In this document: positions 1 through 64,000 of the stretch, piece by piece
How the letters are laid out: the number at the start of each line of letters is the position of its first letter
How positions within the stretch are numbered: the first letter of the stretch is position 1
Origin: a virus
Direction: 5' to 3' (one strand)
DNA: 64,000 nt
IMG/VR virus record: IMGVR_UViG_3300042463_000877
Location: 24,403-88,402 of that record
Made by a program: the position numbers and the translations under genes
The notes under the pieces: generated by a model
The model's input: the letters and a program-made list of their open reading frames with translations, nothing else
Database searches by the model: none
What the model was told of the DNA's origin: nothing

Positions 1-2105
1 TTTCATCACCAACAACCTTAAGTAATGTATATGTTAATCAAATTGGTCAAGGATATGTTAGTGGCGATACTTTAACATTTAACGGATTATTATTTGGTGG
101 TGCTATACCACAAGATAATGTTACATTACAAATTAATACTACTAATGGTGGTAATAATATTGCAATTGGTGGTGGTTGTTTAAATACCGCATATAGAAAT
201 ACGTCAACAATTGGTGGTGGGTGTAGAAATATAAGTAGTGCAAATTGTTCAACAATTGGTGGTGGTCGTTGTAATATTATAAATATTGATTCTTGTTATT
301 CAACAATAAGTGGTGGTAGACAAAATACAACTTATGGTTGTTATAGTACAATATCTGGTGGTAGATGTAATGAAGGTGGTGTTAGAAATGGTGTAAGCGG
401 TGTTTATAACCAAACATACACAGGAGGAACACTTAATGGATTATTTACAAATATACAACCAACCTCAACAAATTCACTTTATGGTTTTGCTGCAACTTTT
501 AATTTTCAATTCTTTTTAGGAACACTTAATAATGTTACGGTTAACAATAGAGGAAATTTTTATGAATCAAATGATTTATTTTTCTTTGATGGTAGTATAT
601 TTGGCGGAACATCTGGAATTGATGATGTAACATTTAATGTAAATACAACAACAAATAACTATGCAACTATTGCCGGTGGATGTCAAAATACTGCATCTGG
701 AGAATACTCAACAATAAGTGGTGGTTATGAAAATACAACATCTGCTGATTACTCAACAATTGCCGGTGGTGCAAATAATACAATATCAACATATAGCGAA
801 TATGCAACAATCGGTGGTGGTGATGATAACACAATTATAGGTAGTGAAACTGCAACAATTGCCGGAGGAGAAAATAACACAATTACAACAAATAGTGATT
901 ATTCATTTATTGGTGGTGGTTTTGATAATGTTGTAAAAAGTTCTTTTTCATCAATTGTTGGTGGATGTAACAATACCGCAAGTAGTTACAACTCATTTAT
1001 TGGTGGTGGAGAAAATAACGTTTCTGGAATAAATAATTATGTTAGTGGAATACCTGGTTTTACATATACTGGTGGAACTTTAAATAGTTCTTATGGTAGT
1101 ATTGCACCAACATCAACATCAAGTGGTACCGGATCTGGAGCATACTTTAGTTTTGATTTTGTTCTTGGTGTATTACAAACCGTTCAAATACAAAACGGAG
1201 GTTCTGGGTATTCTAATGGTGAAACACTATATTTTAACGGTGGATTATTTGGTGGATCTTCACCTTTGGATGATGTTTGGTTAAATATCCAAACACAAAA
1301 CAATACTCATGCAACCGTAAGTGGTGGACGAAATAACACATCAAGTGGTCGGTATTCAACAGTAAGTGGTGGAATAAATAACACATCAAGTGGATATCGC
1401 TCAACTGTAAGTGGTGGATATTGTAACACATCAACTGGAAATTCTGCAACCGTAAGTGGTGGGTATGTTAACACATCAAGTGGAAATTATTCAACAATAA
1501 GTGGAGGTTATCAAAACACATCAAGTGGGGCTGGCTCGACCGTAAGTGGTGGATATAGAAACACATCAAGTTGTAATTATTCAACCGTAAGTGGTGGTGT
1601 TTGTAACACAGCAAGTGGAGATATTTCAACTGTAAGTGGTGGTGTTTGTAACACAGCAAGCGGTTGTTATTCAACTATTGGTGGTGGTGGTTCATCATCT
1701 GGATATTCTGGACATTTAGCATTAGGTTGCTTTTCAACAGTAAGTGGTGGTAATAGAAATACAACAAGCGGAGGTTATTCAACTGTAAGTGGTGGACGAA
1801 ATAACACATCAAGTGGAGATGTTTCAACTGTAGGTGGTGGAAATATTAACACAGCAAACGGACCACTTTCGACAATTAGTGGTGGGTATTGTAATACGAT
1901 AAATAATCAATTTAGTGGTATACTTGGTGGTTGTAATAATAAAATTGTAAACGATTGTTCTTTTATTATTGGAAATGGGATTACTAGTACTGCTGCAAAC
2001 ACAACACACGTAAATTGTTTACACATCAGTAATATACCAACAAGTTCGGTAGGTCTTGCACCAGGAACAGTATGGAGTAACGGAGGAGTATTAAATATAG
2101 CGTAA
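1..2105 (+). CDS. Tail fibre / adhesin with YadA-head-like repeats (5' end outside window)
   Basis: One reading frame is open from base 3 to the TAA at 2103-2105. The first in-frame ATG is only at 1266, so this is the 3' part of a longer gene, not a gene starting at 1266. The product is almost entirely 14-15-residue repeats of the form STVSGGxxNTSSGxY, the pattern of trimeric autotransporter (YadA-type) head domains, which form left-handed beta-rolls in trimers. Three copies of a different module of about 90 residues interrupt the repeats. The C-terminus (HISNIPTSSVGLAPGTVW, then SNGGVLNIA) is of a type common at the ends of phage fibre proteins; I see no intramolecular chaperone domain. Role inferred: receptor-binding fibre. 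A second head-repeat fibre lies at 61951-63651. Confidence 0.85.
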   Translation, partial: SSPTTLSNVYVNQIGQGYVSGDTLTFNGLLFGGAIPQDNVTLQINTTNGGNNIAIGGGCLNTAYRNTSTIGGGCRNISSANCSTIGGGRCNIINIDSCYSTISGGRQNTTYGCYSTISGGRCNEGGVRNGVSGVYNQTYTGGTLNGLFTNIQPTSTNSLYGFAATFNFQFFLGTLNNVTVNNRGNFYESNDLFFFDGSIFGGTSGIDDVTFNVNTTTNNYATIAGGCQNTASGEYSTISGGYENTTSADYSTIAGGANNTISTYSEYATIGGGDDNTIIGSETATIAGGENNTITTNSDYSFIGGGFDNVVKSSFSSIVGGCNNTASSYNSFIGGGENNVSGINNYVSGIPGFTYTGGTLNSSYGSIAPTSTSSGTGSGAYFSFDFVLGVLQTVQIQNGGSGYSNGETLYFNGGLFGGSSPLDDVWLNIQTQNNTHATVSGGRNNTSSGRYSTVSGGINNTSSGYRSTVSGGYCNTSTGNSATVSGGYVNTSSGNYSTISGGYQNTSSGAGSTVSGGYRNTSSCNYSTVSGGVCNTASGDISTVSGGVCNTASGCYSTIGGGGSSSGYSGHLALGCFSTVSGGNRNTTSGGYSTVSGGRNNTSSGDVSTVGGGNINTANGPLSTISGGYCNTINNQFSGILGGCNNKIVNDCSFIIGNGITSTAANTTHVNCLHISNIPTSSVGLAPGTVWSNGGVLNIA
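385..655 (+). repeat. Inserted fibre module, copy 2 of 3
   Basis: This segment encodes a non-head module containing GGTLNGLF, FFLGTLNNVTVNN and SIFGGTSGIDDVTFNVNT. It aligns by eye with the module at about 1024-1310 and with a partial copy at 1-160 (pattern: V-x-V, then G-x-x-Y-x-S, F-x-G, FGG, DDV). Confidence 0.7.
1024..1310 (+). repeat. Inserted fibre module, copy 3 of 3
   Basis: Encodes TGGTLNSSYGSIAPTS, FVLGVLQTVQIQNGGSGY and GGLFGGSSPLDDVWLNIQT. It is the same module as at 385-655, diverged but collinear. It separates two blocks of head repeats. Confidence 0.7.
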
Positions 2106-2128
2106 TAAATAAAAATAAAACAAAAAAA

Positions 2129-2311
2129 ATGGAAATCAAATTATTATTTAAGTATGAAGAACCAATTACAATTGGTGAACACAAAGTAAAAGCGATTAGA
2201 CAAGTTCCAAGAGGAATTAGATTCAGAACTGAAAATGGACCAGTTCTTAAAGAGGTTGAATTTAAAGAAGTTTGGACTGAGCAAGAATTACACGCTTTAT
2301 TGTTAAATTAA
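2129..2311 (+). CDS. Small hypothetical protein (60 aa)
   Basis: The ATG follows an A-rich leader (AAAATAAAACAAAAAAA), the usual start context in this genome, 23 nt after the fibre stop. The product is 60 residues, charged and soluble-looking, with no Cys, signal peptide or membrane segment. It begins MEIKLLFKYEEPITIGEHKV and ends EQELHALLLN. I do not recognise a family. It is probably co-transcribed with the fibre gene, since a hairpin terminator follows 13 nt after its stop. It could be a fibre-assembly accessory protein, but only position suggests that. Confidence 0.7.
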   Translation: MEIKLLFKYEEPITIGEHKVKAIRQVPRGIRFRTENGPVLKEVEFKEVWTEQELHALLLN

Positions 2312-2323
2312 AAAATTAAACCC

Positions 2324-2349
2324 ACCCCAATCAAAAGTTGGGGTTTTTT
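2324..2349 (+). terminator. Rho-independent terminator after fibre/small-protein unit
   Basis: ACCCCAA (2324-2330) pairs with TTGGGGT (2338-2344) across a 7-nt loop and is followed by a T run to 2349. Confidence 0.85.
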
Positions 2350-2351
2350 AT

Positions 2352-2380
2352 TTGACATTAGTTAGGTAAATCAATATATT
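2352..2380 (+). promoter_or_regulatory. Sigma70-like promoter for DNA polymerase
   Basis: TTGACA at 2352-2357 and TATATT at 2375-2380 are separated by exactly 17 nt, directly after the terminator. Transcription would start near 2387, only about 10 nt before the first possible ATG (2397). Confidence 0.6.
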
Positions 2381-2396
2381 TATTTAGGTAAGGTAA

Positions 2397-5237
2397 ATGT
2401 CGTTTTACACGACAGCAAATGAACCACTCAAAAAATATATTATGATTACAGCAGAAGAAATTAAATCGTTTCTAGAAGGAAACGACCCTGAAGAACACAT
2501 TGTGGCAATAGAGTTTGATTATCAAAAAGACCACATTTATAAAATCAAAGAAGTACCCGAAAAGGGAAAATCAATCGTTAGAGATAGTTTAATAGCATTT
2601 GCGTGGGTCGGTGACTTACGTGGACTTAACTTTTATCAAGGTTCAAAAGCATTACAAAAAGAAGCAATGTCCAAATACGGAATTGTTATTGAGAAGTTAA
2701 GAACAGACGGAAATGAACAATTAGAAAAAGGTTTAACATTCCTTGTTAAATCATTAAAAGGGTATAGAGCTCTATCACAATTTTTTAGAGATGGTGGTAT
2801 AGATCCTTGGGGTGAAAAAGCAAAAGACAAGTTTTTAATGTTAACACCGACAGAACAATTCTTAGTTTCAAAAGAAAAAAGGTTGTTTAAAGGATTTGAA
2901 GATTACAATGATATCACAAGACTTGTATTTGACCTTGAGACCACATCTCTAGAACCTAGAGATGGGAGAATCTTTATGATTGGAATTAAAACAAATAAAG
3001 GTTATAGAAAAGTAATTGAATGCTCAAATGAAGACGAAGAACGAAAAGGTCTTGTTGAGTTCTTTAAAATTATAGACGAAATAAAACCATCAATCATTTC
3101 TGGTTATAACTCAGCAAACTTTGACTGGTATTGGATTTACGAAAGATGTAAGATGTTAAATCTTGATATTAAAAAAATTGCAAAGTCACTTCACGGTGAA
3201 AGGTCAATCACACAAAAAGATTCAATGTTAAAACTTGGTAATGAGGTTGAGAAATTTACCCAAACTCAAATGTGGGGTTATAACATTATTGATATTATAC
3301 ATTCAGTTCGTAGAGCACAAGCAATTAATTCGTCAATCAAAGAGGCGGGTCTTAAATACATCACAAAATTTATTGATGGTGAAGCTGCTGACCGAGTGTA
3401 CATAGACCACGATAAGATTGGTTCTTTATACAAAGAAAAAAACTTATACTGGTTAAATATAGAAAACGGTAAATATAAAAAGGTTGGTGTAGATGAGAAG
3501 ATAGATGAGGTTTGTTCAAGAAGAACTGACATCTATATTCAAACAACGGGTGATGATATTGTTGAACGTTACCTTGACGATGACTTAGAAGAGACGCTAC
3601 TTGTTGATGAAGAATTTAACCAAGGGTCCTTTCTTCTAGCATCACTTCTTCCAACAACATATGAAAGAGTATCAACAATGGGTACAGCCACAATCTGGAA
3701 GCTTGTAATGCTTGCCTGGTCGTATAAGAATGGTCTTGCAATTCCAGCAAAAAAAGAAAAAAGAAACTTTGTTGGTGGATTATCAAGATTATTAAAGACT
3801 GGTTATTCAAAAGACGTATTAAAACTTGACTACTCATCCCTTTATCCTTCAATTCAATTAACACACGATGTATTCCCAGAATCGGACATAACTGGTGTAA
3901 TGAAAGGTTTATTATCTTATTTTAGGGATAGCCGTATTATGTATAAGAACTTGGCATCAGAATACAAATCAATTGATAAAAAGAAGGCCAAATCTTATGA
4001 TACAAAACAGTTACCAATTAAGATTTTTATTAACTCTTTATTTGGTGCTCTTTCCGCCCCACAAGTATTTCCGTGGGGTGATATGGATATGGGAGAACAA
4101 ATTACTTGTACTGGTAGACAGTATTTAAGACAGATGTTAAAATTCTTTATGAAAAGAGGGTACACTCCACTTGTATGTGATACGGACGGTATGAACTTTT
4201 CATTACCAGATGGGGGAGTTGAGGATAGAAAATACATTGGTCGTGGATTAAATTGGTTAGTTAAAGAAGGAAAAGAATATACTGGGTATGATGCTGATGT
4301 GGCCGAATTTAACGACCGGTTCATGCGTGGTACAATGGGTCTTGATTGTGACGGAACTTGGGATTCTTGTATTAACTTAGCTCGTAAAAACTATGCAACA
4401 TTAGAACATAATGGTAAAGTAAAACTTACAGGAAATACAATTAAATCTAAAAAGATGCCAAAGTATATTGAGTTATTTTTAGATAAAGGAGTTAAACTAT
4501 TACTTAATGGTAATGGACAAGGGTTTGTTGAATGGTACTATGAATACCTACAAAAAATATTTGACCAAAAAATTCCTTTAATGGATATCGCAAGTAAGGC
4601 AAAAATTAAACAATCAATTGATGACTACATCAAAAGAAGTAAAACTAAAACAAAGGCCGGTGCTTTAATGTCACGACAAGCCCATATGGAACTTGCAATA
4701 AATGAAGGTCTTAATGTTAATCTTGGTGATGTAATCTATTATGTAAACAACGGAACAAAAGCTTCACACGGTGATGTTCAGAAAGTTAATAAACCAAAGA
4801 AAGGGTGGAATGACGAACAACTAAAAACTTTCTTTTCAAATACAAAATTAAATCCAGATACGATAGAATCTGTTATACAACTTAACTGTTATAGAATTAA
4901 TCCCCAAGAATTAGAAAGTAACCCAGGACTTACTGGTGAATATAATATTCAAAGAGCGATTGCAACATTTAATAAAAGAGTGGAACCATTACTTGTTGTT
5001 TTTAAAGAAGAAGTAAGAGATGGACTTTTAGTTAAGAATCCAGAAGAAAGACCATTCTTTACAAAAGACCAGTGTGAATTAATTAATGGAGTTCCATTTG
5101 AGGAAAAAGATCAGGATGATATACAAAAAGACCTCATCGATATGGAAAAGGGAGAAGTTGAGTTTTGGGAAAATGTTGGTATAAACCCACAATATATTTA
5201 CGAATTAGCAGAAGAAGGGTGGGAAGAATATATTTAA
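2397..5237 (+). CDS. 43: Family B DNA polymerase (T4 gp43-like)
   Basis: Replicative DNA polymerase with 3'-5' proofreading exonuclease. Exonuclease motifs: DLETT near residue 180 (Exo I), NSANFD near 240 (Exo II) and YLDDD near 390 (Exo III). Polymerase motifs: DYSSLYPS near 478 (motif A), KIFINSLFG near 541 (motif B) and DTDG near 595 (motif C, metal-binding Asp). Length (946 aa) is near T4 gp43 (898 aa). The start could be ATG 2397 (peptide begins MSFYTTANE, like many T4-type polymerases) or ATG 2442 (MITAEEIKSFLEG). The predicted promoter gives 2397 only a very short leader, so the start is uncertain. Its stop overlaps the stop of the convergent minus-strand gene in the tetramer TTAA (5234-5237). 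Confidence 0.95.
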   Translation: MSFYTTANEPLKKYIMITAEEIKSFLEGNDPEEHIVAIEFDYQKDHIYKIKEVPEKGKSIVRDSLIAFAWVGDLRGLNFYQGSKALQKEAMSKYGIVIEKLRTDGNEQLEKGLTFLVKSLKGYRALSQFFRDGGIDPWGEKAKDKFLMLTPTEQFLVSKEKRLFKGFEDYNDITRLVFDLETTSLEPRDGRIFMIGIKTNKGYRKVIECSNEDEERKGLVEFFKIIDEIKPSIISGYNSANFDWYWIYERCKMLNLDIKKIAKSLHGERSITQKDSMLKLGNEVEKFTQTQMWGYNIIDIIHSVRRAQAINSSIKEAGLKYITKFIDGEAADRVYIDHDKIGSLYKEKNLYWLNIENGKYKKVGVDEKIDEVCSRRTDIYIQTTGDDIVERYLDDDLEETLLVDEEFNQGSFLLASLLPTTYERVSTMGTATIWKLVMLAWSYKNGLAIPAKKEKRNFVGGLSRLLKTGYSKDVLKLDYSSLYPSIQLTHDVFPESDITGVMKGLLSYFRDSRIMYKNLASEYKSIDKKKAKSYDTKQLPIKIFINSLFGALSAPQVFPWGDMDMGEQITCTGRQYLRQMLKFFMKRGYTPLVCDTDGMNFSLPDGGVEDRKYIGRGLNWLVKEGKEYTGYDADVAEFNDRFMRGTMGLDCDGTWDSCINLARKNYATLEHNGKVKLTGNTIKSKKMPKYIELFLDKGVKLLLNGNGQGFVEWYYEYLQKIFDQKIPLMDIASKAKIKQSIDDYIKRSKTKTKAGALMSRQAHMELAINEGLNVNLGDVIYYVNNGTKASHGDVQKVNKPKKGWNDEQLKTFFSNTKLNPDTIESVIQLNCYRINPQELESNPGLTGEYNIQRAIATFNKRVEPLLVVFKEEVRDGLLVKNPEERPFFTKDQCELINGVPFEEKDQDDIQKDLIDMEKGEVEFWENVGINPQYIYELAEEGWEEYI

Positions 5238-5608
5238 CCAAGTTTTAAACCGTCACTTGATAGGATATACCAGTTTCCTTCAACAAACTGAAACTGAACA
5301 CAAGCTCCTTTTTCTAAAAGGAGTTCATCCCATTCTTCATCAATTTGACCAATATCAGTTTTTACAATAACACTAGATAAAGATTTTATTGTAATTTTAG
5401 AACTTGTTTCAGAATTTAAAGTAACTTCGGATTGTTCTACGTTTCTTACAATTAATAAAGATTCTTCACCAGTTTTATAAATTGGTTCTGAAATTACTTT
5501 ATTAGTAACTTGTGGTACCACCACAACCTCACTTGGTATTTCAATCGGAATATGTGTTTGATATTTTACAATATTTTTTCTTGGTGTTATGTTTTCAACT
5601 CTTATCAT
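5234..5608 (-). CDS. Hypothetical protein (124 aa) paired with virion structural gene
   Basis: The start ATG overlaps the stop of the upstream minus-strand gene by 4 nt (ATGA type), so translation is probably coupled. The product is beta-rich, with hydrophobic/Thr/Val strands and no membrane segment. It begins MIRVENITPRKNIVKYQTHI and has a C-terminal half with GACVQFQFVEGNWYILSSDG, which looks like a small beta-barrel. I do not recognise a family. Coupling to the structural gene suggests a small virion protein such as a decoration or connector accessory. The stop codon shares the TTAA tetramer with the convergent polymerase gene. Confidence 0.75.
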   Translation of the reverse strand: MIRVENITPRKNIVKYQTHIPIEIPSEVVVVPQVTNKVISEPIYKTGEESLLIVRNVEQSEVTLNSETSSKITIKSLSSVIVKTDIGQIDEEWDELLLEKGACVQFQFVEGNWYILSSDGLKLG

Positions 5609-6732
5609 ATCACATAAATTTGTCTTGGCATAGCTCTAAACTTGAGCTGTTTATTTAAGTTTTCAGCAAGTAATGCTTCACGTTCCATAACTTTTTCTGG
5701 TTTCAATCTTGTAAGTCTTCCTTCAGCACCAATAAGTTCATCAATAAGTTTTGTCTTTTCATCTTTAGCTTCAGTTGCCAGTGATGTGTAATCCATAGTT
5801 AAATCACCACCTTCACCTGTTTTTAAGTTTCCACTAAACTTACCTCGTACTCTAGATAATGTTTCCTTACAATAAGCAATAAACCATCTTCTAACCCAAA
5901 CTTGTGCTGGATTATTTAAATCGTTCCAACCCATTTTATCAAATGGAACATCCGATGGTAGTCTTATTATGTCTGGATTTTCAGCCAAACATTTATCTCT
6001 ATCACCACCATCATCGTAATACCAATACCAAACTCTACCTCTCATTAATGTCCCATTACCAAAGTCAAATTTACCACCAGGTGTATTCATTAAATGAACA
6101 GCTTTTTTACCTTCTGGTAATGCTGTTACACGATATGTTAATTCACCGGCAATAATTCTTCTTTGTATGTTAATTTCTTGCATTCTTAATAACATATCAA
6201 AAGCTGGCATCATAAAATAACTACCACCCATATTACCCATTTGAGCTAAACCTCCACCTCCTCCGAGACCTCCACCAACACCTAAAGATCCAAAAGACCA
6301 AGGGTCAAATACCATATTATTTAATTCTGGTGGAGAATACCATAACAATTCGTTTAATTCACGACCAGCGGGAATTTCATATATCTGTTGTTTAGGTACT
6401 AATTGTATATAATCCTTTTTCAACACAGAGTCACCACCAGCTTGTAGACCTACGATTTTTGAATAGGCATATGTGTATCTTGTTTCATAATCAAGACTTC
6501 TAGTTGTAAAAGCTTTTGTTAATGATTGTGTGTCTAAATTAAGATTATAAAGTGCGGTCCATTGTGATTCAATTAACCAGTCTTGAACATATTGTGAATA
6601 CTCGTCGATAGAAAATTCTAAAAGAGTGTCCATTTGTTCATCTTCTAACTCAACACTTCTAAGTGGTGCACCAAGTAAATGCCTTACTTTTGTGTATAAT
6701 TTACTTCTGTTTGGTTCATCAATAATTGCCAT
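5605..6732 (-). CDS. Conserved T4-type virion structural protein (connector/neck-like)
   Basis: 375 residues. The N-terminus (KVRHLLGAPLRSVELEDEQM) resembles the LGxPxxxxELxDEQ opening of phage connector-like structural proteins. The middle has IYEIPAGRELNELLWYS. A Gly/Met-rich loop (GGGLGGGGG) lies around residues 150-170. The last third (RVRGKFSGNL, LTMDYTSLATEAKDEK, EREALLAENLNKQLKFR) matches the pattern of a virion structural family found in T4-like phages. Role inferred: head-tail junction or neck. The start ATG lies behind a minus-strand TATTTATA element. It is separated from the SOD fusion by about 30 nt and coupled to the 124-aa gene downstream. The exact T4 counterpart is not certain. 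Confidence 0.75.
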   Translation of the reverse strand: MAIIDEPNRSKLYTKVRHLLGAPLRSVELEDEQMDTLLEFSIDEYSQYVQDWLIESQWTALYNLNLDTQSLTKAFTTRSLDYETRYTYAYSKIVGLQAGGDSVLKKDYIQLVPKQQIYEIPAGRELNELLWYSPPELNNMVFDPWSFGSLGVGGGLGGGGGLAQMGNMGGSYFMMPAFDMLLRMQEINIQRRIIAGELTYRVTALPEGKKAVHLMNTPGGKFDFGNGTLMRGRVWYWYYDDGGDRDKCLAENPDIIRLPSDVPFDKMGWNDLNNPAQVWVRRWFIAYCKETLSRVRGKFSGNLKTGEGGDLTMDYTSLATEAKDEKTKLIDELIGAEGRLTRLKPEKVMEREALLAENLNKQLKFRAMPRQIYVI

Positions 6733-6763
6733 TGTGATTTTTTTATATAAATATCACAATAAA

Positions 6764-8860
6764 TTATTTTAGTATTCTTCTTACGTCTATTTTGAATCTT
6801 TCATTTCTAGAAAGGTTCCTAATTATATCTTGTGGGATGTTATCACCTAATTTACCAACACCATATTTTTGACCTAAGTTATTAAATAAATCAAGAACTT
6901 CTTTTGTTTTATCGTCACCTAATAAAAATTCTGAATATTCTTGGGTTGATATTTCTGGAAACTTTATTGCACCTCTTTGTGGTGCCACATCAGAATTGGT
7001 TAATTTTAATATCTTTGTTGAAAATCTTATTTGTTGTGAATTTTTTGATTTTGGTGCTGTCGTCATACCAGGTAATTTAAGAATGTTTTTAATGGCATTC
7101 TTATCATAATAATATAGTGATATATTATAACTTTCATTTGGAACTCCTAATAACATACCGTCAATATCACTTAATAAGTACTCAATTAAATCTTCGGCAA
7201 CATTAACAATGTCTTGGTTTTGACTGCTAATCAACTGAGCAATAAAATTAGACTCACTTTCGATTGACTGTAAATATTTTTTATTTTCTTCACTACCGGT
7301 GTATGAATTAATATACCCAGAAAGTGATGCTTTAATTCCTTTCAAAACCGGTGACTCACTTGTGTTTCTTACTATCTTACAAGAAATCTTTAATCCTTCT
7401 GGTGTTACTAAATCATAAGGTGTGTTTAAACCAGAAGAAATTTGTCCACCAAGTAAACCAGAAATCAACGCTTCAAAATCTAAACCTCTAGATCTACTTC
7501 TAATAAATCTTTGGTAATAATTATTAAATCTAAATCTTGTTCTTTCTGATGTTTCAGATAAATCTAAATTCATAAGACCTTCTATTGTTCTATTAAATTT
7601 TAAACCACGTTCTTCAATTTCAGTTGTTATAATATTATTAATAGCAACTTCAGCGGCTTCAGCATCTAAAGGAATTAATCTAATTTTTTGTAGTTCTCTA
7701 TTCATCGCTCGTTTAACATCGGGTTCAAACTCTTCACTTTCTAATAGAACCCTCAAATATGTTTCGTTTAATTTTTTCTTAGATTTACCAACATAAAGTT
7801 CATTAACAAATTCCCAATTTATATGGTTCCAGAACTTTTTAATGTATTCATCTCTTTTATTTCTATATCTAAGATAATATGCGTGTTCCCACAAATCAAG
7901 ACCAAGAAGTGGATATCCACCATCTTTAATAATATTCATAAGTGGATTATCTTGGTTTGGTGTGGACATAATTTTTAATCTATTTGTCTTTGTTAAAACA
8001 AGCCAAACCCAACCAGAACCAAACCTTTCTTTAGCAACTTCATTAAACTCGTCCTTCATTTTTTTAATATTACCATATTGTTTGGTAATTTTTTCAAAAA
8101 TCTCACCTTTTGGGATTTGTTTTTTTGGTGATAACATTTTCCAAAACAATGCGTGATTAAATGCACCACCTGCGTTGTTTCTAACTTTTGTATCGTACTT
8201 ACTAATAGATTTTATAATATCTTCTAAATCAACATCTTTATAATTTTTTTTAGAAAGAGCATCATTTAATTTTTTAACATAACCTTTATAATGTTTGTTA
8301 TAATGTATGTTCATTGTTTCTGGATCAACAAATTGTTTTAATGCTGAGTACGAATACGGTAACTTTTCAATTCCAATCTTTTTCATCTCTAAAAGAAATT
8401 CTTTTTTGATGTTTTCTTTTTCAGTAATTAAAATATTTTCTTTTAATAAATTAATTTTTTTATTTAAACCTTCATACATCATTTCTTCTTTTTCTGGAAA
8501 TCGTTTTTCAAATTTCTTTAATAAAAAACCGGCTTTAGCATTTGCTTCATCTTCCAAAGGACCACCAATACCATCGTTAGTTGGTTTTTTTCCTTTTACA
8601 TTCATTTGCCATTCGTGTACCCATTCGTGTGCTAAAGTTCTAAAAATATCTCTATTCATTCTTCCTTTAGTTAATATTTTTAATTCAGAATCTTGAGTTC
8701 TACTTCCAGATGTCATTGTACCAAATCTTTCACCAGTAAAAATAATTGTAATTTCTTCTTTTAATGGATATTTTTTTTGTAAAAATTTTATAAAATCGTT
8801 TGCTAACTTTCTGTCTTTTTCGGACATCTCACACTTTATATGTTTTACCTTAACTTTCAT
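6764..8860 (-). CDS. Zincin - Fe/Mn superoxide dismutase - nuclease-like triple fusion
   Basis: 698 residues in three parts. Residues 1-125: metallopeptidase-like, with HEWVH (78-82) and a possible third ligand in LEDEA (E103/E105). Residues about 166-356: a full-length Fe/Mn superoxide dismutase starting at LPYSYSALKQF, with metal ligands H186, H236, D322 and H326 all present (NNAGGAFNHALFW; LDLWEHAYYLRYRN). GG at 231-232 and NQD at 302-304 resemble Mn-type or cambialistic enzymes. Residues about 364-698: a third region whose E463, D483 and SCK (493-495) vaguely resemble a PD-(D/E)xK nuclease with Ser replacing the usual Glu; its activity is doubtful. The joins contain LITE (144-147), FLLE (155-158) and LNETYLRVLLE (364-374), which look like the cargo tag and (I/L)xE cleavage sites. 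It may therefore be a processed polyprotein. The SOD part is certain by motif; the other parts are tentative. Confidence 0.9.
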   Translation of the reverse strand: MKVKVKHIKCEMSEKDRKLANDFIKFLQKKYPLKEEITIIFTGERFGTMTSGSRTQDSELKILTKGRMNRDIFRTLAHEWVHEWQMNVKGKKPTNDGIGGPLEDEANAKAGFLLKKFEKRFPEKEEMMYEGLNKKINLLKENILITEKENIKKEFLLEMKKIGIEKLPYSYSALKQFVDPETMNIHYNKHYKGYVKKLNDALSKKNYKDVDLEDIIKSISKYDTKVRNNAGGAFNHALFWKMLSPKKQIPKGEIFEKITKQYGNIKKMKDEFNEVAKERFGSGWVWLVLTKTNRLKIMSTPNQDNPLMNIIKDGGYPLLGLDLWEHAYYLRYRNKRDEYIKKFWNHINWEFVNELYVGKSKKKLNETYLRVLLESEEFEPDVKRAMNRELQKIRLIPLDAEAAEVAINNIITTEIEERGLKFNRTIEGLMNLDLSETSERTRFRFNNYYQRFIRSRSRGLDFEALISGLLGGQISSGLNTPYDLVTPEGLKISCKIVRNTSESPVLKGIKASLSGYINSYTGSEENKKYLQSIESESNFIAQLISSQNQDIVNVAEDLIEYLLSDIDGMLLGVPNESYNISLYYYDKNAIKNILKLPGMTTAPKSKNSQQIRFSTKILKLTNSDVAPQRGAIKFPEISTQEYSEFLLGDDKTKEVLDLFNNLGQKYGVGKLGDNIPQDIIRNLSRNERFKIDVRRILK

Positions 8861-8879
8861 TAACTATAAATATATTATA

Positions 8880-8908
8880 AAATAAAAAACCCCACTTTTA
8901 GGTGGGAT
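8880..8908 (-). terminator. Terminator of the helicase gene (minus strand)
   Basis: On the minus strand, TCCCACC-TAAAA-GTGGGG is followed by TTTTTTATTTT. It lies directly after the helicase stop (8912) and upstream of the SOD-fusion start, so the two minus-strand units are transcribed separately. Confidence 0.75.
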
Positions 8909-8911
8909 TAG

Positions 8912-10672
8912 CTAATTTCTTTTGTTTATTAAATTTAGTATTTCTTCAACAACATCACCAGATTCTTGTAATTCATCTCCCATTACAGTACCAATAACTT
9001 TTTTCTTTTTATTTAGTATATCATAGATAACACCTTCAATTGTGTTTTCAAAAATTGGGTAATAAACAAGAACATTATTTTTCTGACCGTAACGATATGC
9101 TCTATCTTCTGCTTGAGCGTGTTCGGCTGGTACGAATGATAAATCATTCATTATTACAACTTCGGCAGCTGTTAAAGTAAGTCCAACACCGGCCGCTTTT
9201 AGGTTACCAACAAATACTTTAATTTTTTCATTTTCCTGGAATTGGTCAACAGCATACTGTCTTTGTACTTTATTACAACTACCATCAAGGTATACTGATT
9301 CTTTACCAAAGTGATTATGAATTAACTGCAACGTGTCTGTGAAATTTGTAAATATGATTACTTTTTTTCCTTGGTCTATAATGTTCTGTGCAAACTCAAT
9401 TGTATCTTTTACTTTTTCATTTGCAATTACTTTTCTTACTTTCATTAATTTTGAAAACTGAACGGTAAGTGAAGATGATTCTTCTTTTTTATTTTCTAAC
9501 CATTCGTAGTATTCCCCCATCAAATCTTTGTATTCTTTTGATGAAGTCCTTAGATAAACTGGTGTAATAATTTTATCTGGTAAATCTAAAACATTTTCTT
9601 TTAATCTTCTCAGAATTTGTTTTGAAGTTCTATCCCTTAATTCTTCTAGGTTTGACGCTCCAGTAACATTCCACACCTTTCTATTTCCAGCTCTAAACTG
9701 AAATCCTTGACAATAACGAATAGCATAAGCCATCCAGTTTTGTGCTACTGGACTTTCAATTATATTTAATAAGTTATAATAATTAATTGGTCTAGATGTC
9801 ATTGGTGTACCAGTTAACAACCAAACTCTTTTTATATTTTTTACAAAATCATTTATAAGTTTTGTTCTTTGAGCTTGAGCGTTAGAAACCATATGGGCTT
9901 CATCTAAAATCACAAGTTCAAACTTTGATTGTAATAATAATGAGTTTTCTTTATCTTCCTTACTGTGAAAGTTTTTTAATATATCATAGTTTACAATAAC
10001 AAAATCAGCTTCAGTTGAAAATTTTTTACCTTCAGCAATAAAACAGGTTCTATCTGAATAATTTGCAATTTCTCTTTCCCAGTTTATTTTAAGTGACGCT
10101 GGACAAACAATCAAAATTTTCTTTGCGCCAGTTTCTAAAGCAGCAATAATTGTTGAGGTTGTTTTACCAAGTCCCATATCATCAGCTAAAATAAATCTTC
10201 TGGAACCAACCAGTTTTTCTATAGCTTCTTTCTGGTGTGATAGGGGTGGTCTGTGTTCGTATTTAGAATAATCAATATTAACCTCATCCACAGTTTGTGA
10301 TTTAATTAAAGATGATTTGGGAACCCAAAATTCAGAAAGATTATCTTTTTCAAAAAACTTACCCCAGATATGATATGATTTATCTTTTTCAACAAGTAGT
10401 TTTTCAATATAAACTTTTTCTGGTGTTTCTAACAAATATCTTTCTTGTGCAAACTTTTTAGCAAAGTAAGGGTCAAGTTCAACCCACTTACGAGCAACCT
10501 TTGGTTTTGTATCAAAATACGTTACTACATATTCTGCTTGAGTCCTTGTTGGGTAAAACTTTTTATTAGTTTCTTTTTTGGTTTTCATATAAAGAATATG
10601 GTTATTACCTCCACTATATGAATCCAACAAATCGAGTGCTTTATGTTCTATTAATTGTTTTTGTAATTCCAA
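8912..10672 (-). CDS. SNF2-family (SMARCAL1-like) DNA helicase/translocase
   Basis: Superfamily 2 ATPase acting on DNA during repair, fork remodelling or recombination, a job done by UvsW in T4. Motifs: DDMGLGKTT (Walker A, near residue 162), VILDEAH (Walker B, near 252), WLLTGTP (motif III, near 280), GNLKAAGVGLTLT (motif V) and EDRAYRYGQ (motif VI, near 522). The RxxRxGQ ending is typical of SNF2 proteins rather than of UvsW. The listed start is a TTG at 10672, behind a TATTTATAA element; the first ATG is at 10588 (MKTKKET), so the N-terminus is uncertain by 28 residues. It is divergent from the structural gene at 10733. Confidence 0.9.
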   Translation of the reverse strand: MELQKQLIEHKALDLLDSYSGGNNHILYMKTKKETNKKFYPTRTQAEYVVTYFDTKPKVARKWVELDPYFAKKFAQERYLLETPEKVYIEKLLVEKDKSYHIWGKFFEKDNLSEFWVPKSSLIKSQTVDEVNIDYSKYEHRPPLSHQKEAIEKLVGSRRFILADDMGLGKTTSTIIAALETGAKKILIVCPASLKINWEREIANYSDRTCFIAEGKKFSTEADFVIVNYDILKNFHSKEDKENSLLLQSKFELVILDEAHMVSNAQAQRTKLINDFVKNIKRVWLLTGTPMTSRPINYYNLLNIIESPVAQNWMAYAIRYCQGFQFRAGNRKVWNVTGASNLEELRDRTSKQILRRLKENVLDLPDKIITPVYLRTSSKEYKDLMGEYYEWLENKKEESSSLTVQFSKLMKVRKVIANEKVKDTIEFAQNIIDQGKKVIIFTNFTDTLQLIHNHFGKESVYLDGSCNKVQRQYAVDQFQENEKIKVFVGNLKAAGVGLTLTAAEVVIMNDLSFVPAEHAQAEDRAYRYGQKNNVLVYYPIFENTIEGVIYDILNKKKKVIGTVMGDELQESGDVVEEILNLINKRN

Positions 10673-10709
10673 AATTGCAAGTTATAAATAAAAATAATAA
10701 TAAAAACAA

Positions 10710-10723
10710 TATTTATCAATAAA
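10710..10723 (+). promoter_or_regulatory. TATTTATMAATAAA motif, 9 nt before start
   Basis: TATTTATCAATAAA lies directly ahead of the ATG at 10733. It is one of many copies of a putative late-promoter or start-context motif. Confidence 0.55.
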
Positions 10724-10732
10724 TAATACAAA

Positions 10733-11245
10733 ATGCAAAATAGACTTCCAATAACAAGACTTGGTAAATTTTTTGGGGATAGTGATTTTAACCTTGAACT
10801 TGAGATGGGTCAAGAGTGGTTAATTGGTGATTTGAATTTTACTTGTGTTCTTTACAAAGTTGATAAAACAAAAACAAAAACTGATGATGTTTATGGTGAA
10901 ACTGTATCAGACGGTATTAAATTTTTACCACCAATCGAGTTTGGAGCATTTGTTCAAATTGCAACGCCAGAAAATAAAAATGTTGGTACTACTAAAAACG
11001 TACAACTTGAACCAGGTAATATAACAATATCTGTTTATTTAAAAACACTTGAGGAACTTGGAATAGACATTGACCTTGGTGACTATGTTGGGTACTACGA
11101 CACAGAAAATTTTGTAAGATACTATACGGTTGTTAATGACGGTAGGGTTGTATCTGATTTTAAACATACATATAAAGGATACAGACCTTTTTATAAAACA
11201 ATTGTTGCGGCACCAGTCGGACCTAACGAATTTAGAGCATTATAA
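10733..11245 (+). CDS. Putative neck/tail-junction structural protein (170 aa)
   Basis: First gene of the tail block; its stop at 11245 is 2 nt before the next ATG, so the two are translated together. The product is beta-rich, with no signal or membrane segment: MQNRLPITRLGKFFGDSDFN, then GFAVQ-like strands (IEFGAFVQIATPENK), LGDYVGYYDTENFVRYYTV, and a C-terminus VAAPVGPNEFRAL. I do not recognise a family. Position before the tail-completion candidate and the sheath suggests a neck, head-closure or tail-terminator partner; this is inference from gene order. Confidence 0.75.
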   Translation: MQNRLPITRLGKFFGDSDFNLELEMGQEWLIGDLNFTCVLYKVDKTKTKTDDVYGETVSDGIKFLPPIEFGAFVQIATPENKNVGTTKNVQLEPGNITISVYLKTLEELGIDIDLGDYVGYYDTENFVRYYTVVNDGRVVSDFKHTYKGYRPFYKTIVAAPVGPNEFRAL

Positions 11246-11247
11246 TA

Positions 11248-12285
11248 ATGGCATTACCAAAAAAAATAAAAAAATACATTCCGTTAACCGAATCTAAAAC
11301 TTTACTACCACGAAGAAGAGAACTTCGTGATATGATAGAAGCTGATGGAACATTCCTACCAAAAAGTTTATTACATGCTGATTTGGATAGGGGGTTTTTG
11401 GATTTTGTTCGTGATGAATTAAAATGTGTTGTTGAAGGAAAGACTATCCCAATGATAGATATTTTAATTACAACACAAAATTGGTCACAGTTTGTTGAAA
11501 CTTGGGATTTCCAAAACATCGACAAGAACACCGAACCACCTTTTATTACAGTAATTAGAACACCAGAAGTTAAATATGGTAACAACCCCTCAATAGTTTA
11601 TACAATACCTAATAGGAGATTGTATTTTTACGCTAAAGTACCAACTTGGGATGGAAACAAAAATGGTTACGACATTTATAAAATACCACAACCAGTACCA
11701 GTAGACATAACATACACTGTTGCAATTATCTGTAATAGAATGCGTGAAGTTAATAAATTTAACCAAATTGTTATTGAAAAATTTTCATCACTACAAGCTT
11801 ACCAAACTATTAAGGGACATTATATTCCAATTAAAATGAATAGTATTACAGATGAATCTGTTATGGATTTGGAAAAAAGAAAATATTATATTCAAAAATA
11901 CGAATTTACAATGATGGGGTTTTTAATAGATGAGGATCAATTTGAAGTAAGTCCAGCAATTACAAGGTCGTTTCAACTATTTGAAACTGAAACACCATAT
12001 AAAAAGAAAAGACAAAAAAGAGCACAACCACCAGAGCCAACAGTTTATGATGTTGTATTTCCTGTGACAAGTGATGAGGTTGAGGAACTGTTTAATTATA
12101 CGTTTAAAATGAGTCTAACACAATCAAATAACGTAAGTTCGTTTCAAGTCTATATTAATGGTGATTATTATGGAAATGATTTAACTGAAATACAAATTAA
12201 TACAAATGATACAATTTTGTTTCAAATTGTAAGATTAGATGCAACAAAAGTTGCAAGTTTAGTATATGTTGAAGCGTTAAATTAA
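11248..12285 (+). CDS. Tail completion / sheath stabiliser candidate (T4 gp15-like)
   Basis: 345 residues. The middle (PVPVDITYTVAIICNRMREV, VIEKFSSLQAYQTIKG, IQKYEFTMMGFLIDEDQFE) follows the order of T4 gp15: a beta-strand segment, an acidic helix, then a second strand with a Glu/Arg-rich turn. T4 gp15 caps the tail next to the sheath and tube, which fits the sheath gene immediately downstream. A C-terminal extension (about residues 260-345, after a KKKRQKRAQPPEP linker) has a small beta-domain not expected in gp15. The match is remote and by eye only. The stop shares a TTAA tetramer with the convergent gene at 12282. Confidence 0.6.
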   Translation: MALPKKIKKYIPLTESKTLLPRRRELRDMIEADGTFLPKSLLHADLDRGFLDFVRDELKCVVEGKTIPMIDILITTQNWSQFVETWDFQNIDKNTEPPFITVIRTPEVKYGNNPSIVYTIPNRRLYFYAKVPTWDGNKNGYDIYKIPQPVPVDITYTVAIICNRMREVNKFNQIVIEKFSSLQAYQTIKGHYIPIKMNSITDESVMDLEKRKYYIQKYEFTMMGFLIDEDQFEVSPAITRSFQLFETETPYKKKRQKRAQPPEPTVYDVVFPVTSDEVEELFNYTFKMSLTQSNNVSSFQVYINGDYYGNDLTEIQINTNDTILFQIVRLDATKVASLVYVEALN

Positions 12286-12446
12286 TCTTCGCCATATATA
12301 TCTTTTTTTTCTTTACATTTTTCTAAAATAAGACCTTCCAAAAACTTATACATTTTTAGTCCACGTTTATCACAATATTTTTTTAAGACATCGTGAACGT
12401 CTTTATCAATCTTTAAATTTTTAATCTTTTTTTGTTGTTCTGACAT
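12282..12446 (-). CDS. Small ribbon-helix-helix-like DNA-binding protein
   Basis: 54 residues from ATG 12446 (MSEQQKKIKNLKIDKDVHDV); a longer 65-residue version from 12479 adds a hydrophobic leader (MVCFFSTFFLP) and is less likely. KNLKIDKDVHDVLKKYC followed by a second helix (MYKFLEGLILEKC) fits the beta-strand/helix/helix pattern of MetJ/Arc-type repressors. It is the only minus-strand gene in this tail block and overlaps the stop of its convergent neighbour. It may be a transcriptional regulator, but its target is unknown. Confidence 0.65.
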   Translation of the reverse strand: MSEQQKKIKNLKIDKDVHDVLKKYCDKRGLKMYKFLEGLILEKCKEKKDIYGED

Positions 12447-12564
12447 AGGTAGAAAAAAGGTAGAAAAAAAACATACCAAAATATAAATAGTTTATAATAA
12501 GTAAAGTTTTTAGTAAAAAGGCTAATATTTATATTAAAATAAATGAATAAATTAAAAAAAGACA

Positions 12565-15500
12565 ATGGCTACTAATAGTAAAGTTTTTGTATCACCAGGA
12601 GTTTATACATCAGAAGTTGATTTGAGTTTTGTTGCTCAAAGCGTTGGTGTTACAACTCTAGGAATTGCCGGAGAAACAATTAAAGGTCCAGCATTTGAAC
12701 CTATCTTTGTTAGAAACTACGATGAATTCCAACAGTATTTTGGTGGGACATCACCAGAAAAATTTGTAAACACACAGATTCCTAAATATGAATCTGCTTA
12801 TATTGCTAAGGCATATTTACAACAATCAAATCAATTATTTGTCACCAGAATTTTAGGATTATCTGGTTATGATGCTGGACCTTCTTGGTCTATATTAACT
12901 AAAGCAAACTTAGACCCAAAAACTTTAGATTATTGGTGTTTAAGTGCTGGTACCGTTTTGTGTGAACCGGCTTGCGTTATTAAAAAAGAATTACCATTTA
13001 CAGTAAAATTTAGCGCTTGTACATTAAATACTGGTTTTGTTTCATACACAACAAGTTTTCCAAGCGACATTCAAAACATCTTAACTTCTTCTTATGAAGA
13101 ATTTGATGGAGATTTATCAACACTACAAACACAAATTAATGCTTTAATTTCTGATGTAATAAATAGTAGTAACCCAACTGCAGCACAGAATAATTTTATT
13201 AGATATTTTGGTTCTGTTCCACAAGCAGATTATAATAGTTTATTTGCTGGTGGTTACACAGCTGAAACAAACGTATTTGCGGTTGACAATTTACAGCAAA
13301 CAAATGTTTATACAAGTTTAAGTAACCCACTTAATAATCCTTTTTTATTAACAACAACTACAACAACTGGGAATTTTGGTCCTTATAATTTAGTTGTTAG
13401 TGTTGCACCAGGTTCAATTGTTGTACAGTTTTGTTTATCTTCAACATTACCAGTACCAAATGATGTAACATTATCCTTTGATGCAACAATAGATGTAACA
13501 AGTGGATTACCAATATTAATTAGTGATTCTGTAACAATCGAAGCTGGTGAAGTTAGTGGTTGTACTATTGTTAGTTTCCCTAATGATGATTATCAAAGAT
13601 TAGCTGGTACAGGGTCTTTAAGTAATTTAGTTTCGAGTGACCCTACTGAATTAGACCCTAATGACGTTACAATTACACTTCAGTTTGTTTGTGACCCAAT
13701 TTTACCAGTAACCACTACAACAACAGTACCACCAATACCAAATGTATGTTTTACAGGTTCTGTAGTTGGTATGATTTATTATTATACTGGTTCATCATTT
13801 ACTGAATACGATGATTTAGTTGTTACAACTTTACGCTCAAGAGGTATTTCACCATATTCTGACGGAACAAATCCAATTTATGAAGTTACTGGTGTAACTG
13901 ATGTAACAATTGATATGACTGGTCAATATAGTGGTGTTCTTAAAAATCCATTCTTACCATTTAGTGTTGGAGTCACTAACTATGATGGTAAAGAATTTGA
14001 TTTTGAAGTTTCACTATCGAATAGTGACGCTAAAAATATTAACAAAGTATTTGGTCGCGGTAATTTTGAAAAACCTAGAACTCAAGTTCCATTAATGGTT
14101 GAAGAATCATATTTAAATTTACTTAACTACGCTTGGAGTAAAGGATATATTAGAGGTTTAAATGCCGAACTAGTTGTTAGTGAAGGTGCTCAAAGTAATG
14201 ATTTAAACAGTATTGGATACTATTTAGAAAGATTCCAATCACCAAGTACACCTTGGGTTGTATCAGAATTAAGAGGTACAAAAGTTTATAACTTATTTAA
14301 ACTATATACAATTTCTGATGGTAATAGTGCTAACACAGAAGTTAAAATATCATTTACTGACTTATCATTTAATAACGAAACGTTTACTGTTTTAATTAGA
14401 GATTATTTTGATACGGATGCTAATCCAGTTGTGTTAGAAAAATTCACAAACTGTTCTATGAATCCACAAGAAAACAATTTTATTGCTAAAAAAATTGGTA
14501 CATTAGATGGTGAATATGAATTGAAATCTAGATACGTTCTTGTTGAGATTAACGAAGATGCTCCGATAGATGCAATTCCTTGTGGTTTTGAAGGTTATAC
14601 ATTTAGAGAGTATCCAGGCGGAAAATCACCATTCCCAGTTTATAAAACTAAATATTTCACACCAGGTGAATTAGTGTTTAACCCTCCTTTTGGTTTATCT
14701 AGTGGTGGTGACGATGCTTTCACAAGTCCTGGAGATAATGTTAGAAGAACATATTTAGGTTTAGGTTCTTACTGGGGTTATGATACTGACTTTTTCCAAT
14801 ATAAAGGAAAAAGAAAACCATTTAACTTATGTACTGGAGAACCATTTGATTGGGATTTCAAAACCAAAGGTTTCCATATGGACCAACTTGCTAGTGGAAT
14901 TACAATTTCAGGAGCATTTGCTTCAAGCGGTACTTCGGCTTTTGAAGTTGGTGATGCCACATTCTCTTCAGAACCTACAGACCCAACTGATCCTTACTAC
15001 AGATTAAACGCTAGAAAATTCACAGTCATGGTTTATGGTGGATTTGACGGTTGGGATATCTATAGAGAATACAGAACAAATGCCGATAAATATACTTTAG
15101 GTAGAGCAGGATTCTTAAATGGTGCTTGTTCATCTTTAAGATATCCAAAAGGTAAAGGAAATGGATTGTTTAAACAAATTGCAATCGGTGATGGAAGTGT
15201 TGAATATGGTAATACAGATTATTATGCTTACTTATTAGGTATTAGAACATTTGCCAACCCAGAAGCCGTAAATATCAATATATTAACAACACCAGGTATT
15301 GATTTGTATAATAATAATAATCTTGTTGAAGCAACAATTGATATGGTTGAAAATGAAAGAGCAGATTCACTTTATATTACAACAATGCCAGATTACCAAA
15401 TGTTTGTTGCAACAACAACTGAAGGTGATAACTTTATCTATCCACAAGAAGCTGTTGATTTGTTAGAAGAAACAGGAATTGATTCTAACTATACCGCAAC

Positions 15501-16104
15501 TTATTATCCTTGGGTATTAACAAGAGATAGTGTAAACAACACACAGATTTATATTCCAGCAACGGCTGAGGTTACAAGAAACTTGGCACTTACTGATAAT
15601 ATTGCATTCCCTTGGTTTGCGGCAGCAGGTTATACTCGTGGTATTGTAAACTCAATTAAAGCTCGTAAGAAGTTAACACAAGAAGACAGAGACGTTCTTT
15701 ATCTTGGAAGAATTAACCCAATTGCTACGTTTGCTGATGTAGGTACAGTAATCTGGGGTAACAAAACACTTCAAGTAAGAGAATCAGCACTTGATAGAAT
15801 CAACGTAAGAAGATTGTTGTTACAAGCGCGTAAGTTAATTTCTGCTGTGTCTGTAAGATTATTGTTTGATCAAAACGACCAACAAGTAAGACAAGACTTC
15901 TTAAATGCGGTTAACCCAATTTTAGATTCAATAAGAAGAGATAGAGGTTTATATGATTTCCGAGTAACAGTTTCTAACGACACTGAAGATTTGGATAAAA
16001 ATCAAATGGTAGGTAAAATCTACATTAAACCAACTAAGTCTTTAGAATTTATTGATATCACATTCTACATTACACCAACTGGTGCGTCGTTTGATGATGT
16101 ATAA
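12565..16104 (+). CDS. 18: Contractile tail sheath protein (T4 gp18-like, enlarged)
   Basis: The N-terminus (VSPGVYTSEVDLSFVAQSVG) and IKGPAFEPIFVRNYDEFQQYFG are the classic sheath opening. The C-terminus has GRINPIATFADVGTVIWGNKT, INVRRLLLQARKLISAVSVR and a final KSLEFIDITFYITPTG, the conserved core that polymerises around the tube. At 1179 residues it is far longer than T4 gp18 (659 aa). The extra length lies in central insertions, including a beta-sandwich-like stretch at about residues 257-390 bracketed by poly-Thr linkers (LLTTTTTTG and VTTTTTVPP). A hairpin terminator follows. The tube gene lies about 1.5 kb downstream, separated by two small cargo-like genes. Confidence 0.95.
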   Translation: MATNSKVFVSPGVYTSEVDLSFVAQSVGVTTLGIAGETIKGPAFEPIFVRNYDEFQQYFGGTSPEKFVNTQIPKYESAYIAKAYLQQSNQLFVTRILGLSGYDAGPSWSILTKANLDPKTLDYWCLSAGTVLCEPACVIKKELPFTVKFSACTLNTGFVSYTTSFPSDIQNILTSSYEEFDGDLSTLQTQINALISDVINSSNPTAAQNNFIRYFGSVPQADYNSLFAGGYTAETNVFAVDNLQQTNVYTSLSNPLNNPFLLTTTTTTGNFGPYNLVVSVAPGSIVVQFCLSSTLPVPNDVTLSFDATIDVTSGLPILISDSVTIEAGEVSGCTIVSFPNDDYQRLAGTGSLSNLVSSDPTELDPNDVTITLQFVCDPILPVTTTTTVPPIPNVCFTGSVVGMIYYYTGSSFTEYDDLVVTTLRSRGISPYSDGTNPIYEVTGVTDVTIDMTGQYSGVLKNPFLPFSVGVTNYDGKEFDFEVSLSNSDAKNINKVFGRGNFEKPRTQVPLMVEESYLNLLNYAWSKGYIRGLNAELVVSEGAQSNDLNSIGYYLERFQSPSTPWVVSELRGTKVYNLFKLYTISDGNSANTEVKISFTDLSFNNETFTVLIRDYFDTDANPVVLEKFTNCSMNPQENNFIAKKIGTLDGEYELKSRYVLVEINEDAPIDAIPCGFEGYTFREYPGGKSPFPVYKTKYFTPGELVFNPPFGLSSGGDDAFTSPGDNVRRTYLGLGSYWGYDTDFFQYKGKRKPFNLCTGEPFDWDFKTKGFHMDQLASGITISGAFASSGTSAFEVGDATFSSEPTDPTDPYYRLNARKFTVMVYGGFDGWDIYREYRTNADKYTLGRAGFLNGACSSLRYPKGKGNGLFKQIAIGDGSVEYGNTDYYAYLLGIRTFANPEAVNINILTTPGIDLYNNNNLVEATIDMVENERADSLYITTMPDYQMFVATTTEGDNFIYPQEAVDLLEETGIDSNYTATYYPWVLTRDSVNNTQIYIPATAEVTRNLALTDNIAFPWFAAAGYTRGIVNSIKARKKLTQEDRDVLYLGRINPIATFADVGTVIWGNKTLQVRESALDRINVRRLLLQARKLISAVSVRLLFDQNDQQVRQDFLNAVNPILDSIRRDRGLYDFRVTVSNDTEDLDKNQMVGKIYIKPTKSLEFIDITFYITPTGASFDDV

Positions 16105-16127
16105 TAAATTAAAGATTATTATAAAGT

Positions 16128-16152
16128 GGGGGTCAATGACCCCCTTTTTTTT
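16128..16152 (+). terminator. Terminator after tail sheath gene
   Basis: GGGGGTC (16128-16134) pairs with GACCCCC (16138-16144) with a 3-nt loop, followed by eight T residues. Confidence 0.88.
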
Positions 16153-16162
16153 ATTAATAATA

Positions 16163-16178
16163 TATTTATAAAAATAAA
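16163..16178 (+). promoter_or_regulatory. TATTTATA-type motif before Cys-rich gene
   Basis: TATTTATAAAAATAAA ends 8 nt before the ATG at 16187 and lies just downstream of the sheath terminator, so the gene needs its own promoter. Confidence 0.5.
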
Positions 16179-16186
16179 TTAATACT

Positions 16187-16549
16187 ATGAAAAAAATCAT
16201 AAGACTAACAGAATCAGATTTAACAAAAATTGTAAAAGGAGTTCTAATAAGTGAATCAAACGATAACATTAATAAAATAAAAGAATTAAATAAAAAATAC
16301 CCAGGTGAAAAAAATGCTGAATGGTGTGCTTATGCTGTTTTGGACGGTAATCTCAGAAACTGTTACATAAAGAATTGTTTGGGTCTTGAAGATAAGTATT
16401 GTAAAAACGCTAAAAATTGCCCTAGTTGTTTTAGTGAAGAATTTATTCTAACACATACTAAAGTTTTAAGTTGTGTTACAGCTTGTGTTACAACAGGAAA
16501 ATATGACGATATGAATTGTGGTGATTATGAAGGTAATTTTTATTGTTAA
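16187..16549 (+). CDS. Cys-rich small protein with N-terminal cargo-like tag
   Basis: 120 residues. The N-terminus (KKIIRLTESDLTKIVKG) is an amphipathic tag shared with the protein at 42949, followed by LISE-S at 20-24, which fits an (I/L)xE prohead-protease-type site. The rest has ten Cys residues (WCAY, NCYIKNC, KNCPSC, CVTAC, MNC and a terminal C), suggesting disulfides or metal binding. No signal peptide is seen. I do not recognise a family. It sits between sheath and tube but has its own promoter-like motif and follows a terminator, so it is probably not a tail part. Packaging in the head is inferred only from the tag. Confidence 0.75.
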   Translation: MKKIIRLTESDLTKIVKGVLISESNDNINKIKELNKKYPGEKNAEWCAYAVLDGNLRNCYIKNCLGLEDKYCKNAKNCPSCFSEEFILTHTKVLSCVTACVTTGKYDDMNCGDYEGNFYC

Positions 16550-16578
16550 TAAAATTATTTAATGTAATATTTATTACT

Positions 16579-17547
16579 ATGAATTATAAAAAATTAGTAA
16601 AAGATATTATTCTTGAAATTGCTGTAGATAGGAGATTAAGATTATATGGTTTTGACTGGGACGACAATATTTTGGAAATGCCTACTAAGATTTATTTAAA
16701 AAGTGATGAAGGTAGCGTTGTTGGAATGTCTACTGAAGACTTTGCAAACTATAGATCACAAATAGGTTCAAAACCTTTTAAATATAAAAAACACATAATT
16801 GTTGGTTTTGATGACGATGCTTTTAGGGATTTTAGAAGACCAGATACTTTTTTAAGAGATACAAAAAAAGCAATATTAAAAAATAAAACAGCACCAAGTT
16901 TTAAAAAATTTAAAGAAAATTTAATTTACGCAAATCCGTTTTCAATAATTACAGCAAGAGGACACGACCCGAAAGTAATTAGAAAAGGTGTTAGAATGTT
17001 TGTTGATTATGTTTTCGAACCAGAGGAAAAAGAAAAAATGGTTAAAAACATTATTTCAACGTTTAAACATGAAGAATTATTTAGTAAAGATTTTATAACA
17101 AAATTAAATAGACTTAATCAAGACCAATTAATTGATTTATATCTTGATGAAAAAGGTGATTATTATCCAGTATCGTCAGAAGAATTTGGAGAAAAATTTG
17201 GTTTGGACACAAGTGGGGGTGCGGCAAATCCTGAACACGCAAAAAAAGTAGCACTTTTAGATTTTGTTAACAAATACGATGAATTAATTAGAAGCGGGAA
17301 ATATGTTAGTGCTTCATTAGGTTTTTCAGATGACGACCCAAGAAATGTTAAAGCAATGGTGGAGTTTATTCAAGATGAGTTATCTAAAATGTATCCAGAT
17401 ATAAAATTTAGAGTTTATGATACTTCAGAAGGAGGATATAAACAAATTAAAATAGAAACTGAAAACAATCAAGAAAATAAAAATGAAGATGAATTAATGT
17501 TAGAAAGTGTTATTAATAGGATAATATTTAAAATTAAATCAAAGTAA
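16579..17547 (+). CDS. HAD-superfamily phosphatase-like protein
   Basis: 322 residues from ATG 16579, which follows a TATTTATTA element; a longer TTG start at 16543 overlaps the previous gene and is less likely. HAD motifs: I, LYGFDWDDNIL (nucleophile Asp near residue 20); II, SIITARG (Thr near 128); IV, GFSDDDPRNV (acidic pair near 254). Substrate is unknown; nucleotide or polynucleotide-end phosphatases are possible. The N-terminus (MNYKKLVKDIILEIAV) is a short amphipathic helix with an ILE-I site, resembling the tagged genes nearby. The C-terminal 20 residues are helical and charged (ELMLESVINRIIFKIKSK). Confidence 0.75.
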   Translation: MNYKKLVKDIILEIAVDRRLRLYGFDWDDNILEMPTKIYLKSDEGSVVGMSTEDFANYRSQIGSKPFKYKKHIIVGFDDDAFRDFRRPDTFLRDTKKAILKNKTAPSFKKFKENLIYANPFSIITARGHDPKVIRKGVRMFVDYVFEPEEKEKMVKNIISTFKHEELFSKDFITKLNRLNQDQLIDLYLDEKGDYYPVSSEEFGEKFGLDTSGGAANPEHAKKVALLDFVNKYDELIRSGKYVSASLGFSDDDPRNVKAMVEFIQDELSKMYPDIKFRVYDTSEGGYKQIKIETENNQENKNEDELMLESVINRIIFKIKSK

Positions 17548-17571
17548 ATAGAAAAATTTTTCATAAGCATA

Positions 17572-17585
17572 TATTTATCAATAAA
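17572..17585 (+). promoter_or_regulatory. TATTTATMAATAAA motif before tail tube gene
   Basis: TATTTATCAATAAA ends 32 nt before the tube ATG, the longest gap among the copies listed here. Confidence 0.55.
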
Positions 17586-17617
17586 GAAAAATAAACATTA
17601 AAAAAAAATAAAAAATT

Positions 17618-18106
17618 ATGGCTGATTTATTAATGAAAATGCCAGTTCCGTACGAACCGAAAAGACAGAATAGGTTTATCGTTAGGTTTCCTTCAAGTTT
17701 GGGGATTAACGAATGGTTTGTTGAAAGTGCATCAAGACCGTCAATTAAAGTAGGTTCAACAGAAATCCAATTTCTAAACACTTCAACTTATGTTGCTGGT
17801 AGATTTAACTGGGACCCAATTACAGTTAAATTTAGAGATCCAATTGGACCTTCAGCATCACAAGCTCTAATGGAATGGATGCGTCTATGTGCTGAATCTG
17901 TTACTGGTCGTATGGGTTATGCCGCTGGTTACAAAAAGAATGTAGATTTGGAAATGTTAGATCCAACTGGAGTTGTTGTAGAAAAATGGATTTTAGAAGG
18001 TACATTTATGACAGATTTAAATTTTGGTTCTTTATCATATTCACAAGATGCAATAGCTGATATTTCAGCAACACTTCGTATGGACCGTTGTATACTCGTG
18101 TACTGA
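17618..18106 (+). CDS. 19: Tail tube protein (T4 gp19-like)
   Basis: 162 residues, the same size as T4 gp19 (163 aa). It forms the inner tube through which DNA passes. Features: PYEPKRQNRFIVRFPSSLGI at the N-terminus, FVESASRPSI, FNWDPITVKFRDPIGPSAS, and MLDPTGVVVEKWILEG in the C-terminal half, all typical of gp19-type tube subunits. It ends in beta strands (ADISATLRMDRCILVY). A strong terminator follows, so it can be expressed apart from the tape-measure unit, consistent with the high copy number of tubes. Confidence 0.93.
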   Translation: MADLLMKMPVPYEPKRQNRFIVRFPSSLGINEWFVESASRPSIKVGSTEIQFLNTSTYVAGRFNWDPITVKFRDPIGPSASQALMEWMRLCAESVTGRMGYAAGYKKNVDLEMLDPTGVVVEKWILEGTFMTDLNFGSLSYSQDAIADISATLRMDRCILVY

Positions 18107-18128
18107 TTTACTTCAAATATTATTTACT

Positions 18129-18160
18129 ACCCACATAATTTTAGGTTATGTGGGTTTTTT
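18129..18160 (+). terminator. Terminator after tail tube gene
   Basis: ACCCACATAA (18129-18138) pairs perfectly with TTATGTGGGT (18146-18155), followed by T6. Confidence 0.9.
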
Positions 18161-18206
18161 ATTTACAAAAAACATAAGTAAGATATTTTTATAATAAAAA
18201 AAGAAT

Positions 18207-18977
18207 ATGGAAACTAATGTTAATGATTACGGCCAAATGAATTTTAATTTACCACACGACGTGGTACCACTTCCATCTGGGGGGATTTTCTATCCAAATA
18301 AAAAGAAAAGTGTTAAGGTTGGTTATTTAACAGCGGCAGATGAAAACATATTAGTCAATATGGAAGGTAATAAATCAATTAAAGAAACATTGATATTACC
18401 TTTATTACGAAATAAATTATATGAACCAGATTTGAGACCAGAAGACTTATTAGATGGTGATTTGGAAGCAATTCTTTTATTTTTAAGAAATACATCTTTT
18501 GGACCAGAATACGTTGTTTCAGTTCCAGATCCACAATCAGGAAAATTATTTGATGCAACAATTGTTCTTGATGAATTAAACATTAAAAAAAATTCAGTAG
18601 AACCAGATAGTGACGGTACATTTACTGTTACATTACCTAGGAGTAAATCAACAGTTAAATTAAAACCCTTAACTATGAAGGACTACTTAGAAATGGAAAG
18701 AACCTTAGATTCATACCCACAAGGAAGAATCCAACCAACAGTTACTTTAAGACTTAACAAACTTATTATTGAATTGGATGGAAAGACAAACAAAGGTGAT
18801 ATTGCAAAATTTGTTGAATCAATGCCTATTTCTGATTCTAAGTATATTAGAAACTTTATGTTTGAAAACGAACCTAGACTTGATCTATCAAAAGAAGTTA
18901 TAGCCCCGTCTGGAGAAAGAGCAGTAGTATCTATTGCTTTTGGGGTGGAATTTTTTCGGCCTTTCTTCTCAATATAA
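18207..18977 (+). CDS. Tail assembly chaperone / T4 gp26-like protein, zero-frame product
   Basis: 256 residues. HDVVPLPSGGIFYPNKKK, then VGYLTAADENILVN, resembles the LPSKGLLYP...YMTAKEEDIL opening of T4-type gp26 proteins. It lies between tube and tape measure, the canonical place of tail assembly chaperones (lambda G/GT, P2 E/E'). The last six zero-frame codons after TTT-TTT (CGGCCTTTCTTCTCAATA) encode RPFFSI and then stop. Reading on in the +1 frame gives a conserved-looking 49-residue extension (see 18958-19107), for a fusion of about 299 residues. The fusion is predicted, not shown. If there is no frameshift in nature, a one-base assembly error in the T6 run would give the same picture. 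Confidence 0.82.
   Translation: METNVNDYGQMNFNLPHDVVPLPSGGIFYPNKKKSVKVGYLTAADENILVNMEGNKSIKETLILPLLRNKLYEPDLRPEDLLDGDLEAILLFLRNTSFGPEYVVSVPDPQSGKLFDATIVLDELNIKKNSVEPDSDGTFTVTLPRSKSTVKLKPLTMKDYLEMERTLDSYPQGRIQPTVTLRLNKLIIELDGKTNKGDIAKFVESMPISDSKYIRNFMFENEPRLDLSKEVIAPSGERAVVSIAFGVEFFRPFFSI
18951..18959 (+). promoter_or_regulatory. Candidate programmed +1 frameshift site TTT-TTT-CGG
   Basis: In the zero frame the ribosome reads TTT (18951-53), TTT (18954-56), CGG. Slipping +1 re-pairs Phe-tRNA from UUU to UUC, a better codon for its GAA anticodon, while the next codon CGG is rare in this AT-rich, AGA-using genome. The new frame then continues GGC CTT TCT. A -2 shift would reach the same frame. 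Confidence 0.55.
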
Positions 18978-19107
18978 GTTAAGACTTATTGACGAATATA
19001 TCTATTTAGCTAGAATGTTAAAACTTTCTTATAGTGATTATCTGATTATGCCAACATATTTCAGAAGATATGTTATTGATAAAATTTCAGAACAAAATCA
19101 ACAATAA
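18958..19107 (+). CDS. +1-frame extension of the chaperone (T4 gp51-like tail)
   Basis: Open in the +1 frame with no start codon near the join. It encodes 49 residues, beginning GLSSQYKLRLIDEYIYLARM and ending RRYVIDKISEQNQQ. The pattern of an aromatic N-terminal helix, LSYSDYLIMPTYFRRYVIDK and a Gln/Glu-rich end resembles T4-type gp51 (baseplate hub assembly catalyst; Pro-Ile-x-x-Arg-x-Trp/Tyr helix). It stops 26 nt before the tape measure ATG. It is probably made only as a fusion to the zero-frame protein. Confidence 0.6.
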   Translation, partial: GLSSQYKLRLIDEYIYLARMLKLSYSDYLIMPTYFRRYVIDKISEQNQQ

Positions 19108-19109
19108 AG

Positions 19110-19123
19110 TATTTATCAATAAA
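19110..19123 (+). promoter_or_regulatory. TATTTATMAATAAA motif before tape measure gene
   Basis: TATTTATCAATAAA ends 10 nt before the ATG at 19134 and overlaps no coding frame. Confidence 0.55.
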
Positions 19124-19133
19124 ATAGATTCCA

Positions 19134-21164
19134 ATGATGTTTGACGATAATAAAGCTAAAACAAGTGGTGCTGATTTAGAACAAGCAAATAAAGACTTGG
19201 AAACCGCATCAACACTACAAAATGCAACTAAATACTCAAACCTTTTAACTGAAGCAGCTAAAAATGGTGTTTTAGGTGTTGAAAAAACGGTAAAAACTGT
19301 AGTAGCTGACATAAAAGCAAGTGTTACTGATTTATTATCCTTAGAAGGTAATCTAAATAGATTAAAATTTTTAGATCAAGAAACTGCTAAAATTAATGAA
19401 GCTTTAGGAACTGGTACCAAAAAAGCCGATGAATTTAGAAAATTAATTGCTGACGGCGCCCCAAAATTTGCTGAACTTGGTTTATCAATTGGTGAAGTAC
19501 AAAAACAATACATCGATTTGTCTGCTGTTTTTGGGACAAACATATCAATTAGTGATGAACGTATGGCTGAACTAGCAGCAACAGCTAAAGTAACTGGTGT
19601 TAGTGCAAAAGATTTAGCATCATCATTTAGAGGTGTTGGTGTTAATTTAAGTGGTGTTGCAGATAAGATGATGGATGTTACAAAAGTAGCAAAAGAATCT
19701 GGAGCTATCGTAAGGGACGTTTCAGACAAAGTTGTTAAAAACATTGATAAATTAAATTTATATAATTTCCAAGGAGGAGTTACTGGTTTAGCTAAAATGT
19801 CCGCCCAGTCATCCAAACTTGGTATAGATATGGGTAAAATTTTTGAAATAACCGAAAAAGTTTTTAACCCAGAAAATGCAATAGAAATGGCAGCTGGTCT
19901 ACAAAGGTTAGGTGTTCAAACAAGTGCATTAACCGATCCACTAAAATTAATGGATTTATCAGCAAATGACCCGGCCGAATTACAAAACCAAATTGTAAAA
20001 ATGTCAAAAGATTTTGTTAGTTTTAATAAAAATTTAGGTGAGTTTCAAATTATGCCAGGCGAAAAAAGAAGATTAAGAGAGGTCGCTGAAGCTTTAGGTA
20101 TGACAAGTGGTGAATTAGCAAAAATGTCAATCAATGCGGCAAACTTAGATTATAAAATGAAACAAATCAAATTTTCACCTGGAACATCAAAAGAAGATAG
20201 GGAAATGATTGCAACTATGGCACAAATTAATAAACAAGGTGTTGCTGAAGTTAAGGTTAAACAATTTGTGGTAGACGAAAAAACTGGAAAAAAAGATAAA
20301 TGGACTGGTGAATATGTAATGAAAGAAGTTACAGATTTACAAGTTAACGAAATCCAATCTTTGAAAGAATCCCAAGAATTACAAGGGAAATCTATGGAAG
20401 AACTTGCAATTGACCAACTTTCTTCTTTACAAGCAATTGACGCAAAAATGTCGGCAACATTAACAGCTATGGGTTTTGGTGCCGCAACAACTTCACTAAT
20501 GCAAACTGGATATGAAGCAATAACAACTGGTGTTAGAAAAGCTGGTTTTGAAGCTCCAGAATCACCAGGAGGAGTTGTAAAAGATGAATTTAGAGAATCC
20601 GAAAATATAAGAGTTGGTTTAGGTGTGATAGGCGATAGAGTTGCTGGAGTAACAACTGAAGTTGAAAGTCTATATAACAAAATAAAAAGTGTAAAAAGTG
20701 TCCAAGACTTAAAAGATTTAACATCATCAACAATCGAAACATTAGCTAAGGCCTATAATACAATTACAAGTGATCAATTTTTTGAAGAAATGGGAAAGGA
20801 TTTTGAAACTAATTCACCAGAATTAGAAACGTTGTTCAGAAAAGAAAGTATAAAAGCAACAAGCGGTGTAAGTAACACAGCAATAAACACTTCTAATAAT
20901 GCAGTTAGTTCTAATAATGTTGTAAATAATAATATAGCAACACCATCAAACATTCAGAACAAACCATTAGAGTCTAAGATTGATTTAACAAATAAAGTTG
21001 ATGTTAATGTTACAATGGATCCTAACATAAGAAATCAAGCTTTAAGTACATTTTTAGCTGAGGAATTAAATAAGTATTACAGTGATAAAACCAATATGTC
21101 AACATTAATACAGAACATTACCAAATTTCAAAACGAAAACAATCTTATACCTGCGGGTAAATAA
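19134..21164 (+). CDS. Tape measure protein (gp29-like)
   Basis: 676 residues, mostly Ala/Lys/Glu/Leu-rich helices in coiled-coil-like stretches (DLEQANKDLETASTLQNATK; residues 1-130), with a C-terminal Asn-rich linker (NTAINTSNNAVSSNNVVNNN, near 580) and a small beta/helix end (VDVNVTMDPNIRNQALSTFL). Long helical composition and position right after the tube and the chaperone are the signature of tape measure proteins, which set tail length and occupy the tube lumen. No transmembrane or muralytic domain is obvious. ATGATG at 19134 gives two adjacent starts; the first is used here. Confidence 0.85.
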   Translation: MMFDDNKAKTSGADLEQANKDLETASTLQNATKYSNLLTEAAKNGVLGVEKTVKTVVADIKASVTDLLSLEGNLNRLKFLDQETAKINEALGTGTKKADEFRKLIADGAPKFAELGLSIGEVQKQYIDLSAVFGTNISISDERMAELAATAKVTGVSAKDLASSFRGVGVNLSGVADKMMDVTKVAKESGAIVRDVSDKVVKNIDKLNLYNFQGGVTGLAKMSAQSSKLGIDMGKIFEITEKVFNPENAIEMAAGLQRLGVQTSALTDPLKLMDLSANDPAELQNQIVKMSKDFVSFNKNLGEFQIMPGEKRRLREVAEALGMTSGELAKMSINAANLDYKMKQIKFSPGTSKEDREMIATMAQINKQGVAEVKVKQFVVDEKTGKKDKWTGEYVMKEVTDLQVNEIQSLKESQELQGKSMEELAIDQLSSLQAIDAKMSATLTAMGFGAATTSLMQTGYEAITTGVRKAGFEAPESPGGVVKDEFRESENIRVGLGVIGDRVAGVTTEVESLYNKIKSVKSVQDLKDLTSSTIETLAKAYNTITSDQFFEEMGKDFETNSPELETLFRKESIKATSGVSNTAINTSNNAVSSNNVVNNNIATPSNIQNKPLESKIDLTNKVDVNVTMDPNIRNQALSTFLAEELNKYYSDKTNMSTLIQNITKFQNENNLIPAGK

Positions 21165-21200
21165 ACACTTAATTACATTTCAAAAAAATTATTTATAATC

Positions 21201-21214
21201 TATTTATAAATAAA
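21201..21214 (+). promoter_or_regulatory. TATTTATMAATAAA motif before giant baseplate gene
   Basis: TATTTATAAATAAA, containing an exact TATAAATA, ends 10 nt before the ATG at 21225. Confidence 0.6.
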
Positions 21215-21224
21215 ATTAAAATTA

Positions 21225-24200
21225 ATGTCTGAAAGTTCATTATCGTTTAATTCAACCGCCACATTTAGGAATACCCTAATGGGTAGGAATTTAACACCCT
21301 ATAATGTCCCAGGGGCTTATAGTCCACCATCTGGAAATGTGAATTACGAAGTATCACCAATGAATGATAGTTCAGTTATTGATTCACCAAATGATTTAAT
21401 TGGGACTACTGTACAAGCAAACCAACTTTATTCATTAAATGAATATGGACCAGAAGGTGGTTATAATAATATTATATCAACTGATGGTGAACCATTACCA
21501 GTAACACCAAATCAAGGTGAATACGGACAAGACAATGCAGAAATAGATTTAGTTAATGAATTTTATATTGATTCGGCATACATAAAAAATGTTTATGGTC
21601 CAGAAAGTGGTTATAAAGATTTAGTAATTATTACAGATAATTTTAATAACCTACAATACTTTTCACCATATGCAACATCTAATGGTAGTGTATTTCAATC
21701 AGTACCTATTAATTTTTTATATTCTATCTATAGTCCTTTTGAAATTCTGTCATCTTCAAATCCGACTGGAACACCAGGACCATTATCACAAGATTCATTA
21801 CTAGCACAGATTGGTGCAAAAAAATTAAAAGAAGCCTTTGAAAAAAGAATTGCTGATGAGGTTAATAATACAATTAATAGTATTGTTAATTTAGATTCAT
21901 TACAAGACCCATTTGAAGCTTCACTTGTTGCAAGTGGTCAACAACCACTAATTAATAAAAATTGGAAAATTACAGTTCCAGACAATCCGTTATTAGCGGC
22001 TGTTTCTTTTGCAAATAGATTAAGTGGTACGTATTTTCCGGTATCATTAATACCTGGTGATTACTTTACAAAACCATTACAAGGTCAAAATGCTCAAACA
22101 CAAGGAGCTCTTAATGTTGTAAATAATCTTACTGGTGGTGCTTTAGGTTCGTTATTACCAAACGCTAAAAATCCTTCGGTTTTATTTTTGGAAAACACAG
22201 GCTATGGTCAAAAATCAGTATTGTTTAAAAGTATTGAATATAACATCTATAGACCAAACTACGATAAGGGATTGATACTTGGTGTAACAGACGCTATTAA
22301 TAATCTCTTAGGTGGAAACACAGAGGCCGGTGGTAGTGGTTATTACGTTGGTAGTAGTCAAGCTGAACCGTCATCAATAAATTCACCAGCAAATGAAATT
22401 CCTGTTGATAGATTTGGAAACCAACAACCAAGTCCAGTTTATGGTCCAGACACGTTAGGTAAACTTTACGAAGGAAACGAAGATAAAATTAAATTTGGTC
22501 TGGCCGGAAAGTCATATTCAAACCAAGGAGGGATTACAGGGCAGTTTACTTGGGTTTCACCAAAATATAAAGATAACTTAGGATTTAAGGTTGCACCTGG
22601 TGGTGACCCAGTACAACCACAAGATAAGGAATTTGACTCAGTTAAAGGAGAATTTAACGCGGATACAGAATCAACCGGTTTTGAATTTAAAGGTGGTTCT
22701 ATTTTAGATAACACACAAAGATTAATTAATGCTGCCGATAATGTCACGGGAGCAAAAAGATTACAACACGTAGGAAACGCAATTAATCAAGTATCCAAAG
22801 TCTTTAATGACGGATACAAAGAAATGACGAAAGGTTCACAAGTAATTGCTTATTATGATAGTGTAACTGATTCAGAAACAATAGGTATTGAAGGTTCGGA
22901 AGTCGGAAGAGAATATTGTAGAGTTTTCCAAAAAGATACTCCTTACTTAACTTATGCCGACTTACAAAAAACAGACGGTATTACAATTTCTGGTAGAAAA
23001 TTTGACTATTCAGTATTAGATAATACATATAATTTAAACATTGCACCATTAAGAAATCCTGGATCAACAAACATATTTGACCAAAAAGTTAAAAAATATA
23101 TGTTTTCTTTGGAAAATCTTGCATGGAGAACGTCAAGTCAACCAGGGTTTACGTATGACGATTTACCAGTATGTGAAAGAGGACCTAACGGTGGTAGAAT
23201 TATGTGGTTTCCACCATATGATTTAACCTTTAGCGATTCATCAACAGCTAACTGGAACCCAACATCGTTCCTTGGTAGACCAGAACCAATACATACATAT
23301 AAAAATACAACAAGGACTGGTTCTATATCTTGGAAAATTGTGGTTGACCATCCTGCTATGATGAACACAATTATTAGAAAACAATTAGATAAGTTTTCGC
23401 CAGAACAAGTTGATTCTATTATGGATTCATTTTTTGCTGGTTGTGTTAAATATGATTTATATGATTTGGCAGCTAAATTTAATACAATTCCAGTCAATCA
23501 ACTTTATGAATATCAAAAATTATTAGCCGACCCAAGACTTACGGATGAAGAAAAATACGGAATTCTTGATGAAATACCAAAAAGTCCTGAACCACAAATT
23601 GATGCAAATTCAAGTGGGAGTGACGATGGTGGTATTAGTACTGGTAACAATACAAATGTCTCAAATAATAATGGTAATGGTGGTACTAATACAACAGTCG
23701 TTAGTGACCAACAACAAGAAATGACAAATACTGAATTAACAGAATGGGAAGGATATGCTTTTTATTTTGATAATGATTATCCATTTGGGTCTGGAAGTTG
23801 GGAAACCACAGTACCTAATAATCAAGATTACCAATATTGGTATGACATCTATTTGAAAAGAAAAACAGTATATAATTCAAGTTCAGCACCTCTAAAAGTA
23901 AGTAGTGGTGGTGATTTATTTACAAGAGCCCAAGTAATACCATTCTTTGATCAAGTAATTATTGGTAATTTTCAAAAAATTAAAAACGAACTGCTACCAA
24001 AACTCAAAGAAATTATTGTAGATCAAGGTGGTACTGTTATTTTGGAATTACAAGGATCCGCATCCGCCCCAGCTTCAGTTGGATATAATGATAATTTATC
24101 ACAAAGAAGGAATGATTCTGTAAAAAAATGGTTTTTAAAACAAAAACTTGGTAATGACACAATAGCGACATTACAAAGTCAAGGTAAAGTTAAATTTAAA

Positions 24201-26375
24201 TACACGGCAAGTGGTGAACAATTTATAATACCACAGACAAACAATGGTGCCGGAAAAGGTGTCAATTGCACCAACAACATAAAAGATGTTAATTTGGGGT
24301 ATGTAACTAATGAATCACAATGGTATAGTGTTCCTGCAATGGTTTGTCGTAGAGTTGGTATTGGTAAAATTAAAGTTACAAAACCAGTACCAACAACCAC
24401 AACTACTACTACCGTACCTCCTCCACCGCCTACAACTACAACTACAACATTACCAATACCACCAATAACATCAGTAACAACATCAACAACAACTATTGAT
24501 ATTGTACCTATTCCACCCCTAGTCACACCTAAACCAATTGATCCGGCAAAAAAAATAAAAGAAGGGATATCAAAGAAAGTACTTAGGTTTTTATTTTCTG
24601 AATGTGATTATTTTGATTTAATAAAAGAAGACCAACCGATGGTACTTGCGAGCATCCAAGACAAAATAAAATACTTTCATCCTGCCTTTCACTCAACAAC
24701 ACCAGAAGGTTTAAACGCTAGATTAACATTTCTTAATCAATGTGTTAGACCAGGTCAAACAATTCCAGTAATTGGTCCAGATGGTAAACCAAAATATAAT
24801 GACGCAAGAAATACTTCTTTTGGAACACCACCAATATTGGTATTAAGAGTTGGAGATTTTTATCACACTAAAATTGTACCAACACAATTACAAATAACTT
24901 ATGACCCATTAATATACGACATTAATCCAGAAGGAATTGGTGTTCAACCGATGATTGCTAAAGTTTCATTGAGTTTTGATTTTATTGGTGGACATGGACT
25001 AGCAGAACCAGTAGCTCAATTACAAAATGCGTTGTCGTTTAATTTTTACGCTAACACCGAAATATACGACGATAGAGCTGTTGCAACAGATCAAAGTGGA
25101 AAAAAGAATGATGAAGACTTCGCTAAAAAATTACTTTCAGTTAAAGAAACCCCACCACCACCAGTACAAGTAACTAGTGCTGATGTTCCAGATATTATAA
25201 CAAATACTGGAGGTTCAACAATCGGTAAAATTTTGAGTACAATATCATTTGATAATGGTGAATATGAAGAAGGTGAAATAGAATATACTGATATCTTTAA
25301 AGAACTATCTGATAAAACTAAAAATTATTTTACAACAATTTTTGACCAATTAAAAACAGTTAATGATGTAACAAATTATGGTTTTATACAATATTTTTAT
25401 AAAAATGTTAAATATTTTTCAGGTAAATTAGCACAATATGATGATGATGAACAGTTTACTGAAATTTTTGGGAAACCAACAAAAGTTGAAGATGATGTTG
25501 AAAACATTATTAGACAAACTAAAAATGATGTAAAAGACGATAAAAACCCAATTATTAAAAAAGTTATTAATCCTAACAATTATCCAGATTCAGCAATTAG
25601 ACAACTTAAAAATAAATTAATTGATATAATAACCGAAAGATTAGATGAATTAAATGAAACACTTATAGGACCACAAAATGAAATTACAAAATATCAAGAA
25701 GATTATGTACAAACCTTTAGAAAGTTAGATTTAGTTAATCACAAAATAGATGGTTATAGATTAGATACTGGTAAATTTAAAGTTTATAACTTACAACTAC
25801 CAACACCATCACCAAACCCAACACCATTTAATTTGATTGCAGAAAATTATCAAACTAATGTAAGTTTCATATTACTTGATTATATTACGAAACTTCAATC
25901 CAGCAATGTATTAAACGAAGATGTAATAACAGACGATTATAATTTTAAACCATTATTAAAATCAGACTCACCACTCTTTAAGTTTTCAACAGCAGAGGAA
26001 GAAAGATTTTATCTATGTATGTCAAGTATTTTTACTGATGACGCAAGATATAAACCATTTGTTGAAAGTTTAATGACCGAACTAGTTAAGAAAAATACTT
26101 TAATGGAAAAAGACATAAGAGATATTTGTGAGAAATTAAAATTACTTTTTGTTAAAGAAAAAGAAACCGAAATAAAACTTTTAAAAGATTTTGAAGACGG
26201 ACCTTCTTATCAAACTTTCAAAAACTACGTAATTGAACCATTTGAAACTAAAATGAAATATTCAACTGAAAAAGATAATAACTATAAAGATAATGAAAAA
26301 TTATTAAAACAAACTTATTCTGATAATAATATCAATAATGATAATAACTTTAATAATAAAATAACATTTAACTAA
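21225..26375 (+). CDS. Giant baseplate protein with OmpA-like domain (1716 aa)
   Basis: Large virion protein just after the tape measure, so probably in the baseplate hub. Residues about 901-1010 (RAQVIPFFDQ ... VILELQGSASAPASVGYNDN, LSQRRNDSVKKWFL) look like an OmpA-type peptidoglycan-binding domain: beta-strand, then small loop, then N-x-x-LS-x-x-R helix. A Thr/Pro linker (TTTTTTTVPPPPPTTTTTT) follows at about 1056-1100. Residues about 1204-1285 (HTKIVPTQLQITYDPLIYDI, VSLSFDFIGGHGLAEPVAQL, SFNFYANTEIYDDRA) form a segment recurrent in T4-like baseplate proteins. The C-terminus is Asn-rich. Binding cell wall during injection is inferred. It ends 1 nt before the gp53-like gene. Confidence 0.8.
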   Translation: MSESSLSFNSTATFRNTLMGRNLTPYNVPGAYSPPSGNVNYEVSPMNDSSVIDSPNDLIGTTVQANQLYSLNEYGPEGGYNNIISTDGEPLPVTPNQGEYGQDNAEIDLVNEFYIDSAYIKNVYGPESGYKDLVIITDNFNNLQYFSPYATSNGSVFQSVPINFLYSIYSPFEILSSSNPTGTPGPLSQDSLLAQIGAKKLKEAFEKRIADEVNNTINSIVNLDSLQDPFEASLVASGQQPLINKNWKITVPDNPLLAAVSFANRLSGTYFPVSLIPGDYFTKPLQGQNAQTQGALNVVNNLTGGALGSLLPNAKNPSVLFLENTGYGQKSVLFKSIEYNIYRPNYDKGLILGVTDAINNLLGGNTEAGGSGYYVGSSQAEPSSINSPANEIPVDRFGNQQPSPVYGPDTLGKLYEGNEDKIKFGLAGKSYSNQGGITGQFTWVSPKYKDNLGFKVAPGGDPVQPQDKEFDSVKGEFNADTESTGFEFKGGSILDNTQRLINAADNVTGAKRLQHVGNAINQVSKVFNDGYKEMTKGSQVIAYYDSVTDSETIGIEGSEVGREYCRVFQKDTPYLTYADLQKTDGITISGRKFDYSVLDNTYNLNIAPLRNPGSTNIFDQKVKKYMFSLENLAWRTSSQPGFTYDDLPVCERGPNGGRIMWFPPYDLTFSDSSTANWNPTSFLGRPEPIHTYKNTTRTGSISWKIVVDHPAMMNTIIRKQLDKFSPEQVDSIMDSFFAGCVKYDLYDLAAKFNTIPVNQLYEYQKLLADPRLTDEEKYGILDEIPKSPEPQIDANSSGSDDGGISTGNNTNVSNNNGNGGTNTTVVSDQQQEMTNTELTEWEGYAFYFDNDYPFGSGSWETTVPNNQDYQYWYDIYLKRKTVYNSSSAPLKVSSGGDLFTRAQVIPFFDQVIIGNFQKIKNELLPKLKEIIVDQGGTVILELQGSASAPASVGYNDNLSQRRNDSVKKWFLKQKLGNDTIATLQSQGKVKFKYTASGEQFIIPQTNNGAGKGVNCTNNIKDVNLGYVTNESQWYSVPAMVCRRVGIGKIKVTKPVPTTTTTTTVPPPPPTTTTTTLPIPPITSVTTSTTTIDIVPIPPLVTPKPIDPAKKIKEGISKKVLRFLFSECDYFDLIKEDQPMVLASIQDKIKYFHPAFHSTTPEGLNARLTFLNQCVRPGQTIPVIGPDGKPKYNDARNTSFGTPPILVLRVGDFYHTKIVPTQLQITYDPLIYDINPEGIGVQPMIAKVSLSFDFIGGHGLAEPVAQLQNALSFNFYANTEIYDDRAVATDQSGKKNDEDFAKKLLSVKETPPPPVQVTSADVPDIITNTGGSTIGKILSTISFDNGEYEEGEIEYTDIFKELSDKTKNYFTTIFDQLKTVNDVTNYGFIQYFYKNVKYFSGKLAQYDDDEQFTEIFGKPTKVEDDVENIIRQTKNDVKDDKNPIIKKVINPNNYPDSAIRQLKNKLIDIITERLDELNETLIGPQNEITKYQEDYVQTFRKLDLVNHKIDGYRLDTGKFKVYNLQLPTPSPNPTPFNLIAENYQTNVSFILLDYITKLQSSNVLNEDVITDDYNFKPLLKSDSPLFKFSTAEEERFYLCMSSIFTDDARYKPFVESLMTELVKKNTLMEKDIRDICEKLKLLFVKEKETEIKLLKDFEDGPSYQTFKNYVIEPFETKMKYSTEKDNNYKDNEKLLKQTYSDNNINNDNNFNNKITFN

Positions 26376-26376
26376 T

Positions 26377-26700
26377 ATGACACAACAATATTATAACAGA
26401 TATGCAATGTTTTTACAAAATGGTCAACAAACTGTTGTACCATACGTAAATGTAGCTAGTAAACCATCTGATAAAAAACATATATATAGGTTTGGACAAT
26501 CAAGATTAGATAAAATATCACAACAACATTATGGCAGTCCACTATTTGGTTGGTTAATAATGCAAGCAAACCCAAGATATACCGGGATGGAAAGTAATAT
26601 ACCAGATGGTGCTGTATTGACTATTCCATATCCGTTACTAACTTCTGTACAGGAATATAAAAGTGCGATAGATAACCATTTCCTATATTATGGAAGATAA
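26377..26700 (+). CDS. 53: Baseplate wedge protein (T4 gp53-like, LysM-like)
   Basis: 107 residues, shorter than T4 gp53 (196 aa). YYNRYAMFLQNGQQTVVPYV, then SRLDKISQQHYGSPLFGWLI and MQANPRYTGMESNIPDGAVL match the LysM-like core of gp53: aromatic strand, RLDKxSxxYYGSPxxGWLI helix, NPxYxG, and IPDGxxLxIPYP. In T4 it joins neighbouring baseplate wedges. It starts 1 nt after the giant gene's stop and overlaps the next gene by 11 nt, so the three are one translational unit. Confidence 0.85.
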   Translation: MTQQYYNRYAMFLQNGQQTVVPYVNVASKPSDKKHIYRFGQSRLDKISQQHYGSPLFGWLIMQANPRYTGMESNIPDGAVLTIPYPLLTSVQEYKSAIDNHFLYYGR

Positions 26701-29700
26701 CTCAGAAAACATATTAGTTGAATTTGATTACCAAAACATATCAGTAATAGACCCAAACAAAGTAATAGATAACGATGGGAATGTTAAAGATAGGTTAATT
26801 AGACAGGAAGATTTGGTAATGTATGCCAACCTTGAATGTTCGGTAATACCCAGAACTAAATTAGCCGTTGGTGTTCCAGCAAATGAAGCTGTAAAAACAG
26901 TTTCGGTTGGAAAGATTAATTTTTTGAACCCAGGATTTAAACAATTTTTAGATACTAATTGGTCTGACGAATTAACTGGTAAAGGTACAATAGAAGGTAA
27001 GGGTGTGAATCAACCAAGAATCACGGTAACTCAAAACCCAAACTTGTCTGACGATTATTATATTAACCAAAGTTTATATTCAAACGGAGTTGAAGGTGCT
27101 GTTGATAATGGATTACTTGGTATAACCCAAATAAACATTGATTATGGTTTAGATTTTTTACCAGTAATTAGTATAACATTTGAAGACATTAAAGGTCGGG
27201 CATTATTTGAAGCCGGAAACAACTCACCTTATGCCGCATTTTTTCAATTACCTTATCCTGTTTTCTATTTAACAATAAAAGGTTATTTAGGTAAAGCAAT
27301 AAGGCTTCCATTAATGTTACATTCATTTACAAGTTCTTTTGATCCTTCTTCACATAACTTTAGAATCAACTGTCAGTTTTATACTTACAAATATACAATT
27401 ATGAGTCAGGTAAGTTGGGCCGCTATGTATGCGGTTCCATCTATGTACCAACTTTCAATAACAAAACCAACAACAGTAACAACAAATTCAAGCGGAGGAA
27501 ATTCACAAACAGAAACAGTTACAAGTAGCTTGGGTCTTCAGAAAATGAAAGAACTTTATTCTGAATATAAATCAAAAGGGTTAATCGATGATAATTTTCC
27601 GGAAATAACAATACTACAATTAAAAGAAAAACTTGAAAAACTAATAACAACAATTGAAGAAAAATTCAAAAAGAAAAATTTGGATGTTTTAAATAAAGTT
27701 GAAGATTATTTAATTAAGTTAGGTGAATACACTAGTGAAATATATTTGTATTCTGGTATTAATTCTTGGAAAGGAAGATGGTTTGACGATGAAAATGTTT
27801 TTATAAAAAACAACAAAGAAAAAACAGTTCTTTATAAATACAAACCAGAATTTAGTGATGCTCAACAAAAATCAAAAGCAATCACAGATTTAGATGGTAT
27901 TATAAAAAAATATAACAATATACTAACATCTAATTCTGCTATAGGTAAAGATATATCAATACCAATTACTATAGGTACATTTTTCCAAAATGTTAATATT
28001 GGTGATATTAATATATCTGAAACATACAAAAAAAGAATTGGACAAACTTTTTCTGGTTTATCAACCAGTGAAGAATATATTAAATATAGAAATGACCTTA
28101 ATAAAGAACTAACCGATTACTCAAATGTCGGACAATATCCTGGTTTAACATATTTTGAAGGACCAAAATCATATGAAGACTTGATTAAAAAAATTCAAGA
28201 AAAATATGAAATAAAGAAAAAAGAAATTGAAGAAAATATAACCAAAGAAATCCAAGCAGAATTTTCTAACCCAACAAATGGATTAGGTTTCCAACCAACA
28301 ATTAGAAATATTTTAGCAGTATTTTTTGCACAAGGTGAAGCTTTTTTACGAATGATGGATGATGTTCATACAAAAGCTTGGGATTTGAGGGATGACGCAA
28401 ATAGAAAAAAAGCCGTTTTTAACACAAGCCTTACGGTACAAAGTGTTGATTATAAAAATGGTGAATATGATTCACCAATTTATCCTTGGCCACAAATTAT
28501 AAAATCTTCAGTCGAGGAAGGTAAAGAAAAATATGAATTAGCATATCCTGGTGATGATGAGTTAGCTTTACAATTTAACGCGTATAATCCAGAAATTTGG
28601 CCAGAAGTACAATTTGTTGAAGAATTTTTAAGAGGTTATACACAAGTTAGTCCACCAAAATTTGATAACGGACCGACTGGTAATTTCTTAGAAAGACCAA
28701 ATAGATTTAGTTTTAATGCCACAGAATTTACAATTGGAAATGATGTTTACCAAAATACTGAAGAAGTAAAATTCTTCTATGAAATTTATGAAAGAATGTT
28801 TGTAAATTCTTTTTATTCTAAATTTAATCGAAAAAGCATTAAAGATAATAATATACAACAATATGTTGGTGAGTCAGAAACAACAGACATACTTAAAGCT
28901 ATAAGTGATGATAACCCATTCATAAGTCAAAAACTAAAAGAGTATAATATAAACGCCTCAATCTATGGTGGATTTTTAAGACACATCTCAAATCAAGGCG
29001 AAGGGCAAAGTTGGCAAAACTTTATTCGTGGGATTATTAATACACCATATTTGAAAAATGATACTGACGTTTCATTTTTTATGTATAAAGGTTCTATCCT
29101 AGACGAAGACAAGGCACTCCCAAACGTTGGTTTAACAAATGAACAACCAGTGATAAATTATTTTGGTGGGTCTGTAATAAATGATGATTATGATTTTACA
29201 GATTTATACCCATTAACTGATTTAGATTGGTGTAAAGACCATTTAGCAAATGGTAATGCAATCCAATCAAAGGTAGATGTATTTAAAACAAGTGATACGT
29301 TAGAATATAATAAATCTATCAAACTTGTAAAAAACAAAGAAAATCTTTTACCTATTGTTAATTTTAATTATAAGACTAGTGTTTTTGACCAAACACTTAA
29401 TTTACAAAATTTAGAAACTTTTTATAAAGAAAGAAAAATCAAAGAACAATATACAACCGAAGGAAATGTTGTTTATGAAAATTATGACGGCAAACTTGTT
29501 GCAAAACAAACAACATCATTATTTAATACACCATATTTTGCAAACGCAATCCAAAAAGGTTTATATGAATTTAAATATAGTTTAATAGAAAAATCACCTT
29601 ATAAGGCCGCGGCTTATCTATTTTTAAATAGTTTACCACTAGCGACATTAAGAGATAAATATAAAACATATAATTCAGATGGTTCTATAATAACAAATAG

Positions 29701-32700
29701 TTATATACTTCCTTCATTAAAAAAATTCGGAGCAATACACGAGGTACCTTATGCTTGGGTTTTAAAGTATGGTGGAATTTGGCACAGATACAAAAAATTC
29801 AAACTTGATGGTGTTGATATTTTAGACGGAATCTGGGATAACACAGACTATGTTGGTAATTATGATCCAGCATTTTCATCAACAACAACACAATATAACT
29901 TACAAGTTGATGGTACTAATTACGATATTGTATTAGATGGTGTTAACACATTAGGACCAAATCAAAAAACAATTATTAATACTGGATTTTATCCTAAATT
30001 ACTTGATGATTTTCACCTTTTCTTTAAAGGAACAAAATTATTTAGTCAAACATCAAACATTGAAGGAACGTATTATGTTACAGGTAATACCTTGGAGGTT
30101 GTTTCATTAAATTTTATTGCTTTAGAACCAGGATTAGTTTTATCCGGATCAACCTTAGCCCCAGGTACAACAATTATAGAACAAATAAGTGGTGCTACTG
30201 GAAGTACTGGAACTTATATAATAAGTCCCGTACAAGGTGTTGTGGTTTCACCACCAACAGTCGCACAACCATTTATTGTTACAAATAAACCAATACCTGG
30301 TTACCAAAACTCAAGTATACAAAACGCATTAAGTGAAAACTTTAGAATGGTCCCAACAACTAGTGCCTTAATTAATGAAGGACCTGGGATTCTTTCACCT
30401 AATAGTTCATTAATTTGTCTTCCTTGGAGTTGTTATACTCTTACACCAGATAAAAAATCAATTTACGTCCTACCATCTTTTGGTTCAAATGTTAATCAAG
30501 CAAAACAAGAATGTTTTAATAACAATGGTAGTATGAAAATTAATATAAGTAATAATCCCGCACTTCACAATGGGGCGGTAAGATTATTCTGGAAGGCACC
30601 AAACTACGGTTATTTTGATAATTCAAAATTAGCAAAACCACAACCAGACGAATATATAAGAGAAATTTTTACAAACGAAGAAGAACAACAAAATTTTGGA
30701 ATTTTTGGAGACCAAACAAAATACTCAAAAATAAGTGAATTATTTACAACATTTACACCAGAAATATTAGACCAATTTGAAAACCAATTCTTATTGTTTA
30801 GTAAGTCTGTTTATGATTTTGAAAGTAATTTACAACCAAGGGAAGATGAAATCACTGTTGAAGAAACATACGAAAATTTCCACGGATTAATGCGAACAAT
30901 GTTTAAAACAATTAATCCAGAAGGATTAACTGGAACTGCGTTAATTAATGAAATAACAGAAAACCAAAAAAAATCTTTTCAAAAAACAATTGAAACATTT
31001 ATGGATTACCAAGTCGTATTCAAATATGGTAACCCGTCTAATTTTGATAAAAAAATGTTTTATACATTCTCAACTGATTTTATACAAGACCCATACACTT
31101 GGGCAGGATATGTTCAAAATTCTCCTGGTTTATTACCAACGCAAGGAGGTACAATTACATTAGCACAATCTAAAATACAAAGTCCAGAAACTTGGAAAGC
31201 TTTAGAAACGTATGTTGGTTTTTCTGAAATACCAGAATTAGAATATACAAATAATGGTTCATACATTACCGATTTCTTTATTGATATGGATATGGAGTTT
31301 ACAGAAAGTAATGTAAAATTTTACGCACCAATGATTAAATTGTATGCAACACAAAAATTAAAAGACCCAACTTTAACAATGAATAAGTTTTTTGGTCTTA
31401 TGAACAGTTACATAAGGGATGGTGAAACATATTTGAATCTAATTTTAGATAACACTTTAACATCGGTTAGAAACAAACTAGGTAGTGTTTCGATTAAACA
31501 AAATCAAACTGGTGTAAAATTTAAAGAATATCTTGGTGAAATATCAAGATATGAAATGTGGGACTCTTTTAAAGGTATGAACGATTCCTGGATTGCAGGC
31601 GCTGATTTAAGAAGTAAAACATTATTTGAAGATGTTTTAATTGTTGATAGAGCGAGTAGAGATGTCGGACAAAAAATATTTGTTGATATTTTCTTACTTA
31701 AAGATAGGATAGGTCAATGGATGCACACAAATAATATGTTGGGTATTGTTAATACAATATTTTCCGATAATAGATTTACATACTGGATTTTACCAGCATA
31801 TGCTAATTTCTATAATGTACAAGACGTTTCTAAAAACCCAAATCCAAGACCAGAAGGTACTTTAGAGTTTGCTAAAACTTTATTTGGAACACACACAACA
31901 GTTGACTATCGTGAAACTGGATCAAAAATAGTTGCAATGTACGCACATGCTACTAGTCAACATTTGGCTATGAATGAAAATGCTGATTATAGATTTAGAG
32001 ACGATGCTTTTGATATGAGAAGAGCTAGTGATAATCCCTTAATAGAAAATCAAGAAGGTAAAACAAATTGGGATAAATCAAATAAAGTGGTCGGGTTCAA
32101 TGTTGATTTTGGACCACAAAATCAACAAATATTTAAACAAATAGATATTGGTCAAGACGTTGGAAAACCAACCGCAGAATCACTTGAAATGTTGAACCAA
32201 ATGGCAAACCAATCAAGAAATAGAACAAGTGCGTCACAGAGTGTTTCGTTATATAACATATATAGAAATAGAAGTTATAAATGTTCTATTGATATGTTGG
32301 GATGTGCACTTATACAACCAACGATGTACTTCAATCTTAGACACATTCCAATGTTTAGTGGTCCATATATGATTACAAATGTAAGTCACAGAATTAGTGA
32401 AAATGGTTTCGATACTTCAATTGAAGGTCAAAGACAACCTTTTTATAGTATTCCAGCAATTGACTCGTTATTACAATCATTAAGTACAAATATTCTTACA
32501 ACAATCAAAGAAAGAATTAAAGAAGAAGAAGAAGTTAAAAAAACAACTGAAACAAACAATGTAATAAAAGAAACTTCTGACGCAACTAATAAAGTACAAG
32601 AAGGAAATATATTCAAACCAGCCGAAATACAAAATTGTTCAAGTACGTTAAATAGTGCGTATGTAAATTATACAACAACAACACCAGTAAAAACAACAAT

Positions 32701-33226
32701 TACAATTGCTGAAGCTTACAATAAAATTACACAAATTGTTAATCAAAGCTCACAAAATAAACCACCACAAGAAATAAGTGCTGTAATTAACACTTTATTC
32801 TCTTTGATTTATTTTGCTAGTAAAAACGGTGAAAGTCTCTCAAGCTACAATAATAATTTTGCTTTGATACCACTAAATGCGAACTATGGTAGTTTGGCGT
32901 CAAAATATTTTAACAATAATTATTTTTGTTTATCAGGTTTTAATGAACAATTGTCATATGCAACATTTTCAAGTTTTGAATCACATATTAAATTTTTAGG
33001 TGAAAAATATGCTGAAAAAATATCGGCATCACAAATACCAAGTATAGTGCCAAATTCACCAATAAAAATACAATTATATGTTGTTAGTATTTCAGAATTC
33101 ATTGTTAATAATTTCCCAACAGAAAAAAATGTTTGGACTTCATTATCTGAACAAATTAAAACAGAATATATAAAAATTGTTTCAAACCCAATTAACTTTG
33201 TTTTAAACAATGTTCCTAAACCATAA
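26690..33226 (+). CDS. Giant baseplate/hub protein (2178 aa)
   Basis: The longest gene in the window. The N-terminus (residues about 130-240: LLGITQINIDYGLDFLPVIS, ITFEDIKGRALFEAG, YAAFFQLPYPVFYLTIKGYL) and the C-terminal part near 1870 (GCALIQPTMYFNLRHIPMFS, GPYMITNVSHRISENGFDTS) are beta-rich segments seen in baseplate proteins of related phages. Long coiled coils lie near 280-340 and 490-530. An inserted beta-module sits near 1135-1195 (GLVLSGSTLAPGTTIIEQIS, GATGSTGTYIISPVQGV). The last 250 residues are helical and Thr/Asn-rich. No enzymatic motif is seen. The first ATG (26690) is used; it overlaps the preceding gene. Confidence 0.78.
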   Translation: MEDNSENILVEFDYQNISVIDPNKVIDNDGNVKDRLIRQEDLVMYANLECSVIPRTKLAVGVPANEAVKTVSVGKINFLNPGFKQFLDTNWSDELTGKGTIEGKGVNQPRITVTQNPNLSDDYYINQSLYSNGVEGAVDNGLLGITQINIDYGLDFLPVISITFEDIKGRALFEAGNNSPYAAFFQLPYPVFYLTIKGYLGKAIRLPLMLHSFTSSFDPSSHNFRINCQFYTYKYTIMSQVSWAAMYAVPSMYQLSITKPTTVTTNSSGGNSQTETVTSSLGLQKMKELYSEYKSKGLIDDNFPEITILQLKEKLEKLITTIEEKFKKKNLDVLNKVEDYLIKLGEYTSEIYLYSGINSWKGRWFDDENVFIKNNKEKTVLYKYKPEFSDAQQKSKAITDLDGIIKKYNNILTSNSAIGKDISIPITIGTFFQNVNIGDINISETYKKRIGQTFSGLSTSEEYIKYRNDLNKELTDYSNVGQYPGLTYFEGPKSYEDLIKKIQEKYEIKKKEIEENITKEIQAEFSNPTNGLGFQPTIRNILAVFFAQGEAFLRMMDDVHTKAWDLRDDANRKKAVFNTSLTVQSVDYKNGEYDSPIYPWPQIIKSSVEEGKEKYELAYPGDDELALQFNAYNPEIWPEVQFVEEFLRGYTQVSPPKFDNGPTGNFLERPNRFSFNATEFTIGNDVYQNTEEVKFFYEIYERMFVNSFYSKFNRKSIKDNNIQQYVGESETTDILKAISDDNPFISQKLKEYNINASIYGGFLRHISNQGEGQSWQNFIRGIINTPYLKNDTDVSFFMYKGSILDEDKALPNVGLTNEQPVINYFGGSVINDDYDFTDLYPLTDLDWCKDHLANGNAIQSKVDVFKTSDTLEYNKSIKLVKNKENLLPIVNFNYKTSVFDQTLNLQNLETFYKERKIKEQYTTEGNVVYENYDGKLVAKQTTSLFNTPYFANAIQKGLYEFKYSLIEKSPYKAAAYLFLNSLPLATLRDKYKTYNSDGSIITNSYILPSLKKFGAIHEVPYAWVLKYGGIWHRYKKFKLDGVDILDGIWDNTDYVGNYDPAFSSTTTQYNLQVDGTNYDIVLDGVNTLGPNQKTIINTGFYPKLLDDFHLFFKGTKLFSQTSNIEGTYYVTGNTLEVVSLNFIALEPGLVLSGSTLAPGTTIIEQISGATGSTGTYIISPVQGVVVSPPTVAQPFIVTNKPIPGYQNSSIQNALSENFRMVPTTSALINEGPGILSPNSSLICLPWSCYTLTPDKKSIYVLPSFGSNVNQAKQECFNNNGSMKINISNNPALHNGAVRLFWKAPNYGYFDNSKLAKPQPDEYIREIFTNEEEQQNFGIFGDQTKYSKISELFTTFTPEILDQFENQFLLFSKSVYDFESNLQPREDEITVEETYENFHGLMRTMFKTINPEGLTGTALINEITENQKKSFQKTIETFMDYQVVFKYGNPSNFDKKMFYTFSTDFIQDPYTWAGYVQNSPGLLPTQGGTITLAQSKIQSPETWKALETYVGFSEIPELEYTNNGSYITDFFIDMDMEFTESNVKFYAPMIKLYATQKLKDPTLTMNKFFGLMNSYIRDGETYLNLILDNTLTSVRNKLGSVSIKQNQTGVKFKEYLGEISRYEMWDSFKGMNDSWIAGADLRSKTLFEDVLIVDRASRDVGQKIFVDIFLLKDRIGQWMHTNNMLGIVNTIFSDNRFTYWILPAYANFYNVQDVSKNPNPRPEGTLEFAKTLFGTHTTVDYRETGSKIVAMYAHATSQHLAMNENADYRFRDDAFDMRRASDNPLIENQEGKTNWDKSNKVVGFNVDFGPQNQQIFKQIDIGQDVGKPTAESLEMLNQMANQSRNRTSASQSVSLYNIYRNRSYKCSIDMLGCALIQPTMYFNLRHIPMFSGPYMITNVSHRISENGFDTSIEGQRQPFYSIPAIDSLLQSLSTNILTTIKERIKEEEEVKKTTETNNVIKETSDATNKVQEGNIFKPAEIQNCSSTLNSAYVNYTTTTPVKTTITIAEAYNKITQIVNQSSQNKPPQEISAVINTLFSLIYFASKNGESLSSYNNNFALIPLNANYGSLASKYFNNNYFCLSGFNEQLSYATFSSFESHIKFLGEKYAEKISASQIPSIVPNSPIKIQLYVVSISEFIVNNFPTEKNVWTSLSEQIKTEYIKIVSNPINFVLNNVPKP

Positions 33227-33247
33227 TAACTTTTTTATAAAGTAAGA

Positions 33248-33261
33248 TATTTATAAATAAA
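33248..33261 (+). promoter_or_regulatory. TATTTATMAATAAA motif before 74-aa gene
   Basis: TATTTATAAATAAA, containing exact TATAAATA, ends 8 nt before the ATG at 33270. Confidence 0.6.
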
Positions 33262-33269
33262 TAAAAAAT

Positions 33270-33494
33270 ATGAACACAAAACTAATATTGGATAATTACT
33301 TAGGTAAGAACACAAGAATGTCAGAAAAAGACGCTGGTAATGGATTTAAAGAAGTATGTGATTTAGATACTGGTGATTGTTATACAGTTAGAATGAAAGA
33401 TGGTCTAATTGAAAGAGTTGATAACACAATGAAACAATTTAAAAAAATTCAGGTTGAAACAAAATCTGGAATAAAAACATTATTAAACGGATAA
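33270..33494 (+). CDS. Small hypothetical protein (74 aa)
   Basis: 74 residues, soluble, with two Cys in CDLDTGDCY. It begins MNTKLILDNYLGKNTRMSEK and ends KSGIKTLLNG. I do not recognise a family. Its stop is 1 nt before the next ATG, so it is coupled to the Pro-rich acidic protein. Its own TATTTATAAATAAA motif marks the start of a two-gene unit placed between the baseplate and replication blocks. Confidence 0.75.
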   Translation: MNTKLILDNYLGKNTRMSEKDAGNGFKEVCDLDTGDCYTVRMKDGLIERVDNTMKQFKKIQVETKSGIKTLLNG

Positions 33495-33495
33495 G

Positions 33496-34179
33496 ATGAG
33501 TGTAGACCAAAAAATTCTAGAAGAAATTGCAAGATACAATAGTATCAACAAATACATTATGGAGCAAGTTCCACCCCCTCCTCCAGGAGACGAATTAGGA
33601 GCACCACCACCCCCAGGAGGTGAAGCACCAATAGGTGGAGAAACACCACCACCGGCAGGAGGAGCACCACCACCGGCAGGAGCTGTACCGGGTGCACCAG
33701 CGCCACCAACAGAAGGTGAACCAGTTGATGTTGAAGCTGATGCTGACGTAGAAGAAATTGGTGCTGATGAAGAAGGTGGAGAAGAAGAAATTGATATTAC
33801 AGATCTTGTTGATACACAAAAAACAATGTCAGATAAACAAGAAGAATATTTTAATAATCTTTTTTCACAACTTTCAAACCTAGAATCAAAACTTGGTGAA
33901 ATGGACCAACTTGTTAATAAAATTAATTCGCTTGAAACTAAGTTTGACCAATTTAGACCAAAAACACCAGAAGAAAAACTTGAATTAAGAAGTTTAGATT
34001 CTGGACCATTTAAACAAAAACTATCTGATTTCTTTGTTGATAAACAAGAAGAAATGAAACAATCTGGTAAAAATGAATATGTATTAACATCTGATGATGT
34101 TGAAGAGTATTCACCAGAAGAAGTAAAAACCTCTTTTAATGACTACGAAGATGAAGATGAAAACAATATGATGAGATAA
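33496..34179 (+). CDS. Pro-rich, acidic coiled-coil protein
   Basis: 227 residues in three parts. An N-terminal amphipathic helix (MSVDQKILEEIARYNSINKY) ends in IMEQ and resembles the cargo tags of other genes. A Pro/Gly-rich stretch (about 25-75) contains PPPPPGDELGAPPPPGG and repeats of PPPAGG. An acidic, then coiled-coil region (about 75-227) includes EEYFNNLFSQLSNLESKLGE and many Asp/Glu to the C-terminus. Such composition suits a scaffold-like or head-internal protein, but I cannot name it. The minus-strand frame across the Pro-rich part is a shadow. Confidence 0.75.
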   Translation: MSVDQKILEEIARYNSINKYIMEQVPPPPPGDELGAPPPPGGEAPIGGETPPPAGGAPPPAGAVPGAPAPPTEGEPVDVEADADVEEIGADEEGGEEEIDITDLVDTQKTMSDKQEEYFNNLFSQLSNLESKLGEMDQLVNKINSLETKFDQFRPKTPEEKLELRSLDSGPFKQKLSDFFVDKQEEMKQSGKNEYVLTSDDVEEYSPEEVKTSFNDYEDEDENNMMR

Positions 34180-34209
34180 TTTTAAGGTCGCACAAGACGA
34201 CCTTAAAAT
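34179..34209 (+). terminator. Terminator between Pro-rich gene and SSB gene
   Basis: ATTTTAAGGTCG (34179-34190) pairs perfectly with CGACCTTAAAAT (34198-34209) around a 7-nt loop, followed by TTCTTG. Confidence 0.75.
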
Positions 34210-34215
34210 TTCTTG

Positions 34216-34244
34216 TTGACTGCGACACAAATTTTAACTATAAT
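34216..34244 (+). promoter_or_regulatory. Near-consensus sigma70 promoter for SSB/replication operon
   Basis: TTGACT (34216-34221) and TATAAT (34239-34244) are 17 nt apart, just after the terminator and 31 nt before the SSB ATG. It is the best sigma70-like promoter found and probably drives the early replication block. Confidence 0.7.
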
Positions 34245-34275
34245 TTCTATTGTAAACTTTTAATAAATAATATAT

Positions 34276-35142
34276 ATGGCGACAAACAATGTTTTAGATG
34301 CAGTTTTGGCTCAGTATGAAAGCTCAAAACAAAGTGGTTCTTCTTCCACTTCAAAAATGTCTCAAGAAGAAAGAATGAAAAAGTATTTTGCTGCAATACT
34401 TAAAGACAATGAAAAGCAAGCACAAAAAAGAATCCGTATCTTACCTACACCGGACGGTTCTTCACCATTCAAAGAAGTTTGGTTTCACGAAATCAATGTT
34501 GATGGTAAATGGCAAAAATTCTATGATCCAGGAAAAAACGACAACGAACGCTCACCTTTAAGTGAAGTTTACGATGTCCTTATGTCTACTGGTAAAGAAT
34601 CAGACAAAGAATTAGCAAAACAATACAAACCACGTAAGTTTTATATTGTTAAAGTTATTGACCGTGATAACGAACAAGATGGTCCTAAATTCTGGAGATT
34701 CAAACACAATTACAAACAAGAAGGAATTTTTGATAAAATCATTCCAATCTACAAAGCAAAAGGTGATGTAGCTGATGGTGAAAAAGGTAGAGACCTTATT
34801 TTAGAATTAACAAAAGCAAAAACACCAAAAGGTGCGTTCTATACTGTAATCCAAACAGTTATGTATGATGATCCATCTCAAGTACACGAAGATGAAGATA
34901 CAATGAAAGAATGGATTGAAGATGAACTTACTTGGGAGGATGTTTATTCTAAAAAACCTGCTGAATACCTTGAATCAATCGCTCGTGGTGAAACACCAAG
35001 ATGGGACTCAGATACTGGAAAATACATTTATTCTAACAATGAAGAAAGTGAAGTTTCTATGGGTGGCAAGAAAGTAAAAGAAGAAAAAAAGGTTGTTGAC
35101 CCACAGGAAGATGACGATATCGACGAAGAATTACCGTTCTAA
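34276..35142 (+). CDS. 32: Single-stranded DNA-binding protein (T4 gp32-like)
   Basis: 288 residues, close to T4 gp32 (301 aa). It coats ssDNA and organises polymerase, helicase and recombinase. The N-terminal basic/amphipathic arm is MATNNVLDAVLAQYESSK; the core has RIRILPTPDGSSPFKEVWFH and KFWRFKHNYKQEG with aromatic residues suited to ssDNA stacking. The C-terminus is very acidic and ends DDDIDEELPF, the typical SSB tip for protein partners. I do not see an obvious Cys-based zinc site like that of T4 gp32. Its strong promoter and flanking terminators fit high expression. Confidence 0.9.
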   Translation: MATNNVLDAVLAQYESSKQSGSSSTSKMSQEERMKKYFAAILKDNEKQAQKRIRILPTPDGSSPFKEVWFHEINVDGKWQKFYDPGKNDNERSPLSEVYDVLMSTGKESDKELAKQYKPRKFYIVKVIDRDNEQDGPKFWRFKHNYKQEGIFDKIIPIYKAKGDVADGEKGRDLILELTKAKTPKGAFYTVIQTVMYDDPSQVHEDEDTMKEWIEDELTWEDVYSKKPAEYLESIARGETPRWDSDTGKYIYSNNEESEVSMGGKKVKEEKKVVDPQEDDDIDEELPF

Positions 35143-35150
35143 TATTAATT

Positions 35151-35183
35151 AACTTGGACATTTAACTAAAAGATGTCCAAGTT
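35151..35183 (+). terminator. Terminator after SSB gene
   Basis: AACTTGGACAT (35151-35161) pairs with ATGTCCAAGTT (35173-35183), followed by TTATCTT. The T tract is short, so it may be partial, allowing read-through into the glycosyltransferase and uvsX genes. Confidence 0.7.
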
Positions 35184-35195
35184 TTATCTTATTTT

Positions 35196-35876
35196 ATGAT
35201 TTCAGTATTAACATTAACTTATCAAAGACACCATATTTTAGAAGAAGCAATTCATTCGTTTTTATTACAGAACGAACCAGATTCTGAAATGATTGTTGTA
35301 AACGATAGCCCAGGTACATTCTACAACTTTTCACACCCACAGGTTAAAATTTTTAATTTGGACAAAAGATTTTCAAGCATCTCTAAAAAATTAGAATGGG
35401 GTTTTAAAAATTGTTCTTTTGATTTTATATATAGACTTGACGACGACGATCTTTTAGTACCAAAAGGGTTGAAACAGTCAAAAGAAATGATTATAAATAA
35501 TCCTGGATATGAAATATACCGACCAAAATCTTTTTATTATTTTGAAAATAATAATTTTATAAGTATAGAAAGTAACTTAAATAGTGGAAATATCTACACT
35601 AAAAAATATATTGAAAGAATACAATTTGGTGATAAAAGTTGGGGTGAAGATTATGATATAACCCTTGGTTTTAACGCAAAAATATTTGAAGACGAAACTG
35701 TAAAAACTATGATTTATAGGTGGGGTATGGGAACGTATCACGTTTCTGGAATGGGTAACATATCAAATGAGGAAATATTTAAATGGACAGATAAAATAAC
35801 TAAAAATAATGTTGGAAATATTACATTAAATCCATGTTTTAATGATGATTATTATAAAATGATTGATTATATTTAA
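35196..35876 (+). CDS. Family 2-type glycosyltransferase (GT-A fold)
   Basis: 226 residues. MISVLTLTYQRHHILEEAIH is the N-terminal beta-alpha of GT2 enzymes, VVNDSP the nucleotide-binding strand, and YRLDDDDLLVPKGL the DXD metal/nucleotide-sugar site. The C-terminal half (SWGEDYDITLGFNAKIFEDE, MGTYHVSGMG) carries a likely catalytic acidic WGEDYD. It is short, with no membrane segment, so probably cytosolic. Position between SSB and UvsX, next to a cytosine methyltransferase, makes DNA-base decoration one possibility; virion-protein glycosylation is another. The sugar and acceptor are unknown. Confidence 0.85.
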   Translation: MISVLTLTYQRHHILEEAIHSFLLQNEPDSEMIVVNDSPGTFYNFSHPQVKIFNLDKRFSSISKKLEWGFKNCSFDFIYRLDDDDLLVPKGLKQSKEMIINNPGYEIYRPKSFYYFENNNFISIESNLNSGNIYTKKYIERIQFGDKSWGEDYDITLGFNAKIFEDETVKTMIYRWGMGTYHVSGMGNISNEEIFKWTDKITKNNVGNITLNPCFNDDYYKMIDYI

Positions 35877-35887
35877 ATAAAATAATT

Positions 35888-36898
35888 ATGGCAATTAAGA
35901 AAAATGACTTTAGTTCGATTAAGAAAAAATTCTCTTCGGACGCAAAATACAAACCACAAAGATACTTTGATTTAGGACCGGCATTTTTAGATGCTGTTGG
36001 TCTTCCAGGTCCTGCGATGGGACATATTAATATGTTTTTGGGACACTCAGATACCGGTAAAACAACAGCACTTGTTAAAACAGCTGTTGATGCTCAAAAG
36101 AAAGAAATACTACCAGTTTTTATTATCACAGAACAAAAATGGTCTTTTGAACACTCAAAACTTATGGGGTTTGAATGTGATGAAGTTGTTGATGAAGAAA
36201 CAGGTGAATTGACTTGGGATGGATTCTTTTTGTTTAATAATAATTTTAGTTATATTGAACAAATTACAGATTACATTAATGATTTGTTAGATGCTCAAGA
36301 AAAAGGTGAACTTGATTATTCATTATGTATTATGTGGGATTCTGTTGGTTCCGTTCCTTGTAAAATGACCTATGAAGGTAAAGGTGGTAAACAACACAAT
36401 GCAAGTGTTTTAGCCGATAAGATTGGAATGGGAATTAACCAAAGAATTTCTGGTTCAAGAAAAGCAGATTCAAAATTTGAGAATACATTAATTATTGTAA
36501 ATCAACCTTGGGTAGAATTACCAGACAATCCATTTGGTCAACCAAAAATTAAAGCAAAAGGTGGTGAAGCAATTTGGTTAAATTCATCTTTAGTATTTTT
36601 ATACGGAAATCAAAAAGGTGCTGGAACAACAAAAATTACAGCAACAAAAGATAAAAGAACTGTTAAATTTGCATCAAGAACAAAAGTATCGGTTATGAAA
36701 AACCACATTAATGGACTTGGTTTTGAAGATGGTAAAATTATTGTAACACCTCACGGGTTTTTACCTGGAAAGGATGCTACGGAAGAAAAAAAGTCTATTG
36801 AAGACTACAAAAAAGATTATGCCGAATATTGGAAAACAATTATTGGTGTAGATGGTGAATTTGATTTAAAAGAAGAAAAGGTTTATGAACAAGAATAA
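35888..36898 (+). CDS. uvsX: UvsX-like RecA-family recombinase
   Basis: 336 residues; strand exchange and recombination-dependent replication. Walker A-type GHSDTGKTT near residue 52, Walker B-type LCIMWDSVGS near 152, and NQPWVELPDN with downstream GGEAIWLNSSLVFLYG resembling the L2/DNA-binding region of UvsX. Basic C-terminal strands (FASRTKVSVMKNHINGLGFE) follow. It works with the gp32-like SSB two genes upstream and the gp41-like helicase downstream. Its last 14 nt overlap the methyltransferase start, so the two are translationally coupled. The start ATG follows AAATAAAATAATT, without a Shine-Dalgarno sequence. Confidence 0.92.
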   Translation: MAIKKNDFSSIKKKFSSDAKYKPQRYFDLGPAFLDAVGLPGPAMGHINMFLGHSDTGKTTALVKTAVDAQKKEILPVFIITEQKWSFEHSKLMGFECDEVVDEETGELTWDGFFLFNNNFSYIEQITDYINDLLDAQEKGELDYSLCIMWDSVGSVPCKMTYEGKGGKQHNASVLADKIGMGINQRISGSRKADSKFENTLIIVNQPWVELPDNPFGQPKIKAKGGEAIWLNSSLVFLYGNQKGAGTTKITATKDKRTVKFASRTKVSVMKNHINGLGFEDGKIIVTPHGFLPGKDATEEKKSIEDYKKDYAEYWKTIIGVDGEFDLKEEKVYEQE

Positions 36899-37907
36899 AT
36901 TAAAAGTAGTATCGTTATTTTCCGGTTACGGAACACAAGAGTTAGCACTTAAATACATTGGTGTTGACTATGAAAATGTTGCAAACTGTGATAACTTCAA
37001 ACAGGCAAACGAATGTTATGATGTTTTACATACAACAACTTATGGAAATTTAGGTGATATTACAAAAATTGATGAAAATAACTTTCCAAGTTGTGACTTA
37101 CTAACATATTCATTTCCTTGCCAAGACATTTCAATATCTGGAGTACAAAGAGGAATTAAAGAAGGAACAAGAAGTGGATTATTATTTGATGTTGAAAGAT
37201 TATTATCGGCAAATAGACCAAAATTTTTGTTAATGGAAAACGTTAAAAACTTGGTTTCAAAAAATCATTACGAAAATTTTAAAAAACATATCTATTTTTT
37301 AAGAGGACTTGGGTATAGTTCTTATTGGAGAGTCCTTAATGGTGCCGACTTCGGTTGTCCACAAAATAGAGAAAGAGTTTTTATGATGTCAGTTCTAAAT
37401 AGTAGTATTGAAGAAGTACAAGAAAAAATGATGAACGTTGATAGTCATAAAAAAACAAGAGTACCAATGAAATCTTTTATTGACGAAAACTTTAGTGAAT
37501 CTTTGATTGTTGATTGTCCATTCACACCACATGAACCAAAAAAACATACGATTTGTAAATTAGTTGGTAGAAGAGACGATGTTAGTTATGACCAAACAAG
37601 AAGAATTTACTCTGTTGAAGGCTGTTCACCTTGTCTTACAACAAGTGGTTCACCACAGTTATTAACTGAAGATGGTAGAGTGAGAACAATTACAGCAAGA
37701 GAAGGTTATAGATTTATGGGTGTTAGAGAAGAAGATATTAATTTGTTATTAACAACTACTTTATCAAACACGGCACACGTAGCACTAGCTGGAAACTCAA
37801 TCTGTGTTCCAGTTATGGAAGCGATTTTCAGTGAATTTTTTTCTGAATATATGGAAGAAAAAGAACCAGCAATGTCAAATCCAATAAACGAAATATCTAA
37901 TGACTAA
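36885..37907 (+). CDS. DNA (cytosine-5) methyltransferase
   Basis: 340 residues. C5-MTase motifs: I, VVSLFSGYGTQELAL (residues 8-22, AdoMet); IV, TYSFPCQDIS (catalytic Cys near 78); VI, LLMENVKNL (near 118); VIII, QNRERVFMM (near 160); IX/X, EGCSPCLTTSG and REGYRFMGV, then AGNSICVPVMEAIF. It methylates cytosine at an unknown recognition sequence. No cognate endonuclease gene is seen nearby, so it is probably a solitary protective or regulatory enzyme. The ATG overlaps uvsX by 14 nt, and the stop overlaps the next start by 8 nt, placing it firmly in the replication operon. Confidence 0.95.
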   Translation: MNKNKLKVVSLFSGYGTQELALKYIGVDYENVANCDNFKQANECYDVLHTTTYGNLGDITKIDENNFPSCDLLTYSFPCQDISISGVQRGIKEGTRSGLLFDVERLLSANRPKFLLMENVKNLVSKNHYENFKKHIYFLRGLGYSSYWRVLNGADFGCPQNRERVFMMSVLNSSIEEVQEKMMNVDSHKKTRVPMKSFIDENFSESLIVDCPFTPHEPKKHTICKLVGRRDDVSYDQTRRIYSVEGCSPCLTTSGSPQLLTEDGRVRTITAREGYRFMGVREEDINLLLTTTLSNTAHVALAGNSICVPVMEAIFSEFFSEYMEEKEPAMSNPINEISND

Positions 37908-38916
37908 GACTTTATTAGTTGATGGAAACAATCTATTAAAAATTGGGTTTCACGGTGTTAGAGACTTTTTTAATAAAGGAGAACACGTTGGTGGTACCTG
38001 GCATTTTTTAAACACTCTAAGACGATTTTTAGAGGAAAGTAATTATAATAAAGTTGTAGTATTTTGGGATAGTCAAACAGGTTCTTCTCAGAGAAGACTA
38101 ATCTATCCCAAGTACAAACTTAATCGAAAACAAAAAGACGACGAAGATTTTAAAGAACAGTCTTTTACAACCCAAAAAAATAGGGTAAAACAATACCTAG
38201 AAGAAATGTTTGTTAGACAATTAGAAGTTGAACAATCGGAGGCCGACGATTTGATAGCTTACTATTGTCAGATTTCAGAAGATGAAGATAAAACAATATT
38301 TTCATCAGATAGAGATTTAACACAACTTATTTCTGAGAGGGTAACTATATATTCACCCCAACAAAAGCGATATTATAAGAATGGTGACGGAATTAAAATA
38401 TATGAATCCGAAATACCACACTATAATGTTAAAACCTATAAAATATTAACTGGTGATAGTTCAGATAATATTGATGGTATTTTTTATTTGGGTGAAAAAA
38501 CATTTCTTAAACTGTTTCCTGAAATACTTGATACTGAATTAAAATATACCGATATTTTAACAAAGGCAGAAATGTTACTTTCAGAACAGAAGGGAAATGT
38601 TGCTTTACAAAATCTCCTTAGTGGGAAAACCAAAGAGGGAATATTTGGAGAAGAGTTTTTCACAATTAATGAAAAATTGGTGGACCTAGCTAATCCACTC
38701 ATTTCTCAGGAAGGAAAAGAACTTGTTAGGTCATATTACTCAGAGTCATTGGATCCTGATGGACGAGGACACAGAAACCTAATAAGAATGATGATGGAAG
38801 ACGGATTCTTCAAATTTCTCCCAAAGGGTGACGACGCTTGGGTAAATTTTTTAAAACCATTTTTAAAACTATCAAGAAAAGAAAAAACAAATTTTAGAAA
38901 CAAAACAAAAAAGTAA
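37900..38916 (+). CDS. 5'-3' exonuclease / RNase H-like (FEN family, T4 Rnh-type)
   Basis: 338 residues. FEN/Pol I-type 5'-nuclease motifs: LLVDGNNLL (residues 4-12), VVVFWDSQTGSSQRR (near 50), EQSEADDLIAYY (near 112), IFSSDRDLTQLIS (near 133) and KILTGDSSDNIDGI (near 185; Asp pair and helix-hairpin region). It removes RNA primers from lagging strands, the role of T4 RNase H. Size (338 aa) is close to T4 Rnh (305 aa). The start overlaps the methyltransferase stop by 8 nt. The C-terminal 20 residues are Lys-rich (KLSRKEKTNFRNKTKK), possibly for DNA or SSB contact. Confidence 0.9.
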   Translation: MTKTLLVDGNNLLKIGFHGVRDFFNKGEHVGGTWHFLNTLRRFLEESNYNKVVVFWDSQTGSSQRRLIYPKYKLNRKQKDDEDFKEQSFTTQKNRVKQYLEEMFVRQLEVEQSEADDLIAYYCQISEDEDKTIFSSDRDLTQLISERVTIYSPQQKRYYKNGDGIKIYESEIPHYNVKTYKILTGDSSDNIDGIFYLGEKTFLKLFPEILDTELKYTDILTKAEMLLSEQKGNVALQNLLSGKTKEGIFGEEFFTINEKLVDLANPLISQEGKELVRSYYSESLDPDGRGHRNLIRMMMEDGFFKFLPKGDDAWVNFLKPFLKLSRKEKTNFRNKTKK

Positions 38917-38921
38917 AAAAA

Positions 38922-39371
38922 ATGAAAGATCAAGATGTAACAAAAGTAGAATTTCTTCTTATGTGTAATGATAATATCGTTGTACAAAGATTCTTTAATG
39001 TTAAAGGATTTAACAAAAACGCACATAAGTCTGAACAATTCTACGACTACATTAAATCATTTTGTAATGGATTACAATATGATTTAAAAATGAGATCGGT
39101 TGTTTATATGATGGAGAACCAGTATGAAATTATGGAAAATCCAGATGTATTAAACACCTCAATTACCGAAGGACAAGAAAATTTTAACCTTTATATTAAG
39201 GTTGAGAACATGACAATTTGTCAGAGGACATTTGACGCAAAAGTATACCCCCCAAAGGTAAGATATACCGTAGACCTACGCCCAAGGCTGAAAAGCATAT
39301 TATCTGAACTTACTGACATTTTTTCAGGTAGAAAATTTAATTATTTTTATCCACAATTTATTCAAAACTAA
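38922..39371 (+). CDS. Hypothetical protein in replication operon (149 aa)
   Basis: 149 residues, with MKDQDVTKVEFLLMCNDNIV, an internal acidic/aromatic middle (QFYDYIKSFCNGLQYDLKMR) and a C-terminus VRYTVDLRPRLKSILSELTD. Soluble, with three Cys and no catalytic motif I can name. It starts 6 nt after the nuclease stop and lies before the helicase gene, so it may be a replication accessory protein. T4 has a helicase loader (gp59) and late-transcription factors in comparable places, but I see no convincing match. Confidence 0.8.
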   Translation: MKDQDVTKVEFLLMCNDNIVVQRFFNVKGFNKNAHKSEQFYDYIKSFCNGLQYDLKMRSVVYMMENQYEIMENPDVLNTSITEGQENFNLYIKVENMTICQRTFDAKVYPPKVRYTVDLRPRLKSILSELTDIFSGRKFNYFYPQFIQN

Positions 39372-39404
39372 TAGTATTTATCTTTACTGATAAAAGGAAA
39401 AATT

Positions 39405-40793
39405 ATGGCGACAAACAAAAACTTTGAATATCTTGGCAACAATTTTCAAATACAATTACTTAATCAAATCATTGTAGACAAAGACTTTTCACATTCGATT
39501 ATTGACGTAATAGAGAACAATTATTTTGAAAACAAGTATTTCAAAATCATCATTCAAATGATAAAAGAATACTATAAAAAGTATGACCATACACCATCAT
39601 TTGACACATTAGAACAAGTCGCAAAATCCGAACTTCAACAAGAAACTGCCGTTAAGGTTGTGCTTGATACTATTAAGAAAATCAAGTCTGCACCTATCGA
39701 CGGAGTAGATTTCGTACAAGAAAAGGCATTAAAATTCTGTAAACAACAAGAATTACAGAAGGTTATGAAAAAGGCTCAAAAGATTATAGACGGGGGTGAG
39801 TTTGAAAACTATGATACTCTAGAAGAATTGGTAAGAGACGCATTACTTGTTGGTTCAAAAGACACATCAATGTTAGATGTCTTTTCAAACCTAGACCAAG
39901 TCTTGGATGATGACTATAGACACCCAATTCCAATGGGAATACCAGGAATTGATCGATTGTTAAAAGGAGGATTGGCGAAAGGAGAAATTGGTGTAATACT
40001 TGCACCAACTGGTGTAGGGAAATCAACCATTCTAACAAAGATTTCAAACCACGCATTTAACCTAGGATTTAACGTACTTCAAGTATTTTTTGAAGACAAC
40101 CCAAAAGTGATACAGAGAAAACATTTTACTCTCTGGACAAAGATTCACCCTGACGAATTGTCAGAAAAAAAGGATGAGGTGATGACTAAGGTAAACGAAA
40201 TCAAGGAAACAATGCCAAATGAGTTAATCTTAAAGAAACTACCGTCTGACACAAAGACTATGTTGCAAATTAAGAATGAAATTAGAAAGATGATTGCGGA
40301 TGGTGTTAAAATAGATATGGTTGTTTTAGATTACATTGATTGTGTTGTTCCAGATAAAAACCTAGGAGATGAATGGAAGAGTGAAGGTTCGGTAATGAGA
40401 GGATTTGAAGCTATGTGTCACGAACTAAACATTGCTGGTTGGACAGCAACACAAGGTAATCGGTCATCAATTTCTTCGGAAGTTGTAACAACAGACCAGA
40501 TGGGCGGCTCAATTAAGAAAGCACAAGTTGGACACGTTATTATTTCAGTAGCAAAGACATTACAACAAAAAGAAATGAAATTAGCCACAATAGCAATTAC
40601 CAAGTCTCGTATTGGAGATGACGGTGTGGTGTTTGAAAATTGTAAATTTGATAATGCGATGATTGAAATAGACACTGAATCCACAACCACATTCTTAGGT
40701 TTAGAAGAACAAAAAGAAGAAAGACAAAGACAAAGAGTCAAAGAATTGTTGGAAAAAAGACAACAAAAAGAACAAGAAAAACAAAAATCTTAA
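39405..40793 (+). CDS. 41: Replicative DNA helicase (T4 gp41 / DnaB-like)
   Basis: 462 residues, near T4 gp41 (475 aa). The N-terminal helical domain (LLNQIIVDKDFSHSIIDVIE, KYDHTPSFDTLEQ) is typical of DnaB/gp41. The RecA-like motor has GGLAKGEIGVILAPTGVGKST (Walker A near 200-208), VLQVFFEDNP and MVVLDYIDCV (Walker B near 304), and GSIKKAQVGHVIISVAKT (arginine-finger/loop region). It unwinds the fork ahead of the gp43-like polymerase. The C-terminus (about 30 residues) is Lys/Gln/Glu-rich. AAAAGGAAAAATT before the ATG is one of few Shine-Dalgarno-like sequences here. Confidence 0.92.
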   Translation: MATNKNFEYLGNNFQIQLLNQIIVDKDFSHSIIDVIENNYFENKYFKIIIQMIKEYYKKYDHTPSFDTLEQVAKSELQQETAVKVVLDTIKKIKSAPIDGVDFVQEKALKFCKQQELQKVMKKAQKIIDGGEFENYDTLEELVRDALLVGSKDTSMLDVFSNLDQVLDDDYRHPIPMGIPGIDRLLKGGLAKGEIGVILAPTGVGKSTILTKISNHAFNLGFNVLQVFFEDNPKVIQRKHFTLWTKIHPDELSEKKDEVMTKVNEIKETMPNELILKKLPSDTKTMLQIKNEIRKMIADGVKIDMVVLDYIDCVVPDKNLGDEWKSEGSVMRGFEAMCHELNIAGWTATQGNRSSISSEVVTTDQMGGSIKKAQVGHVIISVAKTLQQKEMKLATIAITKSRIGDDGVVFENCKFDNAMIEIDTESTTTFLGLEEQKEERQRQRVKELLEKRQQKEQEKQKS

Positions 40794-40817
40794 ATAAAAT
40801 AATTAAATTTGTAAAAA

Positions 40818-42677
40818 ATGAATATTTCACAAAAAATATTGAGCGATATTACGGTGTACATGAAATACGCTAAATTTGTCCCTGAATTAAATAGAAGGGA
40901 AACTTGGGAAGAATTGGTGACAAGAAATAAAGAAATGCACCAAAAAAAATACCCAAACATTAAAGACGAGATAGAAGAAGTATATAAAATGGTATACGAT
41001 AAAAAAATTCTTCCATCTATGAGATCATTACAATTTGGTGGTAAACCAATTGAGATTTCACCAAACAGAGTTTATAACTGTGCTTATTTACCGATAGACC
41101 ACACAGACGCATTTTCAGAAACAATGTTTTTGTTATTAGGTGGAACTGGAGTAGGATTCTCAGTACAAAGACATCACGTAGATAAACTACCAGAAATTAA
41201 AAAACCAAATCCAACAAGAACAAGAAGATACTTAATTGGTGATTCTATTGAAGGATGGGCTGATGCAATTAAAGTATTGATGGAATCTTATTTCGGATAC
41301 AAAGCATCAACACCAATATTTGATTTTTCAGATATTAGACAAAAAGGGGCAAACCTTGTAACATCAGGTGGAAAAGCACCAGGACCTCAACCATTAAAAG
41401 ATTGTATTCACCATATTACAAAGGTGTTGGAAAACAAAAATGATGGTGATAAATTAACACCAATTGAAACTCACGACATCGTATGTCATATTGCTGACGC
41501 AGTATTAGCGGGTGGAATCAGAAGAGCAGCTCTTATTTCATTATTCTCAGCTGATGATGATGAAATGATTTCTTGTAAATCTGGAAATTGGTGGGAATCA
41601 AACCCACAAAGAGGTAGAGCAAATAACTCAGCCGTATTATTAAGACATAAAATAACACAAGAATATTTTATGAGTCTTTGGAAAAGAATTGAGTTATCTG
41701 GAGCTGGTGAACCAGGAATTTATTTATCAAACGATAAAGATTGGGGAACAAACCCTTGTTGTGAAATCGGTTTACGTCCATACCAATTCTGTAATCTATG
41801 TGAGGTTAATGCTTCAGATATTGACTCACAAGAAGACTTTGAAAAAAGAGTTAAAGGTGCAGCGTTCATCGGAACATTACAAGCTGGATATACAGACTTC
41901 CATTATTTGAGAGATGTTTGGAAAAGAACAACTGAAAAAGACGCACTTATTGGTGTAGGAATGACTGGTATTGGTTCTGGTGTTGTATTAGGTTATGATA
42001 TGAAAGCAGCAGCTGAAGCCGTTAAAGAAGAAAATGAGAGAGTTGCAAATTTAATTGGGATTAATAAAGCTGCCCGTACAACAACCGTTAAACCGTCTGG
42101 TACATCATCATTGGTTTTAGGTACATCATCTGGTATTCACGCTTGGCATAATGACTTCTATTTAAGAAGAATTAGAGTTGGAAAAAATGAAGCAATTTAT
42201 TCGTATCTTGCGATTAATCACCCAGAATTAGTTGAAGATGAGTATTTCCGTCCACACGATACTGCGGTAATTACAATTCCTCAAATGTCACCAGAAGGGT
42301 CAATTTTAAGATACGAATCAGTATTCCAAATGCTTGAAAGAGTGAAAAAAGTATCTCAAGAGTGGATTAGACCTGGACATAGAGGTGGACAAAATTCACA
42401 TAACGTTTCAGCAACAGTTTCAATTAAAGAAGATGAGTGGGACTTAGTGGGTGATTGGATGTGGAAAAATAGAAAATTCTATAATGGACTATCAGTTTTA
42501 CCATACAACGGAGGAACTTACACACAGGCACCATTTGAAGATTGTACAAAAGAAGACTTTGAAAGATTATCGGCAACATTAAAGAACGTTGATCTTACAA
42601 AAGTAATTGAACTACAAGATAACACCGATTTAAGAGGTGAGGCCGCTTGTGCCGGAGGTGCTTGCGAAATTATATAA
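40818..42677 (+). CDS. nrdJ: Class II (B12-dependent) ribonucleotide reductase
   Basis: 619 residues. PSMRSLQFGGKPIEISPNRV and YNCAYLPIDHTDAFSETM, then LLLGGTGVGFSVQRHHVDKL form the N-terminal substrate region; NPCCEIGLRPYQFCNLCEVN (near 311) the active-site loop with Cys; KPSGTSSLVLGTSSGIHAWH a conserved loop; and EAACAGGACEII (near 609) the C-terminal CxxxxC redox pair. These match monomeric adenosylcobalamin-dependent (L. leichmannii-type) RNR rather than NrdA, and no NrdB partner is seen. It supplies deoxynucleotides, drawing on host B12. Its stop is 3 nt before the DUF5522-like gene. Confidence 0.92.
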   Translation: MNISQKILSDITVYMKYAKFVPELNRRETWEELVTRNKEMHQKKYPNIKDEIEEVYKMVYDKKILPSMRSLQFGGKPIEISPNRVYNCAYLPIDHTDAFSETMFLLLGGTGVGFSVQRHHVDKLPEIKKPNPTRTRRYLIGDSIEGWADAIKVLMESYFGYKASTPIFDFSDIRQKGANLVTSGGKAPGPQPLKDCIHHITKVLENKNDGDKLTPIETHDIVCHIADAVLAGGIRRAALISLFSADDDEMISCKSGNWWESNPQRGRANNSAVLLRHKITQEYFMSLWKRIELSGAGEPGIYLSNDKDWGTNPCCEIGLRPYQFCNLCEVNASDIDSQEDFEKRVKGAAFIGTLQAGYTDFHYLRDVWKRTTEKDALIGVGMTGIGSGVVLGYDMKAAAEAVKEENERVANLIGINKAARTTTVKPSGTSSLVLGTSSGIHAWHNDFYLRRIRVGKNEAIYSYLAINHPELVEDEYFRPHDTAVITIPQMSPEGSILRYESVFQMLERVKKVSQEWIRPGHRGGQNSHNVSATVSIKEDEWDLVGDWMWKNRKFYNGLSVLPYNGGTYTQAPFEDCTKEDFERLSATLKNVDLTKVIELQDNTDLRGEAACAGGACEII

Positions 42678-42680
42678 GTT

Positions 42681-42908
42681 ATGACGGTAAACGCATCAAA
42701 AGATTGGGTACAACAGTTATATGTTCAGGAGACAACTAAAAAATCTCCTAAACCTGACTTTTATAAAGATGATTCTGGTAATATTGTTATGACAGAATAT
42801 TTCCATATGAAACGAGGTAAATGTTGTGGAAATAATTGCAAGCACTGCCCCTACGAACCACTTTACCAAAAAGGTAATACAAACTTAAAAGAATCACTAA
42901 GAAATTAG
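42681..42908 (+). CDS. DUF5522-like Cys-rich small protein
   Basis: 75 residues. FHMKRGKCCGNNCKHCPYEP is the signature of DUF5522-type proteins (CCGxxCxHCPY), a likely metal site with four Cys and one His. The preceding strand IVMTEYFHM matches the family pattern (VxTxxYHxKRG). The function is unknown. It follows the RNR gene by 3 nt, so a link to redox or nucleotide metabolism is plausible. The stop codon lies inside the terminator stem. Confidence 0.85.
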   Translation: MTVNASKDWVQQLYVQETTKKSPKPDFYKDDSGNIVMTEYFHMKRGKCCGNNCKHCPYEPLYQKGNTNLKESLRN

Positions 42909-42920
42909 TGATTTTTTTTT
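42892..42920 (+). terminator. Terminator ending the replication block
   Basis: AATCACTAA (42892-42900) pairs with TTAGTGATT (42905-42913) with a GAAA loop, followed by a long T run to 42920. Confidence 0.9.
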
Positions 42921-42927
42921 ATCATCA

Positions 42928-42942
42928 TATTTATAAAATAAA
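42928..42942 (+). promoter_or_regulatory. TATTTATA-type motif before tagged hydrolase
   Basis: TATTTATAAAATAAA ends 6 nt before the ATG at 42949 and follows the terminator. Confidence 0.5.
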
Positions 42943-42948
42943 AGCATT

Positions 42949-43725
42949 ATGAAAATCAAAATAACCGAAAGTCAATTAAAAAGAATTATTGAAAGATATA
43001 CAGATAATGGTACATTAAATGAAGCTTGGTATGACGATGCTTTAGATTTTGTTAAATCTTCATATGAAACAGTTAAAGGTAAAACCAAAGAAGTTTTTAA
43101 AGACATAACGGGTATTGATTTTGATAAAAAAGATGATATTAAAATTGATAAAGTACCAACAGGTAAGGAAATTAAAAATAAAATCGAAGATATTAAAAAA
43201 GACGTAAAAATCGGTAAAGATAAAGAAGAAAAAGATACTGAAGAAAAAAAAGACGAAAAGAAAACAAAAACGGAAAGTGGTGGTACCACAGTGGTTATTG
43301 GTGGTATAAGTTATGCAACAGCTAATTGGATGAAATCACAATGGGAAAATGCTGGTTTGTCTACCAAAAATGTTGAATTTATAAACTATAACGAAGGTTC
43401 AAAATTAGAAAAACTTAAAGAAACTAAAAACGTAACAAAAATTATGGGATTTTCAGCTGGAGGAAGATTGGTCTGGAAAGAAATAGATAATAATGTAAAA
43501 GACTATGATTTTATTGGTCTTATTGATCCATCTTCATCAAAAGTATACACAAAATTACCGTCAAATGTTAAGTCTTTATCAAATAGTGGTAATTGGGGTG
43601 GTTATCCTTCGATTAAATCAGTACTTGCCGCTATGGAAAAAAATGGCACATTAACAAAAACCAGTAAAGCTCATAGAGACATACCACTAGAATTTTTTAG
43701 AAAGCACGAAGATAGTTTAGACTAA
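42949..43725 (+). CDS. Tagged serine-hydrolase-like protein (GFSAGG)
   Basis: 258 residues. The N-terminal tag KIKITESQLKRIIERYTDN is followed by TLNE-A (22-26), an (I/L)xE-type protease site. A Lys/Glu-rich linker (about 60-110) leads to an alpha/beta-hydrolase-like domain: VVIGGISYATANWMKSQW, IMGFSAGGRLVWKEI (nucleophile Ser in GxSxG), DFIGLIDPSSSKVY (acid Asp) and AHRDIPLEFFRKHE (His). Substrate is unknown: lipase/esterase or peptidase are possible. It has its own promoter-like motif and is flanked by terminators, so it is an independent unit between the replication and wedge blocks. Confidence 0.75.
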   Translation: MKIKITESQLKRIIERYTDNGTLNEAWYDDALDFVKSSYETVKGKTKEVFKDITGIDFDKKDDIKIDKVPTGKEIKNKIEDIKKDVKIGKDKEEKDTEEKKDEKKTKTESGGTTVVIGGISYATANWMKSQWENAGLSTKNVEFINYNEGSKLEKLKETKNVTKIMGFSAGGRLVWKEIDNNVKDYDFIGLIDPSSSKVYTKLPSNVKSLSNSGNWGGYPSIKSVLAAMEKNGTLTKTSKAHRDIPLEFFRKHEDSLD

Positions 43726-43728
43726 TAG

Positions 43729-43749
43729 AAATCTTATTTAAGATTTTAA
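43729..43749 (+). terminator. Weak hairpin after tagged hydrolase
   Basis: AAATCTT (43729-43735) pairs with AAGATTT (43740-43746), followed by a short T/A stretch. The stem is A/T-rich and the T tract poor. Confidence 0.35.
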
Positions 43750-43788
43750 TTATTTATTCAAAATTACTATAATGTATATTTATGTTAT

Positions 43789-44250
43789 ATGGCATACGGT
43801 ACAACATATGGTTTAGCATTTCCTTTTGAACAATCATCACTTGGTAAGTATCTTGGTGTTACACCAACTGCTGATGATGAAATAAGAAGTAATTTAATAC
43901 ACCTACTTTTAACAAGGAAAGGAACTAGATATTTTTTACCCGATTTTGGGACAAGATTATATGAATTTATTTTTGAACCATTAGATGGTCCTACTTTTTC
44001 TGATGTTGAATCTGAAATTAGAGAAAGTGTTGGAAGATATATGCCAGGAGTACTGGTTACAAATATTGAAATAAAAGAAGCAACAGCTGATTTAGAGGAC
44101 CCAGGAGCAACATATATTAACTCAAAAGGACAAAGAGAATATCGTGTACCCGGATTATCACAAAAAGAATATACAGCAAGAGTAAAAATTGATTATAAAG
44201 TTACAAATAGTGCTTTTGAATCAAGTGATTTTGTAATACTTAATATTTAA
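43789..44250 (+). CDS. 25: Baseplate wedge protein gp25-like
   Basis: 153 residues (T4 gp25 is 132 aa). LAFPFEQSSLGKYLGVTPTA, IRSNLIHLLLTRKGTRYFLP, DFGTRLYEFIFEPLDGPTF and VESEIRESVGRYMPGV are the conserved GPW/gp25 pattern, with the RKGTRxFxPxFGTxLxE core. gp25 nucleates the sheath on the baseplate. A short acidic insertion (EATADLEDPGATYINSKG) lies near 103-120. It is followed 5 nt later by the gp6-like gene, matching the gp25-gp6 wedge unit of contractile tails. Confidence 0.93.
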   Translation: MAYGTTYGLAFPFEQSSLGKYLGVTPTADDEIRSNLIHLLLTRKGTRYFLPDFGTRLYEFIFEPLDGPTFSDVESEIRESVGRYMPGVLVTNIEIKEATADLEDPGATYINSKGQREYRVPGLSQKEYTARVKIDYKVTNSAFESSDFVILNI

Positions 44251-44255
44251 AAAAA

Positions 44256-46094
44256 ATGGCAGAAAAGAAAATATCGTACACAACAAGGGACTTTCAAGGA
44301 ATAAGAACCGAACTTATTAATTTTACTAGACAGTATTATCCAGACCTTGTACAAAACTTTAACGATGCCGGTATTTTTTCGGTATTTTTGGATTTAAATG
44401 CGGCGGTTACAGACAACCTACAATTCCATATTGATAGAAGTATTCAAGAAACTGTTTTACAATATGCCCAACAAAGATCTTCAGTTTTTAATATTGCAAG
44501 AACTTATGGGTTAAAAATTCCAGGACAAAGACCTTCTGTTTCCTTAGTAGACTTTTCAATCACTGTACCAGCTTTTGGTGATAAAGAAAATTTAAGTTAC
44601 TGTGGTATATTAAGAAGAGGTGCTCAAGTTCTTGGTGCTGGACAACCGTTTGAAACTGTTTATGATATCGATTTTTCATCCGCAGTAAATGCCGAAGGTT
44701 CACCAAATAGATTAAAGATACCTAATTTCGATTCAAACGGAAAAATAATAAACTATACAATTATTAAACGTGAAGTTGTTGTTAATGGTGTTACAAAAGT
44801 ATTTAAAAAAGTTGTTACACCTAATGACGTTAGACCTTTTTATGAATTATTCTTACCAGAAAAAAATGTATTGGGTATAACAAGTGTACTAATAAAAGAA
44901 GGGACACAATATGTAACAATACCACCTACTCAAGAATTTCTTGGTCAAAACAATCGATGGTATGAAGTTCAAGCCTTAATGGAAGATAGAGTTTTTATTG
45001 AAGACCCAACAAAAACATCTGATAGTCCAGGTATTAAAGTTGGAAAATATGTTACAACAACAGATAAGTTTATAACTGAATATACACCAGAAGGATTCTT
45101 TAAAATGACGTTTGGTGGTGGTAATACCTCAGCTGAAGACCAGTTAAGAGAATTTGCAAGAGACGGTCTTTCGTTCGACCTTTCAAAATATACAAACAAC
45201 CTAACATTAGGTAGCGCATTAAAACCTAACACAACAATGTTTATACAATATAGAGTTGGTGGTGGTAGTAATACAAACTTAGGTATAAATGTAATAAGTC
45301 AAATTGGAACTGTTAATTTTGCTGTTAATGGTCCATCAGATAATGTTAATAGAAGCGTTATTAATTCTTTACGATGTAATAACGTTACAGCGGCAATTGG
45401 TGGGGCAGACAATCCATCAACAGAAGAGGTTAGACAAATGGTTTCATTTAACTTTTCAGCACAAAATAGAGCGGTTACAATCAATGACTACGAATCAATA
45501 ATTAGAACAATGCCATCACAATTTGGTGCACCAGCTAAAGTTACGATTACTGAAGAAAATAATAAAATTAAGATTAAATTATTATCTTATGATAGTGATG
45601 GAAAATTAACTGAAATAACATCCAATACACTAAAACAGAATATTGCTAATTACTTATCAAATTACAGAATGATTAACGATTATATTTCTGTTGAAAGTGC
45701 TAATGTTATTGATTTAAGTACAAATGTTGATGTTGTTTTAGATGCAAGCCAAAATCAAGGAACAATTGTTACACAAATTATAGACATAATAACACAATAT
45801 TTTTCACCGGCTAATAGACAAATGGGTGAAAATGTATATATTTCTGAAATTAGAAAACGAATCCAAAATTTAGATGGTGTTATTAGTATATCTGATGTAC
45901 AATTCTTTAATAAAGTTGGTGGTCAGTACTCGTCATCACAAACATCACAAAGATATATTGACCCAGCAACAAGACAAATAGAATTAATTGCCGATACCAT
46001 ATTTGCAGAACCAACCCAAATGTATCAAATTAGGTTCCCAAATAAGGATATTAATGTAAGAGTTCTTAACTTTAAGGGTATTAACTTTTCTTGA
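44256..46094 (+). CDS. 6: Baseplate wedge protein gp6 / J-like
   Basis: 612 residues, near T4 gp6 (660 aa). ISYTTRDFQGIRTELINFTR and FNDAGIFSVFLDLNAAVTDN are the J/gp6-type N-terminus; NRAVTINDYESIIRTMPSQF (near 408) and IVTQIIDIITQYFSPANRQM, EIRKRIQNLDGVISISDVQF form the C-terminal conserved part. It forms the wedge ring linking hub and periphery. Its partner gp25 is directly upstream. The gene ends 75 nt before the broken tail gene. Confidence 0.92.
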   Translation: MAEKKISYTTRDFQGIRTELINFTRQYYPDLVQNFNDAGIFSVFLDLNAAVTDNLQFHIDRSIQETVLQYAQQRSSVFNIARTYGLKIPGQRPSVSLVDFSITVPAFGDKENLSYCGILRRGAQVLGAGQPFETVYDIDFSSAVNAEGSPNRLKIPNFDSNGKIINYTIIKREVVVNGVTKVFKKVVTPNDVRPFYELFLPEKNVLGITSVLIKEGTQYVTIPPTQEFLGQNNRWYEVQALMEDRVFIEDPTKTSDSPGIKVGKYVTTTDKFITEYTPEGFFKMTFGGGNTSAEDQLREFARDGLSFDLSKYTNNLTLGSALKPNTTMFIQYRVGGGSNTNLGINVISQIGTVNFAVNGPSDNVNRSVINSLRCNNVTAAIGGADNPSTEEVRQMVSFNFSAQNRAVTINDYESIIRTMPSQFGAPAKVTITEENNKIKIKLLSYDSDGKLTEITSNTLKQNIANYLSNYRMINDYISVESANVIDLSTNVDVVLDASQNQGTIVTQIIDIITQYFSPANRQMGENVYISEIRKRIQNLDGVISISDVQFFNKVGGQYSSSQTSQRYIDPATRQIELIADTIFAEPTQMYQIRFPNKDINVRVLNFKGINFS

Positions 46095-46144
46095 TAATTT
46101 ATTTTTTTTATAAAAGGATTATTTTTTGAAAATAGGAAATAAAC

Positions 46145-46158
46145 TATTTATCAAAAAA
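46145..46158 (+). promoter_or_regulatory. TATTTATC-type motif before broken tail gene
   Basis: TATTTATCAAAAAA ends 11 nt before the ATG at 46170. Confidence 0.4.
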
Positions 46159-46169
46159 GAAGAAATTTA

Positions 46170-46652
46170 ATGCCAAAATCATATAGAATAAGAACCCAGG
46201 TTGGGGTCGACAAATCAGTTAAAGTTAATCTGGACCAAGATTTTGACCAAATTAACATACTTTCTCTTAAAATATTACAGAGTGAGGTTTATAGTAGACA
46301 ATGTTCTGACTATGGTGTTATTGTTGGTCGTGTATTTGTTAATGGTGGTTTTGGATTACCAAATGCAAGGGTTTCTATTTTCATACCGCTACAACCAGAA
46401 GATGAAAATAACCCAGTAATAACTGAATTATACCCTTACCAAAGTTTATCTGATGTAAGTGACGACGGTTATAGATATAATTTATTACCTAAACTACCCT
46501 CGTATGAAGGTCACGCAGCAACTGGAACTTTTCCAACAAAAGAAGAAGTTTTATTAGACCAATCTTATATTGAGGTGTACGACAAATATTATAAGTTCAC
46601 AACTAAAACAAATGAAAGTGGTGATTATATGATATTGGTTGTTTTTCACTAA
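46170..46652 (+). CDS. Tail protein, N-terminal fragment of a broken gene
   Basis: 160 residues ending in YMILVVFH and a TAA. The N-terminus has SYRIRTQVGVDKSVKVNLDQ, then VIVGRVFVNGGFGLPNARVS, which looks like a carboxypeptidase-regulatory/Ig-type repeat domain common in phage tail proteins. The following frame (from 46625 to 51733) continues the same protein: related proteins run ESGDYM...GVP...DLSDIGCFSLTP, whereas here ESGDYMI is cut and frame 2 resumes at LYDIGCFSLTPQDL. About 15 residues seem missing and the frame is shifted. So 46170-51733 is best read as one gene of about 1,870 residues with a small deletion, or an assembly error. Confidence 0.75.
   Translation: MPKSYRIRTQVGVDKSVKVNLDQDFDQINILSLKILQSEVYSRQCSDYGVIVGRVFVNGGFGLPNARVSIFIPLQPEDENNPVITELYPYQSLSDVSDDGYRYNLLPKLPSYEGHAATGTFPTKEEVLLDQSYIEVYDKYYKFTTKTNESGDYMILVVFH
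46622..46652 (+). other. Frame-disrupting junction (probable short deletion)
   Basis: The text GGTGATTATATGATATTGGT carries both ends: zero frame ESGDYMI and frame 2 LYDIGC. ATGATA/TATGATATT could be microhomology at a deletion of non-multiple-of-three length. The upstream TGA in frame 2 is at 46622-46624. Confidence 0.55.
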
Positions 46653-47092
46653 CACCACAAGACTTAATCCAGAATGGAATTGCAACAGAAAATCAAGTTG
46701 ATGGAAATACATTTAAGTCTTCTACAAATTTAAATGAACTTCCACAGATAAAAACATTAAATAAAATTATTGATATTTCACCATTATGGGGTGATACAGA
46801 CGTTTGCCAATTAGGTATTACAAGAGTTGACTTTGATTTAAGTGAAGCAAATATAAGTATTGAACCAAAAGCAGTCTTTCTTGGTTCTATAATATCAACA
46901 ACTGATGACGATGCACTAAGAGTAAGTTGTAAACCAAAAAATAATACTGGAAATCTTTGTGAGTTAATCGCAGGTCCAGGACAAATATTATCAATAAGAC
47001 AAACAATAAATGTTGACCAGTTAGGACTCCCAATACTTGAAGAATTTAAATTACCAAACGATGGAAAAGTAATAGATGGTGATGGTTCGTAT

Positions 47093-50000
47093 TTGGTTAA
47101 TTTACCAATGAACTTAGATTATGTTTACACAAATGAATTTGGTGAACAAGCAATTTCAAATGACCCAAAATTAGGAATACCAACAAAAGCAAGGTATAGG
47201 TTTAAATTTAAGTGGGAAAACGAAGGTGGTTTACAAAATGAGTTCCAAAGAGCAAATTATTTTGTACCAAATATTAAAGAACATGGGTGGACAGTATCCA
47301 CTTATAATAGTGACCCTTTAAAAACTGGACAAGTACAATTACTTACCGGAACAATACAACCCGGACAAGGTACAAGTGTTATATTTGGTCCACTTGGAAA
47401 TAGTGGTTTAGTTTTTAAAGAAGTTGTAAATGTATCAAGTTATTCTGTTGAAGTAGGACCAAGTATTGGTGGACCTTGGACACCATATTATGGTGACACC
47501 CAAGTGATATCAACACAAACACCAAATGATTTTATAAATGTAACTTTGGTTCCAGAGGACCCAAATCAACCATCAGACATTGTTTATAAGTTTTTTAATC
47601 AAGAATATTTTGATTTATTAAAATCATATTCATTTAGTTTAGATTGGGACGACTACGCAGATTCACAAGCGGCAATAAATTGTGAAGATACTTTTTATGA
47701 ATTTCACTATAATAAAGTATATACAACAGCAATGTTTCTTGATCGTTATAAAAGAGGTCTTGGAAGAGCAAAACATTTAGGGATAAAAGAAATTGATAAT
47801 AGAACTTGTAAGTCTGAAACAAACACATTTCCAGTAAATGACGTTGTAAGAAATTTTGATTTTTTATTTTTTATTTTTAATTTGTTTATTTCAATATTAA
47901 CACCACTTGTTTTTGTTCCTTTATTGTTTATAGCACATTTAATTTCATTTATTTGGCCAGTACTTAAATACTTGTTAGTATTTTTGGGTGTATACATATC
48001 ATACCTTGGTGTTGATTCGGGAATTGATTTATATTACTATATCACTTCAATAGGTGATGCAAACGCAGGTGGTCCAGTAATTTCTCTTGCAACAATTTTA
48101 CAAATTATAAAACAAGGTGTGAAAGTGTTATTTATGGTTGCCGCAGGTATTGCTTTAAGTGCTTTTACACTAAAATATTTAATAAATATTGATAACTTCC
48201 CAAGACTTGGATTACCAATGTTATCATATCCCGATTGTACAGCATGTGATTGTGAATGTGGAAACGCAGACTTTTCTGAGGCAAATAACATAAATGAGTC
48301 TAGTGTTAATCAAGGAATATCTGATGCTCAATCACAAGTTGACGGTTCAGATTTACCAGAAGGAATACCAACAACAGCAATTACTGATAATTCTTTTATT
48401 GCACCAATTAATCTACCTTCTTCTTACCCAACATTATCACATCCAAATGTGTCTCAACCAGAACCACAAAATCAACCAATTACAGGACCCTATTATTTTA
48501 ATGGGTTTAGCTGTAATCCAACATTCAATTGTAATTCACCATTATTTTGGAACGTACCTTGGTGTGGGCATAAATCATTAAGTTACTCAATCGGAGAACA
48601 ATGGATAGACACAAATGTTATTATTGCCGCAACTCTTGGATATCAAAGATTATTAAGCGGTAGTGAATCATTAGATATTGGAAATGATTATTATGGTGTT
48701 CCAGATAAAACATATTTACACGCACCAAATCATTTTTTACTTTCAGCTCAAAAATATTTAGGTAGTGATTGGAGATTTTTTGCAAAACCATATACTGAAA
48801 CATATTCACAAAAATTAAATGAATTTAATTTGAGACAAAAATATTTTGATAATGTAAATCAAATTGAAGTAACATTTAACACAACAAGTACTAATAATCA
48901 AAATACAAAACATAAAGACCAAGTATTGGTAATATTAGCAAAAGCCGGAACCGCAAGTCAAATCGGTGTTGGTAGTTTATTTACATTCCAAGATGGTGTG
49001 ATTTCTTTGTGTAACCCAAATTTGACAGGTGTTACGTTTCACGATGGTAATAATTTTGGTGAAAATCAATTTGGAAATAATGCCGTTACTGGTTTCACAA
49101 CAACTGGTATTAGTATTACAAATTTAAGTTATGCAAACCCAACAACACCAACCAACTCCCAATCAGTACAATATGAACTATTCTATTCTGGTGAAAGTGA
49201 AAATTATTTACAGTACAATATAGATTTAGAATACTTCCAATTAATTTCCGGATATACATACAACCAATTTAATTCACTTGCAAGTTTCACAAATGCAAAT
49301 TACTTCCCAAGTAAATATCTAAAACACGATGCTGTTTTTGTTTATCAAGATGGTGATTGTAATTTAACACAAGCACCACCACCGGCAAGTAATTATCAGT
49401 ATTCATATTTTAACAATATTGTTGAAAATATTCCACAATTTGGTAATTTAGAAGTTTTAATTATTACTAGAGGTGTTGACCCACATTCACCTAAACAAAA
49501 AAATAAATACGATTTATCTAGAATTTTTGGTAAATCATTTGGACAAGGACCAATTGTTGAGGGTGAATATTATTTGAATATACCAATACAAGCAACAGGA
49601 ATAAAACCAACAACACATATCATAACACAAAATGATTCAGCGCCAGATTTATTTTTTGAACCATATAATTTTAGAATTGGAGAAACATATATAGTAAGTG
49701 GTGTAACTTGTAATGAATTTACTGGGTTTACGTCAACATTACCTTTTTATTATTTATGTCCAGATGAATTTATTGCTAATAGTTATAAACCATCACCATT
49801 ATTAAATTTCCAAACAATATCATCAATTGCACCAAATCAACACACTATTTTAAGTAATTCAAACGGAAGATCATCTGTTTTACCAACAATTTATGATGTT
49901 TCAAACACACCTTTTCATCAAACTTTACCACAATCTACTTTAAATTATTATTTTGCTGGTGGTTCATTTACAGCATCTAATTCATTTGCTGGTCAGATTT

Positions 50001-51733
50001 ATCAAGGTATGACCCAAAATTTTAATGGAAATAACGACCAATATTCTGTAGGACTTACTAAATATGCTGTATATTCACCTGCTTACTATAAGTACAATCC
50101 GGCACCAATATTCTTTACAGTTGACCAAACACCTGGACAACCACAATACCTTGTTATGAGAAGTGACAGATTACCAACCTCAACAAGAACCCAAGAAAAT
50201 TACGCTGAAACAAGTTATGCACTACATCAAAATACTAATTTCCAATATTTTAGTGCACAAGGTCAATCATCGCCAACAATAGCTTTAGCACCAGACCCAT
50301 CTGCTGGTCAAGCCGTTTATGATGAGTCAGAATTTGTACAAGGTTTAACATCAACATTAAGTTGTGAAAATATGAAACCTTTAGAATGTTACCAAGGTAG
50401 CGGGACCAATGTAAGTATTAATCCAAACTGCGATATACCAGAAAATAGAATGGTTAGAGGTTGTTATTGTTTATTAAATAAAGATTTTTTATTTGAATTT
50501 CCAGAAGACGCTAGATTGTTACTTGAATGGAAAACAAGATTTACACTAACATTTGCGGCATGTAGAGGAGTATTTTCTCAAACATTCCAAAACAACTGGA
50601 TTAATGGTGTTTTATATATGTTTACATTTAATAAAGTAAGTAAATTTAATTTAGCACAACCAGATGAACCACAATATAAGTACTGTCAAGATACTATTGT
50701 TTATAATGAATTAACTAATGGTTTTTATTACAGGTCTTCACCTTGGAATGGTAATAATTTTATTGGTGTTGAATCACCGCCAGCAAGTCAGTTTTGGCCA
50801 ACAGAATTAATAAATGATTTCCCAGGGTTAGGGTATAACACAAAAAGAATACAATTTCCAACAACAGTAATGGATATGGGACCTAGAGATAAGTTTATTA
50901 GTCAAATATGTAATGATTCGGATTTTAACGGATATCTTGTTGACCAAGTAAAATCAACGTCTTACCAAGATAATTCTGATTTGCTACAAATGAGTTTTAT
51001 TTCAAGACTACTTAATGCTTCAGTTTGGGACCAAATAATACCAATTGGTAACCCAAGTGGTGGATCATCAGAAGGTAAAGGTATTGTTCAGTTTTTTAAT
51101 AGCTCAAGACAAGCGGAAAGAATTGATGGTGATATCGCACAAGCATTATCAATAAATTCTGAGTGGAGAGTAAGTCCATACATTGAAGAAAATTACCCAA
51201 ATAATTTCTTATATATTGGTTCAGATGCAACACCAGACGCAAAGCCTGTATTTGGTATTTTCTTTTCATCATCTACCGAAGATTATAGTTATAGAAGAAA
51301 ATTATCACCTGGTATTGAAGCTTTAAGTTACAAGTGTGGTGGTGTATTTAATTATTATGGTTATCCTCACGACCAAAATGTACCACATTATTTATGGAGG
51401 ATAACAGGACCAACAAATAGTATTTTTGGAACAGAAGATAATAATTGGAATACGCAGGTTTTATCAAATGGTGGATTCTTTAGTAAGACTTATCAAGATT
51501 TAGATTTTAATACAGACCCATATTTTAGGAAATCAAATAACCTTGAAAATTTTGGATTTATAACAAACTTTGATTCTAATGATAATCCAGAAATTTTACC
51601 AAACGGTGTTGTAAATGGATTACCAAATCAAAGTGTTATTGTTGGAGCACCATATCATTTTTATTTTGGACTTTCAAACGGAAATACAGCAATTGATAAA
51701 TTCATAAAAGTTTACATCAACACCGAAGGATAA
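47093..51733 (+). CDS. Tail protein with membrane segments, C-terminal part of broken gene
   Basis: The first ATG is 47093 (1546 residues), but this frame is open from 46625 without a start, so the real protein begins upstream. Residues about 253-300 contain long hydrophobic stretches (FDFLFFIFNLFISILTPLVF, LLVFLGVYISYLGVD), and about 320-360 another (VKVLFMVAAGIALSAFTLKY), unusual for a tail protein. A Cys cluster (YPDCTACDCECGN) follows near 382. The rest is beta-rich fibre-like sequence with many Gln/Asn/Thr. A role in contact with or insertion into the host envelope is inferred from the membrane segments. The stop overlaps the next start (TAATG). Confidence 0.75.
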   Translation: MVNLPMNLDYVYTNEFGEQAISNDPKLGIPTKARYRFKFKWENEGGLQNEFQRANYFVPNIKEHGWTVSTYNSDPLKTGQVQLLTGTIQPGQGTSVIFGPLGNSGLVFKEVVNVSSYSVEVGPSIGGPWTPYYGDTQVISTQTPNDFINVTLVPEDPNQPSDIVYKFFNQEYFDLLKSYSFSLDWDDYADSQAAINCEDTFYEFHYNKVYTTAMFLDRYKRGLGRAKHLGIKEIDNRTCKSETNTFPVNDVVRNFDFLFFIFNLFISILTPLVFVPLLFIAHLISFIWPVLKYLLVFLGVYISYLGVDSGIDLYYYITSIGDANAGGPVISLATILQIIKQGVKVLFMVAAGIALSAFTLKYLINIDNFPRLGLPMLSYPDCTACDCECGNADFSEANNINESSVNQGISDAQSQVDGSDLPEGIPTTAITDNSFIAPINLPSSYPTLSHPNVSQPEPQNQPITGPYYFNGFSCNPTFNCNSPLFWNVPWCGHKSLSYSIGEQWIDTNVIIAATLGYQRLLSGSESLDIGNDYYGVPDKTYLHAPNHFLLSAQKYLGSDWRFFAKPYTETYSQKLNEFNLRQKYFDNVNQIEVTFNTTSTNNQNTKHKDQVLVILAKAGTASQIGVGSLFTFQDGVISLCNPNLTGVTFHDGNNFGENQFGNNAVTGFTTTGISITNLSYANPTTPTNSQSVQYELFYSGESENYLQYNIDLEYFQLISGYTYNQFNSLASFTNANYFPSKYLKHDAVFVYQDGDCNLTQAPPPASNYQYSYFNNIVENIPQFGNLEVLIITRGVDPHSPKQKNKYDLSRIFGKSFGQGPIVEGEYYLNIPIQATGIKPTTHIITQNDSAPDLFFEPYNFRIGETYIVSGVTCNEFTGFTSTLPFYYLCPDEFIANSYKPSPLLNFQTISSIAPNQHTILSNSNGRSSVLPTIYDVSNTPFHQTLPQSTLNYYFAGGSFTASNSFAGQIYQGMTQNFNGNNDQYSVGLTKYAVYSPAYYKYNPAPIFFTVDQTPGQPQYLVMRSDRLPTSTRTQENYAETSYALHQNTNFQYFSAQGQSSPTIALAPDPSAGQAVYDESEFVQGLTSTLSCENMKPLECYQGSGTNVSINPNCDIPENRMVRGCYCLLNKDFLFEFPEDARLLLEWKTRFTLTFAACRGVFSQTFQNNWINGVLYMFTFNKVSKFNLAQPDEPQYKYCQDTIVYNELTNGFYYRSSPWNGNNFIGVESPPASQFWPTELINDFPGLGYNTKRIQFPTTVMDMGPRDKFISQICNDSDFNGYLVDQVKSTSYQDNSDLLQMSFISRLLNASVWDQIIPIGNPSGGSSEGKGIVQFFNSSRQAERIDGDIAQALSINSEWRVSPYIEENYPNNFLYIGSDATPDAKPVFGIFFSSSTEDYSYRRKLSPGIEALSYKCGGVFNYYGYPHDQNVPHYLWRITGPTNSIFGTEDNNWNTQVLSNGGFFSKTYQDLDFNTDPYFRKSNNLENFGFITNFDSNDNPEILPNGVVNGLPNQSVIVGAPYHFYFGLSNGNTAIDKFIKVYINTEG

Positions 51734-53487
51734 TGCCAATAGATAACCCAACAGTAATTGTTAGAAGTAATAATAGATACCAAGGTGCACCAGTACTTGA
51801 CGGTCAACAAAAAATTGTTCTTGAACAAACATCACACGAACAAGTTGAATATGAAAGATATATAGATGTTAATCTTGAAGAAACTTTTGTTAATGAAAGA
51901 GAAGCATCTAACGTTTTTAGACCAAGTACAAAATATAATCTAATAATAAAAAACAAATATTCTGGAAGTACTTTTTACCAACCATATGTTGATTACTTAG
52001 CTTACACAAAAGTAGTCGAAACAACTGAAAAAATTGCTTGTAATCCTGGATTAACACCTATTGAATGGTATGGTTTTCCACAATATTCTGAATTTGATTT
52101 TATAAGAAATGATAATAACCAAGTTGGTTACACATCAGGTGTTAATAACCATCAAATTTTTATAAACAAAAGTGCGTCAACTTATAATTGGACACACTAT
52201 ATGTCTTACCCATATTCAAACGACTATACAAAAACATTATATGTTCACGACCCACAAACAATTGCAACTTGGACTTTTCAAGCTCAAGACGGTATACCGT
52301 ACTTAATCACATCAAGAATTAATAATTTAATTACATTTAGATGTCCGATGAAACACGGATTAAGTACAAGACAATACGTCCAGCTACCATTCAGTTATAA
52401 TGGGACAGATTTATTTGAAATTGATTCCGTTGGTGATGGTGGTTCTGGTAGTGAAGAATATATTTTTAACATATTTGATATTGGTTATTTAACAACAAAT
52501 TTTGACCCAGGAAATACTGGTAATTTAAAGAAAGTTTTGGATCCAGTAAATTCTGCCGAAACAATGTCGAAATATTATGTTAAGGTTAATAAGATTTTGA
52601 CTGAAGTTGGTGATGCAATTTTAACAAAATCTGGATTTGAAGAAAACATTTTTAATTTAAAAACACAATTTGAAAAAGTTTTATCTGGCGGAACACCACT
52701 TCAAATTCTAACACCACCAACTTGTCCAAGAACATCAATAGTTGAAGGTTCACAATGTTATACACTATCATTTAATCGAGACATTGATATTAGTAAAATA
52801 CGAGATAATCAAAATAGACCAATAAACGAACTATACTTTACAAGTGTTTGGAAAGGGTATTGGGGTTGGACAAATAAATTAAGAGAAGGGTATGAATTTA
52901 ATATGCCTTTACAGAATAACGCACCATCCATTTATTGGGATTTAAATAACGGTCTTTCAAATACAAACGTAGCAAATATTTCATATACATCTAATGTAGG
53001 TTCTGGACCTTTTTACTATAATAGTGACTTAAAAAAAGATGATTTATTATATGGTGATTTTTGTGAGTGGAATGACTTTACACAAGAAGAAAGGATTGTT
53101 TCACGTAAAGTTCATAAATTTACATTTAATCAAAATTGGTTTACACAATATGATTTATTTTCATTAACTAACCAACTTGGTTATTACTATTACCCACACA
53201 ATCCAGTAACAATTAGAGTTTTTTCTGAGTACGTTGAAGAAGGTGATGCAAATGTTGTGACCGGAATACCAGATTGGGCATTTTATTCAAATAGTTCAAA
53301 TGGTTTTAGATGGAGAGATATATATCCTTATGGTTATGTGGATTCTTCTGGATTAGGTGTTGACTATCCATTCACAAATGGAAAACACTATCCTTTTAAT
53401 ACAACAATTTTTAGATTATTCTATGAAGGTATAGGTCAACCAGATATAACACAAATACAAGAACCAACCGAAGATGAGTGTGAATAA
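51733..53487 (+). CDS. Virion structural protein (584 aa)
   Basis: The start shares its A with the previous stop (TAATG). The product is beta-rich and aromatic, with no membrane segment: VILEQTSHEQVEYERYIDV-like N-terminal region (IVLEQTSHEQVEYERYIDVN), CNPGLTPIEWYGFPQYSEFD, HYMSYPYSNDYTKTLYVHDP, and a C-terminus PDITQIQEPTEDECE. I do not recognise a family. It lies in a run of tightly coupled genes between the wedge and the fibres, so probably belongs to the baseplate periphery. Its last 14 nt overlap the next gene. Confidence 0.75.
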   Translation: MPIDNPTVIVRSNNRYQGAPVLDGQQKIVLEQTSHEQVEYERYIDVNLEETFVNEREASNVFRPSTKYNLIIKNKYSGSTFYQPYVDYLAYTKVVETTEKIACNPGLTPIEWYGFPQYSEFDFIRNDNNQVGYTSGVNNHQIFINKSASTYNWTHYMSYPYSNDYTKTLYVHDPQTIATWTFQAQDGIPYLITSRINNLITFRCPMKHGLSTRQYVQLPFSYNGTDLFEIDSVGDGGSGSEEYIFNIFDIGYLTTNFDPGNTGNLKKVLDPVNSAETMSKYYVKVNKILTEVGDAILTKSGFEENIFNLKTQFEKVLSGGTPLQILTPPTCPRTSIVEGSQCYTLSFNRDIDISKIRDNQNRPINELYFTSVWKGYWGWTNKLREGYEFNMPLQNNAPSIYWDLNNGLSNTNVANISYTSNVGSGPFYYNSDLKKDDLLYGDFCEWNDFTQEERIVSRKVHKFTFNQNWFTQYDLFSLTNQLGYYYYPHNPVTIRVFSEYVEEGDANVVTGIPDWAFYSNSSNGFRWRDIYPYGYVDSSGLGVDYPFTNGKHYPFNTTIFRLFYEGIGQPDITQIQEPTEDECE

Positions 53488-54292
53488 ATATAAAATAGTG
53501 AAATCAGCAATTGGTAAACAAATAGATTTACCAATCGAAATGAAATGGGATTTTTCAGAAAGAGACCAGGCTATTGATACCTACCAAGGTGAGGTACTTG
53601 ATGAACTTATTGGATTGCCAAATGACTTTGAACTTTCAAGGTTTTCGCATAGTCAGTATGTTGCAACAAATAATGTGGACATACTAACAAAAATAAATTA
53701 CGAATTTTATTTCTTTGATACTGGCGACACAATAAGTAATTCAACATCTTGGTACAACAGTTATTTGTATGAAGATTTTACAAAACAAGACGTTTATTAC
53801 TTTTCAAAACCTTTTACGAAGTCATTTTTTAAATTAGATTTTTATGATACACCAAATGAATCTAACCAAAAAAACTATTTTTCTATAATACTACCAGTAC
53901 AACAAGGTGATTTTGAAACAGTAACAATTTCAACCTTTTTACAGAACGTACAAATTAGAAAACCAAAAATGGGATTAGATTTTGTTGGAGATAAAGAAGG
54001 ATTTTTCATTTATTGGTTACGTGAGAATTTTTATATAAACATAAATGAATTTTATATGTCTGCTAAATTTTTTAATGCAAGACGAGGAATTTTTGTTAAT
54101 ATGATGAATCGACCCCAATCAATATTTTCAGCGTCAGGTAATTATTATACATTTAATAAAGCAAATTATTTTTACTATAAAGTTAGTTTAAATTACCCGT
54201 CAAAAACATATGAGGTTTATGATACAATAACTGGACTTAGAGTTGGAACAGATGTTTCATCGATAAACTGGTATGAATATTTAAACCCATAA
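53474..54292 (+). CDS. Virion structural protein (272 aa)
   Basis: Coupled to both neighbours (14-nt overlap upstream, 1-nt gap downstream). 272 residues, rich in Tyr/Phe/Asn: IEMKWDFSERDQAIDTYQGE, INEFYMSAKFFNARRGIFVN, and a C-terminal YKVSLNYPSKTYEVYDTITG. No enzymatic motif, signal or membrane segment. I do not recognise a family. Likely a baseplate-peripheral protein from its place in this operon. Confidence 0.72.
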   Translation: MSVNKYKIVKSAIGKQIDLPIEMKWDFSERDQAIDTYQGEVLDELIGLPNDFELSRFSHSQYVATNNVDILTKINYEFYFFDTGDTISNSTSWYNSYLYEDFTKQDVYYFSKPFTKSFFKLDFYDTPNESNQKNYFSIILPVQQGDFETVTISTFLQNVQIRKPKMGLDFVGDKEGFFIYWLRENFYININEFYMSAKFFNARRGIFVNMMNRPQSIFSASGNYYTFNKANYFYYKVSLNYPSKTYEVYDTITGLRVGTDVSSINWYEYLNP

Positions 54293-54293
54293 T

Positions 54294-55466
54294 ATGGAAG
54301 AGCAAAAGTATTATTTTAAAATTTCTAGAGAAAACATATTAGGTGATATTGTACAAGTACCTTATACTGGTGAAACAGACATCACAGTTTCAATAGACCC
54401 TTGTTGTCCTATAACATCAACAACAGTAAATACCTTGACTGGAACGACTGGTTATTATTTACCAATGGACTACTTATTGTCTGCAGGACCAAATAATCAG
54501 TCATTACTTACTTGTTTAACAGTACCACTTCTTTTCACACAAACAGCAATAGATATTGGATATTACACACCTTTTGATGGTGCCGTACTACAAAAAGATG
54601 TTATTATTAATTTTTTATGGTCGGCGGATACAAGTTCACCTTATACTGTAACTTTTTTTAATACTTCAGAAAAAGAACTTAAAAAATTCTTAACACTAAG
54701 TAAGTACACATTAGATTGGGGTGATGGTTCACCTATAACAACCTTAACGAGTAGTTCACCTATAACACATACTTATGTTAATTCACCACAAGATTATGTT
54801 ATTAAATTGGAATCTAAGTCACCTTGGGGTATATCAAATGTAGAAAAACCAATTAAATTACCATATACCGGACTAACAATAGATAATCCACAAGGTACCG
54901 CGTATTTTACACCAGCAGGTTGTACCTGGACTGGAACACCAGTTAGTTATGACTACATATTTACTGGTGACTCAAATACAAACATTCTTGACTATGATAG
55001 TAATAATTATACAACAGTTCCTTTTTTAATTACTGGTTTTACACAAAGTAGTGTAAACGATCTTGCGGTTTATGGACCAAAATTTAATTTATTTGGTGGA
55101 AAGTTCAAACTTAATATACCAATAACTGGAAACTCTGGAACACAGGGTGTTTATTTAGGTCCAGACCCAACAAATAGTTATACGGCATATACAATAGATA
55201 ATATTTTATATTGGGATTTGTCCGATGGTACTACAATTTATTTTATTTCTTCTTATGGTATAGATGTAGATTTATTCACACTATCAGCAATAACAAAAAA
55301 CGAGGCATTACTCAATGTTATTGATGAACCAGCGATTGAATCGGAGTTATTTATAGAACGTGGCAAGGTTTCGGGACTAGAAACAATGCAGAGACTTGGT
55401 GAAATAGATAACTTGGGAGATATAACCAAGTATGGTTATGGATTTTTTAGAGTCAAAAAATTCTAA
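54294..55466 (+). CDS. Virion structural protein with PKD-like domain (390 aa)
   Basis: Residues about 140-185 (YTLDWGDGSPITTLTSSSPI, then HTYVNSPQDYVIKLES) match the PKD/Ig-like pattern WGDGS...HTY, common in surface adhesins of Bacteroidota and in phage fibres. The remainder is beta-rich, with Thr/Ser stretches and a C-terminal helix near ERGKVSGLETMQRLGEIDNL. Probably an exposed baseplate or fibre-attachment protein. It begins 1 nt after the upstream stop. Confidence 0.75.
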   Translation: MEEQKYYFKISRENILGDIVQVPYTGETDITVSIDPCCPITSTTVNTLTGTTGYYLPMDYLLSAGPNNQSLLTCLTVPLLFTQTAIDIGYYTPFDGAVLQKDVIINFLWSADTSSPYTVTFFNTSEKELKKFLTLSKYTLDWGDGSPITTLTSSSPITHTYVNSPQDYVIKLESKSPWGISNVEKPIKLPYTGLTIDNPQGTAYFTPAGCTWTGTPVSYDYIFTGDSNTNILDYDSNNYTTVPFLITGFTQSSVNDLAVYGPKFNLFGGKFKLNIPITGNSGTQGVYLGPDPTNSYTAYTIDNILYWDLSDGTTIYFISSYGIDVDLFTLSAITKNEALLNVIDEPAIESELFIERGKVSGLETMQRLGEIDNLGDITKYGYGFFRVKKF

Positions 55467-55509
55467 AAGGTCGTATTTATTAAAAGATAAACATTATAAA
55501 TAATTAAAA

Positions 55510-56418
55510 GTGGCAACAGGAAATTACGGAACCATAAGACCAGCAGATGTTAGTCCAGAAGATGTTGAAATTATATTAAATTACACACCTTCAAGAGACG
55601 ACACGGATAATTTTTTACTTACAAAATTAGATGCTAGGGCGGTTCTAAAACCATATTTTCATAATATTAATACTGGTGGAAACGCTAATGTAGAGATTTT
55701 GGGTGGACTTTACAATCTTAAATTACCTGCTGACCAATTTAATAAATTAGGTATATATACACTATATATTAGACCAGCGGAAATCAGAACAAAAATAACA
55801 GATTGTGGCGTATTATCATCATTACCAAACGTTCAAGGAATTGTTATTGATATTAATAACGTACCAAGTACATTTAGAAATAAATTTGTTAATCAAGGTT
55901 TAATTGGTTTTAGAGTTGAATATTTAAACGATAACGGAACAAAAATTCCTAACTTTTTTAGACTTATAACATCTTCGTTTTATTGTGAACCAGTTTATGT
56001 TAACTTAACAAATACATCACAAAAAGCTGTAAGATATAGATACGTTGAGGGTGTTACAAATTTACTTTTTTGTACTCTTTCACCATCATCGTCACCAACA
56101 AACAAACCAAATGCTATTCCATTTATTGGTCAACCAAATCAAAATATAATAATAACAAATACATTTTTTAATCCAATAACAACTGAAATTGAAATTGTTG
56201 AACACGATGTTTCGACACTTGCAATCGCCCTTTACGGCAATCAAACCAAATCTATTGACGATGGTGTTTATACAATTTACGATAGTCAAAATAACATTTA
56301 TAAACAATACAATCTATATGAAATTCGTGATCAATTTAATGAATTATTATTTGAAGTTAGACAAGATAGGGGAACAAATATAGACTTTAGTAAAGCATTC
56401 AATAACATAACAGGATAA
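55510..56418 (+). CDS. Virion structural protein (302 aa), GTG start
   Basis: Start is GTG at 55510 (MATGNYGTIRPADVSPED), after A-rich AATTAAAA; no upstream ATG in frame looks better. The product is beta-rich, with NILSxx-type strands (GGLYNLKLPADQFNKLGIYT; FSKAFNNITG at the end). It has no recognised enzymatic motif. Its stop shares the A of the next ATG (TAATG at 56416-56420). Probably an accessory of the gp7-like wedge protein. Confidence 0.75.
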   Translation: MATGNYGTIRPADVSPEDVEIILNYTPSRDDTDNFLLTKLDARAVLKPYFHNINTGGNANVEILGGLYNLKLPADQFNKLGIYTLYIRPAEIRTKITDCGVLSSLPNVQGIVIDINNVPSTFRNKFVNQGLIGFRVEYLNDNGTKIPNFFRLITSSFYCEPVYVNLTNTSQKAVRYRYVEGVTNLLFCTLSPSSSPTNKPNAIPFIGQPNQNIIITNTFFNPITTEIEIVEHDVSTLAIALYGNQTKSIDDGVYTIYDSQNNIYKQYNLYEIRDQFNELLFEVRQDRGTNIDFSKAFNNITG

Positions 56419-59400
56419 TGGCTATAAATAAGTTTACATGCCCACCACAAGCATCCGGTCAAGGATCCTTTTCTGACAATCTAGTTGGTTTACAATTAGT
56501 TGATGGTGGTGGACTTACCCAAGCAAATTTTGCCTTCACAACTAATATTACAGAAAAACAAGATAGGAATTTTGAGATTGGTTCGTTTTCAGACCCAATT
56601 TCACTCGACACTATGAATATATCTAATGTCGAAGAATCAAAAATGATTATTGCAAATAATTTCCAGGTATATCCAAATTACGATTTATCTCAAGTTACAA
56701 ACTTTACATTATATGGTTCTTTGGTACTAAGATTTTCGGCTTCGATTAAAAAGATAATTAATTTTTTTCCAGCAGCTCTTGAAGTTACAAACCCAAGAAT
56801 AAATTACTTAACTGGAACAACAGCAATAAATATTGTTTACAATTCTGTTGAAAACGAAACAAAACTTGAGTTAGAGTTAGAAAATATTAATAATCCATTT
56901 GGAATTGATTTTACAGTTAATGCTGAAAAAAATTTCCAAGCTACTGAATTATCTATTTCAACTTTAAGAAATTTAAAAACTAACTATTCAAAATATGTAG
57001 TTATTGTTGATGATAAACATTACCCAATAAATGAAATTGTACCAGTAACAAATGGAGACCAGGTCTTAACAATTTATGTCGAAGGGAACGCATTTTCTGG
57101 TAATTCGGTTAGTTACGACAATATAATAGTTAGACCTAGTGATTTTTATGTTAATAAAGTTTTTAACGAAGATTTTGATGAGGTAGAAAATTTCTTATTA
57201 AATAGAAATAACACACCAATCTATACATCTTATTTTTCAGTACCAATTGAAAATGAAGATGGTACTTTTACGTTCAGTTATAAAGCATTAAGATTTCCAA
57301 AAAACGGTCCTTGGAATTTAGATTTACAAACTAGGTCATTTGATAATTATTTGTCCGAACTTAACAGTTTTGCAACAAGTCTTGATTTATATAAAACAAA
57401 TTTAATTTCTAGGTTTTTAACAACAGCATCCATAAAAGAATTTGATACTGTAGATAAAAAAGTTGAAAAAGTACTGCAAATCTATGGAAGAAGTTTTGAT
57501 GAAACTAAAACATTTATTGATGCTCTATCAACAATGAACTCAGTTAGGTATAATGTTAAAAATGATATACCATCACAATTACTTAAGAATTTAGCCGAAA
57601 CATTAGGTTGGAAAATAAATATGTCACCAATCACTGAAGAGAATTTCTTAAACTCTGTTTTTAGTACAAGTGAAAGTGGTTTTAGTGGCGTACCAGTAGG
57701 TAAGACACCAGATGAAATAAACTACCAGTACTTTAGAAATTTAATTTTAAATTCGGCATTTCTTTTCAAATCAAAAGGAACTAGAAAATCTATAGAAATA
57801 CTTTTAAGGTTGGTTGGAGCACCAGAATTTCTAGTTGACTTCAACGAGTACATTTATATTGCGGATCAAAGAATTAATATAAACGAATTTGATTCTAAAT
57901 TTAGCATTGTTGCTACAGGGACATATGTTGAATCAATACCAGTTTTGGACCCAACAGATGTTTATTCTGTTATGGGTGTACAATATACCGGGGTTACAAC
58001 TTCAAGTAAAATAATCGACATTTCTTTAACTAGAGAAGATTACCCAATAGATAGTTTTGGTTGCCCAAGTACACCAGTGGATAGTGAAAATTATTATTTC
58101 CAAATTGGTGGTGGATGGTTCGAATCAACACCACAACATAGAATGCCAGAAAAAATAGATTTAACTACATCTGTTTTCACTGGTTCAAATCCTAGTTATC
58201 AAACCCAACTATTACCATTTAATTATGGTGAAGAATACCTAGAAAGATATAGGAAGTTTCCATATATGGATTTAGGATTTAGACTTAGAAGAGTTATAGA
58301 TAACAAAAAAAGTTGGTACGATAATGAAAGTGATTTGAGAAAAAGTTCTGATGGTAATTTTAATGCTTATTATTATGCTTCAGATGACTGTCTTGTTTTG
58401 AATGTTAAAAATGTTGATGTTATGTTGAACCCAAGTTTTGGTTTGGTATATGATGTTTGGAGCATGTCAAGACAATATAATTTTCCAATTCCAAACGAAG
58501 GTTTAAATTATGTACAGCCAACTTATTGTAACCCAAATCCAAACACACCTTACCCAAAAAGAGGTGGTATAGATTGGACTGAAATTGTACCAAAACCAAA
58601 AGAAAAAACTTTTTTTGAATTTGCACAAACTTTCTGGCGAAATATGATTAACGTTAGAAATAGACAATTTATTACAGATGGTAAGACAGGTGGTTACCCA
58701 ACACTATCGTCAATATATTGGAAATATTTAGAGTCACAACAATTAGCAGGAATTAAAAATGATAATTTTAATTATCAAACAATGTTGGACTACATTAATG
58801 GTATTGGTGATTACTGGATAAGACTAGTAGAACAAATGGTTCCAGCAACAACAATTTGGAACACCGGAGTTAGATTAGAAAATTCAATATTCCATAGACA
58901 AAAATTTGTGTGGAGAAGACAATTTGGTTGTAAAATTGTACCGATTCCTTGTAAACCTTGTTCATTAGTAACCCAGTTATTTGCATACGATTGCCCAACA
59001 CAATTCCTTAGATGTGGACTATATCCTTGGACATACAACCCTATCGGTGGTAGATTTGGTGTTTTACTAACAACCGCTTTAAATTCTTATTTAGAAAGTC
59101 AAGGACTATCTAATTTAGATCAGTGCCAACTTAATACCCTATATGTTCAATGGTATGTGATATCAAAATTAAATGGTATAACATTGTCAAGTGATTTATT
59201 TAGTGAAACTTATGGGTACCAAAATTACCCAACTGATTCGGAATGGATTACTGGTGTTGAAACAATACTAACAGAAATTGAAAACGATGGATATACGTAT
59301 GATATTAATGTTAATAGTGAAATTTTAACTATTTATAATGTTAATTGTACACCTTTCGACGATGAAGATATCTTTACACTTGAGCTAGGTATAAACTTTA

Positions 59401-59423
59401 CTATACTTTGTGCAGAACAATGA
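56418..59423 (+). CDS. Baseplate wedge protein (T4 gp7 / tail protein I-like)
   Basis: 1001 residues, close to T4 gp7 (1032 aa). The middle (LLKNLAETLGWKINMSPITE; FLFKSKGTRKSIEILLRLVG, near 450) is the pattern of tail protein I/gp7: fully folded helical block with KSKGTRxSIExLLRxxG. Downstream of it are beta-rich regions and a Trp-rich segment (EFAQTFWRNMINVRNRQFIT). The C-terminal 60 residues (NYPTDSEWITGVETILTEIE) resemble the end of the next protein. It is coupled to both neighbours by overlapping codons (TAATG, ATGA). Confidence 0.82.
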   Translation: MAINKFTCPPQASGQGSFSDNLVGLQLVDGGGLTQANFAFTTNITEKQDRNFEIGSFSDPISLDTMNISNVEESKMIIANNFQVYPNYDLSQVTNFTLYGSLVLRFSASIKKIINFFPAALEVTNPRINYLTGTTAINIVYNSVENETKLELELENINNPFGIDFTVNAEKNFQATELSISTLRNLKTNYSKYVVIVDDKHYPINEIVPVTNGDQVLTIYVEGNAFSGNSVSYDNIIVRPSDFYVNKVFNEDFDEVENFLLNRNNTPIYTSYFSVPIENEDGTFTFSYKALRFPKNGPWNLDLQTRSFDNYLSELNSFATSLDLYKTNLISRFLTTASIKEFDTVDKKVEKVLQIYGRSFDETKTFIDALSTMNSVRYNVKNDIPSQLLKNLAETLGWKINMSPITEENFLNSVFSTSESGFSGVPVGKTPDEINYQYFRNLILNSAFLFKSKGTRKSIEILLRLVGAPEFLVDFNEYIYIADQRININEFDSKFSIVATGTYVESIPVLDPTDVYSVMGVQYTGVTTSSKIIDISLTREDYPIDSFGCPSTPVDSENYYFQIGGGWFESTPQHRMPEKIDLTTSVFTGSNPSYQTQLLPFNYGEEYLERYRKFPYMDLGFRLRRVIDNKKSWYDNESDLRKSSDGNFNAYYYASDDCLVLNVKNVDVMLNPSFGLVYDVWSMSRQYNFPIPNEGLNYVQPTYCNPNPNTPYPKRGGIDWTEIVPKPKEKTFFEFAQTFWRNMINVRNRQFITDGKTGGYPTLSSIYWKYLESQQLAGIKNDNFNYQTMLDYINGIGDYWIRLVEQMVPATTIWNTGVRLENSIFHRQKFVWRRQFGCKIVPIPCKPCSLVTQLFAYDCPTQFLRCGLYPWTYNPIGGRFGVLLTTALNSYLESQGLSNLDQCQLNTLYVQWYVISKLNGITLSSDLFSETYGYQNYPTDSEWITGVETILTEIENDGYTYDINVNSEILTIYNVNCTPFDDEDIFTLELGINFTILCAEQ

Positions 59424-61618
59424 GTTTTATAACATTTCCATCAATATTAATAACAGGCGATTGTAGTAATACATCTTCTGGTGTTCTACAATTTGAAATA
59501 GTTGGAGGTAGTCCTGATTGGATTGTCTATGAAGGTCCTAGTGTTAGTGGTTTATTACCAACCTCAGCGGTTACATCTTTAGACCCTTTTTATTATGTTA
59601 ATAATTTACCAGTTGGGAATTATAATTTAACAATTCAGGACTCTGATTTACCACCAACAATACAATACCTATCTTTTACAATTTCATCTGGTGTAACAGT
59701 TTCACTTACTTGTGAAGGAACAACTTGTAATCTTAATAACGGCTCTATAACGGCAACTACTGAAACATATGTTAATGGAACCGAAATATATTTATACGAC
59801 ATTTTAAATAATTACATTGATAGTGGTACCACATCGACATTACAAAACTATGTTGTTTTTAACAACCTTTCACCAGATTCTTATTACGTTGATGCGTTTG
59901 ATAATGGTGGTTGTTCTGGTACTTCAGAATCTTGTGTGATTAGGTCTTCTACAAATTTTACATTTGGGTATTATAAGGTAAATTCGGCTGGGTGTGTACC
60001 AGGAATTAATAATGGAAAAATATACATTACTGGTCTTACAAGCCCAACAAGTGCTTATACAATAAATTGGTTAGCCAATGTTAATGGACAAACTGGAACT
60101 ACTGTAACGGGTTTAACACAAGGTCTTTACCCTGTTGAAATTACAAATTCCGAAGGGTGTACAAATGTTGATTATATACAAATAGATGAGGTACAACCTA
60201 TTCAAATTATAAGTGTTATAACACAACAACCAACTTGTTTACAACCAGATGGTGAATTAAGTGTTGTGATAGATGGTGGAACGGCACCATATTATTATAG
60301 TGGATCAAACAATGATGTTTCAGTAACTTTTGATACAAACTATACATTTACTGGTTTATCTTCTGGTCAATTTTCATTCTCCGTTACAGATTCGGCACTA
60401 TGTACCGTAACTGGTCAGTACACACTTTCACCACCAAATTCGTTTGCTTCGGTTGATTTAATAACAACAAATTCAAATTGTAATGCAAATAATGGTATTT
60501 TAGATGTTTATATTAATAATGGTATTGGAAGTGGAAATTATACATTCACATTATCTGGTGCAAATGGAACATATATATCAAACATAGTTGGTGGGGTTTA
60601 TAAACAATTCGCCTCACTAGGTAATGGCTCATATACTTTATTTATTGATAATAACTTAGGCTGTGTTTACACTGGGACAACAAGTATTTCATCTGTTGAT
60701 AAATTTGTAATTTCGGCATCAACAACTGGGACAACTTGTGGCCTTTCAAATGGAAAATTCAGTGTCTCTGTTTCAAGCGGTGCAACATTTCCAATAGTTT
60801 ATAGTTTAACTGGACCTACAAATATACCTTTTCAGTTTAATGGTAATTTTAATGGTCTACCATCTGGAAACTACACATTATCTGTTACAGATAGTACTGG
60901 ATGTGTTCAGTACAAACCAATATTTATTGCACCATCAAGTAGTGTTTATTTTGACTTTGTAACCTTTAATCCTGTTTTTGGAAATGATGGTGAAATAGAT
61001 GTTCTAATTACAAGTGGAACACCACCATTTACATTTAATTGGACAGGAAATGTGGGATTACAAACTGGTCTTATTATTACCGGTCTAACATCTGGGACAT
61101 ATTCTTGTACCGTAATCGATTCTAATGGATGTTCATTTACTAGAACAACAAAATTAAAAGGTACAGAAATTTTAGGAACATACACAACTTTTGAAATCTG
61201 TGAGGGTAATTTCCAAAATTCTGAACTAATAGGAAAAAGAGGAATTAAACAAATGTTTAACGAGGGGTTCTATGATTTAACTTCAGGTGATACAAACTGC
61301 ATTGTAAATGAAGCTAAATTTAGTGTCCAGGTTACAGTTGGTACAGAAACAAAACAAGACATATTTTATATATCAAACGGACTTAATGACTTTCCAAATG
61401 ACCAAGACTGGGGACTTGGATTAAAAAACATTTTAGAAACATTTGTTGGTATCGGTGAAGTTATTATTGATTACACAAATAATAAAATTACTATAACAAA
61501 TGATTGTAGTGAAATTGAAAAAAATTGTAGAAAGGAAACGTATAATTTATTAAATGATACAAAAATCATCTCAAATCTAGTAATAGAATATAATATATCT
61601 TGTGTTTCTTGTGATTGA
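59420..61618 (+). CDS. SprB-repeat virion protein (732 aa)
   Basis: The ATG at 59420 overlaps the previous stop (ATGA); a start at 59408 would extend into the upstream gene. Six repeats of SprB type (C-x-x-x-NG-x-x-x-V...G-T-x-P-Y-x-Y...GLxSGxYxxSVTDSxGC) lie at about residues 95-130, 190-250, 270-330, 350-415, 440-495 and 520-570. SprB-type repeats are typical of gliding-motility adhesins of Bacteroidota, a hint to host. The C-terminal domain (about 580-700; TFEICEGNFQNSELIGKRGI, FPNDQDWGLGLKNILETFVG) resembles the end of the gp7-like protein. Probably an exposed fibre or baseplate-tip protein. Confidence 0.82.
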   Translation: MSFITFPSILITGDCSNTSSGVLQFEIVGGSPDWIVYEGPSVSGLLPTSAVTSLDPFYYVNNLPVGNYNLTIQDSDLPPTIQYLSFTISSGVTVSLTCEGTTCNLNNGSITATTETYVNGTEIYLYDILNNYIDSGTTSTLQNYVVFNNLSPDSYYVDAFDNGGCSGTSESCVIRSSTNFTFGYYKVNSAGCVPGINNGKIYITGLTSPTSAYTINWLANVNGQTGTTVTGLTQGLYPVEITNSEGCTNVDYIQIDEVQPIQIISVITQQPTCLQPDGELSVVIDGGTAPYYYSGSNNDVSVTFDTNYTFTGLSSGQFSFSVTDSALCTVTGQYTLSPPNSFASVDLITTNSNCNANNGILDVYINNGIGSGNYTFTLSGANGTYISNIVGGVYKQFASLGNGSYTLFIDNNLGCVYTGTTSISSVDKFVISASTTGTTCGLSNGKFSVSVSSGATFPIVYSLTGPTNIPFQFNGNFNGLPSGNYTLSVTDSTGCVQYKPIFIAPSSSVYFDFVTFNPVFGNDGEIDVLITSGTPPFTFNWTGNVGLQTGLIITGLTSGTYSCTVIDSNGCSFTRTTKLKGTEILGTYTTFEICEGNFQNSELIGKRGIKQMFNEGFYDLTSGDTNCIVNEAKFSVQVTVGTETKQDIFYISNGLNDFPNDQDWGLGLKNILETFVGIGEVIIDYTNNKITITNDCSEIEKNCRKETYNLLNDTKIISNLVIEYNISCVSCD

Positions 61619-61620
61619 TT

Positions 61621-61917
61621 ATGACAAATTTAACTATAAATTCAATAACTGGTTTAGTACCACCATTTAGTGGTTACGCTTGTGATGTTTATGGTAATCA
61701 ATGTTTTTATATTGGTGAAATAATAACAACGCCAGTTACAATAACCTTACCATCACAATTTGATACAGCACCAGCCATAGGTTTAAAACTGATTGATTCT
61801 ACTGGTTGTGAAAAATTAATAACACTTATTTGTATTGAAGCTGAACCAGTTGAAAAACAATATCAAGATGGTGACGACTTCTTCTTTATGGATTATCAAA
61901 TTTATCAGTTCCAATAA
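61621..61917 (+). CDS. Small virion-type protein (98 aa)
   Basis: ATG 61621 (MTNLTINSITGLVPPFSGYA); a TTG at 61615 would add only two residues. 98 residues with four Cys and a beta-rich core (TPVTITLPSQFDTAPAIGLK), C-terminus DDFFFMDYQIYQFQ. It looks like a single SprB-like or Ig-like domain. It begins 2 nt after the SprB-repeat gene's stop, so the pair is probably one assembly unit. Confidence 0.75.
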   Translation: MTNLTINSITGLVPPFSGYACDVYGNQCFYIGEIITTPVTITLPSQFDTAPAIGLKLIDSTGCEKLITLICIEAEPVEKQYQDGDDFFFMDYQIYQFQ

Positions 61918-61929
61918 TAAAACTTAATG

Positions 61930-61943
61930 TATTTATAAATAAA
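61930..61943 (+). promoter_or_regulatory. TATTTATMAATAAA motif before second fibre gene
   Basis: TATTTATAAATAAA, containing exact TATAAATA, ends 7 nt before the ATG at 61951, the clearest copy with the shortest spacing. Confidence 0.6.
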
Positions 61944-61950
61944 ACTATAG

Positions 61951-63651
61951 ATGGCATTTCTTACCGACAGAACATTAGCAACAGGAGTTACATTACAAGA
62001 TTTAATACATATTGTGATTACTGGTGATACATCACAAAATCCAGCTGGTTCATCATATAAAGCAACAATACAACAAGTATCTGACGCAATATTATCTGGA
62101 TTTACTGGAAATACACAATTATATGAAGTAGGACTTGGCACAGACTCAACACAGAGAGTTGGTTTTAATAATGATGCTAGTGGTAATTGTTCATTAGTAA
62201 GTGGTGGGTTTTGTAACACAGCTAGTGGATATTGGGCCGTTGTTTCTGGCGGATTGAATAACAAATCAATAGATCTTCTTGGTACTATTAGTGGTGGTCA
62301 AAATAATACAACCGGTGGTGAAGGATCAATAGTTGGTGGCGGAAGCTTTAATACAAGTGGTTGTAATACAGCTCTAAATAATTACACAACAATTAGTGGT
62401 GGGTTTTGTAACGTGGTGTTTGGAGGTGTTTCAGTAATAGGTGGAGGTGAAGGAAATACAATAGTAGATACGTGCTCAAGTTTAATCGGAGGAGGATGTT
62501 TAAATAAAATAGACACAATAACAACATCTGGAAGTTATTGTGTTTATGGGTCAACGATTGGTGGCGGTTCTTTTAACACAATATCATCTTATAGTGCTTA
62601 CTCTGATAGTTATGGAAATACAATTGCTGGAGGAACTTTTAATACAACACTTTCTTCATATTACAATGGTCAAACAATTAGTGGTGGTGTTAGAAATACA
62701 ACAAATGGTAATTATTCAACAATCGGCGGTGGATATTGTAATACAACAAATGGTTGTATGTCAACAATAAGTGGTGGATATTGTAATACAACTTCAGCAA
62801 TTTATACCACAATTTCAGGTGGTTACTACAATACGGTATCAGGAATTTATTCGGTTGTTTCTGGTGGTTTGGGAAACTCAGCATCTGGTTATGCAAATTC
62901 AATAAATGGAGGTACATTCAACGTCACAAATCAAGACTACTCTACTGTTGCCGGTGGTGGTAATAATACAGCAACACTGTTTTCAACAGTAAGTGGTGGT
63001 GGTAGCAATACCGCGTCATGTTACTCAACAATTGGTGGTGGTGTTGGAAATGAAGCCTTAAGTCTAAACTCAACAATTGCTGGAGGTGATACAAACAAAA
63101 CTTCTGGATGTAGATCGTTTGTTGGTGGTGGTAGATTAAATACAACACTATGTAGTTATTCATCTATTTTAGGAGGTTCTGGTAACACAGTAAACCATAT
63201 TTTATCAAGTGCTGTAGGTAAAGATGTTAAATCTGTTTCTGCTTGTACCCTACACGTAAATTATTTAGCATTACAGGATACACCAATTTTGGATCAATCT
63301 TTAACTGATTATTTAGTAAGAGATTCCGCAACAGGTGTTGTAAAATATAAAACAGCACAACCATCATATATAAACACAACAAGTGTTTCGGTATCAGGAT
63401 ATACCGCATCAACAAATTTCACATATTACGGTGTAACTTATAGTGGTGATACTGATATACAAATTCCTAGTCCATTAAGTTTAGATGGTTTTAATTTTAA
63501 AATAAAAGACGAAAGAGGAACTGCAGGTTCTTATAGAATAAGGGTAACACCAACAACTGGTTTAATAGATGGTAATACTTATATAGATATGAACATAAAC
63601 TATATGTCACTTACATTTGTGGCAAGAAATAATAATTGGTGGATAATATGA
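61951..63651 (+). CDS. Tail fibre with YadA-head-like repeats, second copy
   Basis: 566 residues. The N-terminus (MAFLTDRTLATGVTLQDLIH, then IVITGDTSQNPAGSSYKATI) is a short attachment region. From about residue 75 to 410 come head repeats (SGGxxNTxSGxxSTI); there are no inserted modules like those at 1-2105. The C-terminal 150 residues (TCTLHVNYLALQDTPILDQS; VSVSGYTASTNFTYYGVTYS; YRIRVTPTTGLIDGNTYIDM, then NINYMSLTFVARNNNWWII) form a beta-rich tip. Role inferred: trimeric receptor-binding fibre. Minus-strand frames over the repeats are shadows. The stop overlaps the next start (ATGA). Confidence 0.88.
   Translation: MAFLTDRTLATGVTLQDLIHIVITGDTSQNPAGSSYKATIQQVSDAILSGFTGNTQLYEVGLGTDSTQRVGFNNDASGNCSLVSGGFCNTASGYWAVVSGGLNNKSIDLLGTISGGQNNTTGGEGSIVGGGSFNTSGCNTALNNYTTISGGFCNVVFGGVSVIGGGEGNTIVDTCSSLIGGGCLNKIDTITTSGSYCVYGSTIGGGSFNTISSYSAYSDSYGNTIAGGTFNTTLSSYYNGQTISGGVRNTTNGNYSTIGGGYCNTTNGCMSTISGGYCNTTSAIYTTISGGYYNTVSGIYSVVSGGLGNSASGYANSINGGTFNVTNQDYSTVAGGGNNTATLFSTVSGGGSNTASCYSTIGGGVGNEALSLNSTIAGGDTNKTSGCRSFVGGGRLNTTLCSYSSILGGSGNTVNHILSSAVGKDVKSVSACTLHVNYLALQDTPILDQSLTDYLVRDSATGVVKYKTAQPSYINTTSVSVSGYTASTNFTYYGVTYSGDTDIQIPSPLSLDGFNFKIKDERGTAGSYRIRVTPTTGLIDGNTYIDMNINYMSLTFVARNNNWWII
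62190..63200 (+). repeat. Coding head repeats of the second fibre
   Basis: About 20 units encoding SGGxxNTxSGxxS, in frame throughout. Unit DNA is more diverged than in the fibre at 1-2105, but short blocks (AGTGGTGGATATTGTAATAC) recur and could support recombination between the two genes. Confidence 0.8.
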
Positions 63652-64000
63652 GTTTCATTTTTAATAATAAAGTTTCTTATTCAGATAGCCCAAACCTTGA
63701 TGCGTTTGGTAGATTAAGAACAGCAGCCGTACAAAATTTAGTGGATATAAAACACGTCTATGATAAAAATCCATTACAAATAAACGAAGTTACAGCAGGA
63801 ACCGCAACTTCTATTTTTAATCAAGAGTATGCTAGAGTTAGAATGTCAACATCCGCAAATAATGATTTGGTAATTAGACAAGGTAAAACACACCCAATTT
63901 ATCAACCAGGTAAGAGTCAATTATTTCAAGCGAGTTTCTCAAACTTCCAATTAGAGACAAATGTTATAAAAAGAGTTGGTGGGTTCACATCAACAACCGC
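63648..64000 (+). CDS. Virion structural protein, 3' end outside window
   Basis: ATG 63648 overlaps the fibre stop (ATGA) and the frame stays open to the window end (117 residues seen). MSFIFNNKVSYSDSPNLDAF, then GRLRTAAVQNLVDIKHVYDK is the SPNLDAFGRLR pattern found at the start of several phage baseplate/tail proteins; then beta strands (EYARVRMSTSANNDLVIRQG). It probably attaches to or follows the fibre. Confidence 0.8.
   Translation, partial: MSFIFNNKVSYSDSPNLDAFGRLRTAAVQNLVDIKHVYDKNPLQINEVTAGTATSIFNQEYARVRMSTSANNDLVIRQGKTHPIYQPGKSQLFQASFSNFQLETNVIKRVGGFTSTT

Follow-up and report, generated by a model that had tools for sequence, protein, structure and literature searches.

The locus examined here encodes a superoxide dismutase (SOD) between two other domains in a single viral reading frame. 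The question raised is whether this chain acts as one protein or is cut into separate enzymes that would enter the next host with the phage DNA. The window (the whole stretch of DNA analysed, 64,000 nt) comprises positions 24403-88402 of the 88,402-base IMG/VR virus record IMGVR_UViG_3300042463_000877. A first-pass annotation had described the gene as a three-part fusion in which a HEWVH zincin-like domain and a nuclease-like domain flank the SOD. HEWVH was located at residues 78-82, and the three parts (zincin-like 1-130, SOD 165-356, nuclease-like 381-698) proved to be conserved in relatives. The reading preferred here, at a probability of roughly 0.7, is that the fusion would be a T4-type capsid-cargo polyprotein with a working SOD that is cut and ejected.

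Locus and sequences compared

The features of the window used in the analysis are as follows (↓ marks a candidate cut).

6764-8860, minus strand: fusion gene, zincin-like, SOD and PD-(D/E)XK-like; ATG start, single 698-aa ORF without internal stop
8471-8860, minus strand: zincin-like domain, residues 1-130; HEWVH at 8615-8629, E103/E105 at 8546-8554
8369-8470, minus strand: linker 1, residues 131-164; three [LI]xE sites in a tag-like peptide, of which LLE158↓M159 (8384-8395) is the main predicted cut
7793-8368, minus strand: Mn-type Fe/Mn SOD, residues 165-356, from Pfam, PDB by sequence, Foldseek and invariant residues
7721-7792, minus strand: linker 2, residues 357-380; tag-like KKLNETYLRVLLE, candidate cuts LNE366↓T (7763-7771) and LLE374↓S (7739-7747)
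6767-7720, minus strand: PD-(D/E)XK nuclease-like module, residues 381-698; E463, D483, S493-C-K495
8912-10672, minus strand: SNF2-type helicase, conserved upstream neighbour of the fusion gene, from profile matches and synteny
5605-6732, minus strand: head-tail adaptor-like gene (PHROG 211, E=2.8e-9), conserved downstream neighbour on the same strand, from synteny
16187-16549, plus strand: small protein with N-terminal tag MKKIIRLTESDLTKIVKGVLISE↓S
42949-43725, plus strand: protein with N-terminal tag MKIKITESQLKRIIE↓R

The window carries genes of a T4-like contractile-tailed phage. A family B polymerase, the SNF2-type helicase and the PHROG-211 head-tail adaptor were identified by profile matches; tail sheath, tail tube, RecA-like, DnaB-like, baseplate and ribonucleotide-reductase-like genes were recognised by reading translations. 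The phage is most likely T4-like, tailed and from fresh water. Its host probably belongs to the Bacteroidota, because the nearest SODs are mostly from Bacteroidota and a relative is a Flavobacterium phage. The fusion gene sits between helicase and head-tail adaptor, outside the head cluster. Most loci whose flanks are intact keep helicase, cargo gene and adaptor in this order on a single strand; the arrangement fits late or mixed expression and leaves the cargo question undecided.

Other genes were noted in passing. A HAD-like protein (window 16543-17547, LYGFDWDDN) has a leader MNYKKLVKDIILE↓I and a tag-like C-terminal end and is possibly further cargo. A DNA cytosine methyltransferase-like gene (window 36885-37907) could shield phage DNA from a packaged nuclease, or mark phage DNA. 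Long TVSGGxxNTSSGxxS repeats at window 1266-2105 and 61951-63651, and likewise at L002 5925-13572, probably belong to fibre or adhesin-like proteins. The SNF2-type helicase ORF of L298 (1044-3410) exceeds that of L297 by ~276 aa, and the additional sequence (VKTLIYTPLGTKKIGELVIGDKVIG...) resembles an intein.

Relatives were taken from a scan of IMG/VR for relatives of the fusion and from separate module scans. The sample comprised 131 distinct SOD-bearing phage proteins, 100 zincin-first (zincin domain before the SOD) and 31 SOD-first; with the window protein it comprised 132, 101 of them zincin-first.

Linker peptides and exchange of modules

Linker 1 of the window protein holds three [LI]xE strings (L139-K-E141, I145-T-E147 and L156-L-E158) and linker 2 holds two (L364-N-E366 and L372-L-E374). 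The motif in this single sequence was rejected as evidence and only its conserved position was counted, because about one occurrence is expected by chance in such E/L/I-rich linkers. On that basis the (I/L)xE sites noticed at both joins by the first-pass annotation held. In 101/101 zincin-first proteins join 1 reads [LI]xE↓M and is followed at once by KKIGIEKLP or a close variant; P3 is always L or I, and P2 is free. Join 2 contains [LIV]xE, V being allowed, in 74/74 distinct second joins, followed by S, T, N, A or M in 72/74.

All 31 SOD-first relatives, which have no zincin domain, carry an N-terminal leader ending [LI]xE↓[MAI] at the join-1 position (29 recovered by pattern; L297 and L298 added on reading the upstream frame). 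Examples are MKSLNLVSESLVSRILGEETQPETKFFINE↓MKTIGIDKLP and ..DILSE↓AKRIGIDKLP, and the residue after the site is Ala in 10/31. L297 and L298 had been candidates for a leaderless SOD starting at the cut site (MKRIGIEKLP); this was rejected, an in-frame upstream leader (..FIISE↓M) with a non-ATG start being present in both.

A tag score matrix was built from N-terminal tags and applied to the SOD joins and to control windows. As a group the joins scored above the controls (medians -3.2 and +3.1 against -10.8), the sequences scored being related to one another. For join 2 of the window protein (LNETYLRVLLE) the score falls within the top 1% of the controls. Linker 1 of the window protein gave no strong tag match, 13.6% of control windows equalling or exceeding its score. 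The description of the peptides at both joins as cargo-tag-like is supported by their conservation across relatives, the score of join 1 in the window protein itself being unremarkable. In the AF2 model linker 1 has a pLDDT of about 31-34. With a pLDDT of 31-55 across linker 1 and the first half of the SOD, the full-length model is weak there; its use was confined to the SOD fold and to showing low confidence at the joins.

The modules around these peptides are exchangeable. Among distinct complete proteins the architectures were zincin-SOD-nuclease (32), zincin-SOD (31), zincin-SOD-X (19), zincin-SOD-other (10), SOD-other (20), SOD-X with various tails (5) and SOD-X-nuclease (2). The nuclease-like module occurs alone in 7 (plus one fragment) and the zincin-like domain alone in 2. 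Unrelated C-terminal modules follow the SOD while the linkers are kept, join 2 retaining LxE(S/T/N) and mostly a further [LI]xE. Both single zincins terminate exactly where linker 1 of the fusion starts. The lone nuclease-like module has a leader ending [LI]NE at a point aligned with linker 2 in 6/7 cases, e.g. MDNIYYTIAEQKMERLNDILNE↓MPKEDLKK. The L052 genome contains the same small C-module both as a fused C-terminus (KKPLNE↓SISLKEKL) and as a separate gene whose product is tagged N-terminally (MKIIITENQYKLIKE↓NISLKEKL). A scan for the X module with one query sequence returned only three relatives, and in Pfam searches of ten more C-terminal extensions SOD was the one named family to exceed its cut-off.

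Tagged proteins, prohead protease and capsid protein

An N-terminal ITES-type tag (e.g. MKKIIRLTESDLTRIVKRVIKE) was found in 32/283 distinct proteins of the related phages versus 0/563 internal windows (Fisher p 2e-16, which is optimistic as the pattern was chosen after examples had been seen). On its own, the [LI]xE motif shows roughly twofold enrichment at residues 11-20 of these phages' proteins. Four records (L007, L052, L061 and L022) contain a gp21-type S77 prohead protease (PF03420, E about 1e-23), and these four plus that of L074 contain a gp23-type capsid protein. The L007 fusion is 92% identical to that of the window, and its record holds both protease and gp23. The gp23 propeptide comprises the first 60 residues and ends INE↓A in 4/4 complete copies, a site that agrees with the [LI]xE of the fusion joins. 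Neither gp21 nor gp23 was found in the window's own 88-kb record, which is a fragment.

The cultured Flavobacterium phage immuto is a distant relative by gp23 (42% identity). Within the stretch of its genome that was read, [LI]xE lies in about the first 25 residues of 16/22 genes before gp23 versus 1/22 after (p 5e-6), the split at gp23 being chosen by the analyst. Virion proteomics of this phage was looked for and none was found.

Tags inside or at the end of a chain were also seen away from the SOD. L170 (414 aa; 3477-4721) is an independent fusion of a small protein and a lysozyme/LysM-like protein, with the tag, including its Met, inside. Its parts are separate in relatives, the first protein in L179 and the lysozyme-like protein, tagged, in L171 and L168. 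A head-region protein in L097 (13129-14241) and L099 (13458-14978) is tagged at both ends (..IIKNVLKE↓A and ..TENDLTRIVKRVLNE↓D), and the L099 protein (506 aa) has an extra module after the C-terminal tag. As a separate observation, L168 5366-8670 and L179 6857-8936 each contain four to five consecutive genes starting M(K/R/N)I(I/V)xTExQ(Y/F)xxLxE; these runs look like a battery of packaged cargo genes.

The conserved join sites, the leader-bearing single modules and the gp21-type protease in relatives together strengthen the reading of the fusion as a cleaved polyprotein. A general tag code is somewhat better than an even bet. Under it, an ITES/LNES-type helix ending [LI]xE, at N-termini, at C-termini or between enzymes, would both target a chain to the head and direct its cutting, with the SOD and the protease-like and nuclease-like enzymes delivered with the DNA.

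Proposed mechanism and alternatives

In the proposed mechanism the linker peptides would have two roles, targeting the chain to the prohead and providing the sites at which a gp21-type protease cuts. The whole chain would be loaded into the prohead core, and each join would be cleaved after [LI]xE as the head matures. The separated enzymes would remain with the DNA and be ejected into the next host, where the SOD would remove superoxide in early infection and the protease-like and nuclease-like parts may attack host targets.

The closest known system is that of the T4 internal proteins and Alt, which carry a capsid targeting sequence (CTS) of 10-20 residues, are cut by gp21 and are ejected with the DNA (PMC7411985, PMC9958956). 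Short helical targeting peptides ending [LI]xE are common to T4 IPI-III/Alt and the fusion group, as are, in the fusion-related genomes, the gp21-type (S77) protease and the gp23 propeptide. Alt is cut at both ends, at ITE-6 and LTE-619 (PMC5694885), and the candidate sites of the fusion are likewise [LI]xE. Unlike T4 cargo, the fusion chains several enzymes with tag/cut peptides between them, one of the enzymes being a SOD, and its lead protein has no tag at its own N-terminus. Substrates of the SPN3US/phiKZ head proteases are cut after xxE and their cargo is ejected, as proposed here (PMC5694885, PMC10052503). SPN3US differs in its AxE motif, its long N-terminal propeptides and its lack of enzyme-tag-enzyme chains. 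Besides self-cleavage of the protease, every known SPN3US cut removes an N-terminal propeptide, and cutting of one chain into several retained enzymes is undocumented there (PMC10052503). This N-terminal-propeptide-only pattern was counted against the cargo-polyprotein explanation, as were the position of the fusion gene outside the head cluster and the internal placement of the tags in zincin-first proteins.

A variant of the capsid-cargo explanation, whose confidence overlaps with it, is that the packaged and cut SOD protects packaged DNA or virion proteins from photochemical superoxide in sunlit fresh water. It shares the packaging signals of the cargo reading, and SOD has been reported among giant-virus virion proteins (PMC9405923). 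Nuclease-like and protease-like companions make little sense as protectants, however, and T4-type cargo is normally ejected (PMC7411985). Protection of the virion was judged possible, on the doubtful side.

The fusion could instead be an uncut multifunctional enzyme, an auxiliary metabolic or host-takeover protein made during infection and never packaged. The window protein begins directly with the zincin-like domain and has its tags inside the chain; zincin-first proteins in general have no N-terminal tag, and it is the SOD-first and nuclease-only relatives that have N-terminal leaders. The gene adjoins the helicase in most loci, and the annotated SODs of jumbo phages are single genes with no tie to heads. 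These points suit an uncut enzyme. It would, on the other hand, leave unexplained why both joins conserve [LI]xE with P2 free, why the leaders of single-module relatives have these sites too, why linkers persist while modules swap, and why relatives' records contain a gp21-type protease. On balance an uncut enzyme is unlikely.

Separate proteins might also arise from internal translation starts at M159, which is invariant in zincin-first proteins, rather than from proteolysis. The 10/31 SOD-first proteins with Ala at that residue, which still keep [LI]xE, argue against an internal ATG start. At join 2 no Met is conserved, and inspection of seven sequences by eye showed no DNA conservation apart from that of the codons. 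Internal starts were accordingly considered improbable, and cutting of the capsid-cargo chain is preferred.

Superoxide dismutase domain

Residues 165-354 of the window protein match Pfam Sod_Fe_N (E=1.9e-22) and Sod_Fe_C (E=1e-38); scores for PF00081/PF02777 were 80 and 131.9 bits against curated cut-offs of 27 and 20.9. The closest PDB sequence relative is the Sphingobacterium sp. T2 MnSOD 6gsc (E=4.7e-60, residues 166-356), and MnSODs, the same structures as in the sequence search, top the Foldseek list for the full-length model. The four metal ligands named by the first-pass annotation (H186, H236, D322 and H326) lie at those positions, as do its Mn-like GG/NQD residues (GG231-232, and Q303 and D304 of the NQD motif). 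Loss of ligands in homologues was not seen: all four are present in 132/132 proteins. Sixteen residues were checked, the four ligands plus twelve others of the active site or core, and 16/16 are invariant in the 132 SOD-bearing proteins, among them gateway H190 and Y194, Mn-type G231, G232 and Q303, and dimer E325 and Y329. The Mn-type second-shell, gateway and dimer roles are those generally assigned to these positions in MnSODs.

The Bacteroidota Mn/cambialistic SOD (6gsc) shares about 45-51% identity with the phage SOD across the whole domain, with catalytic and second-shell residues all in common. Unlike the bacterial enzyme, the phage SOD forms its own clade and is preceded by a leader or a zincin domain. 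Judged by its residues, the window fusion carries a complete Mn-type SOD, and this is most likely a working enzyme. Retention of the fold as a catalytically inactive dimerising or metal-binding scaffold would be in keeping with the strong divergence of other phage SOD-like proteins (26% identity in PA5oct-like phages). With the metal ligands and H190, Y194, Q303, E325 and Y329 invariant in 132 proteins, such a scaffold is very improbable.

Flanking modules

The zincin-like domain has H78, E79, H82, E103 and E105 invariant in alignments, as HEW(V/I)H and a downstream E-x-E-A. Both the HExxH and the downstream Glu ligand of a zincin metallopeptidase are thus present, and the domain is likely a gluzincin-like peptidase. 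The Pfam/peptidase families DUF6055, M91, SprT, M76, DUF5700 and M78 gave matches below cut-off or with weak E-values only, and PDB sequence searches with the zincin and C-terminal alignments returned nothing credible. A single-gene relative of the zincin domain occurs in the freshwater cyanophage Synechococcus phage S-SRM01 (L342 2932-3330; 37% over 89 aa).

The C-terminal module was modelled by AF2 with a pLDDT of 88.9. Restriction endonuclease chains, mainly Eco15I, NhoI and PvuII, plus 3ndh, occupied ranks 1-12 of the PDB fold search with this model, as weak matches (E 0.016-0.19). The positions E463, D483, S493 and K495 are invariant in 25 sequences. E463, D483 and K495 fit a putative PD-(D/E)XK site, with Ser493 in place of the acidic residue usually found before the K.

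Occurrence and phylogeny

At least 209 relatives of the fusion were found among IMG/VR pattern matches, and the best 80 of these all have zincin and SOD. The same domain order, looked for in other phages, was recovered in the 32 distinct complete zincin-SOD-nuclease proteins. The fusion is absent among 50,697 annotated phage records, and no bacterial fusion was found in a pattern-limited scan of bacterial genomes. In that scan the nearest single bacterial SODs were mostly from Bacteroidota, at 47-51% identity. The view that phage SODs are rare was not sustained, given at least 209 IMG/VR loci of such SODs. That the fusion is unusual is true of the annotated records, but it is widespread in one freshwater phage lineage. 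Within that lineage, which is uncultured, the SOD is common.

An assembly chimera or mis-called frame, conceivable for a metagenomic record, has a negligible chance: the domain order recurs in many independent contigs, across a wide identity range and beside the same neighbours, which refuted a join of separate genes.

In a tree with a small bacterial sample, a single clade (100/99 support) on a long stem contains the sampled phage SODs, and within it the zincin-first proteins are again a single clade (98/93 support). From these nested single clades, drawn with that small bacterial sample, the tree suggests a single capture of the SOD and a later single joining of the zincin.

Annotated phage SODs (PA5oct-like jumbo phages, Vibrio phage 2.275.O) have the Fe/Mn SOD fold, like the window protein, but are only 26% identical to its SOD, and the zincin and nuclease parts are covered by no record. 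SOD hits in several 'phage' records (H1-H9, H13) were set aside as they look like contaminating host chromosome. Those from Staphylococcus, Listeria, Salmonella, Escherichia and Enterococcus records and from MW462191 show bacterial-level identity, and the MW462191 gene also has a bacterial gene neighbourhood. The Megavirus Cu,Zn-SOD is also virus-encoded but belongs to an unrelated enzyme family in a eukaryotic virus and is not part of a polyprotein. No paper on phage SOD polyproteins was found in the open-access literature, subscription papers being outside the scope of the search.

Implications

When the host lacks sodB, the plating efficiency of an unrelated T4-like Campylobacter phage drops to 0.30 (PMC6024767), and superoxide can on this account limit phages. 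If the capsid-cargo reading is true, phages would possess a capsid-delivered enzyme polyprotein, and superoxide would be an obstacle that they must overcome immediately on entry. The tags would then provide a sequence code that predicts injected cargo among the many phage proteins of unknown function. They would also offer a directly testable system for the loading of enzymes into the heads of Bacteroidota phages.

Follow-up and report, generated by a model that had tools for sequence, protein, structure and literature searches.

A putative programmed +1 frameshift with a conserved upstream hairpin in a T4-type tail assembly chaperone gene of aquatic phages

Introduction

The gene studied here, in the window (the whole 64,000-nucleotide stretch analysed, taken from IMG/VR virus record IMGVR_UViG_3300042463_000877), ends in the codons GTG GAA TTT TTT CGG CCT TTC TTC TCA ATA TAA, while the +1 frame (TTC GGC CTT TCT TCT CAA ...) runs on past this end for 49 residues after EFF. 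Is the gene broken, is the tail a protein of its own, or are two proteins made from one gene, and by which step? A first-pass annotation had proposed a programmed +1 frameshift at TTT TTT CGG that makes a fused tail assembly chaperone. We found that the best explanation of the comparative evidence is very probably of this kind: one gene would give two forms of a T4-type tail assembly chaperone through a +1 shift at the rare CGG codon, probably stimulated by a hairpin just upstream.

Results

The gene, its neighbours and the shift site

The features of the locus are collected in Table 1. The family matched by the short ORF carries the label 'baseplate hub' in phrog_150 and T4_baseplate in Pfam (PF12322). 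The CGG is the sixth codon ahead of the zero-frame stop and the extension has 49 residues, as the first-pass annotation had described; the +1 frame is already open upstream of the T6 run. CGG was correctly called rare, since it accounts for 4 of the 19,321 codons in the window and is one of its two rarest sense codons. As a +1 motif, UUU_CGN is familiar from influenza PA-X and amalgaviruses (PMC5052127). TTT followed by CGN occurs once in the ORFs of the window, and that occurrence is the shift site, where the in-frame UUU CGN is accompanied by an open and conserved +1 frame. The 88,402-base IMG/VR record contained no tRNA genes, and a phage-encoded tRNA decoding CGG was therefore rejected.

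Table 1. Positions in the window of the chaperone gene, its parts and its neighbours.
Feature	Positions	Strand	Details
Tail tube protein (gp19-like), upstream gene	17618-18106	+	phrog_4542 'tail tube protein', E 9e-29
Short-form ORF (TAC-N)	18207-18977	+	256 aa, T4 gp26 family; PF12322 E 1.6e-11, phrog_150 E 8.5e-14
Upstream hairpin	18903-18946	+	pairing, covariation, folding energy, covariance model
Hairpin outer stem	18903-18908/18941-18946		
Hairpin 5' bulge	18909-18917		UCNGGAGAA
Hairpin inner stem	18918-18926/18932-18940		
Hairpin loop	18927-18931		
Spacer between hairpin and T6	18947-18950	+	GGAA, 4 nt; from sequence
Shift site TTT TTT CGG	18951-18959	+	from sequence; invariant in 41/41 non-redundant relatives
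T6 run	18951-18956		begins with the E-site TTT
P-site TTT	18954-18956		would re-pair as TTC, 18955-18957
A-site CGG	18957-18959		
Zero-frame stop	18975-18977		
+1-frame tail, C-terminal domain of the putative long form (TAC-NC, 299 aa)	18958-19107	+	49 aa + stop; open to 19104, stop 19105-19107
Candidate tape measure protein, downstream gene	19134-21164	+	676 aa; position only

The first-pass annotation had also placed the gene between those of the tail tube and the tape measure. The tube gene was identified by its profile, whereas the downstream gene is a candidate tape measure gene by its position: the same slot is annotated as tape measure in Flavobacterium phage immuto and Listeria phage LIS04, and its product had no family match in the profile searches that identified the chaperone and the tube. 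Between the tube and chaperone genes lies a strong terminator-like hairpin with a T run (18129-18155, + strand). The tail sheath gene (12565-16104, + strand) encodes 1,179 aa with sheath domains only near the C-terminus, and its product is far longer than T4 gp18, which we take to be about 660 aa.

The split is kept in related phages

Scans of IMG/VR returned at least 80 close relatives and, when widened, more than 250 others, and many further ones exist. Among the matches listed, 158 informative loci belonged to the clade of the window (clade A) and 171 to a related +1 group (sister clade), 329 altogether. The group of aquatic T4-like phages carrying this gene appears to be very widespread; relatives were not found in bacterial genomes.

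In 157 of the 158 clade-A loci the +1 tail was open over 40 codons or more, compared with 2/158 for the -1 control frame, and the sole exception (L038) has a disrupted tail. The sister clade kept the +1 tail in 170 of 171 loci, with the -1 frame open in 10/171. The conservation of site and tail that the first-pass annotation had called for was thus observed. A -1 reading of the site, which at an X XXY YYZ heptamer of -1 chaperone genes would go with an open -1 frame, was rejected on the same counts for clade A. The motif TTT GGG GTK GAR TTT TTT CGG CCT was present in essentially all clade-A loci. L286 is the only one of them with CGA for CGG, and its +1 product reads FFD, not FFG.

These comparisons bear directly on the possibility that a sequencing or assembly indel has split one continuous gene. 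The record is metagenomic, and another of its genes does look broken: in the region 46170-51733 (+ strand) an ORF at 46170-46652 is followed by one at 47108-51733 in another frame, which is open from 46625 but has no ATG, GTG or TTG until 47093. Because the frame runs through this region unbroken in 80 of 80 relatives, we ascribe the break to a lesion in, or faulty assembly of, a large gene adjoining the baseplate wedge genes of this record. The chaperone gene behaves in the opposite way, so that the comparison separates lesions from programmed splits. Homologues with one continuous frame, which the first-pass annotation had named as the sign of an indel, numbered 0 among the 329 informative loci; since all of these carry the split, the indel reading is refuted and hardly conceivable.

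Both the tail and the codons at the junction are constrained. Among 41 non-redundant clade-A sequences, the pooled pN of the tail was 0.30 and the pS 0.65, and differences at the three +1-frame codon positions were 0.34/0.24/0.50, indicating at the sequence level that the tail is under purifying selection. Only 4 of the 96 columns for Gly, Ala, Pro, Thr, Val, Arg, Leu and Ser were codon-invariant in the 41 non-redundant sequences. The four codons are GCC, GGA and GGG, which lie in the hairpin, and the A-site CGG, and all fall within the last 19 codons before or at the site. Dual coding (Arg in the zero frame, Phe-Gly in the +1 frame) accounts in part for the invariant CGG.

We also considered whether the tail could be a small protein translated independently from a start of its own, like the 'gp51' annotated in cyanophages such as S-PM2. 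Separate ORFs are annotated in S-PM2, S-ShM2 and HTVC008M, and the +1 frame has a TTG shortly before the site. However, the head of the tail has no conserved ATG or GTG (GTG in none of the 158 loci, ATG in 14), the junction itself is constrained, and T4 gp51 has its tail fused to a gp26-like domain. We regard a separate protein as very improbable.

A conserved hairpin precedes the site in clade A

The most distinctive part of the locus had been missed by the first-pass annotation: a hairpin immediately upstream of the site, at a distance that is fixed across 159 loci. The outer stem (GCCCC with GGGGU) was paired in 159 of 159 loci, and its end pairs vary only between G-U and A-U. In the inner stem 89.7% of cells were paired, against 41-61% in slid controls, and cells with a double change numbered 34 against 16.1 in shuffles, the observed value being reached in 0 of 500 shuffles. 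In eight sequences a register shifted by one gives better pairing, the gain being slight in three. When the 51 bases before the site were compared with synonymous-codon randomisations, the minimum free energy had a mean z of -2.7, with 95% of values below -1.5; this signal was absent in three segments further upstream under codon randomisation. A covariance model matched the window only once, at 18894-18971 (E 3.6e-25). The alignment of 41 non-redundant relatives indicates that the hairpin is subject to compensatory changes and strong synonymous constraint. A stable, covarying stem immediately upstream of a shift site is the arrangement of an upstream stimulator, and we propose this as its putative role.

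RNAalifold, run on 78 columns, preferred a different fold that includes the shift site, in which GGAGAA is predicted to pair with UUCUUC; none of the pairs of this fold shows a double change. The bulge is nearly invariant and its GGA codon fully so, and it could pair with the UUCUUC just past the shift site or bind something. No consensus RNA structure was found downstream of the site. An intrinsic terminator (GC stem with a T run within 2 nt) was rejected, the terminator scan reporting none at the site. An internal Shine-Dalgarno sequence of the prfB type, for which the rule is a position 3 nt before the shift codon (PMC5009743), was rejected as well: the GGGG here ends 8 nt before the P-site codon, and the A site holds CGG, not a stop.

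By sequence comparison the hairpin is largely specific to clade A. For an equivalent in the sister clade the covariance model gave weak matches only (best E 0.0002, L240), and the folding signal there was weak (mean z -1.06), with single folds that were not uniform. Among the sister-clade loci L182-L261, some have short, non-uniform hairpins directly before the site.

It is possible, though unlikely, that the shift is real and that the hairpin is not its stimulator but has a role in mRNA stability, in attenuating transcription or in binding a protein, for instance by way of the bulge. Such a role would suit a sister clade that shifts without an equivalent hairpin, and it would leave room for the otherwise unexplained bulge and the predicted GGAGAA-UUCUUC pairing. 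The fixed distance to the site, on the other hand, is that of known upstream stimulators, and the terminator scan does not report the hairpin.

The tail is also kept behind other sites

The sister clade keeps the tail behind UUU_UGG, prfB-like CUU_UGG or UUU_CUA sites. The 107 non-redundant sites read TTT TTT TGG CCT in 71 cases and TTT CTT TGG CCT in 23, the others being variants, and 104/107 have TGG in the A site. In 27 of the 107 the site is TTTCTTTGG, TTTCTATGG or TTTCTTTAC, with no T run longer than three, and the tail is nevertheless kept.

These sites are relevant to the main rival of ribosomal frameshifting, stem-loop transcriptional slippage, in which the polymerase, nudged by the nascent hairpin, would drop one U from T6. 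Losing one U before ordinary translation gives the identical EFFGL fusion, and a hairpin just 5' of a T run resembles the case of a Roseiflexus IS (T5C5; PMC5009743). However, about nine T or A are normally needed and the Roseiflexus hairpin directly adjoins its run (PMC5009743), whereas only T6 is present here and the GGAA spacer intervenes. Slippage would also have no need for the NGG codon that is kept in the A site. With the spacer, so short a run and sister-clade sites that lack a T run all speaking against slippage, we consider it improbable.

Cultured phages on the sister-clade side include Flavobacterium phage immuto and Microcystis phage Mel-JY01, and a +1 read-on was also found in Bacillus phage SP-15, Listeria phage LIS04, Streptococcus phage GXN1 (TTC TTT CGT) and Streptomyces phage BRock (TTT CGC). 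A -1 tail at T TTT TTC or T TTT TTT was found in cyanophages, Pelagibacter phage HTVC008M, KVP40, Aeromonas phage 65, Milchi and Marzo. The -1 tail is conserved after the gp26 genes of loci L093, L094, L095, L096, L097, L098, L100 and L101, and several records list it as a gene in its own right ('gp51', 'baseplate hub assembly catalyst' or hypothetical).

In a protein tree one branch (support 99/97) divided the +1 from the -1 group, and T4 gp26 and gp51 fell on the -1 side. Single placements are unsure because several branches are long. Xanthomonas phage XacN1 (L091), which has a gp26-like gene with a -1 tail, was weakly placed among the +1 group, and a switch of shift direction is possible there. 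That the direction changed between the +1 and -1 lineages of the family, with a homologous tail throughout, forms one reading with a natural hairpin-driven +1 shift, and we regard this reading as evenly poised.

Relation to T4 gp26 and gp51

The first-pass annotation had described the product as a fusion of gp26 and gp51. T4 gp26 and gp51 both match PF12322 (E 9e-64 and 4e-52) and phrog_150, and in profile positions gp26 stops at 235 and gp51 reaches 280. Because gp26 is the shorter and gp51 the extended protein on the same profile, gp26 corresponds to the short form and gp51 to the long form, made from separate genes. Their sequences indicate that they are paralogues and that gp51 is a gp26-like domain plus a tail, so that T4 uses two genes where the phage of the window would use one gene and a shift. 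The proposed gp51-like tail on a gp26-family protein was upheld by these profiles; the picture of two fused halves was not, both T4 proteins being full PF12322 proteins.

Since the clade-A tail gave no significant match to a cyanophage tail or a single gp51 tail directly, its homology to the gp51 C-terminus was traced by steps. Profile comparisons scored 97% between clade A and the sister clade, 95% between the sister clade and the cyanophage -1 tails, and 91% between those and the gp51 C-terminus, against less than 0.4% in reversed controls. In the AlphaFold model the N-terminal domain has good confidence, residues 246-260 form a flexible joint, and the tail has two longer helices (254-270 and 283-297) of lower confidence. 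Foldseek identified the gp26-family fold, with 56 viral matches at E<=0.001 that include the SP-15 hub and gp26 of Aeromonas phage 25; neither sequence nor fold search found a solved structure for the chaperone.

Discussion

From the conserved features we infer a shift of low frequency, in which most ribosomes would stop at 18977 and release the gp26-like short form. Once the second UUU, read by tRNA-Phe, has reached the P site and the rare CGG the A site, the ribosome would pause, and the tRNA (anticodon GAA) could move one base from UUU to UUC, its best codon. This slip is the one put forward in the first-pass annotation, and the comparative evidence supports it. The hairpin just melted would re-form at the mRNA exit, 4 bases behind T6, where it may favour forward and hinder backward movement. 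When an upstream hairpin folds back after the ribosome has passed, +1 shifting rises and -1 shifting falls, on 70S ribosomes also with a hungry or starved sense codon in the A site (PMC6321510) and likewise in yeast, where CUU_CGG_C was the site (PMC3639245), and the 5' stem-loop of T4 gene 60 is thought to pull the mRNA (PMC5009743). By analogy, the order of stem, 4 nt and UUU UUU CGG fits a +1 shift stimulated by an upstream hairpin. The 4-nt spacing itself would count against stimulation, given that a change of spacer from 2 to 5 nt cost engineered hairpins about half of their -1 attenuation (PMC3639245). If the lambda gpG/gpGT analogy holds, coating of the tape measure would fall to the short form, and tube subunits would be brought in by the tail of the long form.

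The abstract of Vladimirov, Gautam and Davidson (2022, Virology 566:9-15) reportedly deals with genes 26 and 51 and states that frameshifting is kept in several T4-like groups. Papers that cite this work attribute to it some T4-like phages with one short and one long fused gene (PMC10885494) and poly-T -1 signals in the TAC-N genes of T4-like phages (PMC12846349). Atkins et al. (2016) still treat T4 as the exception and regard a +1 shift in HSTV-2 as very likely (PMC5009743). Going by these citing papers, the short/long chaperone scheme, including frameshifting in T4-like phages outside T4's group, is already published with -1 shifts (2022), and the novelty that the first-pass annotation saw in the strategy narrows to its direction. 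A +1 shift with a conserved upstream hairpin looks new, as we found none published, Vladimirov 2022 being represented here by the papers that cite it.

A natural, deeply conserved +1 shift on bacterial ribosomes, stimulated by a hairpin re-forming behind the ribosome and by a hungry CGG, with a direction that changed between lineages, is a reading that may equally well be right or wrong. If true, it would place at a natural +1 site an effect that has so far been seen in engineered constructs and, where bypassing is concerned, in T4 gene 60, and the site would offer a ready natural test of upstream hairpins that drive forward shifts on 70S ribosomes. One chaperone family would then have three solutions to making a short and a long form, namely a +1 shift, a -1 shift and, in T4, two genes. 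In hundreds of genomes from aquatic phages the annotated chaperone is then likely to be truncated, with the small ORF either absent or spurious.

Comparison with known systems

The nearest relatives are the TAC-N and TAC-NC proteins of T4-like phages (gp26/gp51), with which the product shares PF12322, the slot before the tape measure, short and long forms and a gp51-like tail; the frameshift stands where T4 has two genes. The T4-like sites read in this analysis, like those that a citing paper describes, shift by -1 and use T runs (T TTT TTC in cyanophages, KVP40 and Aeromonas phage 65), whereas the window has a putative +1 site, UUU_CGG, preceded by a hairpin. Lambda gpG/gpGT and other -1 chaperones have in common with it a low-level shift near the gene end, before the tape measure, that yields a C-terminally extended chaperone (PMC5009743), but lambda differs in protein family and shift direction. 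The archaeal myovirus HSTV-2 is a precedent for a very likely +1 shift in the same slot (PMC5009743). Influenza A PA-X and the plant amalgaviruses use the same P-site UUU, A-site CGN and slip from UUU to UUC (PMC5052127); they are, however, eukaryotic RNA viruses, and PA-X has no evident stimulator (PMC5009743). The prfB site, CUU_UGA with an internal Shine-Dalgarno sequence, is likewise a +1 site with a slow A site, and the sister clade has CUU_UGG; the site of the window differs in having no Shine-Dalgarno sequence at 3 nt and a sense codon in the A site. Engineered refolding hairpins (PMC3639245, PMC6321510) and the T4 gene 60 stem-loop (PMC5009743) share with the present hairpin the principle that a hairpin behind the ribosome favours forward movement. 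The former are designed constructs and gene 60 is a 50-nt bypass, whereas the hairpin described here would act at a natural, conserved +1 site.
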